This document shows, piece by piece, positions 1 to 60,007 of a stretch of DNA of 60,007 nt (positions are counted from its first letter, which is position 1; each line of letters begins with the position of its first letter). The notes beneath the pieces are model-generated. The model saw only the letters and a program-made list of their open reading frames with translations, had not been told where the DNA came from and did not search any database. The position numbers and the translations under genes were made by a program. The stretch comes from Acidobacteriaceae bacterium. Its GTDB lineage: Bacteria; Acidobacteriota; Terriglobia; Terriglobales; Acidobacteriaceae. Where the stretch lies: NCBI GenBank assembly GCA_003138365.1, contig PLFY01000115.1:17848-77854 (forward strand), read 5' to 3'.

Positions 1-2
1 TT

Positions 3-34
3 TTGCAGTCTCAATGGAATTTTGCAAGAGGCTC
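3..34. repeat. Interspersed hairpin repeat A, edge copy
   Basis: A 32-bp segment matches 48023-48054 at 31 of 32 positions. In the second copy it forms the 3' part of a hairpin. The left arm of this copy would lie outside the window. Confidence 0.7.
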
Positions 35-121
35 AAACTATAGGAATTGCAGGTCACAAATGAGAACGGCAGGCCGTGTGGCCTGCCGCTTGTGGAGGAT
101 CTTCAGGAAAAGCCGTCGGCC

Positions 122-433
122 TTACTTGCCGGACTTGGCGGGTGCGGAGACCGGGGCGGGCTTGGCGCCTTCAAGCACCGAGTGCGAGCCGGTAGAGCGC
201 ACGTAAAGCACGGTCAGGCTGATCGAGGTGAGCATGAAGATGATGGCAGACCAGGTGGTGAGCCGGGTGAGTACGTTTGCCGCGGCGCGGGGACCAAAGG
301 CGGTTTGCGAACCCTGGCCGCCGAAGGCGCCTGCCAGGTCGGCTGAGCGGCCCTGCTGCAGGAGGACGACACCAATCAAAAAGAGGCACACGGCCACGTG
401 CAGGACGATGACAACGTAAAGAATGATCTGCAT
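122..433 (-). CDS. secG: SecG, preprotein translocase subunit
   Basis: A 103-residue inner-membrane protein that stabilises the SecYEG channel during protein export. Two hydrophobic segments are seen (about residues 3-24 and 57-76). They are separated by a Gly-rich loop containing LLQQGRSADLAGAFGG, which is the conserved SecG signature. The C-terminal tail is Ala/Pro/Lys-rich, as in many SecG proteins. The ATG at 433 is the only sensible start. The gene lies directly downstream of a tRNA-Leu on the same strand, with a 51-bp gap, so the two may be co-transcribed. The call is firm from length, topology and loop motif. Confidence 0.93.
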   Translation of the reverse strand: MQIILYVVIVLHVAVCLFLIGVVLLQQGRSADLAGAFGGQGSQTAFGPRAAANVLTRLTTWSAIIFMLTSISLTVLYVRSTGSHSVLEGAKPAPVSAPAKSGK

Positions 434-484
434 TTCTTAATCTGCTTTCCAGGTCTGTCCGGGTCTGCCGGACAGGAGAATCGT

Positions 485-570
485 TGGTGCGGAAGAGGGG
501 ACTTGAACCCCTATGCCTTTTGGGCGCCAGCACCTCAAGCTGGTGCGTCTGCCAATTTCGCCACCTCCGC
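485..570 (-). tRNA. tRNA-Leu (anticodon GAG)
   Basis: Read on the minus strand, GCGGAGG at the 5' end pairs with CTTCCGC at the 3' end to form the acceptor stem, with one G-T pair. The anticodon arm is CCAGC / loop TTGAGGT / GCTGG, giving anticodon GAG, which reads CUC and CUU. A long variable arm follows, as expected for a class II tRNA-Leu. GGGGTTCAAGTCCCC forms the T arm. The terminal CCA is encoded at 487-485. Confidence 0.96.
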
Positions 571-688
571 ACTGGAGTGAACTCTACGAGTATAGCAAAA
601 GTGGAGAATGTTGCGAAATGGGTCTCCCTCTTCGGTAATGGGGCGGTTGCAGGATAGGCGGCTATCCGAGTCGCATCGCTACCATGCA

Positions 689-1144
689 TTACCTCGCAAA
701 CAGCCTTTCATCCCACGCCACAGGCTCAGGCCGGGAGTGGGCGATGCACGCGAAGTCTGGATGAGCGGGGTTGAGCAGGACGTTGTGTTCGCGGCCCTGC
801 GTGACCAGGGAGGGAACCAGCAGGACAGAGGTGCGGGCATCGTCGAGCCAGCGGTCGCCGAAGGCTCGGCTTATGGCTTGATTGGGAAGGTCCCAACCGG
901 GAAGATCGGAGGCGGCTAGGCGTTCCACCGTAACATCGGCGGGGACTTCGATGGTGAGGAGGGCGTGGGTGCGGGGCAAGCGGTTCAGGTTGGCATGGAC
1001 CAGGATTTCGAGGATTGCGCCGGAGTAGGTTTCGGCGGCGTAGATTACGGCGCGGCCAGGGGAGTTCCAGCGTCCGCCGTAGAGACGCGCGCCCGTGGCG
1101 TCAAAGAGAGGAAAGCGGGCGTCGCCGATGCGGAAGCAATGCAT
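689..1144 (-). CDS. RES-domain toxin (NAD+ phosphorylase family)
   Basis: A 151-residue protein beginning RIGDARFPLFDATGARLYGG then RWNSPGR, followed by YAAETYSGAILEILVH. This is the typical N-terminal half of RES-domain toxins, which deplete cellular NAD+. Length matches the family. The antitoxin-like gene (1303-1734) lies upstream on the same strand in the usual order. The 158-bp gap between them is unusual, because such pairs normally overlap or nearly touch. That gap holds a 21-bp dyad. The ATG at 1144 is supported by the family-like N-terminus, but the ribosome binding site is weak (AAAGGGG about 15 nt upstream). Confidence 0.85.
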   Translation of the reverse strand: MHCFRIGDARFPLFDATGARLYGGRWNSPGRAVIYAAETYSGAILEILVHANLNRLPRTHALLTIEVPADVTVERLAASDLPGWDLPNQAISRAFGDRWLDDARTSVLLVPSLVTQGREHNVLLNPAHPDFACIAHSRPEPVAWDERLFAR

Positions 1145-1166
1145 GAGTCGATTATGTTACCCCTTT

Positions 1167-1187
1167 GTGAATTGGAGACAAATTCAC
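1167..1187. promoter_or_regulatory. Dyad, candidate operator of the RES toxin gene
   Basis: GTGAATT-GGAGACA-AATTCAC is a perfect 7-bp inverted repeat with a 7-bp spacer. It lies 23-43 bp upstream of the toxin start and just downstream of the antitoxin gene. Autoregulation by the Xre/ParS-type antitoxin is an inference. Confidence 0.5.
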
Positions 1188-1302
1188 GTTCTATTAACAA
1201 GGCCGCCGCTTTTGTTTTTAGGTGAATCGCCGAGTCTGTAATACAGCGCAATGTCAGAAGTTCGCATGATTAGCAAGATGCTTTTCGGTCGCTATAGGAT
1301 TT

Positions 1303-1734
1303 TCAGGCGGGAATGCCGTAGAAGAGGCGGTCAAGCAACTCTTCGGCGCGGCGTGCGCCCAGTTCGGTCAGGGCGGCCTCAAGGGGCGGCCGGTTTTCCA
1401 ACTCGGGGTGTGGCTTGGCGAGCCATTCGCGGGCGTCGTCGCGGCTGTCCCACACATACTCTGCCGTGGCAATCACCCTGGCCAGGCGCTCAGTGCGTTC
1501 ACTTTCAGAAGGTGTGAGGCGGGTGCGGCGCTTGTAGGTGGCTTCGGGAACTACGCGGTAAAGCAGCGCGCGCGCGTACTGGGCAGAGGAGCAGGCGCGA
1601 GCAAGCGTCAGGCGCAGAGCGCGTTTGGGCAGGCCGGTTACCACGGCGGCTTCAAGATCCTGCACGGAGAGAACACGGCTGCCCAGGATTGCCCTTCCAC
1701 CCATCACATCGGCAACGCGGTCTGGATGCATCAT
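1303..1734 (-). CDS. Xre/MbcA/ParS-type antitoxin
   Basis: A 143-residue protein. The C-terminal half (RLTPSESERTERLARVIATA, then WDSRDDAREWLAKPHPELENRPPLEAA, then EELLDRLFYGIPA) is the toxin-binding domain typical of antitoxins paired with RES toxins (the DUF2384/ParS family). The N-terminal half is probably the helical DNA-binding or dimerisation part. The gene precedes the RES toxin on the same strand, so the pair is read as one toxin-antitoxin module. Transcription would run antitoxin, then 158 bp, then toxin. Confidence 0.85.
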   Translation of the reverse strand: MMHPDRVADVMGGRAILGSRVLSVQDLEAAVVTGLPKRALRLTLARACSSAQYARALLYRVVPEATYKRRTRLTPSESERTERLARVIATAEYVWDSRDDAREWLAKPHPELENRPPLEAALTELGARRAEELLDRLFYGIPA

Positions 1735-1771
1735 GGAGTACCTCCGGTATCAGTATAGCGCATTTCTGGTA

Positions 1772-2407
1772 TCAAATGATACTTTCGGTATCGAGTCTCG
1801 CCATCCAGCCGGCGAGGGCTTGCTGGTCGGGGGTTCCGGCGGCGTTTGCGGCGTGGACGTTGCTGCGCTCAGTTTCGTCGCGGTTCTGACTGATTTTGAA
1901 TTTGCCTTCAATGCGGGTGATTTGGATGCGGAAGCCAACGATCCCCGCCAACATGGTCCGGCGGAAGCCGTCGGGCATGGTGCGCCATTTATCTGCGAAG
2001 GCCGGCTCGTTGGACTGGATGAGGCCGGCCAGCAACTCGTCTTTGCCGGGTTCGTCTTCGACGAGCGACAGGGTTCCATAGGCATGGATGGCGATGTAGT
2101 TCCAGGTGGGAACGGAGAGCGGATCGACGTAAAGGGTGGGCGAGACGTAGCTGTGCGGTCCGGAGAAGACTACGAGGGTTTCGCGCCCGGCGAGGGATTG
2201 CCAGTGGCGATTGGCCTTGGCGAAGTGGCCTTCGATGAGACCGTGTTCGCCCTCGTCTTTGACGACGAGGGGGAGGTGGGTGGCAACGAGAGGCGCCGGA
2301 GCCTGCGGGGTCGATTGCGGGCCAAAGAGTATGGCGAAGGGGTATGCCTGCATAGCCTCGATGAGGACGGCGCGGTCGGCGACCTGGTTGAATTTTGGCG
2401 AGTACAT
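1772..2407 (-). CDS. PaiB-like FMN-binding protein
   Basis: A 211-residue protein of the PaiB family. These are split-barrel, FMN-binding-fold proteins first described as negative regulators of sporulation and protease genes in Bacillus. Motifs seen are MYSPKFNQ at the N-terminus, THLPLVV, GHFAKANRHW, FSGPHSYVSPTLY and VPTWNYIAIHAYG. All are characteristic of the family. The start at 2407 is chosen over 2425 because AGGAG lies 4 nt upstream and the N-terminus then matches the family. The C-terminal 30 residues are variable. Its physiological role here is unknown. Confidence 0.85.
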   Translation of the reverse strand: MYSPKFNQVADRAVLIEAMQAYPFAILFGPQSTPQAPAPLVATHLPLVVKDEGEHGLIEGHFAKANRHWQSLAGRETLVVFSGPHSYVSPTLYVDPLSVPTWNYIAIHAYGTLSLVEDEPGKDELLAGLIQSNEPAFADKWRTMPDGFRRTMLAGIVGFRIQITRIEGKFKISQNRDETERSNVHAANAAGTPDQQALAGWMARLDTESII

Positions 2408-2447
2408 AGGACTCCTGGAAAACATACGCTGTCGAGGTTTATTGTCT

Positions 2448-2473
2448 CCCAGGTCTCAAAAGCGAGACCTGGG
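2448..2473. terminator. Perfect 10-bp hairpin
   Basis: CCCAGGTCTC-AAAAGC-GAGACCTGGG. It lies between the HAD gene stop (2513) and the PaiB start. It is a candidate terminator for the HAD gene, although no T-tract follows. Hairpins of this form are also dispersed in acidobacterial genomes, so it could be an intergenic repeat. Confidence 0.5.
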
Positions 2474-2512
2474 GCACCCAGTATTTTGGTGCGTCTGGCC
2501 GGATCTCAATGC

Positions 2513-3217
2513 CTAAAAGATTGCTCCGAGTTTGGCGAAGGAATCGAGTTCGAGCAGGTGCTGGCCTTGGGGGGCGGGGTCGGGGGCGGCGTGTTCCAGG
2601 ACCCAGGTGTCTTTGTGGAAGAGGAAGACGGCGTGGAGGCCGGCGGCAAGGGCGGGGTTGATGTCGCTCTTGATGCTGTTGCCGATCATCCAGCTCGTGT
2701 TGGGGGCGAGCTCATGGCGGGCGATGACCTGGCGGTAGGTCTGTGGGTCTTTTTCGGCGACGATTTCGACGGCGGCAAAGTGGCTGGAGAGGCCGGAGCG
2801 GGAGAGCTTGTCGGCCTGCTCGGCCTGGTCGCCTTTGGTCATGAGGATAAGCCGGTGGCGGCCGGCCAACTCGGCCAGAGTCTCGGCGACGCCGGGGAGC
2901 AGCTCGATCTCCTGCTCGGCGATGGAACGGGCGAAGCCGAGAATGCGCTGGGCCTTTTCTTCGGTGACCGGAGCGGGGCTGAGGCGCTGAAAGCACGTGA
3001 CCAGCGAACGGGTGAAGCTGGTGAGGCCGTAGCCGTGGGCGAGGATGGTTTCACGCTCGACGGCGTTGAGGGCCTGGCGCACTTCGGCGGGCGAGTACTC
3101 GTGGTGGTTCAGGTAGCTGATGAATGCGGCTATGGCGCGCTCGAAGTAGATGTTGTTTTCCCAGAGGGTATCGTCGGCATCGATGAGCAGCGTTTGGCCG
3201 GGAGGGAATTGGGGCAT
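2513..3217 (-). CDS. HAD-family hydrolase
   Basis: A 234-residue haloacid-dehalogenase-superfamily phosphatase. Motif I is LLIDADDTLW, with the nucleophile and acid Asp pair. Motif II is LILMTKGD. Motif III/IV is IVAEKDPQTY followed by MIGNSIKSDINPALAAG. A helical cap is inserted between motifs I and II (about residues 25-95), as in subfamily I phosphatases. The substrate is not evident. The next gene upstream on the same strand is another HAD protein of a different subclass, 57 bp away, so the two may be co-transcribed. Confidence 0.85.
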   Translation of the reverse strand: MPQFPPGQTLLIDADDTLWENNIYFERAIAAFISYLNHHEYSPAEVRQALNAVERETILAHGYGLTSFTRSLVTCFQRLSPAPVTEEKAQRILGFARSIAEQEIELLPGVAETLAELAGRHRLILMTKGDQAEQADKLSRSGLSSHFAAVEIVAEKDPQTYRQVIARHELAPNTSWMIGNSIKSDINPALAAGLHAVFLFHKDTWVLEHAAPDPAPQGQHLLELDSFAKLGAIF

Positions 3218-3247
3218 GGGATTTATGGTAACGAATCGAGCGGCCAG

Positions 3248-3277
3248 TGACCTTGCACGATCAGTGAAAACGCTCTA
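3248..3277. repeat. Interspersed repeat B, copy 1
   Basis: This 30-bp sequence recurs at 14566-14595 with about three differences. In both places it ends with the TAG stop codon of a minus-strand gene (HAD phosphatase here, sugar transporter there). Confidence 0.75.
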
Positions 3278-4126
3278 TTCTCCCCCGACGGCGGCCAGGA
3301 CGCCTTCCGCGCCCTGGGGCCGGAAGTAGCCCCATCCGTTCTTGGCCGCCGCCTGAAGCAGCGCGGGCGAGGGATTGACAGGGAAGGCCCGGCGTGCGAT
3401 TTGGAGCATGGCCAGATCGTGGATGGAGTTGCCGAAGACGGCGTCGGGAACCGTGATCCCTACCCGCCTTAATGTGGCGACCTTGCCTTCGTCAGTGGGC
3501 ACGTCCAGTATTTGGCTGGAGATCACGCCGTCGGTGACGCGGACCTCCGCGGCCAGAATTCGCTCCTCTGGAATACCAAAGTCGCGCACGCCCTCAGCAA
3601 CCACCCAGCGGTTGGTGGAGCTGACGGCCCAAATCTCGACGCCAGTCTGGAGCAGGGTGGCCACCAGCGAGGCCATCTCAGGAAATACACGGGGGCGCAC
3701 AAACTCCTGCACATACTGGGCCGCGGCGGCGCGCAACTCCTGGTCGCGCAGGTTGGCGTAGATCCGCACCATCTCGCCGCACATCTCCGATTCGCTCACC
3801 TTGCCGGACTGGTAGCCCCGGTAGCGGGTATCGATCCAGTCGCTGGTGGAGCGCGAAACCAAGCCCTGCTCAAGAGACCAGATCATGAATCCGTAGCCCG
3901 CGTCGCCGCTCCAAAGCGTTCCATCACAATCGAAAACCGCAATCTTTGGACTGCCATCGAGAACCAGCCGCTCGAACTGCTGGGCGTTCCACTTGGGAAT
4001 TTCTATCTGCGTGGGTGTCAAGCGTTCCTCAATCCTTTGGGAAAATCTCTCCAACTCTATTCTTATCCAAACGGGCCGGGTTTTGCACGTAAAGGTTTGA
4101 AGAAGGACCCATGGAAGCAACGCCAT
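3275..4126 (-). CDS. HAD-IB-type phosphatase (phosphoserine phosphatase-like)
   Basis: The conserved part starts at IAVFDCDGTLW, the HAD motif I with two Asp. It continues with VEIWAVSSTNRWVV (motif II), EGKVATLRRVGI, and VFGNSIHDLAML (motif IV). This order and the 'FDCDGTLW' form point to the phosphoserine-phosphatase-like IB subclass. The substrate is unassigned. The open frame extends upstream to 4297 but would overlap modBC and cross a dispersed repeat. I therefore use the ATG at 4126, which leaves about 60 residues before motif I. A TTG at 4054 is a plausible shorter start. The stop codon lies inside repeat B. Confidence 0.75.
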   Translation of the reverse strand: MALLPWVLLQTFTCKTRPVWIRIELERFSQRIEERLTPTQIEIPKWNAQQFERLVLDGSPKIAVFDCDGTLWSGDAGYGFMIWSLEQGLVSRSTSDWIDTRYRGYQSGKVSESEMCGEMVRIYANLRDQELRAAAAQYVQEFVRPRVFPEMASLVATLLQTGVEIWAVSSTNRWVVAEGVRDFGIPEERILAAEVRVTDGVISSQILDVPTDEGKVATLRRVGITVPDAVFGNSIHDLAMLQIARRAFPVNPSPALLQAAAKNGWGYFRPQGAEGVLAAVGGE

Positions 4127-4187
4127 CCAACGTTTTGGGCTACAGGGCTGGAGAATCTCCGAACAGGTTCTTCCCGGCGACAAACAT

Positions 4188-4232
4188 TCCCTCAGGAGCC
4201 AAAGCCCGCGTTGCGTTTGCAGCATTTGCGGC
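4188..4232. repeat. Interspersed repeat C, copy 1
   Basis: A segment resembling 'ctcaggagccaaagcccg' followed by 'cgttg...gcagcattt'. It is closely related to 16499-16540 and, at its start, to 30324-30342. It sits just after the modBC stop. Confidence 0.6.
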
Positions 4233-4235
4233 GCC

Positions 4236-6050
4236 CTAATTCTCGAGCAAGAGCAACCGTGCTGGATCGAGCTTGACCCGCCATGGCTGAGGCTCAACGC
4301 TCAGCTTGCGCCAAAGCTCTTTTGGGACATCAGCCTGCAGATGGGGCGGCTCGCCTGCATGAGGTGCGGCGTGCAAGCGCAAATAAAGAGTCATCTCGTG
4401 CGGCGCTTCGCTGGTGGTCACAAGCCAACATGGAAAAGTGTTTTCCCCATCCGCAGTTGGCTGGAACACGACCTGATGGGAGCGAATCCCGACGTGTGTC
4501 AGCGCATCGAGGCCCTGGTCCATAGTCTGGAGTTCGCAGTTCCAGGCGTCCACAGCGATCCGATCCGCACCGATGCGGCGGGCAGCAACAATATTCTTGC
4601 ACCCGGTCAACCTTGCTGTAGCCACCGTCCGCGGCCGCTCGAAGATCTGGTGTTTCGGGCCGCCGGCAATCACCCTCCCGCGATCCAGGACGAGCAGATC
4701 GGTGCAGAAGCGAAAAGCCTCTTCCATATCGTGGGTTACAAAAATGACCACGCCGTTGTAGGTCGCCAGGGTCTCGCGAAGCTGTTCTTCCGTCTGCCGC
4801 CGCAGGTGCGGATCCAGGGCCGCAAACGGCTCATCGAAGAGCAGCGCATCCGGTTCAATGGCCATGCACCGCGCAATGGCCACGCGTTGCCGCTGGCCGC
4901 CTGAAATTTGCGCCGGATTGCAGTCGGCGAGTTCGGCAATGTGCATTCGTTCGAGCTGCTTGCTGACACGCGCCTGCCGCTCGCGCGCCGGCAGGGCTCT
5001 CAACCCGAAGCCGACATTCTCGGCCACAGTCATGTTTGGAAAGAGGGCGTAGTCCTGGAACACGACGCCGATTTTTCTACGCGCTGCGGGAATGTTCCTG
5101 CCAGCTTCGCTGTCATAGAGAACGCGGCTGTTCAGGACAATTCGACCATGATCGGGCGCGACAATCCCGGCAATCATTCGCAGCGTCATGGATTTTCCAG
5201 CGCCGGAGGCGCCCAGCAAGCCAAGCGCTCCCTTGCCGGCACGGAACTTCACCTTCAATTCGAATTGGTCGAGGGTCTTGAGGAGGTCGATATCGAGCGT
5301 CGCGGAGGGCGCAGTCTCATCCAGTTTGACCGGCAACGGAGTAACCGGAGCTGGAGCCAAGGTTGAAACCACCTGGTTGTGGGCGGGCCTGCGCAATGCG
5401 TTCTCACGATTCAAGAGACGAATGATTGCCAGCGATATAACCACGATCAGACCGACCCAGAGAAAGGCCTCCCGCATGTCTCCGCCCGCGGCGGCAGAGA
5501 AGATGGCGATCGGCATGGTCTGGGTGCGGCCCGGTATATTGCCGGCAAGCATCAGCGTCGCTCCGAATTCACCCATCGCACGGGCAAATGCCAGCACCGT
5601 TCCCGCGATCACGCCGGGCGCAGCCAGCGGCAAAAGCACCCGGCGGAAGACCACGCGCTCCGAGGCTCCAAGAGTTCGTGCCGCATCGAGAAGATTCTGA
5701 TTGACCTGGTCGAAAGCTCCCAGAGTGGTCCGATACATCAGCGGAAAAGCCACCACGGTTGCGGCAATGACCGTTGCCGGCCAGGAGAAGACGATGGTGA
5801 TGCCGATCTGTTGCAGCGCATGGCCGATGAAACTTCGCCGGCCTAGAAGCAGGAGCAGCAAGAAGCCGACAACGGTGGGCGGCAGAACCAGGGGAAGCGT
5901 CAACAGGCCATCGATCCAGGCGCGCAGGCTGCCGCGTACGCCATACATCAGCCTGGCCGCGGCCATTCCGAGAAAGAACGTGGCGATGGTGGCTGCGCAT
6001 GTGGTGGCCAGCGAGATATAGAGCGGGGACAGATCGATGGGCAGAGTCAC
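4236..6050 (-). CDS. modBC: Molybdate ABC transporter, fused permease-ATPase (ModB-ModC)
   Basis: A 604-residue fusion. Residues 1-215 are a ModB permease with several hydrophobic segments and the EAA loop DAARTLGASERVVFRRVLLP (122-141). Residues 220-250 form a linker. Residues 250-470 are a ModC ATPase with Walker A GASGAGKS (280-287), signature ISGGQRQRVAIAR (382-394), Walker B ALLFDEP (402-408) and switch VTHDMEE. Residues about 480-604 look like a TOBE/Mop-type molybdate-binding tail. The GTG start overlaps the modA stop by 4 bp (GTGA), so translation is coupled. The protein would use ATP to import molybdate across the inner membrane. ModB and ModC are usually separate proteins. Confidence 0.93.
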   Translation of the reverse strand: MTLPIDLSPLYISLATTCAATIATFFLGMAAARLMYGVRGSLRAWIDGLLTLPLVLPPTVVGFLLLLLLGRRSFIGHALQQIGITIVFSWPATVIAATVVAFPLMYRTTLGAFDQVNQNLLDAARTLGASERVVFRRVLLPLAAPGVIAGTVLAFARAMGEFGATLMLAGNIPGRTQTMPIAIFSAAAGGDMREAFLWVGLIVVISLAIIRLLNRENALRRPAHNQVVSTLAPAPVTPLPVKLDETAPSATLDIDLLKTLDQFELKVKFRAGKGALGLLGASGAGKSMTLRMIAGIVAPDHGRIVLNSRVLYDSEAGRNIPAARRKIGVVFQDYALFPNMTVAENVGFGLRALPARERQARVSKQLERMHIAELADCNPAQISGGQRQRVAIARCMAIEPDALLFDEPFAALDPHLRRQTEEQLRETLATYNGVVIFVTHDMEEAFRFCTDLLVLDRGRVIAGGPKHQIFERPRTVATARLTGCKNIVAARRIGADRIAVDAWNCELQTMDQGLDALTHVGIRSHQVVFQPTADGENTFPCWLVTTSEAPHEMTLYLRLHAAPHAGEPPHLQADVPKELWRKLSVEPQPWRVKLDPARLLLLEN

Positions 6051-6841
6051 GGTGCCGCTATTGTAAATCCATGCTTCACGAAGATGGCTTTGGCGGCGGG
6101 GCCGCTGAGATACTCCACAAAACTTCGCGCGGCCGCTTCAGTGCGGCTTCCCTTGACCACTGCGACGGGATAAACGATGGGATCATGCGTCGAATCGGGA
6201 GCTGTTGCCACAACGCGAACCTTGCTGGAGATCTGTGCATCGGTGGCATACACAAGGCCCGCATCCGCATTTCCAGTCTCGACATAAGTGAGAACCTGGC
6301 GAACATCCTTGGCAAGGACAAGCTTGGCGTTGAGACTGGCAAGCAGATGAAGCGACGATAGCGTCTGCCGTCCATATTGCCCTGCCGGAACGCTGGCCGG
6401 GTCACCAAGAGCAATCACCCGCACGGAGTTCCCGGTGAGCCCCTGAAAGTCCTTGATTGCAGAATCGAGCGGAACGATCAGCACCAGCGAGTTTCGCAGC
6501 AGATTGCGGCGCGTTTCGGCAACGATCAACCCCTTTGCTTCCAGATCGTCCATCGGCTTGGGAGCAGCCGATAGAAATACGTCCGCCGGCGCGCCCTGGT
6601 CAATCTGCATGGCCAGGGTTCCCGAGGAACCGAAGTTATTGCTGAATTCGAGATGCGCGTGGCTCTGGTTATAGGCAGCCTCAGCCTCCGTAATCGCATC
6701 CTTCAGGCTGGCTGCCGCGGAGATGCTCAGGGTTGTTTGAGCCGAAGCGTGAATCGGGCAAGTTAGAGCCATTAACGCGACAAGCGCAACAGTGGAGCAA
6801 AGCAGCGATCGAGTTCTTCCGGCCTTGTTTTCCGATCTCAC
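6047..6841 (-). CDS. modA: Molybdate-binding periplasmic protein ModA
   Basis: A 264-residue solute-binding protein. The signal peptide spans about residues 1-35, ending ASAQ. The mature start is LSISAAASLKDAITE, the ModA ligand-site motif. NFGSSGTLAMQIDQGAPADVFLSA and YVETGNADAGLVYATDA are also characteristic. It delivers molybdate to ModBC. The GTG start at 6841 has GGGAG 5 nt upstream. It is first in a two-gene operon with modBC. Its promoter must lie in 6842-7267. Confidence 0.93.
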   Translation of the reverse strand: MRSENKAGRTRSLLCSTVALVALMALTCPIHASAQTTLSISAAASLKDAITEAEAAYNQSHAHLEFSNNFGSSGTLAMQIDQGAPADVFLSAAPKPMDDLEAKGLIVAETRRNLLRNSLVLIVPLDSAIKDFQGLTGNSVRVIALGDPASVPAGQYGRQTLSSLHLLASLNAKLVLAKDVRQVLTYVETGNADAGLVYATDAQISSKVRVVATAPDSTHDPIVYPVAVVKGSRTEAAARSFVEYLSGPAAKAIFVKHGFTIAAP

Positions 6842-7267
6842 GTCATCTCCCAGTGCAGTATTTCATTCTGGCGCCACCCGGCAGACCTTCGAATCCGCAA
6901 TAGCCGTCTTGAAGGCAGCGAATGCGGCCAATTTCACTCCTCGCGCTTTTCCCTCGAAGAGCCGCGAGGGATGGGCGCGCGGCAAAGGCTCGCCGTCGAG
7001 CAAACAGGGCGCTGTGGACGCCTGATTCTGCAGAAATCTCCGATTGGGCGAATTTTGCCATTGACACGCGCTATGCAATATTGCTACTTTCCATTCGCGG
7101 AAGAGGACTAAGAGAAATCCACCGCCAAATACAGGCCTTCGCTGATCGGGTGAGCGGAAACGCGGCTCGAGAGGCAATCTGACTGTGTTTGGGGTGGATT
7201 TTTTGTTTTTGATGAAGCCTTAACAATTGTAAAGAACAATCGCGAATTAGGAACTCTTGGAGGCGTC
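6842..7267. other. Divergent intergenic region modA / Oar receptor 1
   Basis: 426 bp without a convincing gene. It holds the promoters of both divergent neighbours. The 10-bp palindrome GCAATATTGC (7074-7083) is visible within an AT-richer stretch. It does not match the ModE box I know, so its role is unassigned. GGAGG at 7259-7263 is the ribosome binding site of the receptor gene. Confidence 0.5.
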
Positions 7268-10200
7268 ATGATTGCGAGGAATCGGCTTATGGGACAACAA
7301 GTCGGCACAATGCAGCTAGGACATTCTGAAGTCTGCGTTGAGGAGAGCACACAGCGGCACAGCGTATGCGAGGAAGCATCAGGCGGCAAGGCGAAATGCG
7401 GAAGTCGAGTTTCCGGGTGGATTCACCTGGCGATCGCGCTTTTGTTGATTTTCCCCGCACTCAATGCCTACGCCCAGTATGAAAATGGGAGCTTGGTGGG
7501 AACCATTCACGACATCAAAGGAGCCGTAGTCACCAACGCGAGCGTTACGGTTACCAACAATGCGACGGGAATTGCCTCCGCGGCAACGACGAACGACACG
7601 GGCGACTATGAGGTTCCGTCGCTTCGCTACGGCATCTACACCATCTCTGCCAAGGCCGCCGGATTCGCCGATGCCGTTGCAAAGGACATCACGATCCCGG
7701 TCGGCGGGCGCGTGCGCATCGATCTGGTTCTCAAGGTAGGCGCAGCCCAGACCACGGTGGAAGTAACCGGCGTCGCGCTGCAGCTTGAGACCGATTCCAG
7801 CCAGCGCGGCCAGACGGTCACCGAGTATCAAACTGAAGCTCTGCCCCTGGTGAGCCGGAACTTTTCCGACCTGGTGGATTACGTCACCGGCACGCGCCCA
7901 GCGCCGGCTGATGCAACAACCACCGCGGTTACCAGCCTGACGCGCGCAGGGTCGTTCAACGTCAACGGCCAGCGCAGCATGTTTAACAACTTCATGTTGG
8001 ACGGCATGGATAACAATGCCTATGGCGAGAGCAATCAGGGGTTCGACAACCAGACCATCGCGCCGCCGCCGGACTCCGTCGCCCAGTTTGAAGTGGTGAC
8101 CAACAATGAGAGTGCGGAATACGGCCGCTCCTCAGGCGCCACCGTCAACGTTGCCACCAAGAGCGGCAGCAATCAATTCCACACCACGCTCTACGAGTTC
8201 ATTCGCAACACGGATCTGAACGCGTTCGGCTACATCAAGCCGGTCTCCAGCAATGCCGTCACCGGCGCTGTGTATCCGTTTTTCAAACCGGTCTTCAACC
8301 GCAATCAGTTTGGCGTGGACTTCGGCGGACCGTTCATGAAGAACAAGTTCTTCTACTTCCTCGATTATGAGGGGTTCCGGCAGACGCTCACGCCCACGGT
8401 GGTTGATACCGTTCCCACGCTGAATGAGCTCGGTGGCAGTCTTGCCGTCGCCGTGCAAGATCCGTGGCATCCGGGCACATACGTACCGGCGGGCACGCCG
8501 TTTGCCAGTTGGCCCGCTCAAGCCCAGGCCGACATTGACCCGACTTCCAAAACAATTGCATCACTCTTCAAGGGCGTACTGCCCGGGAAGTGCACGGTGC
8601 AATCTGGCTTATCCACAACGGGTGTGGCCACGAACGACTGCCCCTTGAATGCGCCCTTCACGGACGACGCTGACAAGGGCGACCTTCGCCTGGATTATCA
8701 GCAGAGCGCGAAGACCTCCTGGTTCCTGAAACTCAGCGATCGCAAGGAGACAGGGAGAAACTATCCCCTGATCCCCGAGCCGATCGATATGCAGACCAAC
8801 GGCGAAATCAAGATTCACGATCAGCAGATTGCGCTCGGCTACACGCAGTTGATGGGCAGCAACAAGGTTCTCGACGCGCGCTTCGCGCTCTCCGGCACCG
8901 ACGCCGGCAAGTGGACGTTCGCGATCGGCAGCACCGCGTTCCCGCAAAGCGCCATCCCCGGCCTGCCGAGCATCGCCAACGTTTCCGGCGGCCTGCCCTC
9001 GATGGCCATCTCAGGCGGTTTTACCTCCTTCGGACGCCAGAGCACGAATCCGCAATGGCAAAACCCGTCAGTGCTTGACCCCAAGGTGAACTTCTCCTGG
9101 GTCAAGGGCAAGCACTCTTTCAAGTTCGGCTATGAGTACGAGCATATCTGGATGGAAGTGGAGGACTCGAATCCGCTCTATGGCTCCTTCACCTTCAACC
9201 ATGGCTACAGCGTTTGCCCGGCGACGGTTGGAGGGCTCTCCAACGCCGCAAACTGCCCCAATGGCACAAGCGCCGTTGCCGACACCTACTGGGCTGACTT
9301 CCTCTTCGGAGCAAGTGGCGCCTACTCGCTGTCGACCTACTTCGTCACCCACGTGCTCCAAACCATGGACGGCTTGTACGCCCAGGACGACTGGAAAATC
9401 AGCCCCAAGCTGACGCTGAATCTGGGCGTGCGCTGGGAGTACGGTTCGCCTTACTCGCAGAAGAACCTTCTCATTTCCAACTTCAACCCCTCAACGGGGA
9501 CCATGCTGACGCTGACCCCCGGTTACAGTGCCCCCACCCTGTTATGCGGCGCATCTCCGTGCATTTCTACCTACACGGGGGGCGGCGTCTATGGCAACAC
9601 CCTGGTCAATCCCGCACTGGGCGACTATGCTCCGCGCATCGGCTTTGCCTATGCGTTGACTCCTAGCATTGCAATCCGCGGCGGCTTCGGCAGCAGCTTT
9701 ATCCACTACTGGCGCGCCGGTTCGGGTAACATGCTGGGCATCAACGCACCCAATGCGATGTTTACGTCGGTAACCAATCCCTCGGCCGTTACCACAGCTG
9801 GTTACGTGAGGCTTTCGCAGGGCTACCCGGCAGGGCTGGCCACTACCTTCAGCGCGGGCACTGACGACATCGACTATATCCCCCAAAACACCAAGGATGG
9901 ATACGCTGAAAGCTACTTCCTGAGCGTGCAGAAGTCCCTGGCCAAGAACATACTTGTCGACGTGGCCTTTGTGGGCAACCACGGCGTTCATCTGCAGGGC
10001 TTCATCAACGCCAACCAGAAGAACCCCTCGCTCGGCTTCATTAACAACAACCCGGCGCTCGGCTGGTCGCGTCCCTACCCGAACTGGGGAGGTTACCTGC
10101 TGAATAATCCGACCCTCTATCCCACCTTCAACAACGGCGACATCACCGACGCTACGAACGAGTTCCACTCCCACTACAACTCACTGCAAGCCCGCTACGA

Positions 10201-11005
10201 GCAGCGTTTTGTCCACGGGTTGACTTTGCTGAACTCCTTCACCTGGTCTCACGCGTTGGATAATGCCTCGTCCACGCTCGAGGCCAACACGCCGGACCCG
10301 CAGGACGGCAATAACCTCAATGGCGACTACGGGCAATCGGACTATAACCTGCCTGTCGACAATGTCACCAGCCTGGTTTATGACCTGCCGGTTGGGCAGG
10401 GGCGCCGCTTCATGGGCAGCAGCAACAGTGCGGTGAATGCCGTGATCGGCGGATGGCAGATCAGCGCCATCAACACGATGCAGGCCGGAACGCCCTTCAA
10501 CCTGACTTATGCGCCGGCATCGGCCAATCAAACATCGCCGATGCTTACTCAAAACTGGCGCGGAGAGAATCTGTATCGCCCCAACCTTGTTCCCGGATCG
10601 ACCTATATCGCGAGGACGCAGCTCTCCAACGGGTACGTTCAATATATCAACCCGGCGGCTTTGACGATTCCTTCAACCTATGTGAGCAATACCGCTGCCG
10701 ACGGGCCGTCGAGCCCGTTTGGCAACTTACCCAAGAACTATGGCCGTACGCCTGCGTTCTACGAAACCGATTTGGACTTCAACAAGCGGTTTAACACCCC
10801 GGTAGAAAGAATCAAGGTGGAGTTCCGCTCGGAGCTCTATAACATTTTCAACCACACAAACCTTTACATGCCCGGCGGCTCGGGCGGCGGCACCGTCTCG
10901 GGCACGGACAACAACACCTCCGCGCCCACCAGCATCGGTGGCGGCACAATCACCGGCACGTTTGAGCCGCGCATCATCCAGTTTGGATTGAAGGTCATCT
11001 ACTAA
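7268..11005 (+). CDS. Oar-type TonB-dependent receptor 1
   Basis: A 1245-residue outer-membrane protein. A hydrophobic export signal occupies about residues 50-67, ending NAYAQ. A carboxypeptidase-regulatory-like beta-sandwich follows (GSLVGTIHDIKGAVVTNASV onward, about 73-160). The plug has FNVNGQRSMFNNFMLDGMDN, the typical Oar plug motif. A long beta-barrel ends in FGLKVIY with a terminal aromatic residue. The start at 7268 is supported by GGAGG 4 nt upstream, though the N-terminal extension before the signal is long. Such receptors are abundant in acidobacteria and probably import carbohydrates or peptides. The ligand is unknown. No SusD partner is present. Confidence 0.9.
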   Translation: MIARNRLMGQQVGTMQLGHSEVCVEESTQRHSVCEEASGGKAKCGSRVSGWIHLAIALLLIFPALNAYAQYENGSLVGTIHDIKGAVVTNASVTVTNNATGIASAATTNDTGDYEVPSLRYGIYTISAKAAGFADAVAKDITIPVGGRVRIDLVLKVGAAQTTVEVTGVALQLETDSSQRGQTVTEYQTEALPLVSRNFSDLVDYVTGTRPAPADATTTAVTSLTRAGSFNVNGQRSMFNNFMLDGMDNNAYGESNQGFDNQTIAPPPDSVAQFEVVTNNESAEYGRSSGATVNVATKSGSNQFHTTLYEFIRNTDLNAFGYIKPVSSNAVTGAVYPFFKPVFNRNQFGVDFGGPFMKNKFFYFLDYEGFRQTLTPTVVDTVPTLNELGGSLAVAVQDPWHPGTYVPAGTPFASWPAQAQADIDPTSKTIASLFKGVLPGKCTVQSGLSTTGVATNDCPLNAPFTDDADKGDLRLDYQQSAKTSWFLKLSDRKETGRNYPLIPEPIDMQTNGEIKIHDQQIALGYTQLMGSNKVLDARFALSGTDAGKWTFAIGSTAFPQSAIPGLPSIANVSGGLPSMAISGGFTSFGRQSTNPQWQNPSVLDPKVNFSWVKGKHSFKFGYEYEHIWMEVEDSNPLYGSFTFNHGYSVCPATVGGLSNAANCPNGTSAVADTYWADFLFGASGAYSLSTYFVTHVLQTMDGLYAQDDWKISPKLTLNLGVRWEYGSPYSQKNLLISNFNPSTGTMLTLTPGYSAPTLLCGASPCISTYTGGGVYGNTLVNPALGDYAPRIGFAYALTPSIAIRGGFGSSFIHYWRAGSGNMLGINAPNAMFTSVTNPSAVTTAGYVRLSQGYPAGLATTFSAGTDDIDYIPQNTKDGYAESYFLSVQKSLAKNILVDVAFVGNHGVHLQGFINANQKNPSLGFINNNPALGWSRPYPNWGGYLLNNPTLYPTFNNGDITDATNEFHSHYNSLQARYEQRFVHGLTLLNSFTWSHALDNASSTLEANTPDPQDGNNLNGDYGQSDYNLPVDNVTSLVYDLPVGQGRRFMGSSNSAVNAVIGGWQISAINTMQAGTPFNLTYAPASANQTSPMLTQNWRGENLYRPNLVPGSTYIARTQLSNGYVQYINPAALTIPSTYVSNTAADGPSSPFGNLPKNYGRTPAFYETDLDFNKRFNTPVERIKVEFRSELYNIFNHTNLYMPGGSGGGTVSGTDNNTSAPTSIGGGTITGTFEPRIIQFGLKVIY

Positions 11006-11021
11006 CCTGCACGAAACTTGT

Positions 11022-11050
11022 GTGCCGGCCAGTGTATCTGGCCGGCGCAC
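11022..11050. terminator. Terminator-like hairpin after receptor 1
   Basis: GTGCCGGCCAG-TGTAT-CTGGCCGGCGCAC is a strong stem with one bulge, 17 bp after the stop. There is no clear T-tract. Confidence 0.6.
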
Positions 11051-11313
11051 AATTCATCCTGTTCCTGTAGCCATTGAGGTAGCCTGGGCTTTTCAGCCGC
11101 GCAATGAACGCAGAACGCTTCGGACCGCAGAAACATGCCCGGCAAGGGCGTGTAAAGAAGCAACGTCGCCGGAAAGCAATAGCTTCTAGCGCTTGATCAA
11201 GGCCTCGCCAGTTAGTGAGCCATGGGTATGGACGCCGCTGCACGCGCCAGATTGCGCCGCAGATGGTAACGTTCAGTGTGTCTCGCTTGAGGCTGGGAGT
11301 TACAGGTGTGACA

Positions 11314-12888
11314 ATGAGAGCTGACATTCTGCGTCAACTAGGCCAACAAGCGAAGCCATGGGATGTGTTGGTGATCGGTGGCGGAGCCAGTGGACTGGGC
11401 GCCGCGGTTGATGCCGCCTCCAGGGGCTATCGCACCCTCTTGGTTGAGCGATTCGACTTTGCCAAGGGAACCTCAAGTCGAAGCACAAAGCTTGTGCATG
11501 GCGGGGTTCGCTACCTCGAACAGCTTAACCTGACGCTTGTTCTGGACGCTTTGCGCGAGCGCGGCCACATGTTGAGGAACGCTCCTCACCTGGTCCACGA
11601 TTTATCGTTCGTTGTCCCGGCCTATAGCTATGCCGCGCTTCCCTACTATGGTCTCGGACTCAAGGTGTATGAGCGGCTGTCGGGAAACTTGTCGCTCGGA
11701 CGGTCAGAATTCCTTTCCCGAGAAAGCACCCTTGAGCGGTTGCCGGGACTTATTGGGGAGGGCCTTCGCGGGGGCATTCTCTATCACGATGGGCAGTTTG
11801 ACGATGCCCGCTATGCAATTGCGCTGATGCGCACATTTCAGGATCTCGGCGGCACTGCGATCAATTATGTGGAAGCCGTTGGCTTTCTGCAGCGCGGCGG
11901 CAAGACCATTGGCATCGAGGCGCGAGACCGGGAAGAGGACACCGTCTTTGACCTGCAAGCCAAGGTGGTGATCAACGCCTGCGGTGTGTATGTTCAGGAT
12001 ACGCTGGCCATGGATCATGGCGAATTTGGGTCGTTCCTTGCCGTGAGCCAGGGAACGCATTTCGTGTTGCCGCGCTCTTTTCTGGCGGGGAATACCGCGC
12101 TGATGATTCCCAAGACGGCTGACGGGCGAGTGCTCTTCGCTATCCCCTGGCACGGTGCGACACTGGTAGGAACCACGGATGAACCGGTTGATAGAGCGAC
12201 CGCGGAACCGCACGCACTTGCGTCGGAAAAGAAGTTTCTCCTCGACCATATCGATCGCTACTTCGGTCATGCGCCACGTGCCACAGAGATCCTCAGCGTG
12301 TGGTCGGGCCTTCGGCCGCTTGTGCGAAAGGGCGGCGTCAAGACATCGAAGCTTTCCAGAGACCACACGATTCTGGTTTCGCAATCCGGCCTGGTTACGG
12401 TTACCGGCGGGAAGTGGACCACCTATCGGCGCATGGGGCAAGATACTGTCGATCAGGCCTGCGAAGTTGCCGCACTCCCGAAGGGACCGTCGCGAACATT
12501 GGAGTTGAAGCTTCACGGTTGGGCGATGGATTCAACTGGAACGGCAAGCGAGTGGGAGCGTGTGTACGGATCGGATCTGCCGATGCTTTGTGCGCTTTCA
12601 ACGGAGGAGCCCGCTTTGGATGCGCTTCTCCACCCGCGTCTTCCTTTTCGCCTGCGCGAGGTAGTTTGGTCGGCGCGCTATGAAATGGCGCGCACGGTCG
12701 AGGACGTTCTTGCCCGGCGCACTCGTGCGCTTTTCCTTGATGCGCGTGCCGCCATTGAAGCAGCGCCTGTGGTCGCCAGCCTTCTGGCCAGGGAATTGAA
12801 CAGGAGTGAAGCCTGGGCGGCCAAGGACCTGACCAGCTTTGTTGAGATTGCAAAAGGCTATCTCTACCAGGAAGGCAAAGCGGCATGA
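11314..12888 (+). CDS. glpD: Glycerol-3-phosphate dehydrogenase, FAD-dependent
   Basis: A 524-residue protein oxidising sn-glycerol 3-phosphate to dihydroxyacetone phosphate and passing electrons to the quinone pool at the inner membrane. The N-terminus has the FAD dinucleotide-binding motif VIGGGASGLGAAVDAASRG. KGTSSRSTKLVHGGVRYLEQ is the GlpD signature. WHGATLVGTTDEP and LVTVTGGKWTTYRRM are conserved further on. The C-terminus carries the helical GlpD cap domain. The start at 11314 gives the family length, and the frame remains open upstream to 11215. A GlpT-type transporter lies 250 bp downstream on the same strand, suggesting a glycerol-phosphate uptake and oxidation unit. Confidence 0.92.
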   Translation: MRADILRQLGQQAKPWDVLVIGGGASGLGAAVDAASRGYRTLLVERFDFAKGTSSRSTKLVHGGVRYLEQLNLTLVLDALRERGHMLRNAPHLVHDLSFVVPAYSYAALPYYGLGLKVYERLSGNLSLGRSEFLSRESTLERLPGLIGEGLRGGILYHDGQFDDARYAIALMRTFQDLGGTAINYVEAVGFLQRGGKTIGIEARDREEDTVFDLQAKVVINACGVYVQDTLAMDHGEFGSFLAVSQGTHFVLPRSFLAGNTALMIPKTADGRVLFAIPWHGATLVGTTDEPVDRATAEPHALASEKKFLLDHIDRYFGHAPRATEILSVWSGLRPLVRKGGVKTSKLSRDHTILVSQSGLVTVTGGKWTTYRRMGQDTVDQACEVAALPKGPSRTLELKLHGWAMDSTGTASEWERVYGSDLPMLCALSTEEPALDALLHPRLPFRLREVVWSARYEMARTVEDVLARRTRALFLDARAAIEAAPVVASLLARELNRSEAWAAKDLTSFVEIAKGYLYQEGKAA

Positions 12889-13138
12889 AAGAGTTGTCTG
12901 GCCCCGTTGCAACGTCTTTGGATTTGAGTCCATAAAACGATGAGGCGGCTTGAAAGCATCGAGCCGCCGCGCGCCACTTGCAACCTCTTTCCACGGTGAT
13001 GTACAGGGATACTCTGCAAGTGAACCAAATGCATTAACCTTGAGACATCGAGGAAATCACTCCAGCCAGCTTTCGTGCCGAAAGCATGCGATTGTTTGTC
13101 ATTCGACTGCAACAGGGGCAGATGTAGTGAGGCTATTC

Positions 13139-14482
13139 ATGAGTTGGAACTTTCCATTCCTCAGGCCGGCCGCGCACATCGCCCGGCTCCCCGATGAGCA
13201 GGTGAAACGGCTTTATCCTAAACTAAGATGGCAGATTCTGGAATCTACTTTTATCGGTTACGCCATATTTTATCTGGTCAGAAACAATCTTCCAGTTGTC
13301 TCCCGGGAGATGGGGCAATCGCTTGGCTACAGCAAAGGACAGATCGGCGACCTGCTGGCGGCGACAGCAATCTCGTATGGCGTCGGCAAATTCATCATGG
13401 GTGCATGGTCGGACCGAAGCAACCCACGTTACTTCATGCCCATGGGATTGCTGTTTACCGCCTTTTGCAACTTGGCTTTTGCCACCGCTAGCAGTTACCC
13501 GATCCACCTTGCTCTGTGGTCCCTGAACGGGCTGGCACAAAGCATGGGATGGGCTCCTTGCGGGCGCTCGCTCGGCCACTGGTACAGCCTCAGCGAAAGG
13601 GGAACCAAGTTTGCGATCTGGAACGTCGCCCAGAACCTGGGAGGAGGACTGACCGGGCTGATTGTCGCCTACAGCACCACTTTGCTCGGGTGGCGCTCGG
13701 CATTTTATGTTCCCGGGATTTTGGCGGTACTATGCGCAGTTTATCTTCTTGTCCGTCTTAGAGACACACCCCAGTCAGTTGGGCTTCCGCCTATCGAGGA
13801 GTACCGGAACGACTACCCGGCCTCCGGCAATGAAAACAGCGAAAAGGAACTGGGCACTCGCGATTTGCTGGTGAATTACATTCTAAAGAATCGCTATGTC
13901 TGGCTTTTCGCCGGCGCCAATTTCTTTGTATACATTGCCAGGTACGCCATGCTCGATTGGGGACCGACCTACTTGAAAGAGGTAAAGCACGCCAGCCTGG
14001 GAGAGGGAGGAGTCAGCACGGCAGCGCTGGAGTTTTCCGCAATCTTCAGTAGTATCCTGGTGGGCTGGTTATCCGATAAGCTGGGTGGGCGCCGTGGAAT
14101 GATGAGTACTGTGTGCATGGTTCCCGTCTTCCTTGCCTATATTGGCATTATTTATAGCCCCGACAACAAGTTATGGCTGGACCTTGTCTTATTTGGTGTT
14201 ATAGGGTTCTTTGTTTATCCCACAATCCTGTTGTTAGTCGTCAGTGCGCTTGATTTCACTTCAAAGAAGGCGGTGGGAACCGCGGCTGGATTTATCGGGC
14301 TCTTTGGCTACATCGGGCGCATGATAGAAGGCAAAGGCATCGGCACGCTGGCTGAACGCTATGGCTGGAATGCCGCTCTTTATGCGGTCCTGATATGCAC
14401 ATTCCTGGCAATTGTATTGCTCTCGCTGTCTTGGAAGCTCTCACCGCGCACTGCGAGGATCGTCAAGTCCGAAAACTCATGA
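13139..14482 (+). CDS. GlpT/UhpT-type MFS organophosphate transporter
   Basis: A 447-residue inner-membrane protein with about twelve hydrophobic segments. Conserved organophosphate:phosphate antiporter stretches include RWQILESTFIGYAIFYLVRNN, KGQIGDLLAATAISYGVGKF, MGAWSDRSNPRYFMPMGL and NGLAQSMGWAPCGRSLGHWY. The start at 13139 is preceded by AGTGAGG. Position behind glpD favours glycerol-3-phosphate as substrate, but hexose phosphates cannot be excluded from sequence alone. The gene converges with the sugar transporter at 14593. Confidence 0.87.
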   Translation: MSWNFPFLRPAAHIARLPDEQVKRLYPKLRWQILESTFIGYAIFYLVRNNLPVVSREMGQSLGYSKGQIGDLLAATAISYGVGKFIMGAWSDRSNPRYFMPMGLLFTAFCNLAFATASSYPIHLALWSLNGLAQSMGWAPCGRSLGHWYSLSERGTKFAIWNVAQNLGGGLTGLIVAYSTTLLGWRSAFYVPGILAVLCAVYLLVRLRDTPQSVGLPPIEEYRNDYPASGNENSEKELGTRDLLVNYILKNRYVWLFAGANFFVYIARYAMLDWGPTYLKEVKHASLGEGGVSTAALEFSAIFSSILVGWLSDKLGGRRGMMSTVCMVPVFLAYIGIIYSPDNKLWLDLVLFGVIGFFVYPTILLLVVSALDFTSKKAVGTAAGFIGLFGYIGRMIEGKGIGTLAERYGWNAALYAVLICTFLAIVLLSLSWKLSPRTARIVKSENS

Positions 14483-14565
14483 GATCGCCAATTGCTCGGG
14501 GAAACAGCCGCATTGCCGATTTTCCAGGCGGAAAGGCACGTGGCGCGGCGAGAATGGTGCGCCCA

Positions 14566-14595
14566 CGACCTTGCGCGATCAGTGAAAACGCCCTA
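14566..14595. repeat. Interspersed repeat B, copy 2
   Basis: Matches 3248-3277 over 30 bp with about three mismatches. It ends in the TAG stop of the sugar transporter gene, in the convergent gap after glpT. Confidence 0.75.
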
Positions 14596-15888
14596 AGAGA
14601 ACCGGGTTCGCCGCCATAACAATGTCCCGCAAACTCCCAGGGGCAAGATGGTGCCCACCGAGAGGACGATGATCCAGGGAATGCTGACGGAGATATGCTG
14701 GGCCTTGGTGCCCACGCCCAGCCAGACGAAGACTCCTACCGCGGCGCACATGACCAACACCTCCCACCAACGCCGTTGGTGTGGCTGTCCGGCGAGGGGG
14801 TCATCGCCGCGCACGACCGCTGCTACCTGCTCGGCATTCAAAGCATATCGGTTAACCTCCCGGTCCATGGCATGGTTCCAGTTTGCGAGTTCCGAAACCG
14901 GCGGTGCGGCCGTGCTGATGGATAAGGCGCCGGTGATCATGATCAACGATCCGGCGATGACCAGCACCTTCCCTGAGGGGCTCAATCCGGCGAGTTCGGC
15001 GAAGACCAGCGCACCCCACGCCAATCCCCACAACTGATTCGTATTGGAGAGAGGAATTCCGCGTCCGATGCCGATATACTTCGCGGCAAAGTTCTGGAAC
15101 AGGTCGCCAATCACCCAGCAGAAGCCCCCGAGGAACGGCCAGAACAGCATGGGCCGGGCTCTTTCCAACTCAGTGGCCAGGTGGCCGACGCCACCATAAA
15201 AGATCGCACCCAGAGTAATCACGGTGCCTAACTCACCGAAGGTGAAGATGGTGACAAACGAGAGCGGGTTCATGCCGCTGATATAGGCCTTGCGGTAGGG
15301 AATATACATGGTGCCCAACAGAACGCCCGCTCCGAGCGCGGCCAGGATGCCCACGGCAGCCTTGCCCGGCGTATTGGAGGACTGTTGCGAAGTGGCATAG
15401 GCAAGAACGCCTGCGCCCCCGACAATGGCGAAGGCTCCTCCCAACACCTTGGCCCACCCCTTGAAACCGGAACCGCGCAGTTCCTTGAACAGCAGCCAGC
15501 CCCAGAAGAGGCCCACCAGGCTATTGGTGTTCCAGAGCGGAAAGGCAATGGCGAGGCCCACATTGCGAACTGCGAAGATGGTCAACGTGTTGGCCACGGC
15601 CCACAGCATTCCAGCCAACACCGCCCACACAATCAGGTGGGGTTTGTCGCGCAGATCCGTGAGCACAAAGCCGGTGCCCTTGAGCAGCATGGGAACCGTC
15701 CAGCGCGCCACGAACGCGCCCATGACCATGCCCAGCGATATGACGAACGGAGAGAATCCCGCGTTTACCAGTTTGGTGGGCGCTTCCGCGGTGCCGAGCC
15801 AAACGGCTGCAGCCAATCCGCAGAAAACGCCAAGCTTGTGCAATGAAAGCGTCGATCGCCCACTTGCGCCTGTTAAGCTGTCGCTCAC
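14593..15888 (-). CDS. GRP/RhaT-type sugar transporter
   Basis: A 431-residue inner-membrane protein with about ten hydrophobic segments. Recognisable motifs are TEAPTKLVNAGFSPFVISLGMVMGAF, FAVRNVGLAIAFPLWNTNSLVGLFWGWLLFKEL and YIGIGRGIPLSNTNQLWGLAWGALVFAE. They form the duplicated pattern of the glucose/ribose/rhamnose porter (RhaT/GlcU) family. A hydrophilic loop of about 50 residues precedes the last two membrane segments. The GTG start at 15888 has GAGGTGA upstream, and that sequence overlaps the stop of a small upstream gene. The substrate is uncertain. L-rhamnose or another monosaccharide is plausible. Confidence 0.85.
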   Translation of the reverse strand: MSDSLTGASGRSTLSLHKLGVFCGLAAAVWLGTAEAPTKLVNAGFSPFVISLGMVMGAFVARWTVPMLLKGTGFVLTDLRDKPHLIVWAVLAGMLWAVANTLTIFAVRNVGLAIAFPLWNTNSLVGLFWGWLLFKELRGSGFKGWAKVLGGAFAIVGGAGVLAYATSQQSSNTPGKAAVGILAALGAGVLLGTMYIPYRKAYISGMNPLSFVTIFTFGELGTVITLGAIFYGGVGHLATELERARPMLFWPFLGGFCWVIGDLFQNFAAKYIGIGRGIPLSNTNQLWGLAWGALVFAELAGLSPSGKVLVIAGSLIMITGALSISTAAPPVSELANWNHAMDREVNRYALNAEQVAAVVRGDDPLAGQPHQRRWWEVLVMCAAVGVFVWLGVGTKAQHISVSIPWIIVLSVGTILPLGVCGTLLWRRTRFS

Positions 15889-15892
15889 AAAA

Positions 15893-15994
15893 TCACCTCA
15901 GGGTCATAAGGAGGGCTATTCCAAGAATCAAGACAGCGACGGGCACCCAAAGATGCACGTCGGTAAGGATGGCTATCAGGCTTGATCGTTTCAT
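15893..15994 (-). CDS. 33-residue membrane microprotein upstream of sugar transporter
   Basis: Too short for standard gene calling. It reads MKRSSLIAILTDVHLW followed by a hydrophobic stretch PVAVLILGIALLM and a short TLR tail, giving one predicted transmembrane helix. GGAAGAG lies 8 nt before the ATG. The stop codon overlaps the ribosome binding site of the transporter, which starts 4 nt further on, so translation is probably coupled. It may be an accessory subunit or a leader peptide for the transporter. Confidence 0.6.
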   Translation of the reverse strand: MKRSSLIAILTDVHLWVPVAVLILGIALLMTLR

Positions 15995-16000
15995 GCAGTG

Positions 16001-16498
16001 ATCTCTTCCGTGCAAACGTGGTTGTGTCGATCGTAGGGTTTCCGCGCACTTCCGATTCGCGGTGGGATTGAAGATGGTGGAGATTGTAGAGCGGGATGCG
16101 CTGTGCACATTCGCGACTGTGTCGATCGAGGCCTGCTTGGCATGATTGGGCGAGACTCTTTTGAATTTGACTGCACCGAGCCGTCGCACACGTGTGCACT
16201 CGACACGAAATGATTAACCTCAGCAGTCGTATCTGTCAATCACAAAATGTGGATGGTGAGGGCTTATCCTATCAGCGTAGCGACGATATCTTGCGGCTCC
16301 CGGATTCGTGCATGGAGGTGCGCTTCGCGATGGATTTGCGCAAGCAATCCGGTCCACCTTCATCATCTGGCAGATTGAGGAGTTGATGTGGCTTAGGGAG
16401 CTTCTGAACCAGTGTCGTTTTTGAAGCCGGCATTTTCTCAGGAGCTAAACAGCCTGCGGAAAAAGGCCTGTTCTGGGTCAAAGGCGGCAAAAAGCATA
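16001..16498. other. Intergenic region upstream of the sugar transporter unit
   Basis: No supported gene. It should hold the promoter of the microprotein-transporter unit. The 12-bp palindrome GCACACGTGTGC lies at 16186-16197. A fragment at about 16437-16470 resembles part of repeat C. Confidence 0.45.
16186..16197. promoter_or_regulatory. 12-bp palindrome GCACACGTGTGC
   Basis: A perfect palindrome about 190 bp upstream of the microprotein ATG. It could be an operator for the transporter unit. No regulator is assigned. Confidence 0.35.
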
Positions 16499-16665
16499 CC
16501 TCAGGGGCTAAAGCCCGCGTTGATTCTGCTGCATTAGTGCCAGGGATAAATCCCTGGCCTACCGCCCGAACGAGTTTTTCCGCAGCCTGTAAAGCCCGCT
16601 CTTATTCTGATGGAGTCACGTTCGGGCCAAAACCCATACTCTTCAAAACTTCGACTTATTCACAG
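16499..16665. repeat. Interspersed repeat C, copy 2 (composite)
   Basis: Starts 'cctcaggggctaaagcccgc', contains the hairpin GCCAGGGA-TAAA-TCCCTGGC (16539-16558), and ends with 'ttcaaaacttcgacttattcacagga'. The end resembles the tail of the copy at 30321-30413. It lies directly after the ssnA stop. Confidence 0.6.
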
Positions 16666-16670
16666 GATCC

Positions 16671-18014
16671 CTAAAAACGTTGCCAGAGCTTGGTTGCAGA
16701 AACTCTGGCCTTGGCCATGATCTCATCTTCGTCGATGCCGGGAAGTTTTCTATCCAGCATGACAATTCGTCCGCCGACGATGGTTGTCTGGACAGCTCGC
16801 CCGGAGACGCCGAACAGAATGTGGCCGTTGATATTGGAGGCGGTGAGAGGCGTTGGCGGATCATAGTCCACCACGATGATGTCGGCAAATGCGCCGGGAA
16901 TGAGTTGGCCGATGGTGCGGGTGAAACACGCGCTGGCAATGGCTGCGTTTTGGCCAAACAGCATTGCGGGAGGCTCGGCCCAGGCGGCGCCCGGCTGGCC
17001 TGACTGATGTTTGTGGATCAGATTGGCTACCTTGAGCGATTCGAACATATCGCAGGTATAGCCATCGCTCCCCAGGCCGACCCTGACGCCGCGGCTGACC
17101 ATCTTGAGCACTGGAGCACAGCCAACTGCATTCCCCATGTTGGATTCAGGGTTGTGGATCACGTTTGATTTACTGCTTTGCAATAGATCGATCTCGCGAT
17201 CGTCGACATGGACACAGTGGGCGGCGATGGTCCTCGGGCCAAGAATGCCGAGGTCATGCAGCCGCTCGACCACGCGCTTGCCGTGCTCGCGTTGGCACTG
17301 GATCACATCCGATTCCGCTTCCGCGACATGGACGTGGAAGCCCGCGTCGAGTTCCGCGGCGAGTCGAGTGCAGCGGGCTAAAGTATGGTCGCTCAAGGTA
17401 AAGGAAGCATGAAGCCCAAAGAGCCCGCGCAGCAAGTCGTCCGGGGACCGCTTGCAACTCTCAAGGAATTCACGATTCTCCTCAATGCTTTGGTCCGCAA
17501 CCTCAGTACCGTCGCGATCCGTAACTTCATAGCAGAGGCAACTGCGCAGGCCAGTGCGGTGCGCGGCCTCTGCGATACGGAACAGGCTGCCGGCGATGGC
17601 GCCGGGGCTGGAATGATGATCGAAGATTGTGGTCGTGCCGTTCTTGATGCAATCGATCATCGCGACCAAGGCGCTCAGATACACATCTTCCAGGGTAAGA
17701 ACTTTATCCAGCCGCCACCAAAGGCGTTCCAGTATTTCGACAAAGTTACCTGGCGCATCGTCTTTCAGGGCCATTCCACGGGCAAATGTGCTGTACAGAT
17801 GCATGTGGGTGTTGATCAGGCCGGGCATAATCAGCCGTCCTCGGGCATCGAGGAACTGTGCGGCAGGGTAGCTTTCCCGCAAGGCGGCAGTCGTGCCGAT
17901 CGCAGCGATCAGGCCATCGCGAATGGCGACGCAACCGTTGTCAACAAGCGGCAGTCGATGATCGTGCGTGATCAGTTGCCCATTGCCGACCAACAGGATG
18001 GAAGAAGCTTGCAT
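16671..18014 (-). CDS. ssnA: SsnA-like amidohydrolase (chlorohydrolase family)
   Basis: A 447-residue metal-dependent hydrolase. MPGLINTHMHLYST carries the first HxH metal motif and FHVHVAEAESD the next His ligands. AHCVHVD and GLGSDGYTCDM supply the remaining His/Asp, and the C-terminus has PGAFADIIVVDYDPPTPL. Length and motifs (ARGMALKDDAPGNFVEILERLWW, GTTTIFDHHSSPGAI) match the putative aminohydrolase SsnA. In Escherichia coli ssnA sits with ygfK, ygeY and xdhD. Here it diverges from a preA-like, ygeY and xanthine-dehydrogenase-like operon, which supports the call. It probably hydrolyses a purine-derived ring or amidine. A CRP-type palindrome lies 36 bp upstream. Confidence 0.87.
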   Translation of the reverse strand: MQASSILLVGNGQLITHDHRLPLVDNGCVAIRDGLIAAIGTTAALRESYPAAQFLDARGRLIMPGLINTHMHLYSTFARGMALKDDAPGNFVEILERLWWRLDKVLTLEDVYLSALVAMIDCIKNGTTTIFDHHSSPGAIAGSLFRIAEAAHRTGLRSCLCYEVTDRDGTEVADQSIEENREFLESCKRSPDDLLRGLFGLHASFTLSDHTLARCTRLAAELDAGFHVHVAEAESDVIQCQREHGKRVVERLHDLGILGPRTIAAHCVHVDDREIDLLQSSKSNVIHNPESNMGNAVGCAPVLKMVSRGVRVGLGSDGYTCDMFESLKVANLIHKHQSGQPGAAWAEPPAMLFGQNAAIASACFTRTIGQLIPGAFADIIVVDYDPPTPLTASNINGHILFGVSGRAVQTTIVGGRIVMLDRKLPGIDEDEIMAKARVSATKLWQRF

Positions 18015-18049
18015 TGTGGAGGAATTCTAGCCAAAAGGCCAGCGTTTCA

Positions 18050-18067
18050 ATGTGATGTGTATCACAT
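18050..18067. promoter_or_regulatory. CRP/FNR-family operator
   Basis: ATGTGA-TGTGTA-TCACAT is a perfect inverted repeat matching the CRP consensus TGTGA-N6-TCACA. It lies in the 224-bp divergent region, 36 bp before ssnA and 171 bp before the preA-like gene. The matching regulator is not in the window. Confidence 0.65.
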
Positions 18068-18238
18068 CGGGGGTAATCGAAGGCCGACGACAATCGATCT
18101 ACGGCTTTTCTGGATCTCCGGCAATCCCCAACGGACGGTGACCCCGCCAGAATAGAAACCAGCGATATCGCGCAGGTGAGCACCGGTTCGCAACCTATTG
18201 CTCGATCTTCCCGTGGAATGTCTCTGGAACGGAGTGAA

Positions 18239-19324
18239 ATGGCGAAACTGAGTGTAAGAATTTGCGGAATCGAATTCTCGAACCCGATCCTGCCGGCCGC
18301 CGGGCCTCCTTCGAAGGATGGAGCCATTTTGCAGGCTGCCGCGAAAGGGGGAGCCGGAGGGTTGGTCACCAAGACAATCTCAGTGAAACCGGCGGAGGTG
18401 CCGCGGCCTTGCATGGCGGAGATCCGGGGCGGATTTCTGAATACGGAACTCTGGTCCGAGCTACCCAAAGAGCAATGGATCGAGACGGAATACAAGTTGG
18501 CCAGGTCCGCCGGACTTCCGGTGATCGTGGGGCTGGGATATACGGCCGATCAGATTCGGGAGCTAGCTCCATTGGTCAAGCCTTACGCGGATGCTCTTGA
18601 GCTTTCAACGCACTATGTCGGCAACGATATTTCTCCCATCATCAATGCGCTCAGGGCAGCAAAGGATGCGGTGGATGTGCCTGTGTTCATGAAGCTGAGC
18701 CCGCACCCCAACATCCAGCAGATTGCAGTTGCGCTGGAAGATGCGGGCGCCGATGGGCTGGTGATGATCAACTCCTTCGGCCCCTGCCTGAGCATCGATC
18801 TGGAGACGGGACTGCCGCTGATGGGGAGCAAGGACGGCTTTGGGTGGTTGTCCGGCGCGGCGATCAAGCCGCTGGCTCTGCGCTGTGTATATGAAGCTGC
18901 GCGCGTGGTGCGGATTCCCATCTTCGGTGTTGGCGGTGTCTCGAACGGCCGTGATGCGGCAGAAATGTTCATGGCGGGCGCGTCGGCGGTGCAGGTCTGC
19001 ACGGAGGCGATTCTGCGCGGTCCCACCGTTTACGGGAAGATTGCCAAGGAACTCAATGCCTTCCTCGACGGGCACGGATACTCATCGGTGGAGGAGATCA
19101 AGGGCCTGACCATTCGCAAGATGGCGGAGCGAGGCGCACCCAAAGCCGAGGGCTCTCCAAGTGTGGACATGGAGCGGTGTTCTCTTTGTGGTCAATGTGA
19201 AATCAGTTGCCCGTACGGCGCTATCTCACAGGACGAAGAGTTGCATATCGACCAGGAAAAGTGCTTTATGTGCGGGCTGTGCGTAAGCCGCTGCAAGCGG
19301 CGCGCTCTAAGTATTGCGCAGTAG
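18239..19324 (+). CDS. PreA-like flavin/iron-sulfur oxidoreductase
   Basis: A 361-residue protein with a dihydroorotate-dehydrogenase-type FMN barrel (about 1-300). The C-terminal ferredoxin domain binds two [4Fe-4S] clusters, with motifs CSLCGQCEISCPYGA and CFMCGLCVSRCKR. The overall form is that of the PreA half of dihydropyrimidine dehydrogenase. However, the usual SCPH-containing active loop is replaced by ELSTHYVGNDISP and the downstream catalytic-Cys loop is missing. Pyrimidine reduction is therefore doubtful. The start at 18239 has GGAG 4 nt upstream. It is first of a six-gene, same-strand run and may pass electrons to or from the molybdoenzyme or another partner. Confidence 0.8.
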   Translation: MAKLSVRICGIEFSNPILPAAGPPSKDGAILQAAAKGGAGGLVTKTISVKPAEVPRPCMAEIRGGFLNTELWSELPKEQWIETEYKLARSAGLPVIVGLGYTADQIRELAPLVKPYADALELSTHYVGNDISPIINALRAAKDAVDVPVFMKLSPHPNIQQIAVALEDAGADGLVMINSFGPCLSIDLETGLPLMGSKDGFGWLSGAAIKPLALRCVYEAARVVRIPIFGVGGVSNGRDAAEMFMAGASAVQVCTEAILRGPTVYGKIAKELNAFLDGHGYSSVEEIKGLTIRKMAERGAPKAEGSPSVDMERCSLCGQCEISCPYGAISQDEELHIDQEKCFMCGLCVSRCKRRALSIAQ

Positions 19325-19353
19325 GTTGGTGCGGCGCGGCGGAGTAAGAAACG

Positions 19354-20613
19354 ATGAGCTATTTCACCGGGCTTCGATGCGTTCATTGTGGACGCACCTA
19401 CAACACGAATGAAGTGGAGTATTTTTGCTCGGCATGCGGCTACCATGACGGCATTCTCGACGTTGTGTACGACTACGAAGCGATCAAGAGGGAAGTGAAC
19501 CCTCTTGCCCTGGCTCAGAATGCTGATTACTCGATGTGGCGTTACCTGCCTTTGCTGCCGGTGGCCGATGCAAGTTTGCTTCCGCATTTGCAGGTGGGTT
19601 GGACGCCGCTTTATGACGCTCCGCGGCTAGCGGACGAATTAGGCGTGGCGCGGTGCTGGGTAAAGGACGAGGGCCGCAACCCTACCGCATCGTTCAAAGA
19701 CCGCGCCAGTGCGATGGGCGTTGTGAAGGCACTGGAAAAGAAAGCGAGCAAGATCACGTGCGCCTCGACCGGCAACGCTGCCTCTTCGCTGGCGGGATTC
19801 GCGGCCGCGGCGCAGATTCCGGCGGCAATCTTTGTCCCGGCGAACGCGCCGGCAGCGAAGGTGGCCCAGTTGCTGGTGTTCGGCGCGCAGGTGTTTGCCG
19901 TTCAGGGAACCTACGATCAAGCGTGGGAGCTTTGCATGCAGGCCAGCGCCGAGTTTGGCTGGTATAACCGCAACTGCGCCGTCAATCCCTACCTGATCGA
20001 GGGCAAGAAGACCGTGTCACTGGAACTTGGGGAGCAGTTCATGCGGCTCACGCCGGGGAGTTTTCCTGACTGGGTCGTGGTGAGCGTCGGCGATGGCTGC
20101 ACGATCGGCGGAGTATGGAAGGGGCTGCGGGAGATGCATATCCTCGGCTTTATTCCCAGGCTGCCCCGCATCCTTGGCGTCCAGGCAGATGGATGCAGAC
20201 CGTTTCTCACAGCATGGCGGGATCACAGCACATTGGTTCCATGCGAGGCTCATACCCTGGCCGACTCGATTGCGGTTGGTCATCCGCGCAACTTCAGCAA
20301 GGGCATGAGCGCGGTGACTGAGTCGGGCGGTGCATTCGTGTCCGTTTCCGACGAAGAGATTCTTCAGTCCATCCCCATGCTGGCTCGAAAGGCGGGGGTA
20401 TTTGGCGAGCCGGCAGGAGTGGCCGGCGCGGCAGGAGTCAAACGGGCAGTGGAGTTGGGCGTGATCGGTGGTTCAGAAAGCGTTGCAATCATCATGACCG
20501 GGAACGGACTGAAAGACATTCAAAGCGCAATGCGCGCGGTGGGCCGAACGATTCAAGTGCGCCCCGACATAAGAGAAGTTCGCGAGGCGGTAGCAGTTGA
20601 ACTGACTGCCTGA
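19354..20613 (+). CDS. Threonine synthase-like PLP enzyme with zinc ribbon
   Basis: A 419-residue protein. A Cys4 zinc-ribbon-like segment is seen at the N-terminus (C9, C12, C25, C28). The fold-type II PLP motif is DEGRNPTASFKDRAS, with Lys115 as the likely Schiff-base lysine. STGNAASSLAGFAAAA is the phosphate/substrate loop and MTGNGLKD lies near the C-terminus. This is the pattern of threonine synthase (ThrC). Position inside a catabolic operon, 29 bp after the preA-like gene, suggests a beta-elimination or replacement on another amino acid rather than threonine synthesis. That inference rests on context only. Confidence 0.78.
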   Translation: MSYFTGLRCVHCGRTYNTNEVEYFCSACGYHDGILDVVYDYEAIKREVNPLALAQNADYSMWRYLPLLPVADASLLPHLQVGWTPLYDAPRLADELGVARCWVKDEGRNPTASFKDRASAMGVVKALEKKASKITCASTGNAASSLAGFAAAAQIPAAIFVPANAPAAKVAQLLVFGAQVFAVQGTYDQAWELCMQASAEFGWYNRNCAVNPYLIEGKKTVSLELGEQFMRLTPGSFPDWVVVSVGDGCTIGGVWKGLREMHILGFIPRLPRILGVQADGCRPFLTAWRDHSTLVPCEAHTLADSIAVGHPRNFSKGMSAVTESGGAFVSVSDEEILQSIPMLARKAGVFGEPAGVAGAAGVKRAVELGVIGGSESVAIIMTGNGLKDIQSAMRAVGRTIQVRPDIREVREAVAVELTA

Positions 20614-20658
20614 TGAAGTAGATCGCTTGAGAGCGATGAAAGTGAGAAAAAGTTCACA

Positions 20659-22014
20659 ATGACAAAGATTCCTTTCGGCCCTACTTACGATGAGATGCTC
20701 GATCCAGGTCTTCTCGGCAAGGATGTTCGCGACAAGGCCTTGACCGCTCTGAAGCAGAATGAGCTGGATCCCATCAACCTGTTCAACATTACCTGGAAGG
20801 ACGCGTCCAACCGGGTGCGCAAAGTTGTGTTGCCGCGCGCGCTGACGGGCATCGATGCGAACATCGTGGTGATGCTGGGTTGCGGATTTCCGTCGGGATC
20901 GCACAAGGTGGGCCCAGCTTATAGCACGTTGATCGAAGGGATTGTGGACGGCGAAATCGTGCCCGGCAAACACACCATCCTTGGCCCCTCGACGGGAAAT
21001 TTTGGGATTGGGACGGCCTACGTTTCGAAACTGCTCGGATTCCGCGCCATCGTCATCATGCCAGACAGCATGAGCAAGGAACGCTATGAGCGCATCAAGA
21101 GATATGGCGGGGAACTGGAACTGACGCCCGGCTCCGAATCGGATGTGATTCTGACCTTGGAGAAGACCAGGGAGCTGATGAAGGACCCAAACAATAAGGC
21201 CCTGGCTCAATTCGAACTGTTTCCCAACTATCGCTTCCATCGTCATGTTACCGGAAACAGCGCCATCGAAGCGGTGAAGGGTGTGGGCAACGGCCGTATC
21301 GCAGGCTTTACTTCAGCGCCGGGTTCCGCGGGAACGCTGGCGGCAGGCGACCAGATCAAGGCGATCTTCCCCGAAGCGAAGATTGCCGCGCTGGAGCCGT
21401 ATGAATGTTCGACCCTGGCCAACGGAGGACGCGGGCAGCATCGCATTGAAGGAATCGGCGACAAGATGTGCACGCTGATTCACAATGTGCTACAGACCGA
21501 TTTTGTCATTCTCATCAAAGATGAAGAGACGGTGCAGGGCGTGAAGATTTTTCACGACGGAGTGGATTCGCTGGTAAAGGTGGGCGTGGATCGGGACTTT
21601 GCCTTAAGTCTGCGCGATTCCTTTGGACCGTCCGGCATTTGCAATGTGTTGGGCGCCATCAAGCTGGCCAAGCATCTGCGGCTCGGGCCGGAAGACAATG
21701 TGGTGACCGTGGCGACTGACGGCTTCGATCGCTATAACTCCGTTCTGGAAGAGTTGAATGCCCGTTATCTCGAACTGGCCCCGCAAGTGTTGGATCGATG
21801 GACGCAGGATATCTTTCTTTGCGCTGCCGATGAACATGTATTCGACTTCCGCAAACCCGCAGTGAAGGAGCGGCTCTTTGCGCAAAAGGAAAGTGACTGG
21901 CTGAAGTTCGGCTACTCCAAGGCTTTCCTTGATTCCATGCGCAGCCAGGCGTTCTGGGATGCGCAGTATGCAAAGGTTGGCGAATATAACCGCAGAATCC
22001 TCGCCGCACGGTGA
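20659..22014 (+). CDS. PLP-dependent enzyme, cysteine synthase/diaminopropionate lyase-like
   Basis: A 451-residue fold-type II PLP protein. GCGFPSGSHKVGPAYSTL contains the likely PLP lysine, Lys83. GPSTGNFGIGTAYVSKLLGF is the substrate loop, followed by MPDSMSKERYERIKRYGGEL as in cysteine synthase-like enzymes. SAPGSAGTLAAGDQIKAIFP is the phosphate-binding Gly-rich loop. It lies 45 bp after another PLP enzyme and 23 bp before the xanthine-dehydrogenase homologue. In the related E. coli cluster the PLP gene is ygeX (diaminopropionate ammonia-lyase). This could be a functional counterpart, but it is not closely similar by eye. Confidence 0.7.
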   Translation: MTKIPFGPTYDEMLDPGLLGKDVRDKALTALKQNELDPINLFNITWKDASNRVRKVVLPRALTGIDANIVVMLGCGFPSGSHKVGPAYSTLIEGIVDGEIVPGKHTILGPSTGNFGIGTAYVSKLLGFRAIVIMPDSMSKERYERIKRYGGELELTPGSESDVILTLEKTRELMKDPNNKALAQFELFPNYRFHRHVTGNSAIEAVKGVGNGRIAGFTSAPGSAGTLAAGDQIKAIFPEAKIAALEPYECSTLANGGRGQHRIEGIGDKMCTLIHNVLQTDFVILIKDEETVQGVKIFHDGVDSLVKVGVDRDFALSLRDSFGPSGICNVLGAIKLAKHLRLGPEDNVVTVATDGFDRYNSVLEELNARYLELAPQVLDRWTQDIFLCAADEHVFDFRKPAVKERLFAQKESDWLKFGYSKAFLDSMRSQAFWDAQYAKVGEYNRRILAAR

Positions 22015-22037
22015 TTCGCTTTGGAGGAGCAACGGCC

Positions 22038-24590
22038 ATGTTCCAGTTCACGCTGAACCAGGATGATGTTACTGTGGCGGCGGATAAGAATCTGCTCGAG
22101 TATCTGCGTGAAGACGCACGCCTGACGTCGGTGAAGGATGGTTGTGCCGAAGGAGTCTGTGGCTCCTGCTCAGTGTTGGTGAACGGGAAGGCGTGGCGGG
22201 CCTGCACATTAACCGTAGCCAAAGTGCAAGGGAAAGCGGTCACAACCATCGAAGGCCTCTCGGCTCGCGAGAGGGAGGTTTATTCCTGGGCCTTCGGCGA
22301 AGTGGGAGCAGTGCAGTGCGGCTTCTGCATGCCGGGCGTGGTGATGAGCGCAAAATCATTGCTTGACCAGAACTCCGATCCCACTCCCGCTGAAGTCAAG
22401 AGCGCCATCCGGTATAACCTGTGCCGTTGTACAGGCTACCTGAAGATTGAGCGGGCAATCCAAATGGCCGCGGCGGCATTGCGCGATGGAGAGGCTCTTC
22501 ACACGAACGGCGGTACAGCAAGAGTGGGTGAGCGGACGGTTCGCATGGATTCCACTGAGAAACTGCTGGGAACCGGCGAGTTCGTTGACGATATGCAGGT
22601 TCCGGGCATGTTGCACGGCGCGGTGCTGCGAACGAAATATCCCCGTGCGATGGTGAAGAAAATCGACATCTCCGCGGCACGGGCATTGCCGGGTGTTGAG
22701 GTTGTACTTACCGCAAAGGATGTGCCAGGCGAACGGTTGCTGGGGCATATCGTTCATGATTGGCCGGTGATGATTGCCGAAGGCGAAGAGACTCGCTATG
22801 TGGGCGACGCTCTGGTTGTGCTGGCTGCTACTTCGAAAGAAGCGGCTCGACAGGCTCTGGAGTTGATTCGCGTGGAGTATGAAGAGCTTCCGCCGCTGTT
22901 GTCTCCGGAGGCGGCCATGGCCGAGGGTGCGCCGCGTCTCCATCCCAAAGGGAATCTGCTTTCAGAAACTTCAGTCAAGCGCGGCAATGTGGATCAGGCG
23001 ATCGCGGATGCAAAGTATGTGGTTACGCAGCGATACTCGACACCGCGTCAGGAACACGCTTTTCTTGAACCGGAGAGCGCACTGGCAGTTCCTTCGCAGG
23101 ATGGCCCACTCACGGTGTATACCGCGGGCCAGGGCGTTTACGACGACCACCAAGGCATTGTAGAGATGCTTGGCGTGGCGAATGAAAAAGTTCGCGTGAT
23201 CAGCAAGTTGGTTGGTGGAGGATTCGGAGGGAAGGAGGATCTCTCCGTGCAGCACCACGCAGCTTTGCTGGCATGGCATAGCGGGCGGCCCGTGAAGCTG
23301 ACGTTTACCCGCAAGGAAAGTTTTCTTGTCCATCCCAAGCGCCACCCCATGGACATGGAGTACACCACAGCGTGCGATGAGAGTGGAAAGATTACGGCGG
23401 TGAAAGCTCGCATCGTGGCCGACACGGGCGCGTACGCCTCTCTGGGTGGTCCTGTTTTGCAGCGGGCCTGTACGCACGGCGCCGGGCCCTACCAGATCGA
23501 CAACGTCGATATCGAGGGGCGCGCGGTCTACACCAACAATATTCCTTCCGGCGCGTTCCGAGGCTTTGGAGTGACGCAGACCTGCTTCGCCATGGAAAGC
23601 AACCTGAACCTGCTTGCGGCGAAGGCCGGAATTTCTCCCTGGGAGATTCGTTATCGCAATGCAATCGAACCTGGCGGTGTGCTTTCCAACGGACAGATTG
23701 CCGATGATGGAACTGCATTGAAGGAGACGCTGCTTGCGGTGAAGGAAGTTTTCGACGCTCATCCCAACGCGGGCATTGCGTGCTCATTCAAGAACAGCGG
23801 GAAAGGCGTCGGCGTGCCCGATGTGGGACGGGTGAAACTGAAGGTGGAGAACGGCGGCGTGATCATCTGTACCAGCGCGGCCTGCATGGGGCAGGGATTG
23901 GGGACTGTGTTGCAGCAGATCGTGGCTGAATCGACCGGGCTGCCAAAGGCCGCCATCGGCATTCATGCGCCGGACACCATGGTGACTCCCAACAGCGGCA
24001 CCAGCACGGCATCGCGGCAGACCCTCATCACCGGCGAGGCAGCGCGCAGAGCGGGAGATGCGCTCAAGGAAGAATTGACCAACCATTCACTGGCCGAGCT
24101 GGAAGGCAACGAGTACTACCGCGAGTACGATTGCGTGACAGACTCAATGACCTCAGACAAACCGAACCGTGTGAGCCACGTTGCTTATGGTTACGCCACG
24201 CAGGTCGTCATTCTAGGCGACGATGGGAGAGTTAGGAAGGTCGTCGCCGCGCATGACGTGGGCAAGGCTATCAATCCGAATGGCATCGAGGGCCAGATTG
24301 AAGGCGGCGTGGTGATGGGATTGGGATATGCGCTCAGCGAAGAGTTTAAAGTTCGCGATGGCGCGCCGGCAGTCACGCTGGGCACTCTTGGACTGCTGCG
24401 TTCCACGCAAGTGCCAGAGATTGAGTGCCACATTATTGAGAAGAACTCCGCAACGCTGGCCTATGGAGCAAAGGGAATAGGAGAGATTGTGATGGTCACA
24501 ACGGCGCCCGCGGTGGCGGGCGCATATTTCCAGCGGGACGGAAAGCTGCGCAACAGTCTTCCTCTCAAGGACACTCCTTACGGCCGTTGA
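22038..24590 (+). CDS. Selenium-type xanthine dehydrogenase homologue (molybdopterin, [2Fe-2S])
   Basis: An 850-residue molybdo-iron-sulfur hydroxylase in one chain. Residues 1-75 are a plant-type [2Fe-2S] domain (C36, C41, C44, C56). Residues 80-145 bind the second [2Fe-2S] cluster (C94, C97, C129, C131). From about 165 onward lies the molybdopterin domain, with LVGGGFGGKED, SGAFRGFGVTQ and the terminal KGIGE that carries the catalytic Glu. Length and fusion match the family called selenium-dependent xanthine dehydrogenase. No FAD domain or adjacent FAD subunit is seen, so the electron acceptor is unknown. The start at 22038 has GGAGGAG upstream. Predicted to hydroxylate a purine or similar N-heterocycle. 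Confidence 0.88.
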   Translation: MFQFTLNQDDVTVAADKNLLEYLREDARLTSVKDGCAEGVCGSCSVLVNGKAWRACTLTVAKVQGKAVTTIEGLSAREREVYSWAFGEVGAVQCGFCMPGVVMSAKSLLDQNSDPTPAEVKSAIRYNLCRCTGYLKIERAIQMAAAALRDGEALHTNGGTARVGERTVRMDSTEKLLGTGEFVDDMQVPGMLHGAVLRTKYPRAMVKKIDISAARALPGVEVVLTAKDVPGERLLGHIVHDWPVMIAEGEETRYVGDALVVLAATSKEAARQALELIRVEYEELPPLLSPEAAMAEGAPRLHPKGNLLSETSVKRGNVDQAIADAKYVVTQRYSTPRQEHAFLEPESALAVPSQDGPLTVYTAGQGVYDDHQGIVEMLGVANEKVRVISKLVGGGFGGKEDLSVQHHAALLAWHSGRPVKLTFTRKESFLVHPKRHPMDMEYTTACDESGKITAVKARIVADTGAYASLGGPVLQRACTHGAGPYQIDNVDIEGRAVYTNNIPSGAFRGFGVTQTCFAMESNLNLLAAKAGISPWEIRYRNAIEPGGVLSNGQIADDGTALKETLLAVKEVFDAHPNAGIACSFKNSGKGVGVPDVGRVKLKVENGGVIICTSAACMGQGLGTVLQQIVAESTGLPKAAIGIHAPDTMVTPNSGTSTASRQTLITGEAARRAGDALKEELTNHSLAELEGNEYYREYDCVTDSMTSDKPNRVSHVAYGYATQVVILGDDGRVRKVVAAHDVGKAINPNGIEGQIEGGVVMGLGYALSEEFKVRDGAPAVTLGTLGLLRSTQVPEIECHIIEKNSATLAYGAKGIGEIVMVTTAPAVAGAYFQRDGKLRNSLPLKDTPYGR

Positions 24591-24638
24591 AAGCGCCGGC
24601 AGGGGACTATCGCAAGAACAGATCGGAGTCACGAAATC

Positions 24639-25829
24639 ATGCTGACAGCGGAACGAAAACAACTGGTGATTGCCTTGTGCCAGGAGCTCATTCAAAGGCA
24701 AAGCTATTCGGGAGATGAAAATGGCGTCGTTGAGCGCATGAAGCAGGCGTTCGAGGCGTTGACATTCGACGAGGTTTTTGTTGATGGCTACGGAAGTATT
24801 CTGGGGCGCATCAAAGGCAATCGCTCTGGTAAGGCGCTGCTGCTCGATGGACATATTGACATTGTTCCGGTTCCGGATGAATCCAAGTGGACGCACAAAC
24901 CCTTTGGCGGCGAAGTGGTAGATGGAAAGATTTACGGTCGCGGCGCCTCAGACATGAAGGGCGCGGTCAGCGCCATGATCGCCGCCGCTGCTTTCTTTGC
25001 GGCGGACACACGAAGGGATTTTGCCGGAGAGATTTACGTTTCCGGAGTTGTTTTCGAGGAGTGCTTCGAAGGAGTTGCCGCCAGGAAAATCAGCGAACGC
25101 GTGAAGCCCGACTACGTTGTGATTGGAGAGTCTTCCGAACTGAATTTGAAACGCGGGCAGCGCGGCCGGGCGGAGATTGTGGTGGAGACCTTCGGCAAAC
25201 CGGCGCACTCTGCCAATCCACGGGCGGGTGTGAATGCGGTATATAAGATGGCTGAACTGATCGGCGAAATCGGCAAGCTCAAAGCGCCCGTGCATGAGAT
25301 TCTCGGTGAGGGAATTCTGGAACTCACCGACATCAAATCTTCGCCTTATCCGGGCGCATCCGTCGTGCCGGACTACTGCCGCGCAACCTATGACCGCCGG
25401 TTGCTTGTGGGTGAAACCAAAGCGTCGGTCTTGCTGCCGTTGCTCGAACTGATTGGCGAAATGAAGCGGAAGGATGCGCAGTTCGAGGCCAATGCGCATT
25501 TTGCCAGCGACGTGCAGAAGTGCTACACGGGCGAGGAGATTCGCGGAGAGCGATTCTTTCCTGGCTGGGTCATGGATCAGGATGATGAGTTTGTGCAAGT
25601 GGCACTGGCGGGATTGCGCAGTGCGGGGTTGGATGCGGAGATTGCGCAATACTCTTTTTGCACGAACGGCAGCCACTATGCGGGCGAAGCCGGAATCAAG
25701 ACCATCGGCTTTGGGCCCTCCAGAGAAAACCTTGCGCACACCATCGACGAATACATCGAGATCGATCAATTGTTGAAAGCCGTTGACGGCTACTACGGAA
25801 TCCTGGCGGCGGTGTTTCAGAAAGGTTGA
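24639..25829 (+). CDS. ygeY: YgeY-type M20 family hydrolase
   Basis: A 396-residue metallo-hydrolase. Motifs are LLLDGHIDIVPV (metal His and Asp), GRGASDMKGAVSAM (bridging Asp), EECFEGVA (general-base and metal Glu), GESSELNL, and a dimerisation segment starting GRAEIVVETFGKPAHSANP. Length and motifs fit the M20-peptidase-like YgeY family, which sits with ssnA and xdh genes in selenium/purine clusters. It probably cleaves an amide of a small ring-opened intermediate. It lies 48 bp after xdh, and the next gene starts 4 bp after its stop. Confidence 0.87.
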   Translation: MLTAERKQLVIALCQELIQRQSYSGDENGVVERMKQAFEALTFDEVFVDGYGSILGRIKGNRSGKALLLDGHIDIVPVPDESKWTHKPFGGEVVDGKIYGRGASDMKGAVSAMIAAAAFFAADTRRDFAGEIYVSGVVFEECFEGVAARKISERVKPDYVVIGESSELNLKRGQRGRAEIVVETFGKPAHSANPRAGVNAVYKMAELIGEIGKLKAPVHEILGEGILELTDIKSSPYPGASVVPDYCRATYDRRLLVGETKASVLLPLLELIGEMKRKDAQFEANAHFASDVQKCYTGEEIRGERFFPGWVMDQDDEFVQVALAGLRSAGLDAEIAQYSFCTNGSHYAGEAGIKTIGFGPSRENLAHTIDEYIEIDQLLKAVDGYYGILAAVFQKG

Positions 25830-25833
25830 GGGC

Positions 25834-27432
25834 ATGAAGACTCTGATCGAGAATGGATGGATCGTCGACGGTACCGGAGAACTCCGATACAAGTCCAGCC
25901 TCGTGGTTGAGGATGAGTTGATCGCCGGCCTTGGAATGGTGGAGCGCGGCAACGGGTTCGATCAGGTCATCGATGCCACGGGCATGATCGTGGCTCCGGG
26001 CTTCATCGATACCCACAGCCACTCCGATCTTGAAGTGATGGTCAATCCATATGTGGAAGCCAAGATTCGCCAGGGCATTACTACTGAGCTGCTCGGCCAG
26101 GACGGAATCTCGATGGCGCCTTTACCCAAGCGATACATCTCGCCCTGGCGAAAGAATCTTGCGGGACTTGATGGGGACAGCGATGAACTCGATTGGGATT
26201 ACGAGACTACGAATGGCTATTTGCAAGCGCTCGAGAAGAAGGGCGTTGGGCTGAACGAAAGCTACCTGGTTCCGCATGGAAATATCCGCATGGAGGCGAT
26301 GGGGCTGGACAATCGCAAGCCTGCGCCGGAAGAACTGGAAAGGATGCGCGAGATTACGAGGCGCGAGATGGAGGCGGGCGCGTTCGGACTCTCGACCGGC
26401 CTGATCTATATGCCCTGCGCCTATGCCGACACCGAGGAGCTGATCGAGTTATGCAAGGTTGTTGCGGAGTTCGACGGCGTCTTCGTCGTGCATCAGCGCA
26501 GCGAGGCGGATACCATCCTGACCTCCATGAAGGAAGTGATCGAGATCGGACGAAGGTCCGGGGTGAAGATCCACTTCTCGCACTTCAAGGTTTGTGGCCG
26601 CAAGAACTGGAACCTCATCGACAAGGTGGTCGATCTGCTGGACAACGCCGCGGCTGAAGGGATCCGGACCTCGTTCGACCAGTATCCTTACGTTGCCGGA
26701 AGCACCATGCTGGGCGTGATTCTGCCGCCCTGGGCGCACGATGGAGGCACGGACAGATTATTGGAGCGCCTGCGCAGCGCAGAGCTTCGCGAGCGCATGA
26801 TCCATGACATAGAAAATGGTATTCCGGGCTGGGACAATTTTGTGGACTTCGCCGGGCTCGACCAGATTTTTGTTACCAGTGTCAAGACGGACGCAAATCA
26901 GGATTTGGTTGGCAAGAGTTTGCAGCAGATCGGCGAGATTCGCGGCAAGAGTGCCTACGATGCGGCGTTCGATCTGCTGCTTGCCGAAGAAAATGCGGTA
27001 GGCATGGTTGATTTCTATGGCACAGAAGAACACGTGATCCGTTTCCTGACCCGGCCTGAACAGAATGTGTGTACGGATGGCCTGCTGGGCGGGAAGCCTC
27101 ATCCGCGCGTCTTCGGATCGTTTCCCCGCGTGCTGGGAAAGTACGTTCGCGAGGAAAAGGCTCTCACGCTTGAGGATGCAATTCGAAAGATGACTGCAAA
27201 GCCGGCCGAAGTGTTTGGATTCGAGCGCCGGGGACAATTGAAGGCAGGCAATTTTGCCGACGTCGTTCTCTTCAATCCAAACACGATCATCGACAAGGGA
27301 ACGTTTGTCGAGCCAATCCAGTTTCCAGTTGGCATTGAATATGTCCTCATCAATGGACAGGTTGCGCTGAGCTGTGGAAGATATGACCGCGTGTTGGCTG
27401 GAAAAGTTCTGCGAAAAGCCAGGATGCGATGA
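25834..27432 (+). CDS. D-aminoacylase / N-acyl-D-amino-acid deacylase-like amidohydrolase
   Basis: A 532-residue amidohydrolase. VAPGFIDTHSHSDLEVMVNP carries the HxH zinc motif. GQDGISMAPL, REMEAGAFGLSTGLIYMP, HQRSEADTIL and IHFSHFKVCG match the D-aminoacylase family. Near the end, NFADVVLFNPNTIIDKGT is also typical. It is the last gene of the preA-like operon and in this context may act like the hydantoinase (HyuA) of related purine clusters, opening or deacylating a ring product. The start at 25834 is 4 bp after the ygeY stop. The gene converges with the kinase gene. Confidence 0.85.
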   Translation: MKTLIENGWIVDGTGELRYKSSLVVEDELIAGLGMVERGNGFDQVIDATGMIVAPGFIDTHSHSDLEVMVNPYVEAKIRQGITTELLGQDGISMAPLPKRYISPWRKNLAGLDGDSDELDWDYETTNGYLQALEKKGVGLNESYLVPHGNIRMEAMGLDNRKPAPEELERMREITRREMEAGAFGLSTGLIYMPCAYADTEELIELCKVVAEFDGVFVVHQRSEADTILTSMKEVIEIGRRSGVKIHFSHFKVCGRKNWNLIDKVVDLLDNAAAEGIRTSFDQYPYVAGSTMLGVILPPWAHDGGTDRLLERLRSAELRERMIHDIENGIPGWDNFVDFAGLDQIFVTSVKTDANQDLVGKSLQQIGEIRGKSAYDAAFDLLLAEENAVGMVDFYGTEEHVIRFLTRPEQNVCTDGLLGGKPHPRVFGSFPRVLGKYVREEKALTLEDAIRKMTAKPAEVFGFERRGQLKAGNFADVVLFNPNTIIDKGTFVEPIQFPVGIEYVLINGQVALSCGRYDRVLAGKVLRKARMR

Positions 27433-27495
27433 GCGCGATGCGACCGAATGGATCGAGAAGCGGATCGCGATTGTTCGCGCGGCGATAGCAGACTT

Positions 27496-30171
27496 CTATT
27501 TGCGCAAACGAGAAAGTAATCCGGTCTTTCCTGTTTGCGCCAGGATGCTTTGCCACTCTAACTTCGCCTCGGGACCCGCGTAGTCAATGATGGCGGAGAC
27601 TTGCTTAACCAAGTCTCCGGCTCCCGCCTTATCGCGGTTGCGAAGTAACATCTTGTACTTGCCGACGTGGCCGGCAACCATCTGATCGGTAAAAACCTGA
27701 ATCCTTGTATGGAAAGCCTCTGCAACCGACGCGGCAAAGGTGGAATTGTCCAAAGCTGCCGCCACGCGGCGCATTGTTTTCTCGCCTGCCGGAAGGTCGG
27801 TGTCAAGACCTGTATACGCTCTCCCGATCATCCGGAACACAGCCTGCTGCTGTTCTTCCTTGAGCGCGGACAAAGCCGCCTGCAATCGAATCGATCCAAG
27901 GACAGCAGGCGGCTGCGCTTGAAGAAACTGAATGGCCTCGCTGTGCTTGCCTGCGCGCACCAGCCTGCCGGCGGACGCCAATGCTGCCTCGACCTGTTTG
28001 CCAAGCGACTCACGGCCAGCCGATGCCTCTTCGAGAAGCAAACGCAAGGCCGAATCGTCATTCTCTTGAAGCGCCTCCTGCAAAAACGCGATCGCTGCTT
28101 CGAATGCCGAATCGCCGATCAGCGATTGAGCCTCGGCAACCTGGCGTAGCAAGAGGTCCAGTTGCCGATGCTCCGCATGTTCGTGGCGTGCAAAATCGAG
28201 CAGCGAACGAATCTCGTCTGTCGCGATGCCTTCCTGCTCGCAACTCTCCAGAATCTGAACCGCATCCACATACTTGCTTCCGCCAAGCGCCTCACGGGCC
28301 TGGGACAAGTATTCCTCGCGACGCTCTTCGACCGTCTGCCGCGTGACCCGCTCGGTCAGAAGCCTTTCCAACTCCTGCAGCCGGTCTTCCCCTGGAATGC
28401 GTTTCCGTGCCTTCCGCACCAGTTCAAGGGCCTCTCGGTGGCGAAGGTCGCGACAGGCCTGAATCGTCTCGTCCACAAACTTGCGATTTTCATGTTCCCT
28501 GATTTGCCGATCAACCTGTGCGTTCAATTGAATCAGGGTCGATTCCGCGGGCATGGAAGCCATCGCTTCCTGAATCGCACGCGCCACTTGTTGAAGGCGG
28601 TCAAGGCTGGCCGCCGAGTAAGCCTCAGTCTCAAGCCGGGCAATCAATTCCCTCCGCCTGATCTGTTCCAGTCCGGAACTCGCATCGCCAAGCAGAAGCT
28701 GCAGTTCCGGGTTGGTGGGATCCACATGTTCTGCTTTCTGCAAGATATCCAAGGCCTCTTTGTAGTGCCGCGCGCTCAGTTCACCGCGCGCGGATTGCAG
28801 CAGCGCCTTCATCTCTGCCCGCTTTTCCGCTTCTTCTGCTTCCTTGGTCAGAAGGTTGACCAGCACCATCCCCTTTGAGTTCGACTTATCCACTTTCAGA
28901 GCCTTCCGGGCTGCTGAAATCGCCAACTGATAATCACCCGCGCGCCGCGCCGCATCCGCTTGGCGCATAAACTCGCGAACGCGCTCCTGCTTCTCTTTCG
29001 CCTTCTCGACGCGCTGGCGAAGTTTCATCAATTCGGGATTCGTTGAATCTATCTCAAATCCCTCTTCCAGAATTGCCAGACTCTTATCGAACTCCTTGTT
29101 TTCAAGCAGGCCTTCCGCCTGCTGCCAAATCTGCTGGATTCTCTCCGCGCGCTGGCGCTGGCTCAGTTGCCGTTGAATCTCGGCAAGCAGCTCCCGGGCT
29201 TCCGCATGCTTGCTTTCGATCTTGAGAAGTTGCTGGAGCGCTGCGCGAGCCCGCAGAAGATCCTGCGCTTCAAGCCACCGCTTTGCCTCTGGCAACAGTT
29301 CCTGTGCCTGTTCCTGTCGGATTTCCGCGATCGCAGTGGTCAGGTCCGCCGCCATCTCGTCGGCCGTTGAGTAGCGATCGTCTGGAGACTTTGCCAGCGC
29401 CCTGTCAATAATCAGGTCGAGCGAGGCAGGACACGCCTTGCACTTGCTGCTCAGCGGAGGGTGCGGCTCATTCAGAATCTTCTGCATCAGCACCACTTCG
29501 TCGCCGGAAAAGGGAAGCTCACCGGCCACGAGTTGATACAGAACCACCCCAGCAGCAAAGATGTCCGACCGCCGGTCCAAAGGCTTGTCCCGCAGCCTCT
29601 CGGGGGCCATGTAAGGAACCGTGCCGATAATGTGACCGGGGCGAGTCAGGCTGAGGTCGTGGCTCCTCCTTTCCTCCAGCCGCGCGATGCCGAAATCCAG
29701 CAACTTCACTCTTCCGTCGGGCTGCACAAAGATATTCGCGGGCTTCACATCTCGATGGACCACATTGTGACGGTGGGCATACGCGAGAGCAGAGCACACT
29801 TCCTCCACAATCCTGAGTCGATCAACCAGAGGAAGTTGCTCATCGGAGCCAATAAGATTGTCCAGCGGATCGCCATCGACCAATTCCATCACGATGTATG
29901 GAATTCCGTTGTCATCGCCAAGCTCGAACACGGTAACGATATTCGGATGTTTGAAACTGCCCGTCTTCCGGCCCTCGTCGTAGAAGCGCGAGAGCATGTC
30001 GGCATCGCTCTTGATGCCCTCGGTAAGCGTTTTAATCGCTACCTCGCGGCCAAGGTGTCTATCGATGCCCCGATAGACCACACCCATCCCGCCGCGTCCG
30101 AGCACCCCAACGATGTCGTACTTGCCGATCCGTGTCAATGCGGCCGCCGGCTTGTTCTGAGGGGAATCCAC
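27496..30171 (-). CDS. Serine/threonine protein kinase with long helical repeat region
   Basis: An 891-residue Hanks-type kinase. GRGGMG (25-30) is the glycine loop, Lys47 binds ATP, HRD is 139-141, DFG is 159-161 and APE is 189-191. Residues about 300-870 are Glu/Arg/Leu/Ala-rich helices with repeated patterns such as AEGLLENKEFDKSLAILEEG and YKEALDILQKAEHVDPTNPEL, which look like degenerate TPR units. No transmembrane segment is evident, so it is probably cytoplasmic. It lies 243 bp downstream of a large exported helical-repeat protein on the same strand. Substrates are unknown. Confidence 0.88.
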   Translation of the reverse strand: MDSPQNKPAAALTRIGKYDIVGVLGRGGMGVVYRGIDRHLGREVAIKTLTEGIKSDADMLSRFYDEGRKTGSFKHPNIVTVFELGDDNGIPYIVMELVDGDPLDNLIGSDEQLPLVDRLRIVEEVCSALAYAHRHNVVHRDVKPANIFVQPDGRVKLLDFGIARLEERRSHDLSLTRPGHIIGTVPYMAPERLRDKPLDRRSDIFAAGVVLYQLVAGELPFSGDEVVLMQKILNEPHPPLSSKCKACPASLDLIIDRALAKSPDDRYSTADEMAADLTTAIAEIRQEQAQELLPEAKRWLEAQDLLRARAALQQLLKIESKHAEARELLAEIQRQLSQRQRAERIQQIWQQAEGLLENKEFDKSLAILEEGFEIDSTNPELMKLRQRVEKAKEKQERVREFMRQADAARRAGDYQLAISAARKALKVDKSNSKGMVLVNLLTKEAEEAEKRAEMKALLQSARGELSARHYKEALDILQKAEHVDPTNPELQLLLGDASSGLEQIRRRELIARLETEAYSAASLDRLQQVARAIQEAMASMPAESTLIQLNAQVDRQIREHENRKFVDETIQACRDLRHREALELVRKARKRIPGEDRLQELERLLTERVTRQTVEERREEYLSQAREALGGSKYVDAVQILESCEQEGIATDEIRSLLDFARHEHAEHRQLDLLLRQVAEAQSLIGDSAFEAAIAFLQEALQENDDSALRLLLEEASAGRESLGKQVEAALASAGRLVRAGKHSEAIQFLQAQPPAVLGSIRLQAALSALKEEQQQAVFRMIGRAYTGLDTDLPAGEKTMRRVAAALDNSTFAASVAEAFHTRIQVFTDQMVAGHVGKYKMLLRNRDKAGAGDLVKQVSAIIDYAGPEAKLEWQSILAQTGKTGLLSRLRK

Positions 30172-30320
30172 TTTCTTGCTCTGCCTCTCAATCGTCTTTT
30201 ACAGCATCTGCACGGCCGAGCCCAATCCTTTGATCTCTTGCATCAGGCACGCCGCGAACTGAGCCCACGTCGCGCCGGAAGCTTAGGGGCCCGTGGTTAA
30301 AGTCGAAGTGCCCGAAAACC

Positions 30321-30413
30321 ATCCCTCAGGGGCTAAAGCCCGTCTTTTCTTATCAACCATTTACGGCACGGCTGAAGCCGTGCCCTTTCAAAACCCGACT
30401 TTCACCACAGGCT
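30321..30413. repeat. Interspersed repeat C, copy 3
   Basis: Starts 'tccctcaggggctaaagccc' and contains the hairpin GGCACGGCT-GA-AGCCGTGCC (30365-30384), followed by 'ctttcaaaacccgactttcaccacagg'. It may terminate transcription between the exported-protein gene and the kinase gene. Confidence 0.65.
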
Positions 30414-30414
30414 G

Positions 30415-33120
30415 TTAGGGAGAGACGCCAACAACTGGCCGGATATTGAACTTCTCATCCAGAAACTCCTTTGCGTGCCTGCGCTCGGCTGAGCCATCCT
30501 CCGGGGTACAGCTCAGATAGCGCAGATAGTATTCGCCCGCTCCTTCCATGTTCTCTTCCAGCTCCTTCGACTTAGCGCTGTCATAGATCTTCCGCGGCAG
30601 TTCCTGTACCTTCAACAGGACTTTCTCATTCAGCTCATCTCGCGCTGCATTCTCCAGTGCTGTTTGCAGTTCAATCGTGTTGGGAGTCGTCCCGGTCATC
30701 TTCACTCCCTCCGTGTCTTCCGGCTTCACATCCTGCAACAGCACGAATTGGCGCGGGTCTTCCTTCTCGACGACGATCGGGTCTCCCATCTGTCCGCTCA
30801 ACGTGTCGCCGATCCGAAACTGGAGCTTGATGATGTTCCTTATGTCGATGGTGCGCCGAGTGTATTGGTAGGACCGGGTCACATCGGTGGTCACCGTCTT
30901 GGGCGTTGAGTCAGCCAGCGCCTGGGCGTCGGATGCCTGCTGCTGGTCCGCGCTTACCTTTGCGGTGAACTCATGCATATCATGCTTATTGCCCTTCGCT
31001 TCGGCGCCTTGAAGCGCGGACTGATCCGTTTGCAGTTGGCGCAGCGCCGCTTCATAGTCCCGATTGGCCTTGTTCCAAGTATCGCTTGGAATGTCATGCG
31101 TTCCGGCAAGGTACTTCGACTCTCGCGAATCCACACTGGGTGTCTCAGTGATTTGATGCTCCAGCACGTTTCCATCCAGTTGAAAATCCGGCTCCACGCC
31201 GCCCGTTGTCTCCCCAAAGCGAACGGCCTTCACCTGGAGCTTGGACGCTTCGAGTCCGGTGATGGTCGCGTCTTCAAGTTGGCGAATAAAGCCGGTACTC
31301 TCGCGCAGCGAGGTCTGATCGCGGAACTGAACGCGCATGGATAGCTTGGAATGCATTGCATGAGCCGGAGTCGCCGCGACCTTTGCGTCGTGCGCTGCCT
31401 GGTTTGAAGGTTTGTAAAACAAAGCTTCTTCAAGGTAGGTCCATCCCAGCTCCGTGCCGGAGCCGGATGGCTTATCCAGATAACGTTTCGCCTGGTCGAC
31501 AAAGTACGCGCTCAAATCGTCGCCAAGGATACCCATCGTATCGCTGTAGGAGTCTTCCTTGCTGAGTTCATACACGCGCTCCAGGTAAGCGTATGCTTTC
31601 TCGATTCCGATCTCATCGCCAAGACCACGGATGGGAAGGTGCGCCTTTTGCAGGTCTTTTACAGCCCGGACCGCACTCTGGATGTACCCATCCTTCAGCC
31701 TGGCAATGTCATCGGCAACCAGCGCCTGCTGCGGAGGAGGCAAGTTATACAGCACATCGAACGCATTGATCGCGTCCTTCTGGTCCTCGTATTCCTTGCT
31801 GCTTTCCAGCGCCTTGGCAGCCGCGGCCTTGTCCTGGGCGATCGTGAGTTGTCTGTGCCCCTCTTTCAGGGAGTCCTGCGCTTCCGAAGTAGCTTTGGTT
31901 TTTGCGGCCTTGTCAAACTGCTTAACAGCGCTATCCCAATCCCCGGTCGCCGCGAACTGCTTGCCGAGTTGGAGATAGTAGTCGTAAGCCGCATCGATGA
32001 CCGCCTGAATGCGCGGCTCTTCACTCGCGAATGCGTGCAAGGGTGCGACGGACTCGAGAGCCTGGTCCATCTGCTTGGCCACCACCGACGATTCCGCGGT
32101 CCGCAGTGCCTTATCGAATGCGTTGCCGGCCTGCGTAACATCCGCCAGAAAGGACAGGCCGGTCGGGAAGGTTGGGTCAATTCCATTCACGGCGTCGCTG
32201 AGCTTCTTGGCAGTCTGCAGGTGGACATACCCCGCCTGATGCGACCGCAATGCAATTTGGTACGCTTCCAGCTCACTGCGTCCTTTCTCAGTGATCGCTG
32301 TGAGTTTTCCGCGCAGCTCCCCCAGGAGTTTCGCTGTCTGTGCCAGGTCAGGGTAGACCGTCCTTGCCTTGTCAGCCTGGACCTTGGCATCCTTCAGGTC
32401 GCCATAGGTTGGCGAACCCGTGGACGCGGACTTCTCATATGTGCTCACAGATGCCTCGCCGGCTTCCACATAGAGCAATGCCAGGGCAAGTTTCGCATCG
32501 GAGATATGAGCCGCCGCGGGGTATTTTGAAAGATAGTTTAGCCAGCCAGCTACGTCCGAAGCCCTCTGCGCAAGCAGGAATTCGGCGAGTTCCGGATTCG
32601 GCGCTCCGATAAACACCAGCTTTACGCCCTTCTTCAAGGGGGCCGGTGCGGCAGGCGCGCCGCTGGAGGAACCGACCGAAGTCCCCGTCAAGGTGGCCCG
32701 GTCCGCAAGCTCAGAGAGCGAATAGGCAGCGTTGTGGTCATACTTCACTTGGTCGGGCGCCGCGCATGAGGCTTGACCTGCGCCCACGCGATAGCGCAAA
32801 GCGCCGTCATTGTCGCGTTCCAGCACCCCGCCGGGACCCGGCACCAGCTTTCCCAACTTGCCATAAGTCGACTTGTCGATTGCCGCGTTTTGAAAAGGAG
32901 TGCAATCGCGCAACTCGGGTTTGCCGTTGATGAGCACATCCGCAAGTTGCACATAGGCCGGACCCGACGGCCCATCGTAGAGTTCGATGACAATCAAGGA
33001 TGATTGTTTTGCCAAGACAGCCGGCGCATACCAGCCCAGCCCAAGCATAGCCAATGCGATGGCCTTGCACAGAAATCTACGCAGTGATCTTGCTTCTTGC
33101 ATAACTACGCATAATGCCAT
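30415..33120 (-). CDS. Large exported protein of unknown function with helical repeats
   Basis: A 901-residue protein that I do not recognise. Residues 1-37 form a signal peptide ending AVLA. Residues about 190-560 are Ala/Lys/Asp-rich helices resembling TPR units (for example WDSAVKQFDKAAKTKATSEAQ). Residues about 600-860 are more beta-like, with LSMRVQFRDQTSLRES, QLDGNVLEHQITETPSVDSR and IIKLQFRIGDTLSGQMGDP. This may be a periplasmic globular part. The ATG at 33120 has GGGGA 5 nt upstream. The neighbouring kinase gene on the same strand suggests an envelope-linked signalling role, by position only. Confidence 0.7.
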   Translation of the reverse strand: MALCVVMQEARSLRRFLCKAIALAMLGLGWYAPAVLAKQSSLIVIELYDGPSGPAYVQLADVLINGKPELRDCTPFQNAAIDKSTYGKLGKLVPGPGGVLERDNDGALRYRVGAGQASCAAPDQVKYDHNAAYSLSELADRATLTGTSVGSSSGAPAAPAPLKKGVKLVFIGAPNPELAEFLLAQRASDVAGWLNYLSKYPAAAHISDAKLALALLYVEAGEASVSTYEKSASTGSPTYGDLKDAKVQADKARTVYPDLAQTAKLLGELRGKLTAITEKGRSELEAYQIALRSHQAGYVHLQTAKKLSDAVNGIDPTFPTGLSFLADVTQAGNAFDKALRTAESSVVAKQMDQALESVAPLHAFASEEPRIQAVIDAAYDYYLQLGKQFAATGDWDSAVKQFDKAAKTKATSEAQDSLKEGHRQLTIAQDKAAAAKALESSKEYEDQKDAINAFDVLYNLPPPQQALVADDIARLKDGYIQSAVRAVKDLQKAHLPIRGLGDEIGIEKAYAYLERVYELSKEDSYSDTMGILGDDLSAYFVDQAKRYLDKPSGSGTELGWTYLEEALFYKPSNQAAHDAKVAATPAHAMHSKLSMRVQFRDQTSLRESTGFIRQLEDATITGLEASKLQVKAVRFGETTGGVEPDFQLDGNVLEHQITETPSVDSRESKYLAGTHDIPSDTWNKANRDYEAALRQLQTDQSALQGAEAKGNKHDMHEFTAKVSADQQQASDAQALADSTPKTVTTDVTRSYQYTRRTIDIRNIIKLQFRIGDTLSGQMGDPIVVEKEDPRQFVLLQDVKPEDTEGVKMTGTTPNTIELQTALENAARDELNEKVLLKVQELPRKIYDSAKSKELEENMEGAGEYYLRYLSCTPEDGSAERRHAKEFLDEKFNIRPVVGVSP

Positions 33121-33371
33121 GAAGTCCCCGAGACTTTTCCCAAAACAGGCAGGTTAATCCCACCCTCCGTCCATCTCAACGCGTGCGGAATGCCGGTGCG
33201 AGAAATTCAACTTGAGAATCGCCGGCGCAATGGGGAGACCACGCCGGCAAGCCGCAAATCCATTTCACCGGAGTCCGGTACGTCTGTTAAACTACCATTC
33301 TCCTCCATGGAGGTGCAATCATTTTTGCGCGCCGGCCTGCCGGAGCCAGTATAGTTGCGTCACCAGCAAAA

Positions 33372-34673
33372 ATGGCCGCTTCCCAGCAATCTCGCGCACC
33401 TGACCAATCAGCGAATCCAGCCGGTTCATTGGCCAAGAAACATCCAGCCTTGGGCGGAGCCGCTCTCTCAATCCGGCTGTGGAGAGCCCATGGGACCGGC
33501 AACGCAGAAGAGCTGTCCTGGGATAGCAAAAACGCTGCCGTGTGTCTTGCGCTGGACCTGATTGCGGCTTCAAAATGGGTGACCTCCGCAACCCATGGCA
33601 GGTACCTCGTGGCTGGATTTGCCGGCATTGAACCGGCACTCTTGACCGCTCGCCGCCTGCAATGGGCTATTCAGGGGTTCTCAGACTCTGATCGGTTTAC
33701 CGGTACGGCTATTGCGGTGCTGGTTCATTCCGCTGAAGATCTGCCTGGTCTGGAGCCTGGCAATGCAGCATTGCCGCCCCTTGAGAGGGCCGCGCCGGGA
33801 CAGACGCTGCTCACCCCAAAGACCTGGGAACTCTTGCGGGATCTGCCTGGGCTTCCGTTGCAGGCCGCCTCTGAGCCTGGCCTGTATGAACTCCTCTGGC
33901 ACGGCCCAGAGAAAGCGCCGAGCCGCACCTCCGACGAAGAAGCCATTTCCCGGTTCATCAAACTCCATGGTTTGGAGATCGAGACGCCGGCCCCCGCCCA
34001 GGCGCCATCCTCGAGTTCCGCGCCCGTCCTGCCTGGAACAAAGGATCTGTCTGGAGCAAGAGATCCGGGCTTGTTCCCAGCGGCGGATTCCGCGGAGAGG
34101 GTTCGCCATGATCCAGGTATTGTTGCTTTGCTTCGGCGCGGAAATCCACGATTGCTCATTGGCGCCGCGTGCGCAGTGCTCATCGTGCTTGTCATTGTGA
34201 CTGTCGCCGTCTCTCACAAGAGAACGGCGATCTCAGCGGCGAGCGTAGTTCAGCCGGCCTCATCAACTGCCGCGCCTCTTCCCAGCGGAGGACTTCCGCC
34301 ACAACCCCAGCCAACCAATCTCGCCCCGCTCACGGCTCCGGGGAACAGGACTGAGCCCGCAAAGCGCAACGTACAGACACAGAACGTACAGGCACAAAAG
34401 GATCGCAGCCAGGGAAAGTCCGGGCAAAGCGATCCAACTGCTTCCGACACGACACTATCTCAACTGAGCAAACAAAAGGCCACGGGTGGCAAGTGCGATC
34501 TTGACGCGAACCTGATCCCCAAAGCGCTTGATCAGGCAGAGAAAAGCCGGGATCAAGGCAACTACGATGCTGCTGTGAGGCAGTTTCGCTCAGTGCTTGC
34601 CTGCGAGCCCGACAACCCGCGCGCACGCAGCGGGCTGGAACGTGTTCTGTTCGCAAAGCAAACAGAAAAGTAG
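33372..34673 (+). CDS. Membrane protein with degenerate nucleotide-cyclase-like domain
   Basis: A 433-residue protein. Residues about 74-178 (HGRYLVAGFAGIEPALLTAR, then IAVLVHSAEDLP and ERAAPGQTLLTPKTWELL) follow the pattern of a class III adenylate/guanylate cyclase homology domain ('vHtGe', 'AapGqillS'). The metal-binding Asp pair and catalytic residues are not visible, so it is probably inactive and used for binding. Residues 261-281 form one transmembrane helix. A Pro/Ser/Gln-rich linker follows, then a C-terminal TPR-like unit (about 375-430, GNYDAAVRQFRSVLACEPDN). It diverges from the exported-protein gene at 33120. Confidence 0.55.
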   Translation: MAASQQSRAPDQSANPAGSLAKKHPALGGAALSIRLWRAHGTGNAEELSWDSKNAAVCLALDLIAASKWVTSATHGRYLVAGFAGIEPALLTARRLQWAIQGFSDSDRFTGTAIAVLVHSAEDLPGLEPGNAALPPLERAAPGQTLLTPKTWELLRDLPGLPLQAASEPGLYELLWHGPEKAPSRTSDEEAISRFIKLHGLEIETPAPAQAPSSSSAPVLPGTKDLSGARDPGLFPAADSAERVRHDPGIVALLRRGNPRLLIGAACAVLIVLVIVTVAVSHKRTAISAASVVQPASSTAAPLPSGGLPPQPQPTNLAPLTAPGNRTEPAKRNVQTQNVQAQKDRSQGKSGQSDPTASDTTLSQLSKQKATGGKCDLDANLIPKALDQAEKSRDQGNYDAAVRQFRSVLACEPDNPRARSGLERVLFAKQTEK

Positions 34674-34826
34674 TCTTGGATGGAGTCCACCGCAGAAGAG
34701 CCAGGACGTTGCGCCTGCATAAACCTCAATTCATCTGAGAACGATTCAGGACTGTGATACACAGGATTTGCCAGGACCGGCCGCAACAATACACAGAATC
34801 AATACGTTACAGGTGGACTTTGCAAG

Positions 34827-35552
34827 ATGGCGATGGCAAATGCAAGGATGATCCGAGGGGCAATTTGGAGATTCGTGAGCGCCAATGAAAATCGAGGGAC
34901 TGTGAAATCGGAAGGCAAAAACACGAACAGCAATGAGACCGGACAGCTCTTCCTGGGCAGCAGGTTTACGAGCGCAATGGACTATGCGCGGCTCGTCCAC
35001 ATCGAGCGGCGGAAGGGAACTGAAATTCCCTATATGGCCCATCTTATGGGGGTTGCATCCCTGGTCATGGGCGAGGCCGGTCATGCCGGGTTTCCTGTCA
35101 CTGAAGACATGGTCATCGCCGCCCTTCTTCATGACGCTGCCGAAGACCATGGGGGACTGCCGCGGCTCAAGGACATCGAGCACAATTTCGGCTCGAATGT
35201 GGCCCGCATGGTGGAGGGACTGTCGGACAGTCTTACGGAGGATCCTGAGAAAAAGCAATCCTGGCAGGAGCGCAAGGAAGCCTATATCGAACGCCTTCGT
35301 GAAGAGACTGCTGACGTCCAACTCATCTCGGCCGCTGACAAGCTCTACAACGCAAGAGCAATCCTCGAAGACTACCGGGAAATCGGGCCACGGGTTTGGG
35401 AACGATTCAAACGTGGCCGGCGGGAGCAGATTTGGTATTTCGATGAACTCCTGAAGGTTTTGAAATCGTCTGGAGCGAGCCGGATCGTGGAAGAATTGGG
35501 CCGCGTCGTCAACGAACTCAGGCAGATATCGGCTGAAGAGGCGAATCGATAA
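34827..35552 (+). CDS. HD-domain phosphohydrolase, SpoT-hydrolase-like
   Basis: A 241-residue protein. The metal motif is AALLHDAAEDHGG (H102-D103, E106-D107). An upstream His lies in IPYMAHLMGVA (His72). A distal Asp lies in LISAADKLYNARAIL. The order H...HDxxED...DkxxN and the 'FGSNVARMVEGLSD' segment match the (p)ppGpp hydrolase domain of RelA/SpoT proteins and small alarmone hydrolases. No synthetase or regulatory domain is present. The N-terminal 45 residues look unstructured and the start is uncertain. It may hydrolyse an alarmone or another nucleotide signal. Confidence 0.75.
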   Translation: MAMANARMIRGAIWRFVSANENRGTVKSEGKNTNSNETGQLFLGSRFTSAMDYARLVHIERRKGTEIPYMAHLMGVASLVMGEAGHAGFPVTEDMVIAALLHDAAEDHGGLPRLKDIEHNFGSNVARMVEGLSDSLTEDPEKKQSWQERKEAYIERLREETADVQLISAADKLYNARAILEDYREIGPRVWERFKRGRREQIWYFDELLKVLKSSGASRIVEELGRVVNELRQISAEEANR

Positions 35553-35807
35553 GCGCCGCGCCTGTGCTCAAAAAAAATCAACCATTTCCAGGCTCCTGAG
35601 GAGCGGAGAACAAGCGCGATTTCCGCCCGGATGGAGTCTTGGCGAAGGAGAGCCGGGTTCTCAACGCATCTTCCCCCATCTTCATCCAGGATCAGCCGTT
35701 TGGGGCACTGGGCCGCAATTCCGATTATTCCTTGCTTTCTTTTATTCACCGAAGTATCATCTGCTTCATTCCTCGTGTGTTTGAAATTCGCATCCCCTGA
35801 GGTCCCA

Positions 35808-37316
35808 ATGGAATCAAGATTTCCAAAGGTCGTAACGCTCCCGGCGGGCGGTCGCATGGGAAAGTTTCTGCTGCTGTTGCTCACAGGCCTTCTGCCGCTT
35901 GTTTTGTCCGGCTGCGCAACGAAGCGTCTGAAGGTTGACTTCACGGGCTTTGAAAAGGCCTATGCGCAGACCTCAAATCAAGAGTTGCTCTTGAATTTGG
36001 CGCGCCTCGAGAACCGCGATCCTACGTATTTCTTCAAGATCGGTTCAATTCAGAGCACCTATAAGATGGCAGCATCCGTGGGAGGCGCCGCTTCCTATGC
36101 GCTCCAGACCACAAATATAGCTGCCGGCTCGCCCACCGGCGGGGGCACTCCTAGTCTCAGCTATGAGAACGATCCGGTATTCACGTTTATCCCGGTCAAT
36201 GACCAGGAGAACGCGCAGCTCCTCTTGAAGCCGATCCCTCCAGAGTCATTCTACTTTCTGTATGAACAGGGCTGGCGAGTGGATCAACTTGTCCGCCTGA
36301 TGGTGGATCGACTTGAGTTGACCCGGTATGACAAGGATCAACACACCTGCACTGTCGAGACGATTCGTAACACACCGCCCAATGATTATCGTCGCGATCA
36401 AGCCTCACTCTCCAGTTATGCAACCTTTCTCAGGATCAGCGCGATCGCTTACTGGCTCCAACGGCACGGCTATCTGCTGCTTCGGGGCACAAACACCTTT
36501 GTTCCCTATTCGCTTGACAATGATCCGGGATTGGATAACAGCCCGGCTTTCATCACGAACGCACCGAAAGGCCAGGATTTCGTAAGTGCCGCGGGGAAAA
36601 CCCCAGCCGCCATTTGGCACCTTGATCCGAAGACCAAGACGTGGCTTTTAGGTGAAAAGGTGTTTAGTCCCATTTTCAGCCTCTATCCCCTTGAATCTGA
36701 CGGCACAACGCCCGGTCCAGATGTAAAGCTCGTACCAGGTATCAAGCATATTGAAGACCAGATTCGAGAAGATAGCGAAATGTCGGGGCTCCAGGAGGGG
36801 CCTGCACTGCACGAGGTTCTAAAGGAACTTGCCGCTGGTTTTACGATCGAGGGAAGCGCAAATCTACAGGACCCCTGCGCCTCAACCTCGGGCAAGTCAG
36901 CGGTATCCGCACATCTGGTGATGCGTTCCTTGATTGGACTGATGGCAGCTGCCGCTCAGGAACAGGCCCCATTTGAGGCGCTTGTGACTGCCGATCCCGC
37001 CGTGCTCCCCAGCGCTTACCTGACGCGAGAGCAAGCAGCGGCATTGGGACCTCCGCCACTCTTCCTGAAGGCAGTTCCAGCCATTGAACAGCTTCCGGTA
37101 TTGCGCTTGACGGGGTCGTCTGCGAACGAGGCAATGACGCCAATTATCCAGTTGAACTACCGAGGGAAGAATTATCGGATTGCGGACGAGAGCAGCACAG
37201 CCGGCACGGATAACCAATACTGGAACCGCGACGTGTTTCGCCTCATCAACCAACTCACCTCGCAGGTAACCGTGGATATCAGCAAGTTCCCGCTGACGGA
37301 GATACTGCAGCAATAG
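35808..37316 (+). CDS. Uncharacterised lipoprotein
   Basis: A 502-residue protein. A hydrophobic N-terminus ends in LVLSGC, a lipobox with the Cys that would be lipidated. The mature part begins ATKRLKVDFTGFEKAYAQTS and NQELLLNLARLENRDPTYFF, a pattern I associate with uncharacterised proteobacterial and acidobacterial lipoproteins but cannot name. The middle is rich in Tyr, Pro and Asp with no catalytic motif visible. The start at 35808 is chosen for TGAGG 6 nt upstream. It lies 33 bp before the SLOG gene and forms an apparent operon with it and the patatin gene. Confidence 0.75.
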   Translation: MESRFPKVVTLPAGGRMGKFLLLLLTGLLPLVLSGCATKRLKVDFTGFEKAYAQTSNQELLLNLARLENRDPTYFFKIGSIQSTYKMAASVGGAASYALQTTNIAAGSPTGGGTPSLSYENDPVFTFIPVNDQENAQLLLKPIPPESFYFLYEQGWRVDQLVRLMVDRLELTRYDKDQHTCTVETIRNTPPNDYRRDQASLSSYATFLRISAIAYWLQRHGYLLLRGTNTFVPYSLDNDPGLDNSPAFITNAPKGQDFVSAAGKTPAAIWHLDPKTKTWLLGEKVFSPIFSLYPLESDGTTPGPDVKLVPGIKHIEDQIREDSEMSGLQEGPALHEVLKELAAGFTIEGSANLQDPCASTSGKSAVSAHLVMRSLIGLMAAAAQEQAPFEALVTADPAVLPSAYLTREQAAALGPPPLFLKAVPAIEQLPVLRLTGSSANEAMTPIIQLNYRGKNYRIADESSTAGTDNQYWNRDVFRLINQLTSQVTVDISKFPLTEILQQ

Positions 37317-37349
37317 CGCGTCGACAGATCGGAGCTGTCGCCTACAACC

Positions 37350-38858
37350 ATGTCCGCAGAGCAGAACGAGATCAAGTCGGCTATTCGGCTTCCATCGGTA
37401 CTCGCAATCGGATTTACGGGACACAGAAGCCTCCCGGATGAAGCGGCGAGCCGGAAGCTGGTCTGCGACTTTCTCAGAGACCAAAAGGCGGCAATCGCAG
37501 GAATCGTTTATGGAGTTTCGTCGGCGGCAGCAGGTGGCGACCTGCTGTTTGCCGAGAGTTGTGTTCAGTTGGAAATTCCACTCCGGGTGTTGTTGCCACT
37601 CCCCCAGGAAAGCTTCCGCGCTGACTTTGACCCAGTTACCTGGCTGCGCGTCGAGCAGGTATTGAGCAAGGCTGTCTCAGTTGAAGTCACCGGCGATCGC
37701 GGGCTTCGCGATGAGGACTATTACCAATGCGGCATCGAGACAGTGCAACAGAGTCAACTCATGGTGGCCCTGTGGGACGGGGAGCCGGCACGCGGAATGG
37801 GTGGGACCCAGGAGATCGTAAGTTTCGCGAGGAAAATGGGCAGGCCGGTCGTCTGGTTCCATAGTGTCACGGGATTCAAGCAGGTCTTCAATGAACCGGC
37901 TTTAAGGGAACTCGAGAAGTTGCAAGATCCGGAACTTGATTTCTTGAACGGGCTGCCGGATGACGGTGCGACGCTCCTGACGGATTCATCCACAGAATTG
38001 GCAACCGCATGGCTCGAGAAGGTTGATAAGAGTGCCAGCCGGTTTGCGCCTCAGGTTCGGCGTCTGTCTTCCATACCGATTGTGTGCACGGCGGCAGCGG
38101 CGTTTTTCAGCGGAGCGGGGTTGAAGATGCCCCACCCCGATACATGGCTGGCAATTGGAACTGGACTTGGAATTACTGCCGCTGCACTGCCGTTTGCGCT
38201 GAGGCTCCAGCCACGGCAGGTACTCTGGGCGCGAGCACGAACCGCGGCTGAAGTATGCCGCTCCCGCGTGGCTCTATGGGGTGCGCCGACTTTCGAAGAG
38301 GCGATTGGGCCTGAGATCGTTCCCGAACTTTCCGGCATGCTGATGTCTCTCAAGCTGCTGAAGGCATTCGACAGTTCCAGGAGCTCTGTATCGATCGATG
38401 AATTCAAGGAGCGCTATCGGAAGGAGCGGGTATCTGGCCAGTTGGGCTATTTCTCGCGGCACGCAGAGCAGTCTGCCGACCAGGCAAGAAGATATCGTGT
38501 CGTGAGTTGGGTTTGTATTGGATTGGCAATCCTCATTGCTGGATGGTTGTGGGTGATGGGAATGGCATTCAAGAACACTCACTTGTTTCCTGGGCAGAGG
38601 TGGCTTTCCATCGCTGTGTCGGCCCTCTTTCAACTGGCAACTATCTCGGGGGCGTTGCTCATTGTGCACGATTGCGAAAGGCGGCAGCGGCGCTATCGCG
38701 AGTTACATGACTGGCTGAAGGAATGGGATGCGGAACTCGACGCCCTGCGGACATGGCCCACGGTACTCAAGGTCGCCGGCAGAATTGAGCGAGCGCTGCT
38801 GGTCGAATTGCTGGAGTGGAAATCTCTGGTTCGAAACGTGAAACTGCCGAGGAACTGA
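37350..38858 (+). CDS. SLOG-domain protein with four transmembrane segments (SLATT-like)
   Basis: A 502-residue protein. Residues 15-175 are a SLOG (YpsA/LOG-like Rossmann) domain with GFTGHRSL (21-28), an AGGD turn (61-64), LLPLPQESF and LWDGEPARGMGGT (141-153). SLOG domains bind nucleotide-derived ligands. Residues 240-257 and 266-285 are transmembrane helices. They are followed by LWARARTAAEVCRSRVALW and later FKERYRKERVSGQLGYFSRHA, which resemble the SLATT (SMODS/SLOG-associated two-TM effector) domain. Two more helices lie at 385-404 and 417-438. Predicted to be a ligand-gated membrane effector. The patatin gene starts 4 bp after its stop. Confidence 0.72.
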   Translation: MSAEQNEIKSAIRLPSVLAIGFTGHRSLPDEAASRKLVCDFLRDQKAAIAGIVYGVSSAAAGGDLLFAESCVQLEIPLRVLLPLPQESFRADFDPVTWLRVEQVLSKAVSVEVTGDRGLRDEDYYQCGIETVQQSQLMVALWDGEPARGMGGTQEIVSFARKMGRPVVWFHSVTGFKQVFNEPALRELEKLQDPELDFLNGLPDDGATLLTDSSTELATAWLEKVDKSASRFAPQVRRLSSIPIVCTAAAAFFSGAGLKMPHPDTWLAIGTGLGITAAALPFALRLQPRQVLWARARTAAEVCRSRVALWGAPTFEEAIGPEIVPELSGMLMSLKLLKAFDSSRSSVSIDEFKERYRKERVSGQLGYFSRHAEQSADQARRYRVVSWVCIGLAILIAGWLWVMGMAFKNTHLFPGQRWLSIAVSALFQLATISGALLIVHDCERRQRRYRELHDWLKEWDAELDALRTWPTVLKVAGRIERALLVELLEWKSLVRNVKLPRN

Positions 38859-38862
38859 CAAC

Positions 38863-39948
38863 ATGAAACGGATTCTCTCGTTGGATGGCGGCGGAATTCG
38901 CGGCGTCTTCAGTCTGGAGATTCTCCTCCGCATGCAGGAGTTGCTTCGGGCAGAGTATGACTCGCGCGACTTGGTGCTCGCCGATCATTTTGATTTGTTT
39001 GCGGGTACCAGCACTGGCGCAATTATTGCCACTTGCCTCTGCTGGGGGATGCCAGTCGAGGAGATTCTTGAGCTGTATGTGAAGTACGGCAGGACTATGT
39101 TCCGGCCAGTTCCCTGGTACCGGCCCATTAAGAAGCTATTCGTTTCGCGGTATCAGGCCAAGCCTCTTTCAGAGCTTCTTCAGAGGACCTTTTCTGAAGA
39201 CGGAAACGGCCTGGTGCCGGCCATGCTCGACAGCGCTCGTTTGAAAAAACTTCTGCTTGTGGTCGTTCGCAACCATACGACCGGCTCTGCGTGGCCGATT
39301 ACCAACAATCGGAAGGCTATGTTCAACGATCGCGCGTTGCCAGATTGCAATCTGGACATTCCGCTCTGGAAAGTGGTCAGGGCTAGCACGGCGGCGCCGG
39401 TTTACTTCGATCCTGAAGTAATTGAACTGGGAGGTCGACCCTCAGTTTTTGTGGATGGTTCCGTGACCCCCTATAACAATCCGGCTCTCATTGCCGTGTT
39501 GACGGCTGTGTTGCCGAGTTATCGGATTGACTGGTTGGCCGGGCCGGAAAACATTCGCCTGATATCCCTGGGAACCATGCGGTTCTCCTCTGGCTTGACA
39601 GCGAAGATGGGAAAACTATGGCTGGGCAACAACGTGTCCCTGATCCCTTCAGCATTGATTCAGGGAATCGCGTGGCAGCAGGACTATCTTTGCCGCTGTC
39701 TGGGTGAATGTATTTTTGGCGACACACTCGATATGGAGATTGGGGATCTGGTCGGCACGCAGCTTCCGGGGTCGCGCTGGTTCAGCTATGTGAGGTACAA
39801 CCAGTCATACAATGCCGCCGCTCTGGCAAAGTTGGTTGAGACAGACTCGCAGCTATCCAAGCTCGATGCGATCCAGGCAATTCCCTTTCTGAGAGAAGTC
39901 GGTCTGGCGTATGCAAAAGAGCATGTAAGAATGGAGCATTTGATCTAG
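38863..39948 (+). CDS. Patatin-like phospholipase
   Basis: A 361-residue lipid acyl hydrolase. DGGGIRG (8-14) is the oxyanion-hole motif and GTSTG (48-52) carries nucleophile Ser50. VDGSVTPYNNP supplies the dyad Asp198. There is no signal peptide, so the enzyme is cytoplasmic and could attack the inner membrane from inside. Patatins of this kind act as effectors in some anti-phage systems (for example CapV in CBASS). Here the 4-bp spacing to a SLOG-membrane protein gene suggests a joint function. No cyclase of the CD-NTase type is seen nearby. Confidence 0.88.
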   Translation: MKRILSLDGGGIRGVFSLEILLRMQELLRAEYDSRDLVLADHFDLFAGTSTGAIIATCLCWGMPVEEILELYVKYGRTMFRPVPWYRPIKKLFVSRYQAKPLSELLQRTFSEDGNGLVPAMLDSARLKKLLLVVVRNHTTGSAWPITNNRKAMFNDRALPDCNLDIPLWKVVRASTAAPVYFDPEVIELGGRPSVFVDGSVTPYNNPALIAVLTAVLPSYRIDWLAGPENIRLISLGTMRFSSGLTAKMGKLWLGNNVSLIPSALIQGIAWQQDYLCRCLGECIFGDTLDMEIGDLVGTQLPGSRWFSYVRYNQSYNAAALAKLVETDSQLSKLDAIQAIPFLREVGLAYAKEHVRMEHLI

Positions 39949-40141
39949 GAAACCATTGAAAGAATACTGCGGACGGCTCGTTTTTTGCCGTTGATGCCCG
40001 CGCGATCCGTGAACTAAAATAATTGTTGCAGAAGGCTCAATCTGCTTGTTGCTTCCCGGTGAATCAGAGTACCATCAAACCAACCTCGCAAGAGTAACTT
40101 CCCCAAGGTCCTCGCGCGAGTGTCATGGAGGTTGTTAAAAA

Positions 40142-41296
40142 TTGTTATCAATGAGATCTGCACGCGGAAGTGTGCTTTTGCTGCTGGCTGCAGTTTTGCC
40201 GATTTCGCTGTATGCCCAGGTTAGTAGCGGGAATACCGATAACGATCCAACCACCGCGTTGGTAGCACGGCTATCGACGGATGTTCCCGCGGTGGGCACG
40301 GGAACCTTGGCGACTTCCGGGGATTCCCTGAGTCCGCTCGATACCGCCGCGCAGCCGTCAACAGCCCTCGCGCCAGAATCCGCGCCATCCCAGGCTGGTT
40401 CCACCTCGGACGAACCGCCGGGCCAGGGCAGCACGGTCGGATACATTGACAATGCAATTGTCGGTTCAGAGGTCCGCGTGCGGTTTGACGCCGGCTTTGG
40501 CGATAGTCAACCTGACCTTGCCGAGTTCTTCTATGCGCAATGCGGCTGCGATGGCGGCACAGCCGCGGGCCCAAAGCCCGGCCTGGCAACGGATCTGAAC
40601 TTCCAGCAACTCTACCTGCGCGGAGAATACGCCCCGAAGAAGTTCTTCTCGTTCATGCTCGAACTGCCGCTGCGCTTCATCCAGCCTGTTAGCTTCGCTC
40701 CGGCCACCGTTTCCAGCGCCAGCCCAGGCTTCGGCGATCAAGGCGGTCTTTCGGACGTTTCCGCGGGATTCAAGCTGGCGGCGGTGGCTTCAAAGCAGCA
40801 GTACCTCACGTTCCAGCTTGTGGCGACCTTTCCCTCGGGTGATTCCGGCAAGGGCCTGGGCACCGACCACTACACCGTCGCGCCCTCGCTGCTTTATTAC
40901 CGCAAGGTGACGGACAGGTTTTCCTTGGAGGGTGAACTTGGCGACTCGCATCCCATCGGCGGCGACACTCCGGGGTTTGCAGGGGACGTGGTTGAGTATG
41001 GCATCGGGCCGAGCTACGTTGCATACAAGAGCGAAAAGGTACAGTTCGCTCCTGTGCTCGAACTCGTCGGTTGGAGAATCTTCGGGGGCATGTGGAACAA
41101 CCCCGCACTCCTCGGAGTTGTTCCAGGGTTGCCCCTTGATACCGCAGACGGTTCCAACATCGTCAATCTGAAAGGCGGGGCTCGGACCTCCATAGGAAAG
41201 AATCAATCTTTCTATGTGGGTTATGGCCACGCTTTGACCACGGCTAATGTCTGGTACAAGCAGATTCTCCGGATCGAGTACCGCCGCACCTTTTGA
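40142..41296 (+). CDS. Putative outer-membrane beta-barrel protein
   Basis: A 384-residue exported protein. The signal peptide ends ISLYAQ. A low-complexity Ser/Thr/Ala/Pro segment follows (about 30-100). After that come alternating hydrophobic/aromatic beta-strand patterns, such as FMLELPLRFIQPV, LTFQLVATFPSG and YTVAPSLLYYRK. The terminus is ILRIEYRRTF with a final Phe, typical of outer-membrane insertion. A TTG at 40142 has GGAGG 10 nt upstream, and the ATG at 40151 is the alternative. It may be a channel or porin. Function is unknown and no clear operon partner is seen. Confidence 0.65.
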   Translation: MLSMRSARGSVLLLLAAVLPISLYAQVSSGNTDNDPTTALVARLSTDVPAVGTGTLATSGDSLSPLDTAAQPSTALAPESAPSQAGSTSDEPPGQGSTVGYIDNAIVGSEVRVRFDAGFGDSQPDLAEFFYAQCGCDGGTAAGPKPGLATDLNFQQLYLRGEYAPKKFFSFMLELPLRFIQPVSFAPATVSSASPGFGDQGGLSDVSAGFKLAAVASKQQYLTFQLVATFPSGDSGKGLGTDHYTVAPSLLYYRKVTDRFSLEGELGDSHPIGGDTPGFAGDVVEYGIGPSYVAYKSEKVQFAPVLELVGWRIFGGMWNNPALLGVVPGLPLDTADGSNIVNLKGGARTSIGKNQSFYVGYGHALTTANVWYKQILRIEYRRTF

Positions 41297-41377
41297 TAAG
41301 TGCGCCGAGGTTCAACGACATGACCTGAGCTTCGCGAGCTGCGGTGAAGCTCTTGTTGCCGTCGCGGCGGATGGCGG

Positions 41378-43912
41378 CTAATGTTTGTCGATCCAGTTGC
41401 GCAATGTGGCGACCTTCGTGCGCAGGTCGTCCAGCGCAGGGCTTGGCTTCGCCAGTTGGTCGATAAGATCGCGGGCACTGTCGCTGGCTTTTGCTGCCAG
41501 TGAAAACTGGTGATCCGTTCCCAGCGCCCGCGCCAGGTTGTCGTAGTACGTAGCCGCCTCTGTTTTGTATTCGCGGTTGGCCGGTTCTCTCGCGCGCAAT
41601 GGGGCAACGGTCACAATCGCTTGCTCAAATGAGTCCTCGGCTTTCTCCAGCTCTTTCTGCCTCAGATAAACCATCCCCACATTGTTGTCCACACGGGCCA
41701 GGTCCTGCGCTGGATCGGGATCGCCGGCGTTCTGCTCCGGCGCGGCCGTTCCATTGGCGACGAGGGGCTTTAACAATTCGGCAGCGCGCTGGTAGTCCGG
41801 GACCGGATCGCCGTGGCAATCGAAGAGCAGAATCCCGAGGTTGTAGTAGCTGCGCGCCAGCTCCTGTTGATAGGCGCGATTTGCCGGTGCGTCCTGATGA
41901 AGGCGTTGTTGCAGTGTGATCGCCTGCTCGTACTCCTTGCTCGCGTCCGCCGCAGTGTACCGCACTGGCTTTTGCTCGCTCTCCAGCCATGTGCGGAGCG
42001 TCTCGCCGAGCCAATTGTGGCAGTATGCCAGGTGCTGCCGATATTCCGGATTGCCGGGATGCTCCTGCGAGAGTTTTTCAAATTGAGCGATGGCCTGGTT
42101 GTATTCATTCACGGCATCCTGGCGCAGCAGGCGAAGACGATCGATATCTCCCAGGCGGGAGTGCGCCATGGCCATTTCCGCGGCAAGTTTTTCGTTGCGA
42201 GGTTCTTGCTGGGCAAAGTTCTGATAAAAGAGTTTTGCCTTGTCCAGAAGTTGGCCGCGGAACTCTTCCATCTCCGGCGAATCGGGAGCTTCCCTGGATT
42301 GATGCGCGCCTGCGGAAGAAAGGCTCTCATCCACAGCTTTCTTGGCCAGCATCAGGTTCAGCTCCGCACGAGATCGCTGCTGGTATACCACCCAGGTGAG
42401 TGTCCCAATCGCCAGCAGCAGGGCGGTAAGCGCATAAATGGCAATCTGCCGGGCACGTTTTCTGGCGACTTCTTTTTGGCGTTCCGCCTCGCGTTGCTTT
42501 TCGCTGCGGTCAAGGAAGTCCATGGCCTGCGCGAAATTCGCATCGTAGCGCTCCGCCCACGCCGCTGTGGGCTGGTTCTTGCGCCGCCATTGCAAACCGG
42601 TTTCAAGCTGCGGATCAATCCACAGACCGCCAGAAGATTCTGCCCACCAGGAAGCGGCTTGCGCAATGCGAATGTAACTGACGGCGGACTCGCGTTCTTC
42701 ATCCGTCCAGGCAATCAGCCGCGTCCAGCAACGCATCAAGCTTTCGTGCGAGAGATCCACGATGGTGCGCGTGTCAAGCGGCACGCCGGCTTGCGGCGCG
42801 AGGAATGAACGGCCAGCGCGGCGGAAGATATCAACGACTTGTATAACATCCGGCTCAGGAACTTCGCAGACAGCCGAGAGCTCTTGAATCGAGCAAGCCC
42901 GGCGCACCCCTCGGGGATCGGAGTAAGTATCGGTCAGCGCCTTGAAAGCTTTTTCGGCGATCTGCTGGCCGCCGTCGAAACCAGCTTCACGAAAGGCCTC
43001 CTCCGCGTGGATGGACAAGGCCTTTTGAAGACCCCCAATGGCCTCGTAATCGGCGATATCGATGCTTGGATCTGCCTGGCGGTGGGCTTCCCAGTGATCC
43101 CACGTGCGCATTAAAGCGTGTTGCAGCACCGGAAGTTGATCGTGATCGTCTCCGAGATCGTTGAGCAAGCGCAGCACGAGACGTTGCGCGATGGACCCGC
43201 CGGCGACCGCGACGGGACCCGTGATGGCAGAGCGCAATTCGTCGCGAGTCATGCGCGGTATCAGATACAGACCGTCATTGACGGCTTCGGGAAGACCCTG
43301 AAACTCAATGCAATCGCCAAGGAAGTCCGAGCGCATGGTCAGGACTATGTAAATGGGAACGTCTTGCTGCTTCGTGGCTTCGAGGAGAAGTTTGAAGAAA
43401 GCCACCGCCTCGTCTCTGGAGTTACCACCACGGTCGCTGCGCCGGAAGCGGAATAACTCTTCAAACTGGTCCACCACAATCAGGACATTATCCTGCGCGG
43501 GAATCTGCGCCTGACGCACGGCTTGCACAATTCCCAGCGTGCTTCTATGCAGCGTGGCTTCCAGCAAAATGCGGTTGGTGCTGGCCAGTTCTCCCTCTGT
43601 TCCGAGGGCGTCGGGCGCGTCCATGGCGGCCGCCAGGTTTCCGATGGGGTTATCGCCCGGACGGCAAACCACTATGCGCCAATTCGATCCTGCCTTCAGC
43701 ATGAAACCGCTTTGCAGGGCAGGGATCAAGCCGGAGCGCACCAGAGAGGATTTTCCGGTGCCAGAGCTGCCGACCACGAGCAAAAAGCGCGTGGTGCGGA
43801 GGCGATGCAGCAGTTCGTCTATTTCCTGCTCGCGACCGAAAAAAAGATGCTCTTCGTCGGCCTCGAAGGGACGGAGACCTGGAAAAGGATTCGACAGTGT
43901 TTTCGATTCCAT
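41378..43912 (-). CDS. nSTAND-type NTPase with transmembrane helix and TPR-like repeats
   Basis: An 844-residue protein. NPFPGLRPFEADEEHLFFGR is the N-terminal signature of novel STAND NTPases. Walker A is GSSGTGKSS (48-56) and Walker B is VLIVVDQFEEL (143-153). A winged-helix-like arm follows to about residue 460, then one transmembrane helix (489-510). Residues about 560-840 are TPR-like repeats (for example EYEQAITLQQRLHQDAPANR). STAND proteins oligomerise on sensing a trigger, and the repeats would be the sensor. The start at 43912 is chosen because the longer frame overlaps the TIR gene. It is 20 bp downstream of the TIR gene on the same strand. Confidence 0.85.
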   Translation of the reverse strand: MESKTLSNPFPGLRPFEADEEHLFFGREQEIDELLHRLRTTRFLLVVGSSGTGKSSLVRSGLIPALQSGFMLKAGSNWRIVVCRPGDNPIGNLAAAMDAPDALGTEGELASTNRILLEATLHRSTLGIVQAVRQAQIPAQDNVLIVVDQFEELFRFRRSDRGGNSRDEAVAFFKLLLEATKQQDVPIYIVLTMRSDFLGDCIEFQGLPEAVNDGLYLIPRMTRDELRSAITGPVAVAGGSIAQRLVLRLLNDLGDDHDQLPVLQHALMRTWDHWEAHRQADPSIDIADYEAIGGLQKALSIHAEEAFREAGFDGGQQIAEKAFKALTDTYSDPRGVRRACSIQELSAVCEVPEPDVIQVVDIFRRAGRSFLAPQAGVPLDTRTIVDLSHESLMRCWTRLIAWTDEERESAVSYIRIAQAASWWAESSGGLWIDPQLETGLQWRRKNQPTAAWAERYDANFAQAMDFLDRSEKQREAERQKEVARKRARQIAIYALTALLLAIGTLTWVVYQQRSRAELNLMLAKKAVDESLSSAGAHQSREAPDSPEMEEFRGQLLDKAKLFYQNFAQQEPRNEKLAAEMAMAHSRLGDIDRLRLLRQDAVNEYNQAIAQFEKLSQEHPGNPEYRQHLAYCHNWLGETLRTWLESEQKPVRYTAADASKEYEQAITLQQRLHQDAPANRAYQQELARSYYNLGILLFDCHGDPVPDYQRAAELLKPLVANGTAAPEQNAGDPDPAQDLARVDNNVGMVYLRQKELEKAEDSFEQAIVTVAPLRAREPANREYKTEAATYYDNLARALGTDHQFSLAAKASDSARDLIDQLAKPSPALDDLRTKVATLRNWIDKH

Positions 43913-43932
43913 CGACCTTTCAATCTCCTCTT

Positions 43933-45423
43933 TCAACCTTTGAGGCTGACGATGAATTGCTGTAGCGAGGCCGCGGAAAGACCCTCGAATTGCGGGAGGA
44001 CCATGGCGTCGTGGGTGCGAAAGCGTTCTTTCTCCGGACTTCGCGGCGGCGCCATCACGATGCCGACTACAGGCGCGGGTTTGGTCCGCCCGTAACCCGG
44101 AGCCTTCTGGACCTCGCGGAGCTTCCGCCGCACCCACAACTCATTGGTTGATCCGTAAAAAATGAGCACCCCGTCGCAGCTACGGAGATTATCGTCGTGG
44201 TATTCGCGGATCTCCGCTTCATCGCCTTCAAAGACAGACTGCAGAACCTCAAAGTGGTCGTACAGGTGCTCCACCCATGCGGACGCCGCTTCGCTGTCCC
44301 GTTGATCGTGAATGACGTAGAGGCTTGGGTGGCTGCCGCTCTCGACTTGCGGAGCGGGGCTTTGCACTGAGGGCGCCGGCGCGAGCGCGGGCGCCGAAGG
44401 GCGCTTGAGCTTATCGTGGATCACTGTCCGCAGATCCTCAAAGAAGGTCTCCAGCAGATCCGCACCCTCCATCATGCCTGGATCAAGACGCAGGCGCTCG
44501 ATAAGTTTCACTTGCCGGTCATCCTCAACCTGCAAGCCCGGCGGTATCCAGAGCAGGCGCGAAAACTTTCCGCTTTTTCCCCTCTCGATCGCCAACTGGT
44601 TCTGGATTTCCATCAGCGAGTCCGTGCCGCCCTCGGGAACGGAACTATGATTTCTGCCCACCAGCATGACCGATAGTTGACACTTTTCGAGATCCTCGGT
44701 GACGGCGGCCTTTACCTCTGAAGCCACTGAAGGCAACGGGCGAGTGGGAAAAACCATGTAACCGTGCTGCTGCAAATCGCGTCGCAGCGTCTCGCGCTGC
44801 TCGCGCAGATCGCTGGTGGTCTCCGCCAGAAAAACTCCCTGGCCCACAGGTTGGGATGCGAGCTTCGCATCCGGATGTTCGAGCTTCTCCAGCAGTTGAC
44901 AAATGTCGTGCGCCAGGTCGTCCAGTTTCAGCCAGAAATCGCGCTGCGCCTCCGGGCCAAAAATTTCATTCAACTCCCGGATTCTGCCGGAATCGGGATC
45001 GGTCTTGAAAAACTCGTAGCCCAGCACCAGTTGCAGTTCGGGAGGGTGTTTATCAATGGATACGGGAGTCTTCAGCACCTTGAAGATGCGAAGCTTGTCT
45101 TCAAAACGAATTCCGCCCTGGGATTCCGCGGCTTGTGAGAAAGCACTCAGCTCCTTGAGCGCCCAGTCGGATTTTACGTACCGCGGCGACACTACCGTGA
45201 TCAGGACGGCCACGCGCCGTAGTTTCTCGACCAGTGTCTCGGCAAAATGATCGTTTCCCTGCAATTTGGGATCACGCCAGATATGCGGCTGCTTGCCCAG
45301 AAGCTGGGCAACGCGCACTTCCAGAGCGCGATGAAGATTGGTAACCCAACCCTTTTGCCCCTCGATCAACTCAACGTTGTCAAGGTGCGCGTAGCTGATA
45401 AAGGCGTCGCTTTCAAAATTCAT
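43933..45423 (-). CDS. TIR-domain protein with DUF4062-like and second TIR-like domains
   Basis: A 496-residue protein with three domains. Residues 5-175 are a TIR domain: DAFISYAHLDN, WRDPKLQGNDHF, VVSPRYVKSDWALKELSAF. Glu91 sits at the position of the NADase catalytic Glu. Residues 195-335 resemble DUF4062 (VFLAETTSDLREQRETLRRD, then LQQHGYMVFP). Residues 366-496 are another TIR-like fold (SLYVIHDQRDSEAASAWVEH, CDGVLIFYGSTNELWVRRKL). The start at 45423 has AAAGGA 7 nt upstream. It is the first gene of a pair with the nSTAND ATPase, so TIR would be the effector or signal-making part. NADase activity is inferred, not shown. Confidence 0.82.
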   Translation of the reverse strand: MNFESDAFISYAHLDNVELIEGQKGWVTNLHRALEVRVAQLLGKQPHIWRDPKLQGNDHFAETLVEKLRRVAVLITVVSPRYVKSDWALKELSAFSQAAESQGGIRFEDKLRIFKVLKTPVSIDKHPPELQLVLGYEFFKTDPDSGRIRELNEIFGPEAQRDFWLKLDDLAHDICQLLEKLEHPDAKLASQPVGQGVFLAETTSDLREQRETLRRDLQQHGYMVFPTRPLPSVASEVKAAVTEDLEKCQLSVMLVGRNHSSVPEGGTDSLMEIQNQLAIERGKSGKFSRLLWIPPGLQVEDDRQVKLIERLRLDPGMMEGADLLETFFEDLRTVIHDKLKRPSAPALAPAPSVQSPAPQVESGSHPSLYVIHDQRDSEAASAWVEHLYDHFEVLQSVFEGDEAEIREYHDDNLRSCDGVLIFYGSTNELWVRRKLREVQKAPGYGRTKPAPVVGIVMAPPRSPEKERFRTHDAMVLPQFEGLSAASLQQFIVSLKG

Positions 45424-45890
45424 AGCCGTCCTTTGGCCTTTGTCCGTGCCGGGATATGACAACCAGTGGTGGCGCCACGCAAACGATCTTCACGACCTCA
45501 ATGCACATTGAATTTCGTCGATTCTTCCCAACCAGCGGCCTTCCGCGTCTGTTGCAGATCCCGGAAAAGCTGGGATGTTTGCCACTTGAAGCGCGCCCTC
45601 GACGGGCACGAACCTCTGCTGGCGCTCCGATCTCTCGTAGAATTCAATGTTCGTGGCTGGACAATCGATTCAGTGCTCAAGGGAAGTGGGAAATATGCCA
45701 ATTGTACCGGCAACTCTGAATCAAGTCCACGAGTTCGTTTTGTACTCCTCGGGACGGCCCTCGTCAAGACTCGATATCGATTCATTGGGCTCGATGAATT
45801 GCGCAGAGGAGTTTCAGAGCTGCTTGATCGCCGGTCGTCGGTCAACTCTTGAATCAATCATCGGCGGATATCTTGCCCTGAAACAAGAAG
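45424..45890. other. Intergenic region upstream of the TIR-nSTAND pair
   Basis: 467 bp holding the presumed promoter of the pair. Open frames here (for example 45466-45852 plus, 45498-45857 minus) have no recognisable domain and atypical composition, so no gene is called. Confidence 0.45.
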
Positions 45891-45918
45891 GGCCCGGGCG
45901 AGTCACCTCGCCCGGGCC
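45891..45918. terminator. Strong hairpin terminator
   Basis: GGCCCGGGCGAG-TCAC-CTCGCCCGGGCC is a perfect 12-bp stem, 14 bp past the stop of the receptor remnant read on the minus strand. It closely resembles the terminator of receptor 2 at 48118-48140. Confidence 0.75.
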
Positions 45919-45932
45919 TCAGTGTTGCTCAG

Positions 45933-46110
45933 TTAGAAGGTCAACTTGAGAGCACCCTGCATGACACGCGGCGGAATATTGCCGATGGCTCCGACTGACC
46001 CAAAGCCACCCCAGGTAACGGTGTTGCCATAGCTGGTGGCGGGCGGGACTGCCAAAGCTGGGATGATTGAGGGCGTTGAAGGCCTCCCAGCGGAACTGCA
46101 GCTTCATGGA
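45933..46110 (-). pseudogene. C-terminal remnant of an Oar-type TonB-dependent receptor
   Basis: Read on the minus strand, MKLQFRWEAFNALNHPSFGS matches the last part of Oar barrels (compare KAFQFRWDAFNATNHPNFSG in receptor 2). A one-base frameshift then leads to ATSYGNTVTWGGFGS and the normal terminus RVMQGALKLTF with TAA. Only about 58 codons remain. Upstream, the similarity ends at a small hairpin (46118-46140). The remnant kept its terminator. It is probably the 3' end of a deleted receptor gene that once lay beside the galactanase. Confidence 0.85.
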
Positions 46111-46117
46111 TTCCCAC

Positions 46118-46140
46118 CCTTTCGCAAAAAACGCGAAAGG
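46118..46140. repeat. Short hairpin at the receptor-remnant breakpoint
   Basis: CCTTTCGC-AAAAAAC-GCGAAAGG is a perfect 8-bp stem exactly where similarity to the receptor ends. It could mark the deletion or insertion junction. Confidence 0.5.
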
Positions 46141-46219
46141 ATGGGGCCCGGAGCTTTTTGCACGAAGCTTTTTTGGGCTTGTACATTTCAGCCGAAACTT
46201 TCAGCGGCAAGTTGGGCCG

Positions 46220-46237
46220 CTCCTACTTTCGTCGGAT
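46220..46237 (+). promoter_or_regulatory. Shared galactan-locus promoter motif, copy 1
   Basis: CTCCTACTTTCGTCGGAT, 53 bp upstream of the GH53 lipoprotein start. It resembles the sites before receptor 2 (51953-51970) and GH35 (54995-55012) in the same orientation relative to each gene. Confidence 0.4.
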
Positions 46238-46290
46238 GACACCGCGAGATTTGCGCGCCTATGATGGCACTTCAAGTTGGAGGCACCGCC

Positions 46291-47646
46291 ATGGCGCAGA
46301 AGCACAAAATGCTATACATCTTCCCCGGTTTCATCCTGGCCATCGGGGCTGTTCTGCTCAACGGTTGCGGGGGTTCAGGCGGGTCCAGCTCGACGACGAC
46401 GACGACGACAACGACGGCGGCCACGCCCACCTTCTCGCCCGCCGCCGGAACCTACGCGACGGCGCAAACCGTCACCATCTCCGACGCCACCGCCGGCGCG
46501 ACGATCTACTACACCACCAACGGAACGACGCCCACCACTGCCTCAAGTGTCTACTCCGGCGCGATCACCATTCCGGCGACTCCGGCTACCGAGACCATCC
46601 AGGCTATCGCCGTGGCCGCGGGCTACACAAACTCCTCGGTCGCATCCGCCGTTTATACGATGACCGCGCCCCCGGCAACGCCCGCCGTCATTGGAGCCGA
46701 TGTCGGATGGCTGACCCAACTGGAGAGCATGGGGTATACCTGGACCGATCCCACCGGCGCATCCGGAAGCGCGCTGCAGATTCTCAAGAATCATGGCGTG
46801 AACACCATCCGCATCCGGACTTTTGTGAATCCCACCATCACCGCCGGCGTCTTGGGCGTGGGGGACAACGATCAGGCAGGCAGCATCGCGCTGGCCCAAC
46901 TGGCCAGTTCGATGGGCTTCAAGATCGTGATCGACTTTCATTACAGTGACACCTGGGCCGACCCAGGGCATCAAACCACTCCTGCCGCGTGGGCGAGTGA
47001 TAGCTATGCCCAACTGCAAACCGACGTCTACAACTACACCTATGGCTTCATGACCGCGCTGGCGGCGGACGGAATCTATCCGCAATATGTGCAGGTGGGC
47101 AACGAGATCAACTCCGGAATGCTCTGGCCCATCGGTTCGGTTGGCGCCACAACCGCAAACGGCAACAACTTCACCCAGGTCACCGGCCTGATCAACAGCG
47201 GCTACAGCGCAGTGAAGGTGGTCAGCACCACCACGCAAGTCGTCATCCACATTGCCGGAATCAGCGATCTCAGCGACTTTGAGTGGTTTTTTGACGGGCT
47301 GGTGGCCGCCGGCGGAAAGTTCGACGTGATCGGAGCCTCCTATTACGACGGGCCGGCAAACATCACTACGGTTGCCGCCAACCTGAATACGCTAGCCGCC
47401 CGCTATAACAAGCCGGTGATCATCAGCGAGATCGGCTACCTGTATAGCGATCCAACCGATGCCTACACCGATGTGCAGGGGGCGATCCAGGCGATGAATG
47501 CCGTGCCCAACAATATGGGGCTGGGAGTGATCTACTGGGAGCCGGAAGCTCCCGACGATTCCGCAACGGCCGATTACACGATGGGCGCTGTGACCGAGGG
47601 TTCGGGAAAAGTGCTGCAATTTACGACCGCCATCAATGCGTTTTGA
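46291..47646 (+). CDS. GH53 endo-beta-1,4-galactanase, lipoprotein
   Basis: A 451-residue surface or periplasmic lipoprotein. The signal ends in LLNGC (lipobox). A Ser/Thr linker encoded by a trinucleotide repeat follows. Next is a chitobiase/hexosaminidase C-terminal-like module (TPTFSPAAGTYATAQTVTIS, about 45-120). The GH53 barrel spans about 130-450, with GADVGWLTQLE, TIRIRTFVNP, IDFHYSDTWADPGHQ, the acid/base Glu in QVGNEINSGMLWP and the nucleophile Glu in VIISEIGY. It would cut beta-1,4-galactan or arabinogalactan side chains. The start at 46291 has GGAGG 7 nt upstream. It lies beside a receptor remnant and 0.5 kb from an intact Oar receptor. Confidence 0.92.
   Translation: MAQKHKMLYIFPGFILAIGAVLLNGCGGSGGSSSTTTTTTTTAATPTFSPAAGTYATAQTVTISDATAGATIYYTTNGTTPTTASSVYSGAITIPATPATETIQAIAVAAGYTNSSVASAVYTMTAPPATPAVIGADVGWLTQLESMGYTWTDPTGASGSALQILKNHGVNTIRIRTFVNPTITAGVLGVGDNDQAGSIALAQLASSMGFKIVIDFHYSDTWADPGHQTTPAAWASDSYAQLQTDVYNYTYGFMTALAADGIYPQYVQVGNEINSGMLWPIGSVGATTANGNNFTQVTGLINSGYSAVKVVSTTTQVVIHIAGISDLSDFEWFFDGLVAAGGKFDVIGASYYDGPANITTVAANLNTLAARYNKPVIISEIGYLYSDPTDAYTDVQGAIQAMNAVPNNMGLGVIYWEPEAPDDSATADYTMGAVTEGSGKVLQFTTAINAF
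46391..46417. repeat. ACG/ACA trinucleotide repeat
   Basis: A run of 'cga' triplets encodes eight consecutive Thr in the GH53 lipoprotein linker. Length changes would alter the linker without shifting frame. Confidence 0.75.
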
Positions 47647-48015
47647 GCGATTGCCGCCCGCGCAAAAATGGGCTTCTGCGACTCACGACAGGGAATGTCC
47701 CTTCAAATCCTGGCGCTTCTGGGCCAGCGGAGACCACCCCGGCCAAAACGCATACGCTGGACAACGTCGCCTCAGAAGACTTTCGGGCAAGACCCGCTGC
47801 TGGATAGCGACGGGAAACGTATGTATTGGGTTGGCCGAGTCTCCCCGGCCAAGACTGACTACCGGTCCGCGTCTGAGATCAAGCAATCCGCGAAACCCAA
47901 AACCCAGCCTTCGCCTCACCCACCCGCGAGCCATGTCTTGTCAAAAGTCGCGCTGCTATCGACTGCCGAAGGCTTTTCGGTTCGACCGCTCTCTGAAATG
48001 AAATCTTGATTCTCC
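47647..48015. other. Intergenic region after GH53 lipoprotein gene
   Basis: No gene is supported. A 113-codon open frame (47668-48009) shows no domain and has random-like composition. No clear terminator for the GH53 gene is seen. Confidence 0.45.
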
Positions 48016-48054
48016 GAGCCGCTTGCAGTCTCAATGGAGTTTTGCAAGAGGCTC
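48016..48054. repeat. Interspersed hairpin repeat A, complete copy
   Basis: GAGCC-g-CTTGCA, a 15-bp loop, then TGCAAG-a-GGCTC: 11 paired bases with one mismatch. The right part matches window positions 3-34. Confidence 0.75.
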
Positions 48055-48117
48055 CTCCTATAGTTTGAATATCTGGCGAGGCACAGTAGACGATGAATCC
48101 GGGCGAAGAGAAGAAAA

Positions 48118-48140
48118 GGCCCGGGCATTGCGCCCGGGCC
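48118..48140. terminator. Rho-independent terminator of receptor 2
   Basis: On the minus strand, GGCCCGGGC-GCAAT-GCCCGGGCC is followed by TTTTCTTCTC. It lies 18 bp after the receptor stop. Confidence 0.85.
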
Positions 48141-48158
48141 TTTGTTGAAGGCGCGCTA

Positions 48159-51100
48159 TTAGAACGTGAGGCGGAGGGCGCCTTGAAAGATACGAGGATT
48201 ACCGTTCGTGCCGCTGATCACGCCAAAGGTACCTACGGCCTGATTCACGGTGGACGACGGGCCGGAGAAGTTCGGATGGTTAGTGGCGTTGAAGGCATCC
48301 CAGCGGAACTGGAAGGCCTTTCCTTCCCTCAGAGTCCAGTTCTTCATGATCGATGCATTGATGCCAAAGACGCCCGGTCCCCAGTAGGCGTTCTTGCCGG
48401 TGTCGCCGAAGCCGCACCATCCCGGCGTATTGTCGTTACAGGAGGTGGGAAGGACGAAGGCGGCCGTGTTGAAGTAGCCCTTGGCCGGGTTAACCCAATC
48501 CCAGTGGCTGCCCTTGCCCATGTTATTGGCCACGCCCGGAGCGAAATCGGCGCGGTTATTCCACATGCCGACTCCGGGGTCCGTGTCCCACTGGCCGATG
48601 GAGAACGGGCTGCCCTTCTGCAAGGTAATGATGCTGCTCAACTGCCAGCCGCCGACCGTCTCTTCCATCAGCTTGCCCTTTTCCTTGAACGAGGGGGCCT
48701 GGTAGATAAAGTTGCTGATCCAGGCCCACGGCATGTCCGCACCGGAGTTGCCGCGGTTCCACGCGGCGCTGATCGGATTGCCCAGCGCCGGATTCCCGTA
48801 GGAGACGTTGCTGGTGCCGGTGATGTCGATGGTGTGCGACCACGCGAAGCTGGACTGCGCCTGGAGGCCGTGCGTCACGTGCTGATCCAGGCTGACCTGC
48901 AGCGAGTTGTAGCTCGCCGTCGCCCAGCTCTGGTCATCGTAGATGTCCCCGATGTTCCCGTTCACGGGCAACTTTGAAGCGTACGGTGGGTTCATGTCGA
49001 TGAGCACCGACAGGTGATCGGTTTCGTTGCCCACATAAGCCATGTGGACGGCCGTCGTTGAGGTGAGCTGATGCTCGATCGAGACGTTCCAGGCATACAC
49101 CGTGGGCAGCTTGAAGTTGCGCGAGAATTCCTGGCCGACTTGCTGGCCCTTGGGAATGGCTGTGTTTGTCGCAGGCTTGGTCTGGTAGGTGGTCGACGCC
49201 CAGGCGAATGTATTCGGGAAGGGGCTGCTGGTAAAAGGAGAGACTCCGCCATAGGCATCCTGGAAAGGAGCGGCCCAAGGGTTATCAAAGGGGATGACCG
49301 CACCTTTGATCACAGAATCGGGACAGATGGCAGCGCCGCAGGTGGGGTCCCAATCCCATCCCGAGAAGTTGAAGGTGGGACTGAAGGGGGCGACGTCGGC
49401 GGCGTGGTTATACTCCGAGTACTGCAGCGGACCGGTAAACATGCCGAAGCCGGCGTGAAGGACGGTGCGCGGCAGGAGCTTGGGCTGCCAGGCCAGGCCG
49501 ATGCGAGGCTCCCAGTAACCGTAGTCGCTGTTGATCAGGGTATTGGGCACGCCGGAGTCGCCGGGGAAGAGGAGTCCCGCGGGAGCGTTGGGATACACGG
49601 TGCTTTTCTGGCCGGCGGTGCTATTCGCGAAACCGGCGACGGTCGCCGTGCCGGGAACCCAGGCAGAGCCGCGGCCGTTCTTGGTGACGGGAGGCGTGTT
49701 CGGATCCCAGCGCAGGCCCAGGTTGATGGTTAGATTCGGACTCACCTTCCAGTCGTCCTGGATGAAGGGTCCAACCTGCCAGCCGGCCACATCGGCGATT
49801 TCGCCGGCGCCCTGCATGTACCCGGTTGCGTAGCCCAGCATATAATCGGCCAGGTATCCACCGGTAAGGGAACTAACAGTACCAGCGGTTCCATTTCTTC
49901 CAAAGCCGATCATCGGCTGCGTCGGGTACGACGTATTCTCGACCGCGTGCTGATGCATCAGCTCGATGCCTGTGGTGAACGAGTGCTTGCCGAGGATCTT
50001 GTTGAACGTATCCGTTAAGCCCAAGGTGTTGCGGACTTCCGCCGAGGGCTCATCCCAGCCGCTCTCAAAGCCGTAGTTCGAGTTGATGCGCAGAGCGCCC
50101 ATGTAGCAACTGCCCGTGGGCTCGTTGACCCCAATGTTAACCCCAAGGGGATCCCCGCTATTATTGGAGAAGCACATCGCCTTTCCGTCGCTGCCCAGCT
50201 CCTGGGCGGCGCTGTGCGCGCTCATCTGGTTCATGAAGACCGAGATGGTGTTGACCGTCTTCGGATTGATCGTCCAGTTGTGCTGCAGCAGGTTGTTGAA
50301 GTAATACATCTGTTGCCAGAAGCTGGCCGTCCACGAGCCGTGGTTGTAGGCGCTCTCCATGTTGCCCGGAACGTCGCTTGACGGAGACCCGAAGGAGTTG
50401 GTGTAGGAGCGCAGGGTGAGAACCTGGGAGGGCGAGAGGTTGTAGTCCAGCTTGATCGTGCCCTCGTCGTAGCTGTCGTAGACGGTGGGATAGGTGTACA
50501 TCATATCGCCGTTGGCCCTCTGCAACCCGGGCTTCAGAGTCGTGCTGTTGGACACCGTCGTTGCAGCATGGATCATGCCTTGACTCGCAAAATACTTGGC
50601 GGCCGGCGATAACTGCACTGGAACAGTTGCGTTGCAGGATGCTGTCGGAGAGTATTCACACGCAGCCGTTGTAAGGCTGGTGTCGAGCTGGTCGTGATTG
50701 TGGGTCACAGGGTTCAATTTAAAGGGACCGCCCAAGTCTTGGCCTAAGCCGCTGAAGTCGCCCGTGAGCATGGCGTTGGTCGGCGTGCTGGTCAACGTGT
50801 CGGTCGAGTTCCAGATGATCTTGGTGCCCTGGTAGTTGGCGAAAACGAAGAGCTTATCCTTCTTGATCGGTCCGCCGGCGAACAAGCCGTACTGGTTGCG
50901 CCGCAGCGTATCGGCCTGGCCGCTGAACCAGTTGGTGGCGTTCATGGCGTTGTTGCGGACGTACCAGAAGGCGCCGCCGTGAAAGTTATTGGTGCCGCTC
51001 TTGGTGGCGATGGAGACCACCGCGCTGGGCGCGAAGCCATACTGCGCGCCGAAGTTGCTGGTGAGAACCTTGAACTCCTGGGTGGCGTCGGCGTTCGGGA

Positions 51101-51758
51101 ACGGAGCCGTCAGCAGGTCGTAGTTGTCCATGTTGGTGACGCCATCGAGCATATAAAACGTGCTGCCGTTGCGGCCACTGCCGATGCCGGCGCCGGTCTC
51201 GGTGGGGAAAGAGAATCCGGTCTGGATGCTTTCACCGCCATGAGCCTGGACGTCAACCGAGCCGGGGATCAGGAAGACGAGGGACGAAGGATCGTGCCCG
51301 TCAAGCGGCAGCGCGGAGATGGCGGCTTGATTGATCGTGGTGCCCAGCTCGGCCGAAGAGGTGTTGATCAGTTCGGCATCGGCGGTGACGGAGATCGTCT
51401 CAGACTTGCCTGTGCCCACTTTGAGGCGCACATCCTGCGTTGCGGCCAGATCGACCGTCAGAGTGATGCCCTTCTGCACATAGCGGGCAAAGCCGGCAGC
51501 TTCAATGGTCAGCGTGTAATTGCCGATCGGCAGGGGTCTGAGCAGGTATGTCCCGACGCTATCTGTTTTTACGGACTGCGTAAGGTTTGTGCCGATGTTG
51601 GTGACGGTTACAGTCGCTCCGGGTACAGCCGCCCCGGAAGGATCGGTGACATTACCCGTCAAGCTGGCGCTGGTGCCTTGTCCGTAGACCAGAAGCCCCG
51701 ACCCGACGAGGATCACAAGCAGTAGATTCCGTAAATGCTTCGCACTGAAAAGTTGCAC
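48159..51758 (-). CDS. Oar-type TonB-dependent receptor 2 (galactan locus)
   Basis: A 1199-residue outer-membrane receptor. The signal peptide is MQLFSAKHLRNLLLVILVGS to GLLVYGQG. The carboxypeptidase-regulatory-like domain runs from about 28 to 115 (SLTGNVTDPSGAAVPGATV). The plug includes GRNGSTFYMLDGVTNMDNYD. The barrel ends in FQGALRLTF. I choose the GTG at 51758, because AGGAGG lies 5 nt upstream and it gives a clean signal peptide. The frame is open to an ATG at 51851. With GH53 and GH35 genes on both sides, its likely cargo is galactan oligosaccharide. A terminator follows directly. Confidence 0.9.
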   Translation of the reverse strand: MQLFSAKHLRNLLLVILVGSGLLVYGQGTSASLTGNVTDPSGAAVPGATVTVTNIGTNLTQSVKTDSVGTYLLRPLPIGNYTLTIEAAGFARYVQKGITLTVDLAATQDVRLKVGTGKSETISVTADAELINTSSAELGTTINQAAISALPLDGHDPSSLVFLIPGSVDVQAHGGESIQTGFSFPTETGAGIGSGRNGSTFYMLDGVTNMDNYDLLTAPFPNADATQEFKVLTSNFGAQYGFAPSAVVSIATKSGTNNFHGGAFWYVRNNAMNATNWFSGQADTLRRNQYGLFAGGPIKKDKLFVFANYQGTKIIWNSTDTLTSTPTNAMLTGDFSGLGQDLGGPFKLNPVTHNHDQLDTSLTTAACEYSPTASCNATVPVQLSPAAKYFASQGMIHAATTVSNSTTLKPGLQRANGDMMYTYPTVYDSYDEGTIKLDYNLSPSQVLTLRSYTNSFGSPSSDVPGNMESAYNHGSWTASFWQQMYYFNNLLQHNWTINPKTVNTISVFMNQMSAHSAAQELGSDGKAMCFSNNSGDPLGVNIGVNEPTGSCYMGALRINSNYGFESGWDEPSAEVRNTLGLTDTFNKILGKHSFTTGIELMHQHAVENTSYPTQPMIGFGRNGTAGTVSSLTGGYLADYMLGYATGYMQGAGEIADVAGWQVGPFIQDDWKVSPNLTINLGLRWDPNTPPVTKNGRGSAWVPGTATVAGFANSTAGQKSTVYPNAPAGLLFPGDSGVPNTLINSDYGYWEPRIGLAWQPKLLPRTVLHAGFGMFTGPLQYSEYNHAADVAPFSPTFNFSGWDWDPTCGAAICPDSVIKGAVIPFDNPWAAPFQDAYGGVSPFTSSPFPNTFAWASTTYQTKPATNTAIPKGQQVGQEFSRNFKLPTVYAWNVSIEHQLTSTTAVHMAYVGNETDHLSVLIDMNPPYASKLPVNGNIGDIYDDQSWATASYNSLQVSLDQHVTHGLQAQSSFAWSHTIDITGTSNVSYGNPALGNPISAAWNRGNSGADMPWAWISNFIYQAPSFKEKGKLMEETVGGWQLSSIITLQKGSPFSIGQWDTDPGVGMWNNRADFAPGVANNMGKGSHWDWVNPAKGYFNTAAFVLPTSCNDNTPGWCGFGDTGKNAYWGPGVFGINASIMKNWTLREGKAFQFRWDAFNATNHPNFSGPSSTVNQAVGTFGVISGTNGNPRIFQGALRLTF

Positions 51759-52290
51759 AAACGCCTCCTGAAGTGGATTAACCATAGCGCCCAGAGCCAC
51801 TTGGCGCTTCTCTGAAACCGTTTTCATCGATCTCCGCATTCCCGTGTCCATGCACGAATAGCCTTTTCGAGCCGCCCGCGTTCACGACAGAGCGAATCCG
51901 ATAGGGTTCTTCGAGTCGAGAGGAACACTACGCTCCCGCAATGTGGGCATGCATCTGCCAAAAGTAGGATCGGGAAGATTATTTTTCAATCCCGCGGGCC
52001 GAGAGTTGATCCGAAGGCTATGTAATGCAATTTGTCCATGTTACGCAATGCCGGGCACTCATTTTCAATGCTGAAATGTTCACCGGATTCTTCGCGGGCG
52101 TTCTTGGCATGCTTGAAGAGACAGTGGATTCATCCGGCTTCCGGCCTATCCATGGTCTCAGCGATTGGTTGTACACTGCAACGTGCAAGGGCGGGGTTCG
52201 CGCTTCCTGGCCCTCAAGCCCATCCGTGAGAACACCACGCCCTCAACCAAGGGATTGTCCGGCATACGCAATAAACCCGCATCGCACGCG
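51759..52290. other. Intergenic region upstream of receptor 2
   Basis: 532 bp between the GH35 stop and the receptor start. It holds the shared motif at 51953-51970, followed by an AT-rich stretch (ATTATTTTT). No gene is supported. Confidence 0.5.
51953..51970 (-). promoter_or_regulatory. Shared galactan-locus promoter motif, copy 2
   Basis: ATCCTACTTTTGGCAGAT on the minus strand, about 195 bp before the receptor 2 start. It matches the GH35 copy at 15 of 18 positions. Confidence 0.5.
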
Positions 52291-54792
52291 TCAAGGTTTG
52301 GACGGATGGAGGACAACCTCATACTCGGGAAGCAACTCCACCCCAAGCACCTTGGCGGTTTGCCCCTCTGTGTTCATCGCTTCCCAGGCGCGCGCGTCCA
52401 GATAGATGGGCGCCTTGCGCGGCAGGGGAAGGATACTGACCTCGAGATTCTTGCCGAAAGACTCCGGCAGGAATCGTTTGAGTCCGATCTCCCATGGGCG
52501 GCCGTTGTAAAAGTCGTCATCCAGCAGGCGCCCGTCCAGAGAGAGCCTGGCCACATCGCCGGCATAGTGAATGCGCAGAAAGATGTCACTGAGGCCGGTC
52601 ATGGACTGGGCCGGGATTTTGAGCGTCCACGCCGCGGCGCTGGCAAAGTCCGCGTCGTCGGGAACCAGTGGCATGGGGCGATCCCGTCCTGTGACGTGAG
52701 AGGCCATGCGGATGGGTGGCCGCGAGGCGGCTTCGCGGCTGGCGCCCCACGCGAAATCGATCTTACGCGGCGCAACTTCGACTGCCTGTTCCCGCCAAAG
52801 CGAATGGAGGTTGTCGTTCTGCCCGTTCGGCAAGAAGAACGACGCCACCATGCGCGATGGGTCAACGGAGCGCAGATGCACTCCGTCGCCGGCCGCGAAG
52901 ACATCTGCCGGCGAAAGAAGCACCGTAGCCTTATCTCCGAGCGGGTCTCCAAATGGGTCTCCGAGCGGGCCTCCGAATGGAACTCGCCAGAACTGTTCCG
53001 CCTGGGTCTCGGATAGGAGGAGAATCCTCACCTTGCGGCCGTTCTTGCCGGCCACTTGCAACACGGCTTGCTTGCCGGGCGCCACGTTCTGGACCAGGAT
53101 GATGTGATCGGAGCGCGTGACCGATCCGCTGCCAGCCTGGACGGAGGCGACGCTACCGGCGTCAAAGGCGAATTCCGGGCGCAGGCCGGGAATGGCGAAG
53201 AAAAAGTATGTGGTTTCCGCATGGCTGTCCAAGCGAGACAGCAACTGCGCGGTGCTGTACTCGAGCGTTCCCGCGCCGAGGTCAAGATTCAACGGCCAAA
53301 TGAAATAGCTGTTCGCGGGAACGTCGATTGGCGTGCTCGGCAGGTCAATGGTTCCCGAGGCGAGCTTGATCCGAACCTGGAATGCCGGGCGCCGCGGCAT
53401 ATCGAGCTTGCGGACGTAGTTATTCACGAACAGGAAGCCATGGTTCCCGTCGGCGCGAAGCATGACGCGTGCCAAGCTCGAGTCGGCCGCTCCATGGGGC
53501 TTTTTGTCCGGCGGGTAAGGAGTCATCACCGCAAGATCCGATCCGAAGGACTGAAGGAACAGGTGCAGGCTCTTGACCTTGCGAAAAGACTCCCGCTCCT
53601 GGCCATACTCACCCAGCGGCGCCTGGAAGTCATAAGAAACGACGGGTAAGTCGTTGGGATAGCCGGATGCGATGGACTCCTCGAGCGTGGTGAGCTCGCC
53701 CACCGGGTTGGCGCCGCCGTGGAACATGTAATAGCCGTAGAGATTGACTCCCGAGCCGAGCGCGGTGAGAGTAAGTGCCGCGATATCATCCGGCTTTAGA
53801 AGCGGCCGTCGATGATAGGAGGTCTCCATGCCGCCGCCCTGCTCGGCGGCGAAGAATGGATAGTGGCTAAGATCGATCTTGCCGTCGGGATCGCCGAGCG
53901 CCATGGTACCCAGTTGGCCAAGTGCGCGATCCGCGGCGAAGAGATAGACCGGGCTGGGCGGAGAGTCGGTCGTCAAGCTCGTCCAGAAGTCGTCGGGATA
54001 CTCGCCGGAGACGGGGATCACTTCGCGGACGGGATAGTCGTGGCCGGGCCAGCCGGTGACGGAAAACAGCGGCGGAGCGATGCCCGCCGCGATGGCCAGG
54101 CGCTTCAATTCGGCGAGGTGGTCCGCACCCGCGCCGTGGCCTGTTTCGCCATATTCGTTTTCGAGTTGTACACCGAGGATCGGACCCCCGTCCTGCCAGA
54201 GGAGGCCCTTGATCTGGCCGCCTATCTGGCCGTAGAAGCGGCCCACGTACTTCAGATACTCGGGGTCGTTGCGGCGCAGCGGAATGTTCTTTTTGATGAG
54301 CCAGTCAGGAAAGCCGCCATTGCGCACTTCGCCGTGATCCCAGGGACCGATGCGCAGGTAGACGTAGAGTCCGCTTTCGTTGCACAGCTCGACAAAATGG
54401 CGGAGATCGCGCTGGCCGGTCCAGTCGAATTGGCCTTCGATCTCTTCGTGATGAATCCAGAAAACGTAGGTGGCCACAACCTGGACGCCGCCGGCCTTCA
54501 TCTTGAGCAGTTCCTCGCGCCAATACTTTTCCGGATAGCGCGCGAAGTGGAATTCGCCCATCACTGGCAACCAGGGCTTTCCATCGAGCGAGAGGTTGCG
54601 GCTGTCGACAGTAATTCTGTGCCCCGCGGGCGAGACGCCGCCCATGTTCAGAAAGCCGGTTTCCGGCGCAGGCGCGGGAACGGTAGCGTCAATGGAAAAG
54701 GGCGGAGGAACCTGTTGGGCCGGGAGGACGGAGGACAAACCCAAAAAAGCGGCAACAGTGATGGCGGCAAGCCAAGTCTTCATATTAATCAT
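52291..54792 (-). CDS. GH35 beta-galactosidase, exported
   Basis: An 833-residue glycosidase. The signal peptide ends VLPAQQ (about residue 27). The catalytic barrel has WLPVMGEFHFARYPEKYW, YVFWIHHEEIEGQFDW and GGPILGVQLENEYGE, with Glu213 as the likely acid/base. FFAAEQGGGMETSYH contains the likely nucleophile Glu. Beta-rich C-terminal domains follow, including LSDIFLRIHYAGDVARLSLDG, a jelly-roll carbohydrate-binding type. It would remove terminal beta-galactose from galactan fragments released by GH53. It sits between receptor 2 and a divergent sensor kinase. Confidence 0.92.
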   Translation of the reverse strand: MINMKTWLAAITVAAFLGLSSVLPAQQVPPPFSIDATVPAPAPETGFLNMGGVSPAGHRITVDSRNLSLDGKPWLPVMGEFHFARYPEKYWREELLKMKAGGVQVVATYVFWIHHEEIEGQFDWTGQRDLRHFVELCNESGLYVYLRIGPWDHGEVRNGGFPDWLIKKNIPLRRNDPEYLKYVGRFYGQIGGQIKGLLWQDGGPILGVQLENEYGETGHGAGADHLAELKRLAIAAGIAPPLFSVTGWPGHDYPVREVIPVSGEYPDDFWTSLTTDSPPSPVYLFAADRALGQLGTMALGDPDGKIDLSHYPFFAAEQGGGMETSYHRRPLLKPDDIAALTLTALGSGVNLYGYYMFHGGANPVGELTTLEESIASGYPNDLPVVSYDFQAPLGEYGQERESFRKVKSLHLFLQSFGSDLAVMTPYPPDKKPHGAADSSLARVMLRADGNHGFLFVNNYVRKLDMPRRPAFQVRIKLASGTIDLPSTPIDVPANSYFIWPLNLDLGAGTLEYSTAQLLSRLDSHAETTYFFFAIPGLRPEFAFDAGSVASVQAGSGSVTRSDHIILVQNVAPGKQAVLQVAGKNGRKVRILLLSETQAEQFWRVPFGGPLGDPFGDPLGDKATVLLSPADVFAAGDGVHLRSVDPSRMVASFFLPNGQNDNLHSLWREQAVEVAPRKIDFAWGASREAASRPPIRMASHVTGRDRPMPLVPDDADFASAAAWTLKIPAQSMTGLSDIFLRIHYAGDVARLSLDGRLLDDDFYNGRPWEIGLKRFLPESFGKNLEVSILPLPRKAPIYLDARAWEAMNTEGQTAKVLGVELLPEYEVVLHPSKP
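52937..52981. repeat. Short tandem repeat inside GH35 gene
   Basis: Two imperfect 24-bp units ('tccgagcgggtctccaaatg' and its near copy) encode GGPLGDPFGDPLGD. It is a Gly/Pro/Asp loop insertion between domains. Confidence 0.6.
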
Positions 54793-54994
54793 TCACCAGA
54801 ATTGGATCGACGATTCCAATGGCCGCAACTGGCGCGCCGGTGGAATCGTTTTCATTCAAGCGGAAGATCGATGCCCATCCGCCGTTCGTTCAAGTTCTGC
54901 TCAGGTCCGCGGCAGTTTCACCGGATCAATAGGCTCGCCCGAGAGCGCGTTGCCCTATCGCGGTTAACTATAGGCGTGTCTTGAGGGCGATTGA

Positions 54995-55012
54995 ATCGGC
55001 AGAAAGTAGGAT
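54995..55012 (-). promoter_or_regulatory. Shared galactan-locus promoter motif, copy 3
   Basis: ATCCTACTTTCTGCCGAT on the minus strand, about 203 bp before the GH35 start and about 90 bp before the divergent sensor kinase start. Confidence 0.5.
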
Positions 55013-55100
55013 TGGCGGGAATTATTTCTTCGCTTCCTTCTGCTCGATTTTTCCGCGGATCGTTGTTGGGGGTTGTTGAACAGGTCCGCAATGAGCGAAG

Positions 55101-58100
55101 ATGGCTGACGGATGGCTCAGGCTGCGCACAAGTAAGCTGGCGCCTGGAGGCTTTGACCTGAACACTGCTCGATACCCGAATCGCCGGCCTTCGCATCGGC
55201 AAGGCACTCCGCGCCGCGGCGGTCTGCTGCTGCATGGACTTCTGCTGGGGGTCCTGGGCCTGTTCATGCTGGGCGGTCGAAGTACGCAAGCGCAGCGGCC
55301 GGTAGTTGAAACACTTCCGGCGAACGGCGAGGAGTGGAACTACACAATCCGTTCCTGGCAATCACAGGACGGTTTGCCGGAGGAAACGGTACAGGCCTTC
55401 GCTCAGACCCCTGACGGCTCGCTTTGGGTGGGCACCAGCGGTGGGCTGCTGCGGTTTGACGGGGCGCGTTTCCATCTGTTTGCACATGAGAATACGCCTG
55501 CCTTTGGCGAGAACAGCGTCTTTTGCATGCTGGCGGCCCGCGACGGCCGCCTGTGGATCGGCACCGACGGCAGCGGACTGATCGAGTGGCGAAACGGCGT
55601 CTTTCACGCCTATCCTGCCGAGGAAGGCCAGACTGCCGATTTTGTGCGCGCACTCGCGGAGGACCACAATGGCCTGCTGTGGGTGGCCACGGACGACGGG
55701 CTGTTCTGGGCCAAAGACGGCCGCATGGTGCGGGCGGACAAACCGCTGGGACTGCCCGTGTTCAACGTTCATGCCGTTCTGGAAGACAGCACCGGACGTA
55801 TATGGGTGGGCGGGTCGCGCCTGTATTCGTTGAAAGATGGGCAGCATCGCGAGTACTCGCTGCCGGACAATGACAGCCGCAACAAGGTGAAATCGTTTCT
55901 GCAGACGGCCGACGGGGTGATCTGGGTGGGAACCGTTGGCGGGTTATACCGGCTGCGGCCTGGCCAGGACAGATTCGAGCCGGTGCCCGGAGTCTCCGGC
56001 ACCATCCGCTCCCTGCGTGAGGCGCCCAACGGGGAGTTGTGGGCCGGTGCGATCGGCGAGGGCATCTTCAGGATTCGCGGCAATCGCGTCACCCGCCTGC
56101 AGGCGCCTTCGCCGCTGGTCAGCAACACCGTGCTCTCCATCTTTGCCGATGCGGACCGGAATCTGTGGATCGGCACCCAGGCCGGCATGATGCGCCTGAG
56201 CCGGACGCCGGTGCGCGTCCTGGCCCTGCCGACGGCCGCCGACTCGGACTTCGGCACCGTGGCTCTGGATACGGACGGTTCGCTGTGGGCTGCTTCAAAC
56301 CAGCTTGTGCATGTGCAGGGCGGCCATGCCGCGGCTTTCAGATTTCCTGGACTGGGTGAGGAGCGCGTTCGCAACGTGCTGCGCAGCCGCGACGGATCGC
56401 TTTGGATCGGAACCGACGGAAGCGGCGTCTATCGTCTTTCCGCCCAGGGAACGAAGCACTTCACCACGCACGAGGGACTGGTGAACAACTTTGTGCGCGT
56501 CTTTCTCGAGTCAAAAGACGGAACCATGTGGATTGGGACCGATAACGGCGTGAGTCATCTGGATCGAGGTGTTTTTCACAATTACACCTCGCAGAACGGG
56601 CTGGCCTATAACAGCATCCGCTCGTTGTTGGAAAATCGCGACGGAACCATCTGGATCGGCACGGAACATGGACTGAGCCAGTTCAGGAATGGTGAGTTCC
56701 TTCATGACGCGATGACCGCTGCGCTGGGCGACGAGAAAGTGTGGGCGCTCCATCAAGATCAGGATGGCGGAATGTGGATCGGCACGCGCGCTCATGGGCT
56801 CTATCGCTACCGCAACGGCCAGCTTTCCCACTACACCACGGCCAACGGACTGGCCAGCGACAGCATCTATTGCATTCTCGAGGACAAGCAAGGCCATTTC
56901 TGGTTCAGTGGTCCCTTGGGCGTGATGCTGCTGGACCGTGGCGAGCTGGATGCTCAGGCCCGGAACAAAGAACAACTTCTTTCCCTGCGAATCTTCCGCG
57001 CCGACGAGGGCGGCAAGCCCGCGCAGTTTTATGGCGGAACCCAGCCGGCCGGCGCCCTCACCAAAACGGGCGAAGCGTGGTTTCCCACCAGTCAGGGGCT
57101 GTGGAGCATTCGCCCCGATGAACTGGAACATCCATTCATCTCCAACCTGAATATCGACACCATGACGGTCGATGGCCGGCCCGTGTCTCTGGCTGGAAAG
57201 CTCGATCTGGATGCGGGCAGCGACCGCGTCGAGATTGCGTATGAGCCGGTCTTGCTGCGTTCGCAGGAAGGACTGCGCTTTCGCTACAAGCTTGACAGGT
57301 ATGACCGGAACTGGACCTATGCGGGCGCGCAGCAACGGCTCGCAACCTATACGAATCTTCCTGCCGGTCAATACACGTTTCTTGTGGAAGCCTGGGAGAC
57401 GGATCATCCGGGACATACGGCCCGCGCCTCGATCAACTTCGTCAAGAAGCCCTATTTCTACCGGACGCCATGGTTTGTGGCCCTCTGCGTTGTGCTCGTT
57501 GGGCTGGTATCCATCCTCGCGTATCAGGTGCGAATGAAGCAGATTCATGGTCGATTCAAAGCGGTCCTGGCGGAACGGACGCGGCTGGCGCGCGAAATGC
57601 ACGATACGCTCATCCAAGGCTGCGTGAGCATCTCCGCGCTGCTTGAGGCTGCATCAAGCGGAGAAGTGGATGACAACGAGTCCAGGCTGCACTTGATCGA
57701 CTATGCCGCCACACAGATTCGCGCCACCGTGGACGAGGCACGCCAGGCGGTGTGGAATTTGCGCGGCGACGAGCACACGCTCGTCGATCTGGAGGCCGCG
57801 CTCCAGCGCATGGCCGAACGGATTGGCCGGGAACATGAAGTGAAGATGGTCTATCGCGTGGCCGGAAAGCCGTTTGGCATCAACCTGCCCGCTACGCATG
57901 AGTTGATGATGGTGGCCCGGGAAGCGGTATTCAACGCGATCCTGCATGGTCATGCGAAGAATGTGGAAGCGGAGATCTGCTACGCGGGCGAGTCGCTTTC
58001 GCTCACGGTAAAGGACGACGGGGAGGGCTTCGACGCCGCGGAAGCCTTCTCCGATGGGCACTTTGGCTTGCGTGGGATGCAGGAAAGGATTCATCGCTTC

Positions 58101-58184
58101 GAAGGAGAATTTGAAATCGAGAGCATCCCCCGGCAGGGAACCCGCGTGCGCGTAGAGATTCCACGCAGCGCCATCGCCCAATGA
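55101..58184 (+). CDS. Sensor histidine kinase with Reg_prop propellers and Y_Y_Y domain
   Basis: A 1027-residue membrane sensor. An export signal lies around residues 41-65, ending STQAQ. Residues about 75-680 contain many Reg_prop-type repeats (DGSLWVGTSGGLLRFDG, DGTIWIGTEHGLSQF), forming two periplasmic propellers. A Y_Y_Y domain follows (FRYKLDRYDRNWTYAG, about 730-790). One transmembrane helix lies near 795-815. The HisKA_3 box is REMHDTLIQG with His834, and the ATPase domain has NAILHGHAKN, DDGEGFD and GHFGLRGMQER. It resembles sensors controlling polysaccharide use. The response regulator follows 73 bp later. The likely signal is a galactan-derived sugar. Confidence 0.9.
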   Translation: MADGWLRLRTSKLAPGGFDLNTARYPNRRPSHRQGTPRRGGLLLHGLLLGVLGLFMLGGRSTQAQRPVVETLPANGEEWNYTIRSWQSQDGLPEETVQAFAQTPDGSLWVGTSGGLLRFDGARFHLFAHENTPAFGENSVFCMLAARDGRLWIGTDGSGLIEWRNGVFHAYPAEEGQTADFVRALAEDHNGLLWVATDDGLFWAKDGRMVRADKPLGLPVFNVHAVLEDSTGRIWVGGSRLYSLKDGQHREYSLPDNDSRNKVKSFLQTADGVIWVGTVGGLYRLRPGQDRFEPVPGVSGTIRSLREAPNGELWAGAIGEGIFRIRGNRVTRLQAPSPLVSNTVLSIFADADRNLWIGTQAGMMRLSRTPVRVLALPTAADSDFGTVALDTDGSLWAASNQLVHVQGGHAAAFRFPGLGEERVRNVLRSRDGSLWIGTDGSGVYRLSAQGTKHFTTHEGLVNNFVRVFLESKDGTMWIGTDNGVSHLDRGVFHNYTSQNGLAYNSIRSLLENRDGTIWIGTEHGLSQFRNGEFLHDAMTAALGDEKVWALHQDQDGGMWIGTRAHGLYRYRNGQLSHYTTANGLASDSIYCILEDKQGHFWFSGPLGVMLLDRGELDAQARNKEQLLSLRIFRADEGGKPAQFYGGTQPAGALTKTGEAWFPTSQGLWSIRPDELEHPFISNLNIDTMTVDGRPVSLAGKLDLDAGSDRVEIAYEPVLLRSQEGLRFRYKLDRYDRNWTYAGAQQRLATYTNLPAGQYTFLVEAWETDHPGHTARASINFVKKPYFYRTPWFVALCVVLVGLVSILAYQVRMKQIHGRFKAVLAERTRLAREMHDTLIQGCVSISALLEAASSGEVDDNESRLHLIDYAATQIRATVDEARQAVWNLRGDEHTLVDLEAALQRMAERIGREHEVKMVYRVAGKPFGINLPATHELMMVAREAVFNAILHGHAKNVEAEICYAGESLSLTVKDDGEGFDAAEAFSDGHFGLRGMQERIHRFEGEFEIESIPRQGTRVRVEIPRSAIAQ

Positions 58185-58257
58185 TGCCAGGTCCCTGCAA
58201 GGTCTTCGTGCCTGGGCCTGACCACTCTATGCTCCAGGCACTATAATCTGTTTGCTT

Positions 58258-58878
58258 ATGCCGCCGATCCGCATTCTTATCGTCGACGATCACCCGATCA
58301 TGCGCGTCGGGATCACGGCGCTCATTGCGTCCTGCAACGAGATGGAGACAGTCGCGCAGGCCGGCAGCGGCGAAGAGGCGCTCAAGCTGCACGCACTCCA
58401 TCACCCCGACATCACCTTGATGGACTTGCGATTGCCCGGCATCAGCGGGGTGGAGACCATTCGCCGCATCCGCACCCAGAGCCCAAAGGCGCGGTTTATC
58501 GTCCTCACCACCTATGAAGGCGACGAGGACATCTATCAGGCCATGGAAGCCGGCGCAACCGGCTACCTGGTAAAGGGCATGCCGCAGGAGATGTTGGTGA
58601 ATGCGGTGAAGCGAGTCCACGGCGGAGGGCGCTATGTCCCACCGCCCGTGTCTCAGGCGCTCACTTCGCGCACCCGCGACTCGAACCTCAGCAACCGCGA
58701 ACGCGAGGTGCTGGCGCTGTTGGCAAAGGGCAAATCCAATCGGGAGATTGCCGCCATGCTGGGCATCACCGAGGCCACTGTCAAATGCCACGTGAGCGTG
58801 ATCCTTATGCGTCTCAACGCCAGTGATCGTACTCAAGCGGTGGTGGCGGGACTGCAGCGCGGACTGATCCACATTTAG
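58258..58878 (+). CDS. NarL/FixJ-family response regulator
   Basis: A 206-residue regulator. The receiver domain has IVDDHP and phospho-acceptor Asp56 in TLMDLRLP. VLTTYEGDEDIYQAMEAGATGYLVKG includes the conserved Thr and Lys. The LuxR-type helix-turn-helix has LSNREREVLALLAKGKSNRE followed by ATVKCHVSVILMRL. The ATG at 58258 is preferred over a TTG at 58252. It is the cognate partner of the upstream sensor kinase and is a candidate to bind the shared motif in the galactan locus. Confidence 0.93.
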   Translation: MPPIRILIVDDHPIMRVGITALIASCNEMETVAQAGSGEEALKLHALHHPDITLMDLRLPGISGVETIRRIRTQSPKARFIVLTTYEGDEDIYQAMEAGATGYLVKGMPQEMLVNAVKRVHGGGRYVPPPVSQALTSRTRDSNLSNREREVLALLAKGKSNREIAAMLGITEATVKCHVSVILMRLNASDRTQAVVAGLQRGLIHI

Positions 58879-58926
58879 GCAGCCTGGCAAGAACCCGAGG
58901 TCGAGACTGTTTCCCTGAGGTGATTC

Positions 58927-59988
58927 GTGAAGCGTCGCAGATCGGTATCGGTCGTGATTCTTGTCCTCGCCGCAAGCGTTGCTTGTCCGGCACAGCAAAC
59001 CCCAGCAGGGAAGTCCTCGCAGTATGCCATCGGCGCGGATATCTCCTTCCTGCCTCAGGCCGAGCAGCAAGGCGCCGTCTTCAAGGAAAACGGCGTAGCC
59101 AAGCCCGCCTTGGAGATACTTCGCGATCACGGCTACAACTGGGTCCGCCTGCGCATCTTCAATTCGCCCGCGACGCTCCCCAACAATCTCGACTACACTC
59201 TGGCCGCCGCGAAGCGAGCCAAGGCCATGGGTTTTCGACTGCTGCTCGACTTCCATTATGCCGACGACTGGGCCGACCCGGGCCATCAGCCGACTCCAGT
59301 TGCGTGGAGAGAGCTTTCGCACCAGCAGTTGGTCGACGCCGTCTTTGCCTACACGCGCGACACAATCGCATCCTTCAGGAATGCGGGTGTCATGCCGGAC
59401 ATGGTGCAGGTGGGCAACGAGATTACGCATGGCATGTTATGGCCCGACGGCAAGCTGCCGGAAAACTGGGATCGCTTTGCCGAGTTGGTAAAAGCGGGGA
59501 TCGACGGAGTATCCGCCGGCAGCGGAACCGATCCCCATCCGGCTATCATGATTCACATTGACCGTGGTGGAGATATCGCCGGAACAAAGTACTTCTTCGA
59601 CAAACTTCTCAGTTACAAGATTCAGTTCGACGTCATCGGCCAATCCTATTACCCGTGGTGGCACGGCAGCCTCAACGATCTGCGCGCCAATCTGGAATTC
59701 ACCATCCGCGAATACGGCAAAGACGTATACATCGTGGAGACCGCCTACAATTGGGAGCCCGGCAATTACATGAAGCGCCCAGGCCCGTTTCCTGAAACGC
59801 CGGAGGGCCAGCGCGACTTCCTCGATGAGGTGAACCGAATCGTAATGGAAGCGCCCGGCGCCCACGGCAAAGGTGTCTTCTGGTGGGAACCGGCAGTCCG
59901 CGGAGAGTTGGTGCAACGCGGGTTCTTCGATGGCGACGGCAACGTTCTTCCCGTCATCGCCGTCTATGATCGCTTTGCCCGCTACTAG
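58927..59988 (+). CDS. GH53 endo-beta-1,4-galactanase, exported
   Basis: A 353-residue enzyme. The signal peptide ends ACPAQQ. The GH53 barrel has IGADISFLPQAEQQG, WVRLRIFNSPA and LLDFHYADDWADPGHQPTP. Acid/base Glu is in QVGNEITHGMLWPDG, nucleophile Glu in YIVETAYNW, and GVFWWEPA lies near the end. The GTG start at 58927 has GAGGTGA 4 nt upstream. Unlike the first GH53 it has no lipobox and no extra module, so the two may act in different places or on different chain lengths. It lies 48 bp after the response regulator and may share its transcript. Confidence 0.93.
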   Translation: MKRRRSVSVVILVLAASVACPAQQTPAGKSSQYAIGADISFLPQAEQQGAVFKENGVAKPALEILRDHGYNWVRLRIFNSPATLPNNLDYTLAAAKRAKAMGFRLLLDFHYADDWADPGHQPTPVAWRELSHQQLVDAVFAYTRDTIASFRNAGVMPDMVQVGNEITHGMLWPDGKLPENWDRFAELVKAGIDGVSAGSGTDPHPAIMIHIDRGGDIAGTKYFFDKLLSYKIQFDVIGQSYYPWWHGSLNDLRANLEFTIREYGKDVYIVETAYNWEPGNYMKRPGPFPETPEGQRDFLDEVNRIVMEAPGAHGKGVFWWEPAVRGELVQRGFFDGDGNVLPVIAVYDRFARY

Positions 59989-60007
59989 GTCTCTGACCGT
60001 ATGAAAA

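What the first reader, a model, noticed from the sequence alone, without database searches (positions are those of the whole stretch)
41378..45423. Three-domain TIR protein paired with a membrane nSTAND-TPR ATPase
The first gene fuses TIR, a DUF4062-like fold and a second TIR-like fold. The second, 20 bp downstream, is an nSTAND NTPase with a transmembrane helix and TPR-like repeats. TIR plus STAND is the logic of known abortive-infection and Avs-type defences, but the split arrangement with three stacked Rossmann-like folds does not match a named system I know. The TIR keeps a Glu at the NADase position (Glu91), and both Walker motifs are intact. An anti-phage or self/non-self sensing role is inference.
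Basis: partly seen in the sequence, partly recalled or inferred. Interest (0 to 1): 0.7.

Follow-up and report, generated by a model that had tools for sequence, protein, structure and literature searches.

The report
Envelope-linked TIR–STAND gene pair
Two neighbouring bacterial genes, a three-part TIR enzyme and a membrane-bound STAND switch protein, form a conserved pair that in its closest relatives sits beside an outer-membrane protein gene, which suggests a self-destruct alarm watching the cell surface.

Summary
Window 43933-45423(-) encodes TIR–DUF4062–TIR-like (496 aa); 41378-43912(-), 20 bp downstream, encodes nSTAND1–TM–TPR (844 aa) with intact Walker motifs. The pair is a real module: an nSTAND1 gene directly follows the TIR gene in 16 of 16 full-length loci with readable flanks (Acidobacteriota, plus Caballeronia and Hymenobacter plasmids), and the paired nSTAND1s form one clade (100/100) apart from 11 unpaired ones.

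New points. (1) Only the first TIR keeps a catalytic Glu (E91, 17 of 17). The DUF4062 fold, reported in 2026 as an antiphage NADase (Swarozyc), has Gln at that position (16 of 17), so it is probably an adaptor or ligand-binding fold. (2) In the six closest loci an outer-membrane protein gene lies beside nSTAND1: a small barrel found in 3 of 392 sampled phylum genomes, or a TonB-dependent receptor. (3) A TM helix and charge bias predict periplasmic repeats, though a TM is common in nSTAND1 generally. (4) SLATT-like or TPR-S/cyclase genes recur nearby.

Best reading: an envelope-sensing STAND that activates a TIR NADase, a new variant of TIR–STAND conflict systems. NADase and antiphage activity are inferred; nothing was assayed.

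The parts
43933..45423 (-). TIR–DUF4062–TIR-like protein, 496 aa (P0002)
   Evidence: ORF; Pfam; 17 full-length relatives aligned
44869..45423 (-). First domain (res 1-185), canonical TIR; catalytic-position Glu91 at 45151-45153
   Evidence: TIR_2 46.1 bits; aligned to RUN1 and other TIRs of the PDB; Glu in 17 of 17
44389..44856 (-). Middle domain (res 190-345), DUF4062 with Gln274 (44602-44604) where canonical DUF4062 has its catalytic Glu
   Evidence: Pfam; hhalign to canonical DUF4062 E 2.9e-14, probability 98.5; Gln in 16 of 17; control
43936..44340 (-). Third domain (res 362-496), degenerate TIR/DUF4062-like fold, no Glu at the aligned position
   Evidence: hhalign E 9.8e-5 and 4.3e-4; weak model; 0 of 17 have Glu
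41378..43912 (-). nSTAND1–TM–TPR protein, 844 aa (P0001)
   Evidence: PF20703 E 8e-98; Walker A at 43748-43771, Walker B at 43460-43486, TM segment at 42389-42445
40142..41296 (+). Predicted outer-membrane beta-barrel, tail to tail with nSTAND (81 bp); partner in the close relatives
   Evidence: Phenol_MetA_deg 22.7 bits, cut-off 22; signal-peptide-like start and C-terminal Phe by eye; homologues in 3 of 392 phylum genomes, all three beside the pair, and in G024
37350..38858 (+). SLATT-like membrane protein with an N-terminal SLOG-like part (SLOG label by eye); optional neighbour
   Evidence: NCBIfam SLATT_1 34.8 bits (cut-off 41), DUF4231 22.4 bits (cut-off 24.7); relatives beside the pair in L031 and L069
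38863..39948 (+). Patatin-like phospholipase, possible effector; optional neighbour
   Evidence: Patatin 91.9 bits; NCBIfam CBASS_lipase 122 bits, under the cut-off of 200
35631..37316 (+). Predicted lipoprotein with a relative near the Caballeronia plasmid pair; optional neighbour
   Evidence: phmmer E 1e-8 to L069:1278-2675; lipobox by eye; no Pfam match

Best explanation
A two-gene biological-conflict module, probably antiphage. The nSTAND1 protein is anchored in the inner membrane, NTPase in the cytoplasm and variable repeats in the periplasm; in the window's lineage it works with an outer-membrane protein encoded beside it. A disturbance or ligand at the envelope moves the repeats, the NTPase exchanges nucleotide and oligomerises, and this gathers the cytoplasmic TIR protein through its two pseudo-TIR folds. 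The clustered first TIR then cleaves NAD+, stopping growth or making a nucleotide signal. Shown here: the pairing and co-inheritance, the kept Glu91 and lost DUF4062 Glu, the linkage to an outer-membrane gene in one subclade. Inferred: topology, oligomerisation, recruitment, NADase activity, trigger and antiphage outcome.
For: nSTAND1 directly follows the TIR gene in 16 of 16 readable loci; eight of them overlap by 1-8 bp. Paired nSTAND1s are one clade, 100/100; 0 of 12 unpaired nSTAND1 places have the TIR gene upstream. Identity matrices of the two proteins correlate, r 0.937. E91 17 of 17, Gln274 16 of 17, no Glu in the third fold 0 of 17. TM after the NTPase in 15 of 15 partners, more Lys/Arg on the NTPase side in 14 of 15. 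Variable C-termini: TPR, WD40, RDD, GH19. Outer-membrane protein gene beside nSTAND in 6 of 6 loci of the window's subclade. Patchy spread: 12 of 396 phylum genomes, 2 of 60 kin genomes own included; copies on plasmids. DUF4062 and TIR NADases act in antiphage defence (PMC13174449, passages and sections read).
Against: No assay. A TM is common in nSTAND1 in general: 11 of 12 unpaired ones have at least one segment, 8 of them a single one after the NTPase, so topology does not mark this system. No outer-membrane gene was recognised beside the other ten loci. TonB-dependent receptors are abundant in such bacteria, so L024 and L025 alone are weak. No PADLOC system model matched. No phage or viral contig relative. 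The r of 0.94 is also what joint vertical descent would give. The window barrel is convergent, not co-transcribed, with nSTAND.
Confidence: 0.55

Rival explanations
1. Thoeris-like signalling: the STAND-gated TIR makes an ADP-ribose-derived messenger, and a neighbouring SLOG-like protein (SLATT pore type, or TPR-S with cyclase) reads it and acts, with the patatin as a further effector.
For: A SLATT-like or TPR-S/SLOG-like gene near 6 of 16 loci: window, L023, L026, L028, L031, L069; in L031 it starts 4 bp inside the end of nSTAND. TPR-S: 52 places in 392 genomes, 3 within 5 kb of a pair against about 0.004 expected if uniform. TPR-S is predicted to sense NAD+-derived signals (recalled; Burroughs and Aravind 2020, not held).
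Against: Absent as far as seen from 10 of 16 loci; not on the sister genome's barrel contig; in the window the genes are on the other strand; the SLOG label is mine, no library named it; conflict genes cluster, so the chance estimate is too low.
Confidence: 0.2
2. Cytosolic sensing as in Avs: the repeats face the cytoplasm and bind a phage protein; the membrane helix only localises the complex.
For: STAND-TPR and STAND-WD40 sensors of phage proteins or cell-death signals are cytosolic (recalled; APAF-1 in PMC13174449).
Against: Lys/Arg bias in 14 of 15 places the NTPase, hence not the repeats, inside; GH19 domains after the helix in L029 and L034 and adjacent outer-membrane genes fit the periplasm.
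Confidence: 0.13
3. Surface or nutrient signalling that is not immune, in the manner of FecA-type TonB-receptor signalling, with a TIR scaffold instead of an enzyme.
For: TonB-dependent receptors downstream of nSTAND in L024 and L025; many TIRs are scaffolds (recalled); no defence island seen.
Against: E91 invariant in 17 of 17 argues for catalysis; patchy spread and plasmid copies are unlike a housekeeping regulator.
Confidence: 0.12

Closest known systems
Swarozyc (DUF4062 NADase antiphage system; PMC13174449)
   Same: A DUF4062 fold in a TIR-like protein; NADase logic of defence; patchy spread
   Different: Here DUF4062 has Gln for the catalytic Glu, the active TIR is a separate N-terminal domain, no portal-binding auxiliary domain was found, and an nSTAND1 gene follows
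Human TEP1/NWD1-type DUF4062–STAND–repeat proteins (PMC13174449)
   Same: DUF4062 combined with a STAND NTPase and C-terminal repeats
   Different: Here split in two genes, with an extra active TIR, a catalytically altered DUF4062 and a membrane helix
Avs antiviral STANDs (recalled)
   Same: STAND NTPase with C-terminal TPR sensor
   Different: No effector fused to the NTPase (domain starts at res 9); effector in the gene upstream; membrane helix; no Avs model matched
Thoeris (recalled)
   Same: TIR enzyme, possible SLOG-type reader nearby
   Different: No ThsB model for P0002; no SIR2–SLOG ThsA recognised among the neighbours scanned; STAND partner instead
nSTAND1 conflict proteins with EADs (PMC8195603, PMC10907252; passages)
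   Same: nSTAND1 NTPase with variable C-terminal domains
   Different: No effector-associated domain ahead of the NTPase; strict pairing with this TIR protein
FxsC TIR-like protein (NCBIfam NF040588)
   Same: Best NCBIfam match of the first TIR (E 1.3e-13)
   Different: 51 bits against a cut-off of 130; no FxSxx partner recognised beside the window pair

Membership tests
Swarozyc | DUF4062 domain | tested here: met
   Pfam 26.6 bits over 24.7; hhalign E 2.9e-14
Swarozyc | Catalytic Glu of DUF4062 (E97 in KpSwz) | tested here: not met
   Gln274; Gln in 16 of 17 relatives; Glu in 24 of 24 reliably aligned canonical controls
Swarozyc | C-terminal HTH/winged auxiliary domain that binds the phage portal | tested here: inconclusive
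   No such Pfam match; the C-terminal part looks DUF4062-like, but no direct comparison with the auxiliary domain was made
TIR NADase | TIR fold with Glu at the catalytic position | tested here: met
   TIR_2; E91 aligned to RUN1; 17 of 17
TIR NADase | NAD+ cleavage | not testable with these tools
   needs assay
nSTAND1 NTPase | PF20703 over cut-off with Walker A and B | tested here: met
   329 bits over 27.1; motifs
Avs | Effector fused N-terminally to the STAND NTPase | tested here: not met
   nSTAND1 starts at res 9 of 844
Avs | Match to a PADLOC model | tested here: not met
   P0001 matches only mad8 (E 0.0019) and LmuB (E 0.074)
Thoeris | ThsB-type TIR with ThsA partner | tested here: not met
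   No ThsB model for P0002 in PADLOC; in NCBIfam only ThcB4 at 13.5 bits, cut-off 220; relatives L034 and L031 hit ThsB weakly; no ThsA among scanned neighbours
CBASS | CD-NTase with effector | tested here: inconclusive
   Patatin matches CBASS effector models but is under the NCBIfam cut-off; no CD-NTase among the neighbours scanned, not all window genes were scanned
FxsC | NF040588 score over the curated cut-off | tested here: not met
   51.2 bits, cut-off 130

The most novel reading that the evidence does not exclude
A trans-envelope immune receptor: an outer-membrane barrel or TonB-dependent receptor acts as sentinel (phages often use such proteins as receptors; recalled), passes the alarm through the periplasmic repeats of a membrane-spanning STAND, and the STAND switches on a cytoplasmic TIR NADase held by two pseudo-TIR folds. 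Infection would be sensed at adsorption or DNA entry, before phage proteins are made.
Probability: 0.28. Interest if true: 0.87.

Novelty: new variant of a known kind. Interest (0 to 1): 0.63.

Why it matters
The STAND antiphage sensors known to me detect phage proteins inside the cell. A STAND whose sensor arm lies in the periplasm and is genetically tied to an outer-membrane protein would be a way to sense attack at the surface. The TIR protein is also a natural contrast to Swarozyc and TEP1: a DUF4062 fold that lost its catalytic Glu yet is kept beside an active-looking TIR, which makes the role of pseudo-TIR folds testable.

Tried and rejected
Structure of the whole TIR protein from a two-row alignment: pLDDT 37, unusable. 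C-terminal domain alone: pLDDT 56, weak fold matches only. Sequence search of the PDB with P0002 or P0001 alone: nothing. Viral contigs and phage records: no relative. The one genome-contig scan, spent on the single protein, found one sister genome. The TM helix as a mark of this pair: rejected, it is common in nSTAND1. The 33-40 kb genes as fixed parts of the module: rejected, absent from the sister genome's barrel contig. First TIR related to DUF4062 by profile: no. Foreign base composition of the pair: no, GC 0.577 and 0.588 against 0.583 for the window. A Burkholderia stagnalis plasmid match (27% over 130 residues, no annotation) was not followed.

Dropped before counts: L027 (contig ends after the TIR gene) from adjacency; L032 (TIR fragments of another architecture in G183) from all counts; L097 (Caballeronia SBC1, TIR annotated as two ORFs, WD40 partner with the same protein accession as in L069) from all counts; L042 (stop inside) from the DUF4062 control; L090 from the tree. 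Corrections made on re-check: one search gave gaps of 68 bp (L025) and 45 bp (L023) because I had set starts too late; by the nearest ATG they are -4 and 30 bp. Genome searches score only the first few candidates per genome (3, 20, 12, 3, 4), so those counts are lower bounds.
Full report
What is there. On the minus strand, window 45423-43933 encodes a 496-residue protein and 43912-41378 an 844-residue protein, 20 bp apart. Pfam finds TIR_2 (res 8-103) and DUF4062 (res 197-262) in the first, and nSTAND1 (res 9-426, E 8e-98) with weak TPR in the second. The second has Walker A, Walker B and one hydrophobic segment at 490-508. The C-terminal part of the first (res 362-496) has no Pfam match; hhalign relates it to this protein's DUF4062 (E 9.8e-5, probability 30) and to canonical DUF4062 (E 4.3e-4, probability 14), while the middle domain matches canonical DUF4062 at E 2.9e-14. 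A model of it (pLDDT 56) gives no Foldseek match at E 0.001; the top hit is not a TIR, though TIR structures are frequent below it. The three-fold description is right, with the third fold least certain. The genome is taken as Acidobacteriota because a sister contig (80% identical protein, same length as G024:C275) is titled Acidobacteriaceae.

A real, mobile pair. The TIR protein was sought in 60 kin genomes (2 match, own included) and 396 genomes of the phylum (12 match, own included). That gave 15 full-length proteins; plasmid searches added Caballeronia sp. SBC2 (L069) and Hymenobacter tibetensis (L096), 17 in all. Sixteen have readable sequence downstream, and in 16 of 16 the next gene is an nSTAND1 (Pfam for 15; 60% identity to P0001 for L024). 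Gaps, by the nearest ATG, are -8 to +30 bp in 14 loci: eight overlap (seven by 4-8 bp, one by 1 bp), as in translationally coupled genes (L023 from the ORF start). L024 is about 11 bp by its nearest Met, and in L028 the frames overlap but no standard start codon was found. As a control, nSTAND1 was sought in 80 phylum genomes: 9 match at 14 places. Two places are pairs already in hand; of the other 12, none has the three-domain TIR gene nearby, only one weak 50-residue TIR match in L095 (the L085 contig ends soon after its ORF). In a tree of 15 paired and 11 unpaired nSTAND1 domains the paired ones are one side of a 100/100 branch (several long branches, one unpaired row left out). Identity matrices of the two proteins over 15 loci correlate at r 0.937, 0 of 5000 permutations as high, as joint inheritance would give. 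The pair moves and evolves as a unit.

One enzyme and two pseudo-folds. E91 aligns with the Glu of SRWCLDEL in the plant TIR RUN1 (catalytic role recalled) and is Glu in 17 of 17. DUF4062 was recently reported to be a TIR-like NADase acting in the Swarozyc antiphage system and in human TEP1 (PMC13174449: I read the abstract, the first part of Results, the Discussion, the figure legends and searched passages). Of 30 canonical DUF4062 domains, 29 could be read at the catalytic position: 27 Glu, 2 Gln. Five of the 29, including both Gln, have a long insert that makes the alignment unsure, leaving 24 of 24 Glu. In this family it is Gln in 16 of 17 and Ala in Hymenobacter, where the alignment is unsure. 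The third fold has no Glu at the aligned position in any of 17. The simplest reading: the first TIR is the enzyme, the other two bind a partner or a ligand.

Topology. All 15 partners scanned have a hydrophobic segment after the NTPase (L031 has three), and in 14 of 15 the NTPase side carries more Lys/Arg; L031 is the exception. By the positive-inside rule the NTPase is cytoplasmic and the repeats periplasmic. A segment is not special to this pair: 11 of 12 unpaired nSTAND1 ORFs have at least one, 8 a single one after the NTPase. What follows the helix varies: TPR, WD40, an RDD membrane domain (L031) and GH19 domains (L029, L034) that would suit the cell wall.

Outer-membrane partner. The gene at 40142-41296 has a signal-peptide-like start, a C-terminal Phe (both by eye) and a marginal Phenol_MetA_deg match (22.7 bits, cut-off 22); its relative in L023 matched nothing in Pfam. 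Homologues occur in 3 of 392 phylum genomes, own, G146 and G174; among 13 genomes known to hold the TIR protein, in these and G024. In all four it lies by nSTAND: 81 bp tail to tail in the window, 29 and 33 bp downstream in L023 and L028, and on the G024 contig that carries the last 55 codons of nSTAND about 750 bp away. In L024 and L025, the other members of the window's six-locus subclade (100/96), the gene after nSTAND is a TonB-dependent-receptor-like protein (39 bp gap; 4 bp overlap by the inner ATG or 31 bp by the longest start; 32% identical to each other; family matches under NCBIfam cut-offs, but Plug over Pfam's in L025). So 6 of 6 loci of that subclade have an adjacent outer-membrane protein gene. 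Such receptors are common in these bacteria, so the two TonB cases alone would be weak. Beside the other ten loci I recognised none, from ORF lists, plasmid annotation and a few Pfam tests.

Recurring soluble partners. A SLATT-like protein with a SLOG-like N-terminus (SLOG is my label) lies near the pair in the window, starts 4 bp inside the end of nSTAND in L031, and lies 452 bp upstream in L069. Proteins related to it in that N-terminal part, with TPR-S-like repeats, lie beside the pair in L023, L026, L028 and L069; a class III cyclase part was found in L023, L026 and L028 and is implied by annotation in L069. A profile of the three SLATT-like proteins matches 18 of 392 genomes. TPR-S matches 44 of 392 genomes at 52 places, 3 of them within 5 kb of a pair against about 0.004 expected if uniform (mean genome size assumed); conflict genes cluster, so this overstates the case. 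The window's lipoprotein has a relative near the L069 pair (E 1e-8). None of the SLATT-like, patatin and lipoprotein genes is on the sister genome's barrel contig, so they are optional.

Mechanism and rivals. I favour a STAND switch that senses the envelope and gathers a TIR NADase. A Thoeris-like messenger route, a cytosolic Avs-like sensor and non-immune surface signalling are the rivals. NADase activity, activation and antiphage effect are inferences.

Known or new. No PADLOC model matched P0002 and only mad8 and LmuB marginally P0001; relatives gave weak TIR or P-loop matches. Ten text searches (combinations of DUF4062, TIR, STAND, nSTAND1, FxsC, SLOG, SLATT, TPR-S, TonB-dependent, defence terms) listed no paper whose title or abstract start describes this pair. 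One search found nothing for Swarozyc, probably because the name carries an accent in print. Subscription papers are mostly not held; Burroughs and Aravind 2020 (PMC7685563), the likeliest place, is not held and known to me only from memory. PMC8195603, PMC7159879, PMC10907252 and PMC9503650 were seen as passages only. I file it as a new variant of TIR–STAND conflict systems.

Noticed in passing
33372-39948: A run of five plus-strand genes (cyclase-like/TPR by eye, HD_4, lipoprotein, SLATT-like, patatin) looks like a second conflict cassette beside the pair; lipoprotein and SLATT-like genes recur near the Caballeronia plasmid pair.
   Followed up: partly
L026:4893-7181 (-): A RyR–TPR-S–SLOG-like–guanylate cyclase protein beside the pair, and next to it a second TIR gene (L026:3040-4893) with ThsB_TIR match over the cut-off.
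   Followed up: partly
L029:10863-15071 and L034:10670-13324: GH19 (chitinase/lysozyme-type) domains at the C-terminus of nSTAND1 proteins, after the membrane helix; unusual for a STAND protein.
   Followed up: no
L097:7956-9575 (Caballeronia sp. SBC1 plasmid): The TIR gene is annotated as two ORFs while the neighbouring WD40 partner is annotated whole; the SBC2 plasmid copy is annotated as one gene.
   Followed up: no
L033:3-4526 (-): A long NHL/RHS-repeat (teneurin-like) ORF lies 205 bp downstream of the nSTAND gene on the same strand.
   Followed up: no
L128:9836-10584: In the sister genome about 750 bp separate the barrel and nSTAND ends, against 81 bp in the window; origin of the extra stretch not examined.
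   Followed up: no
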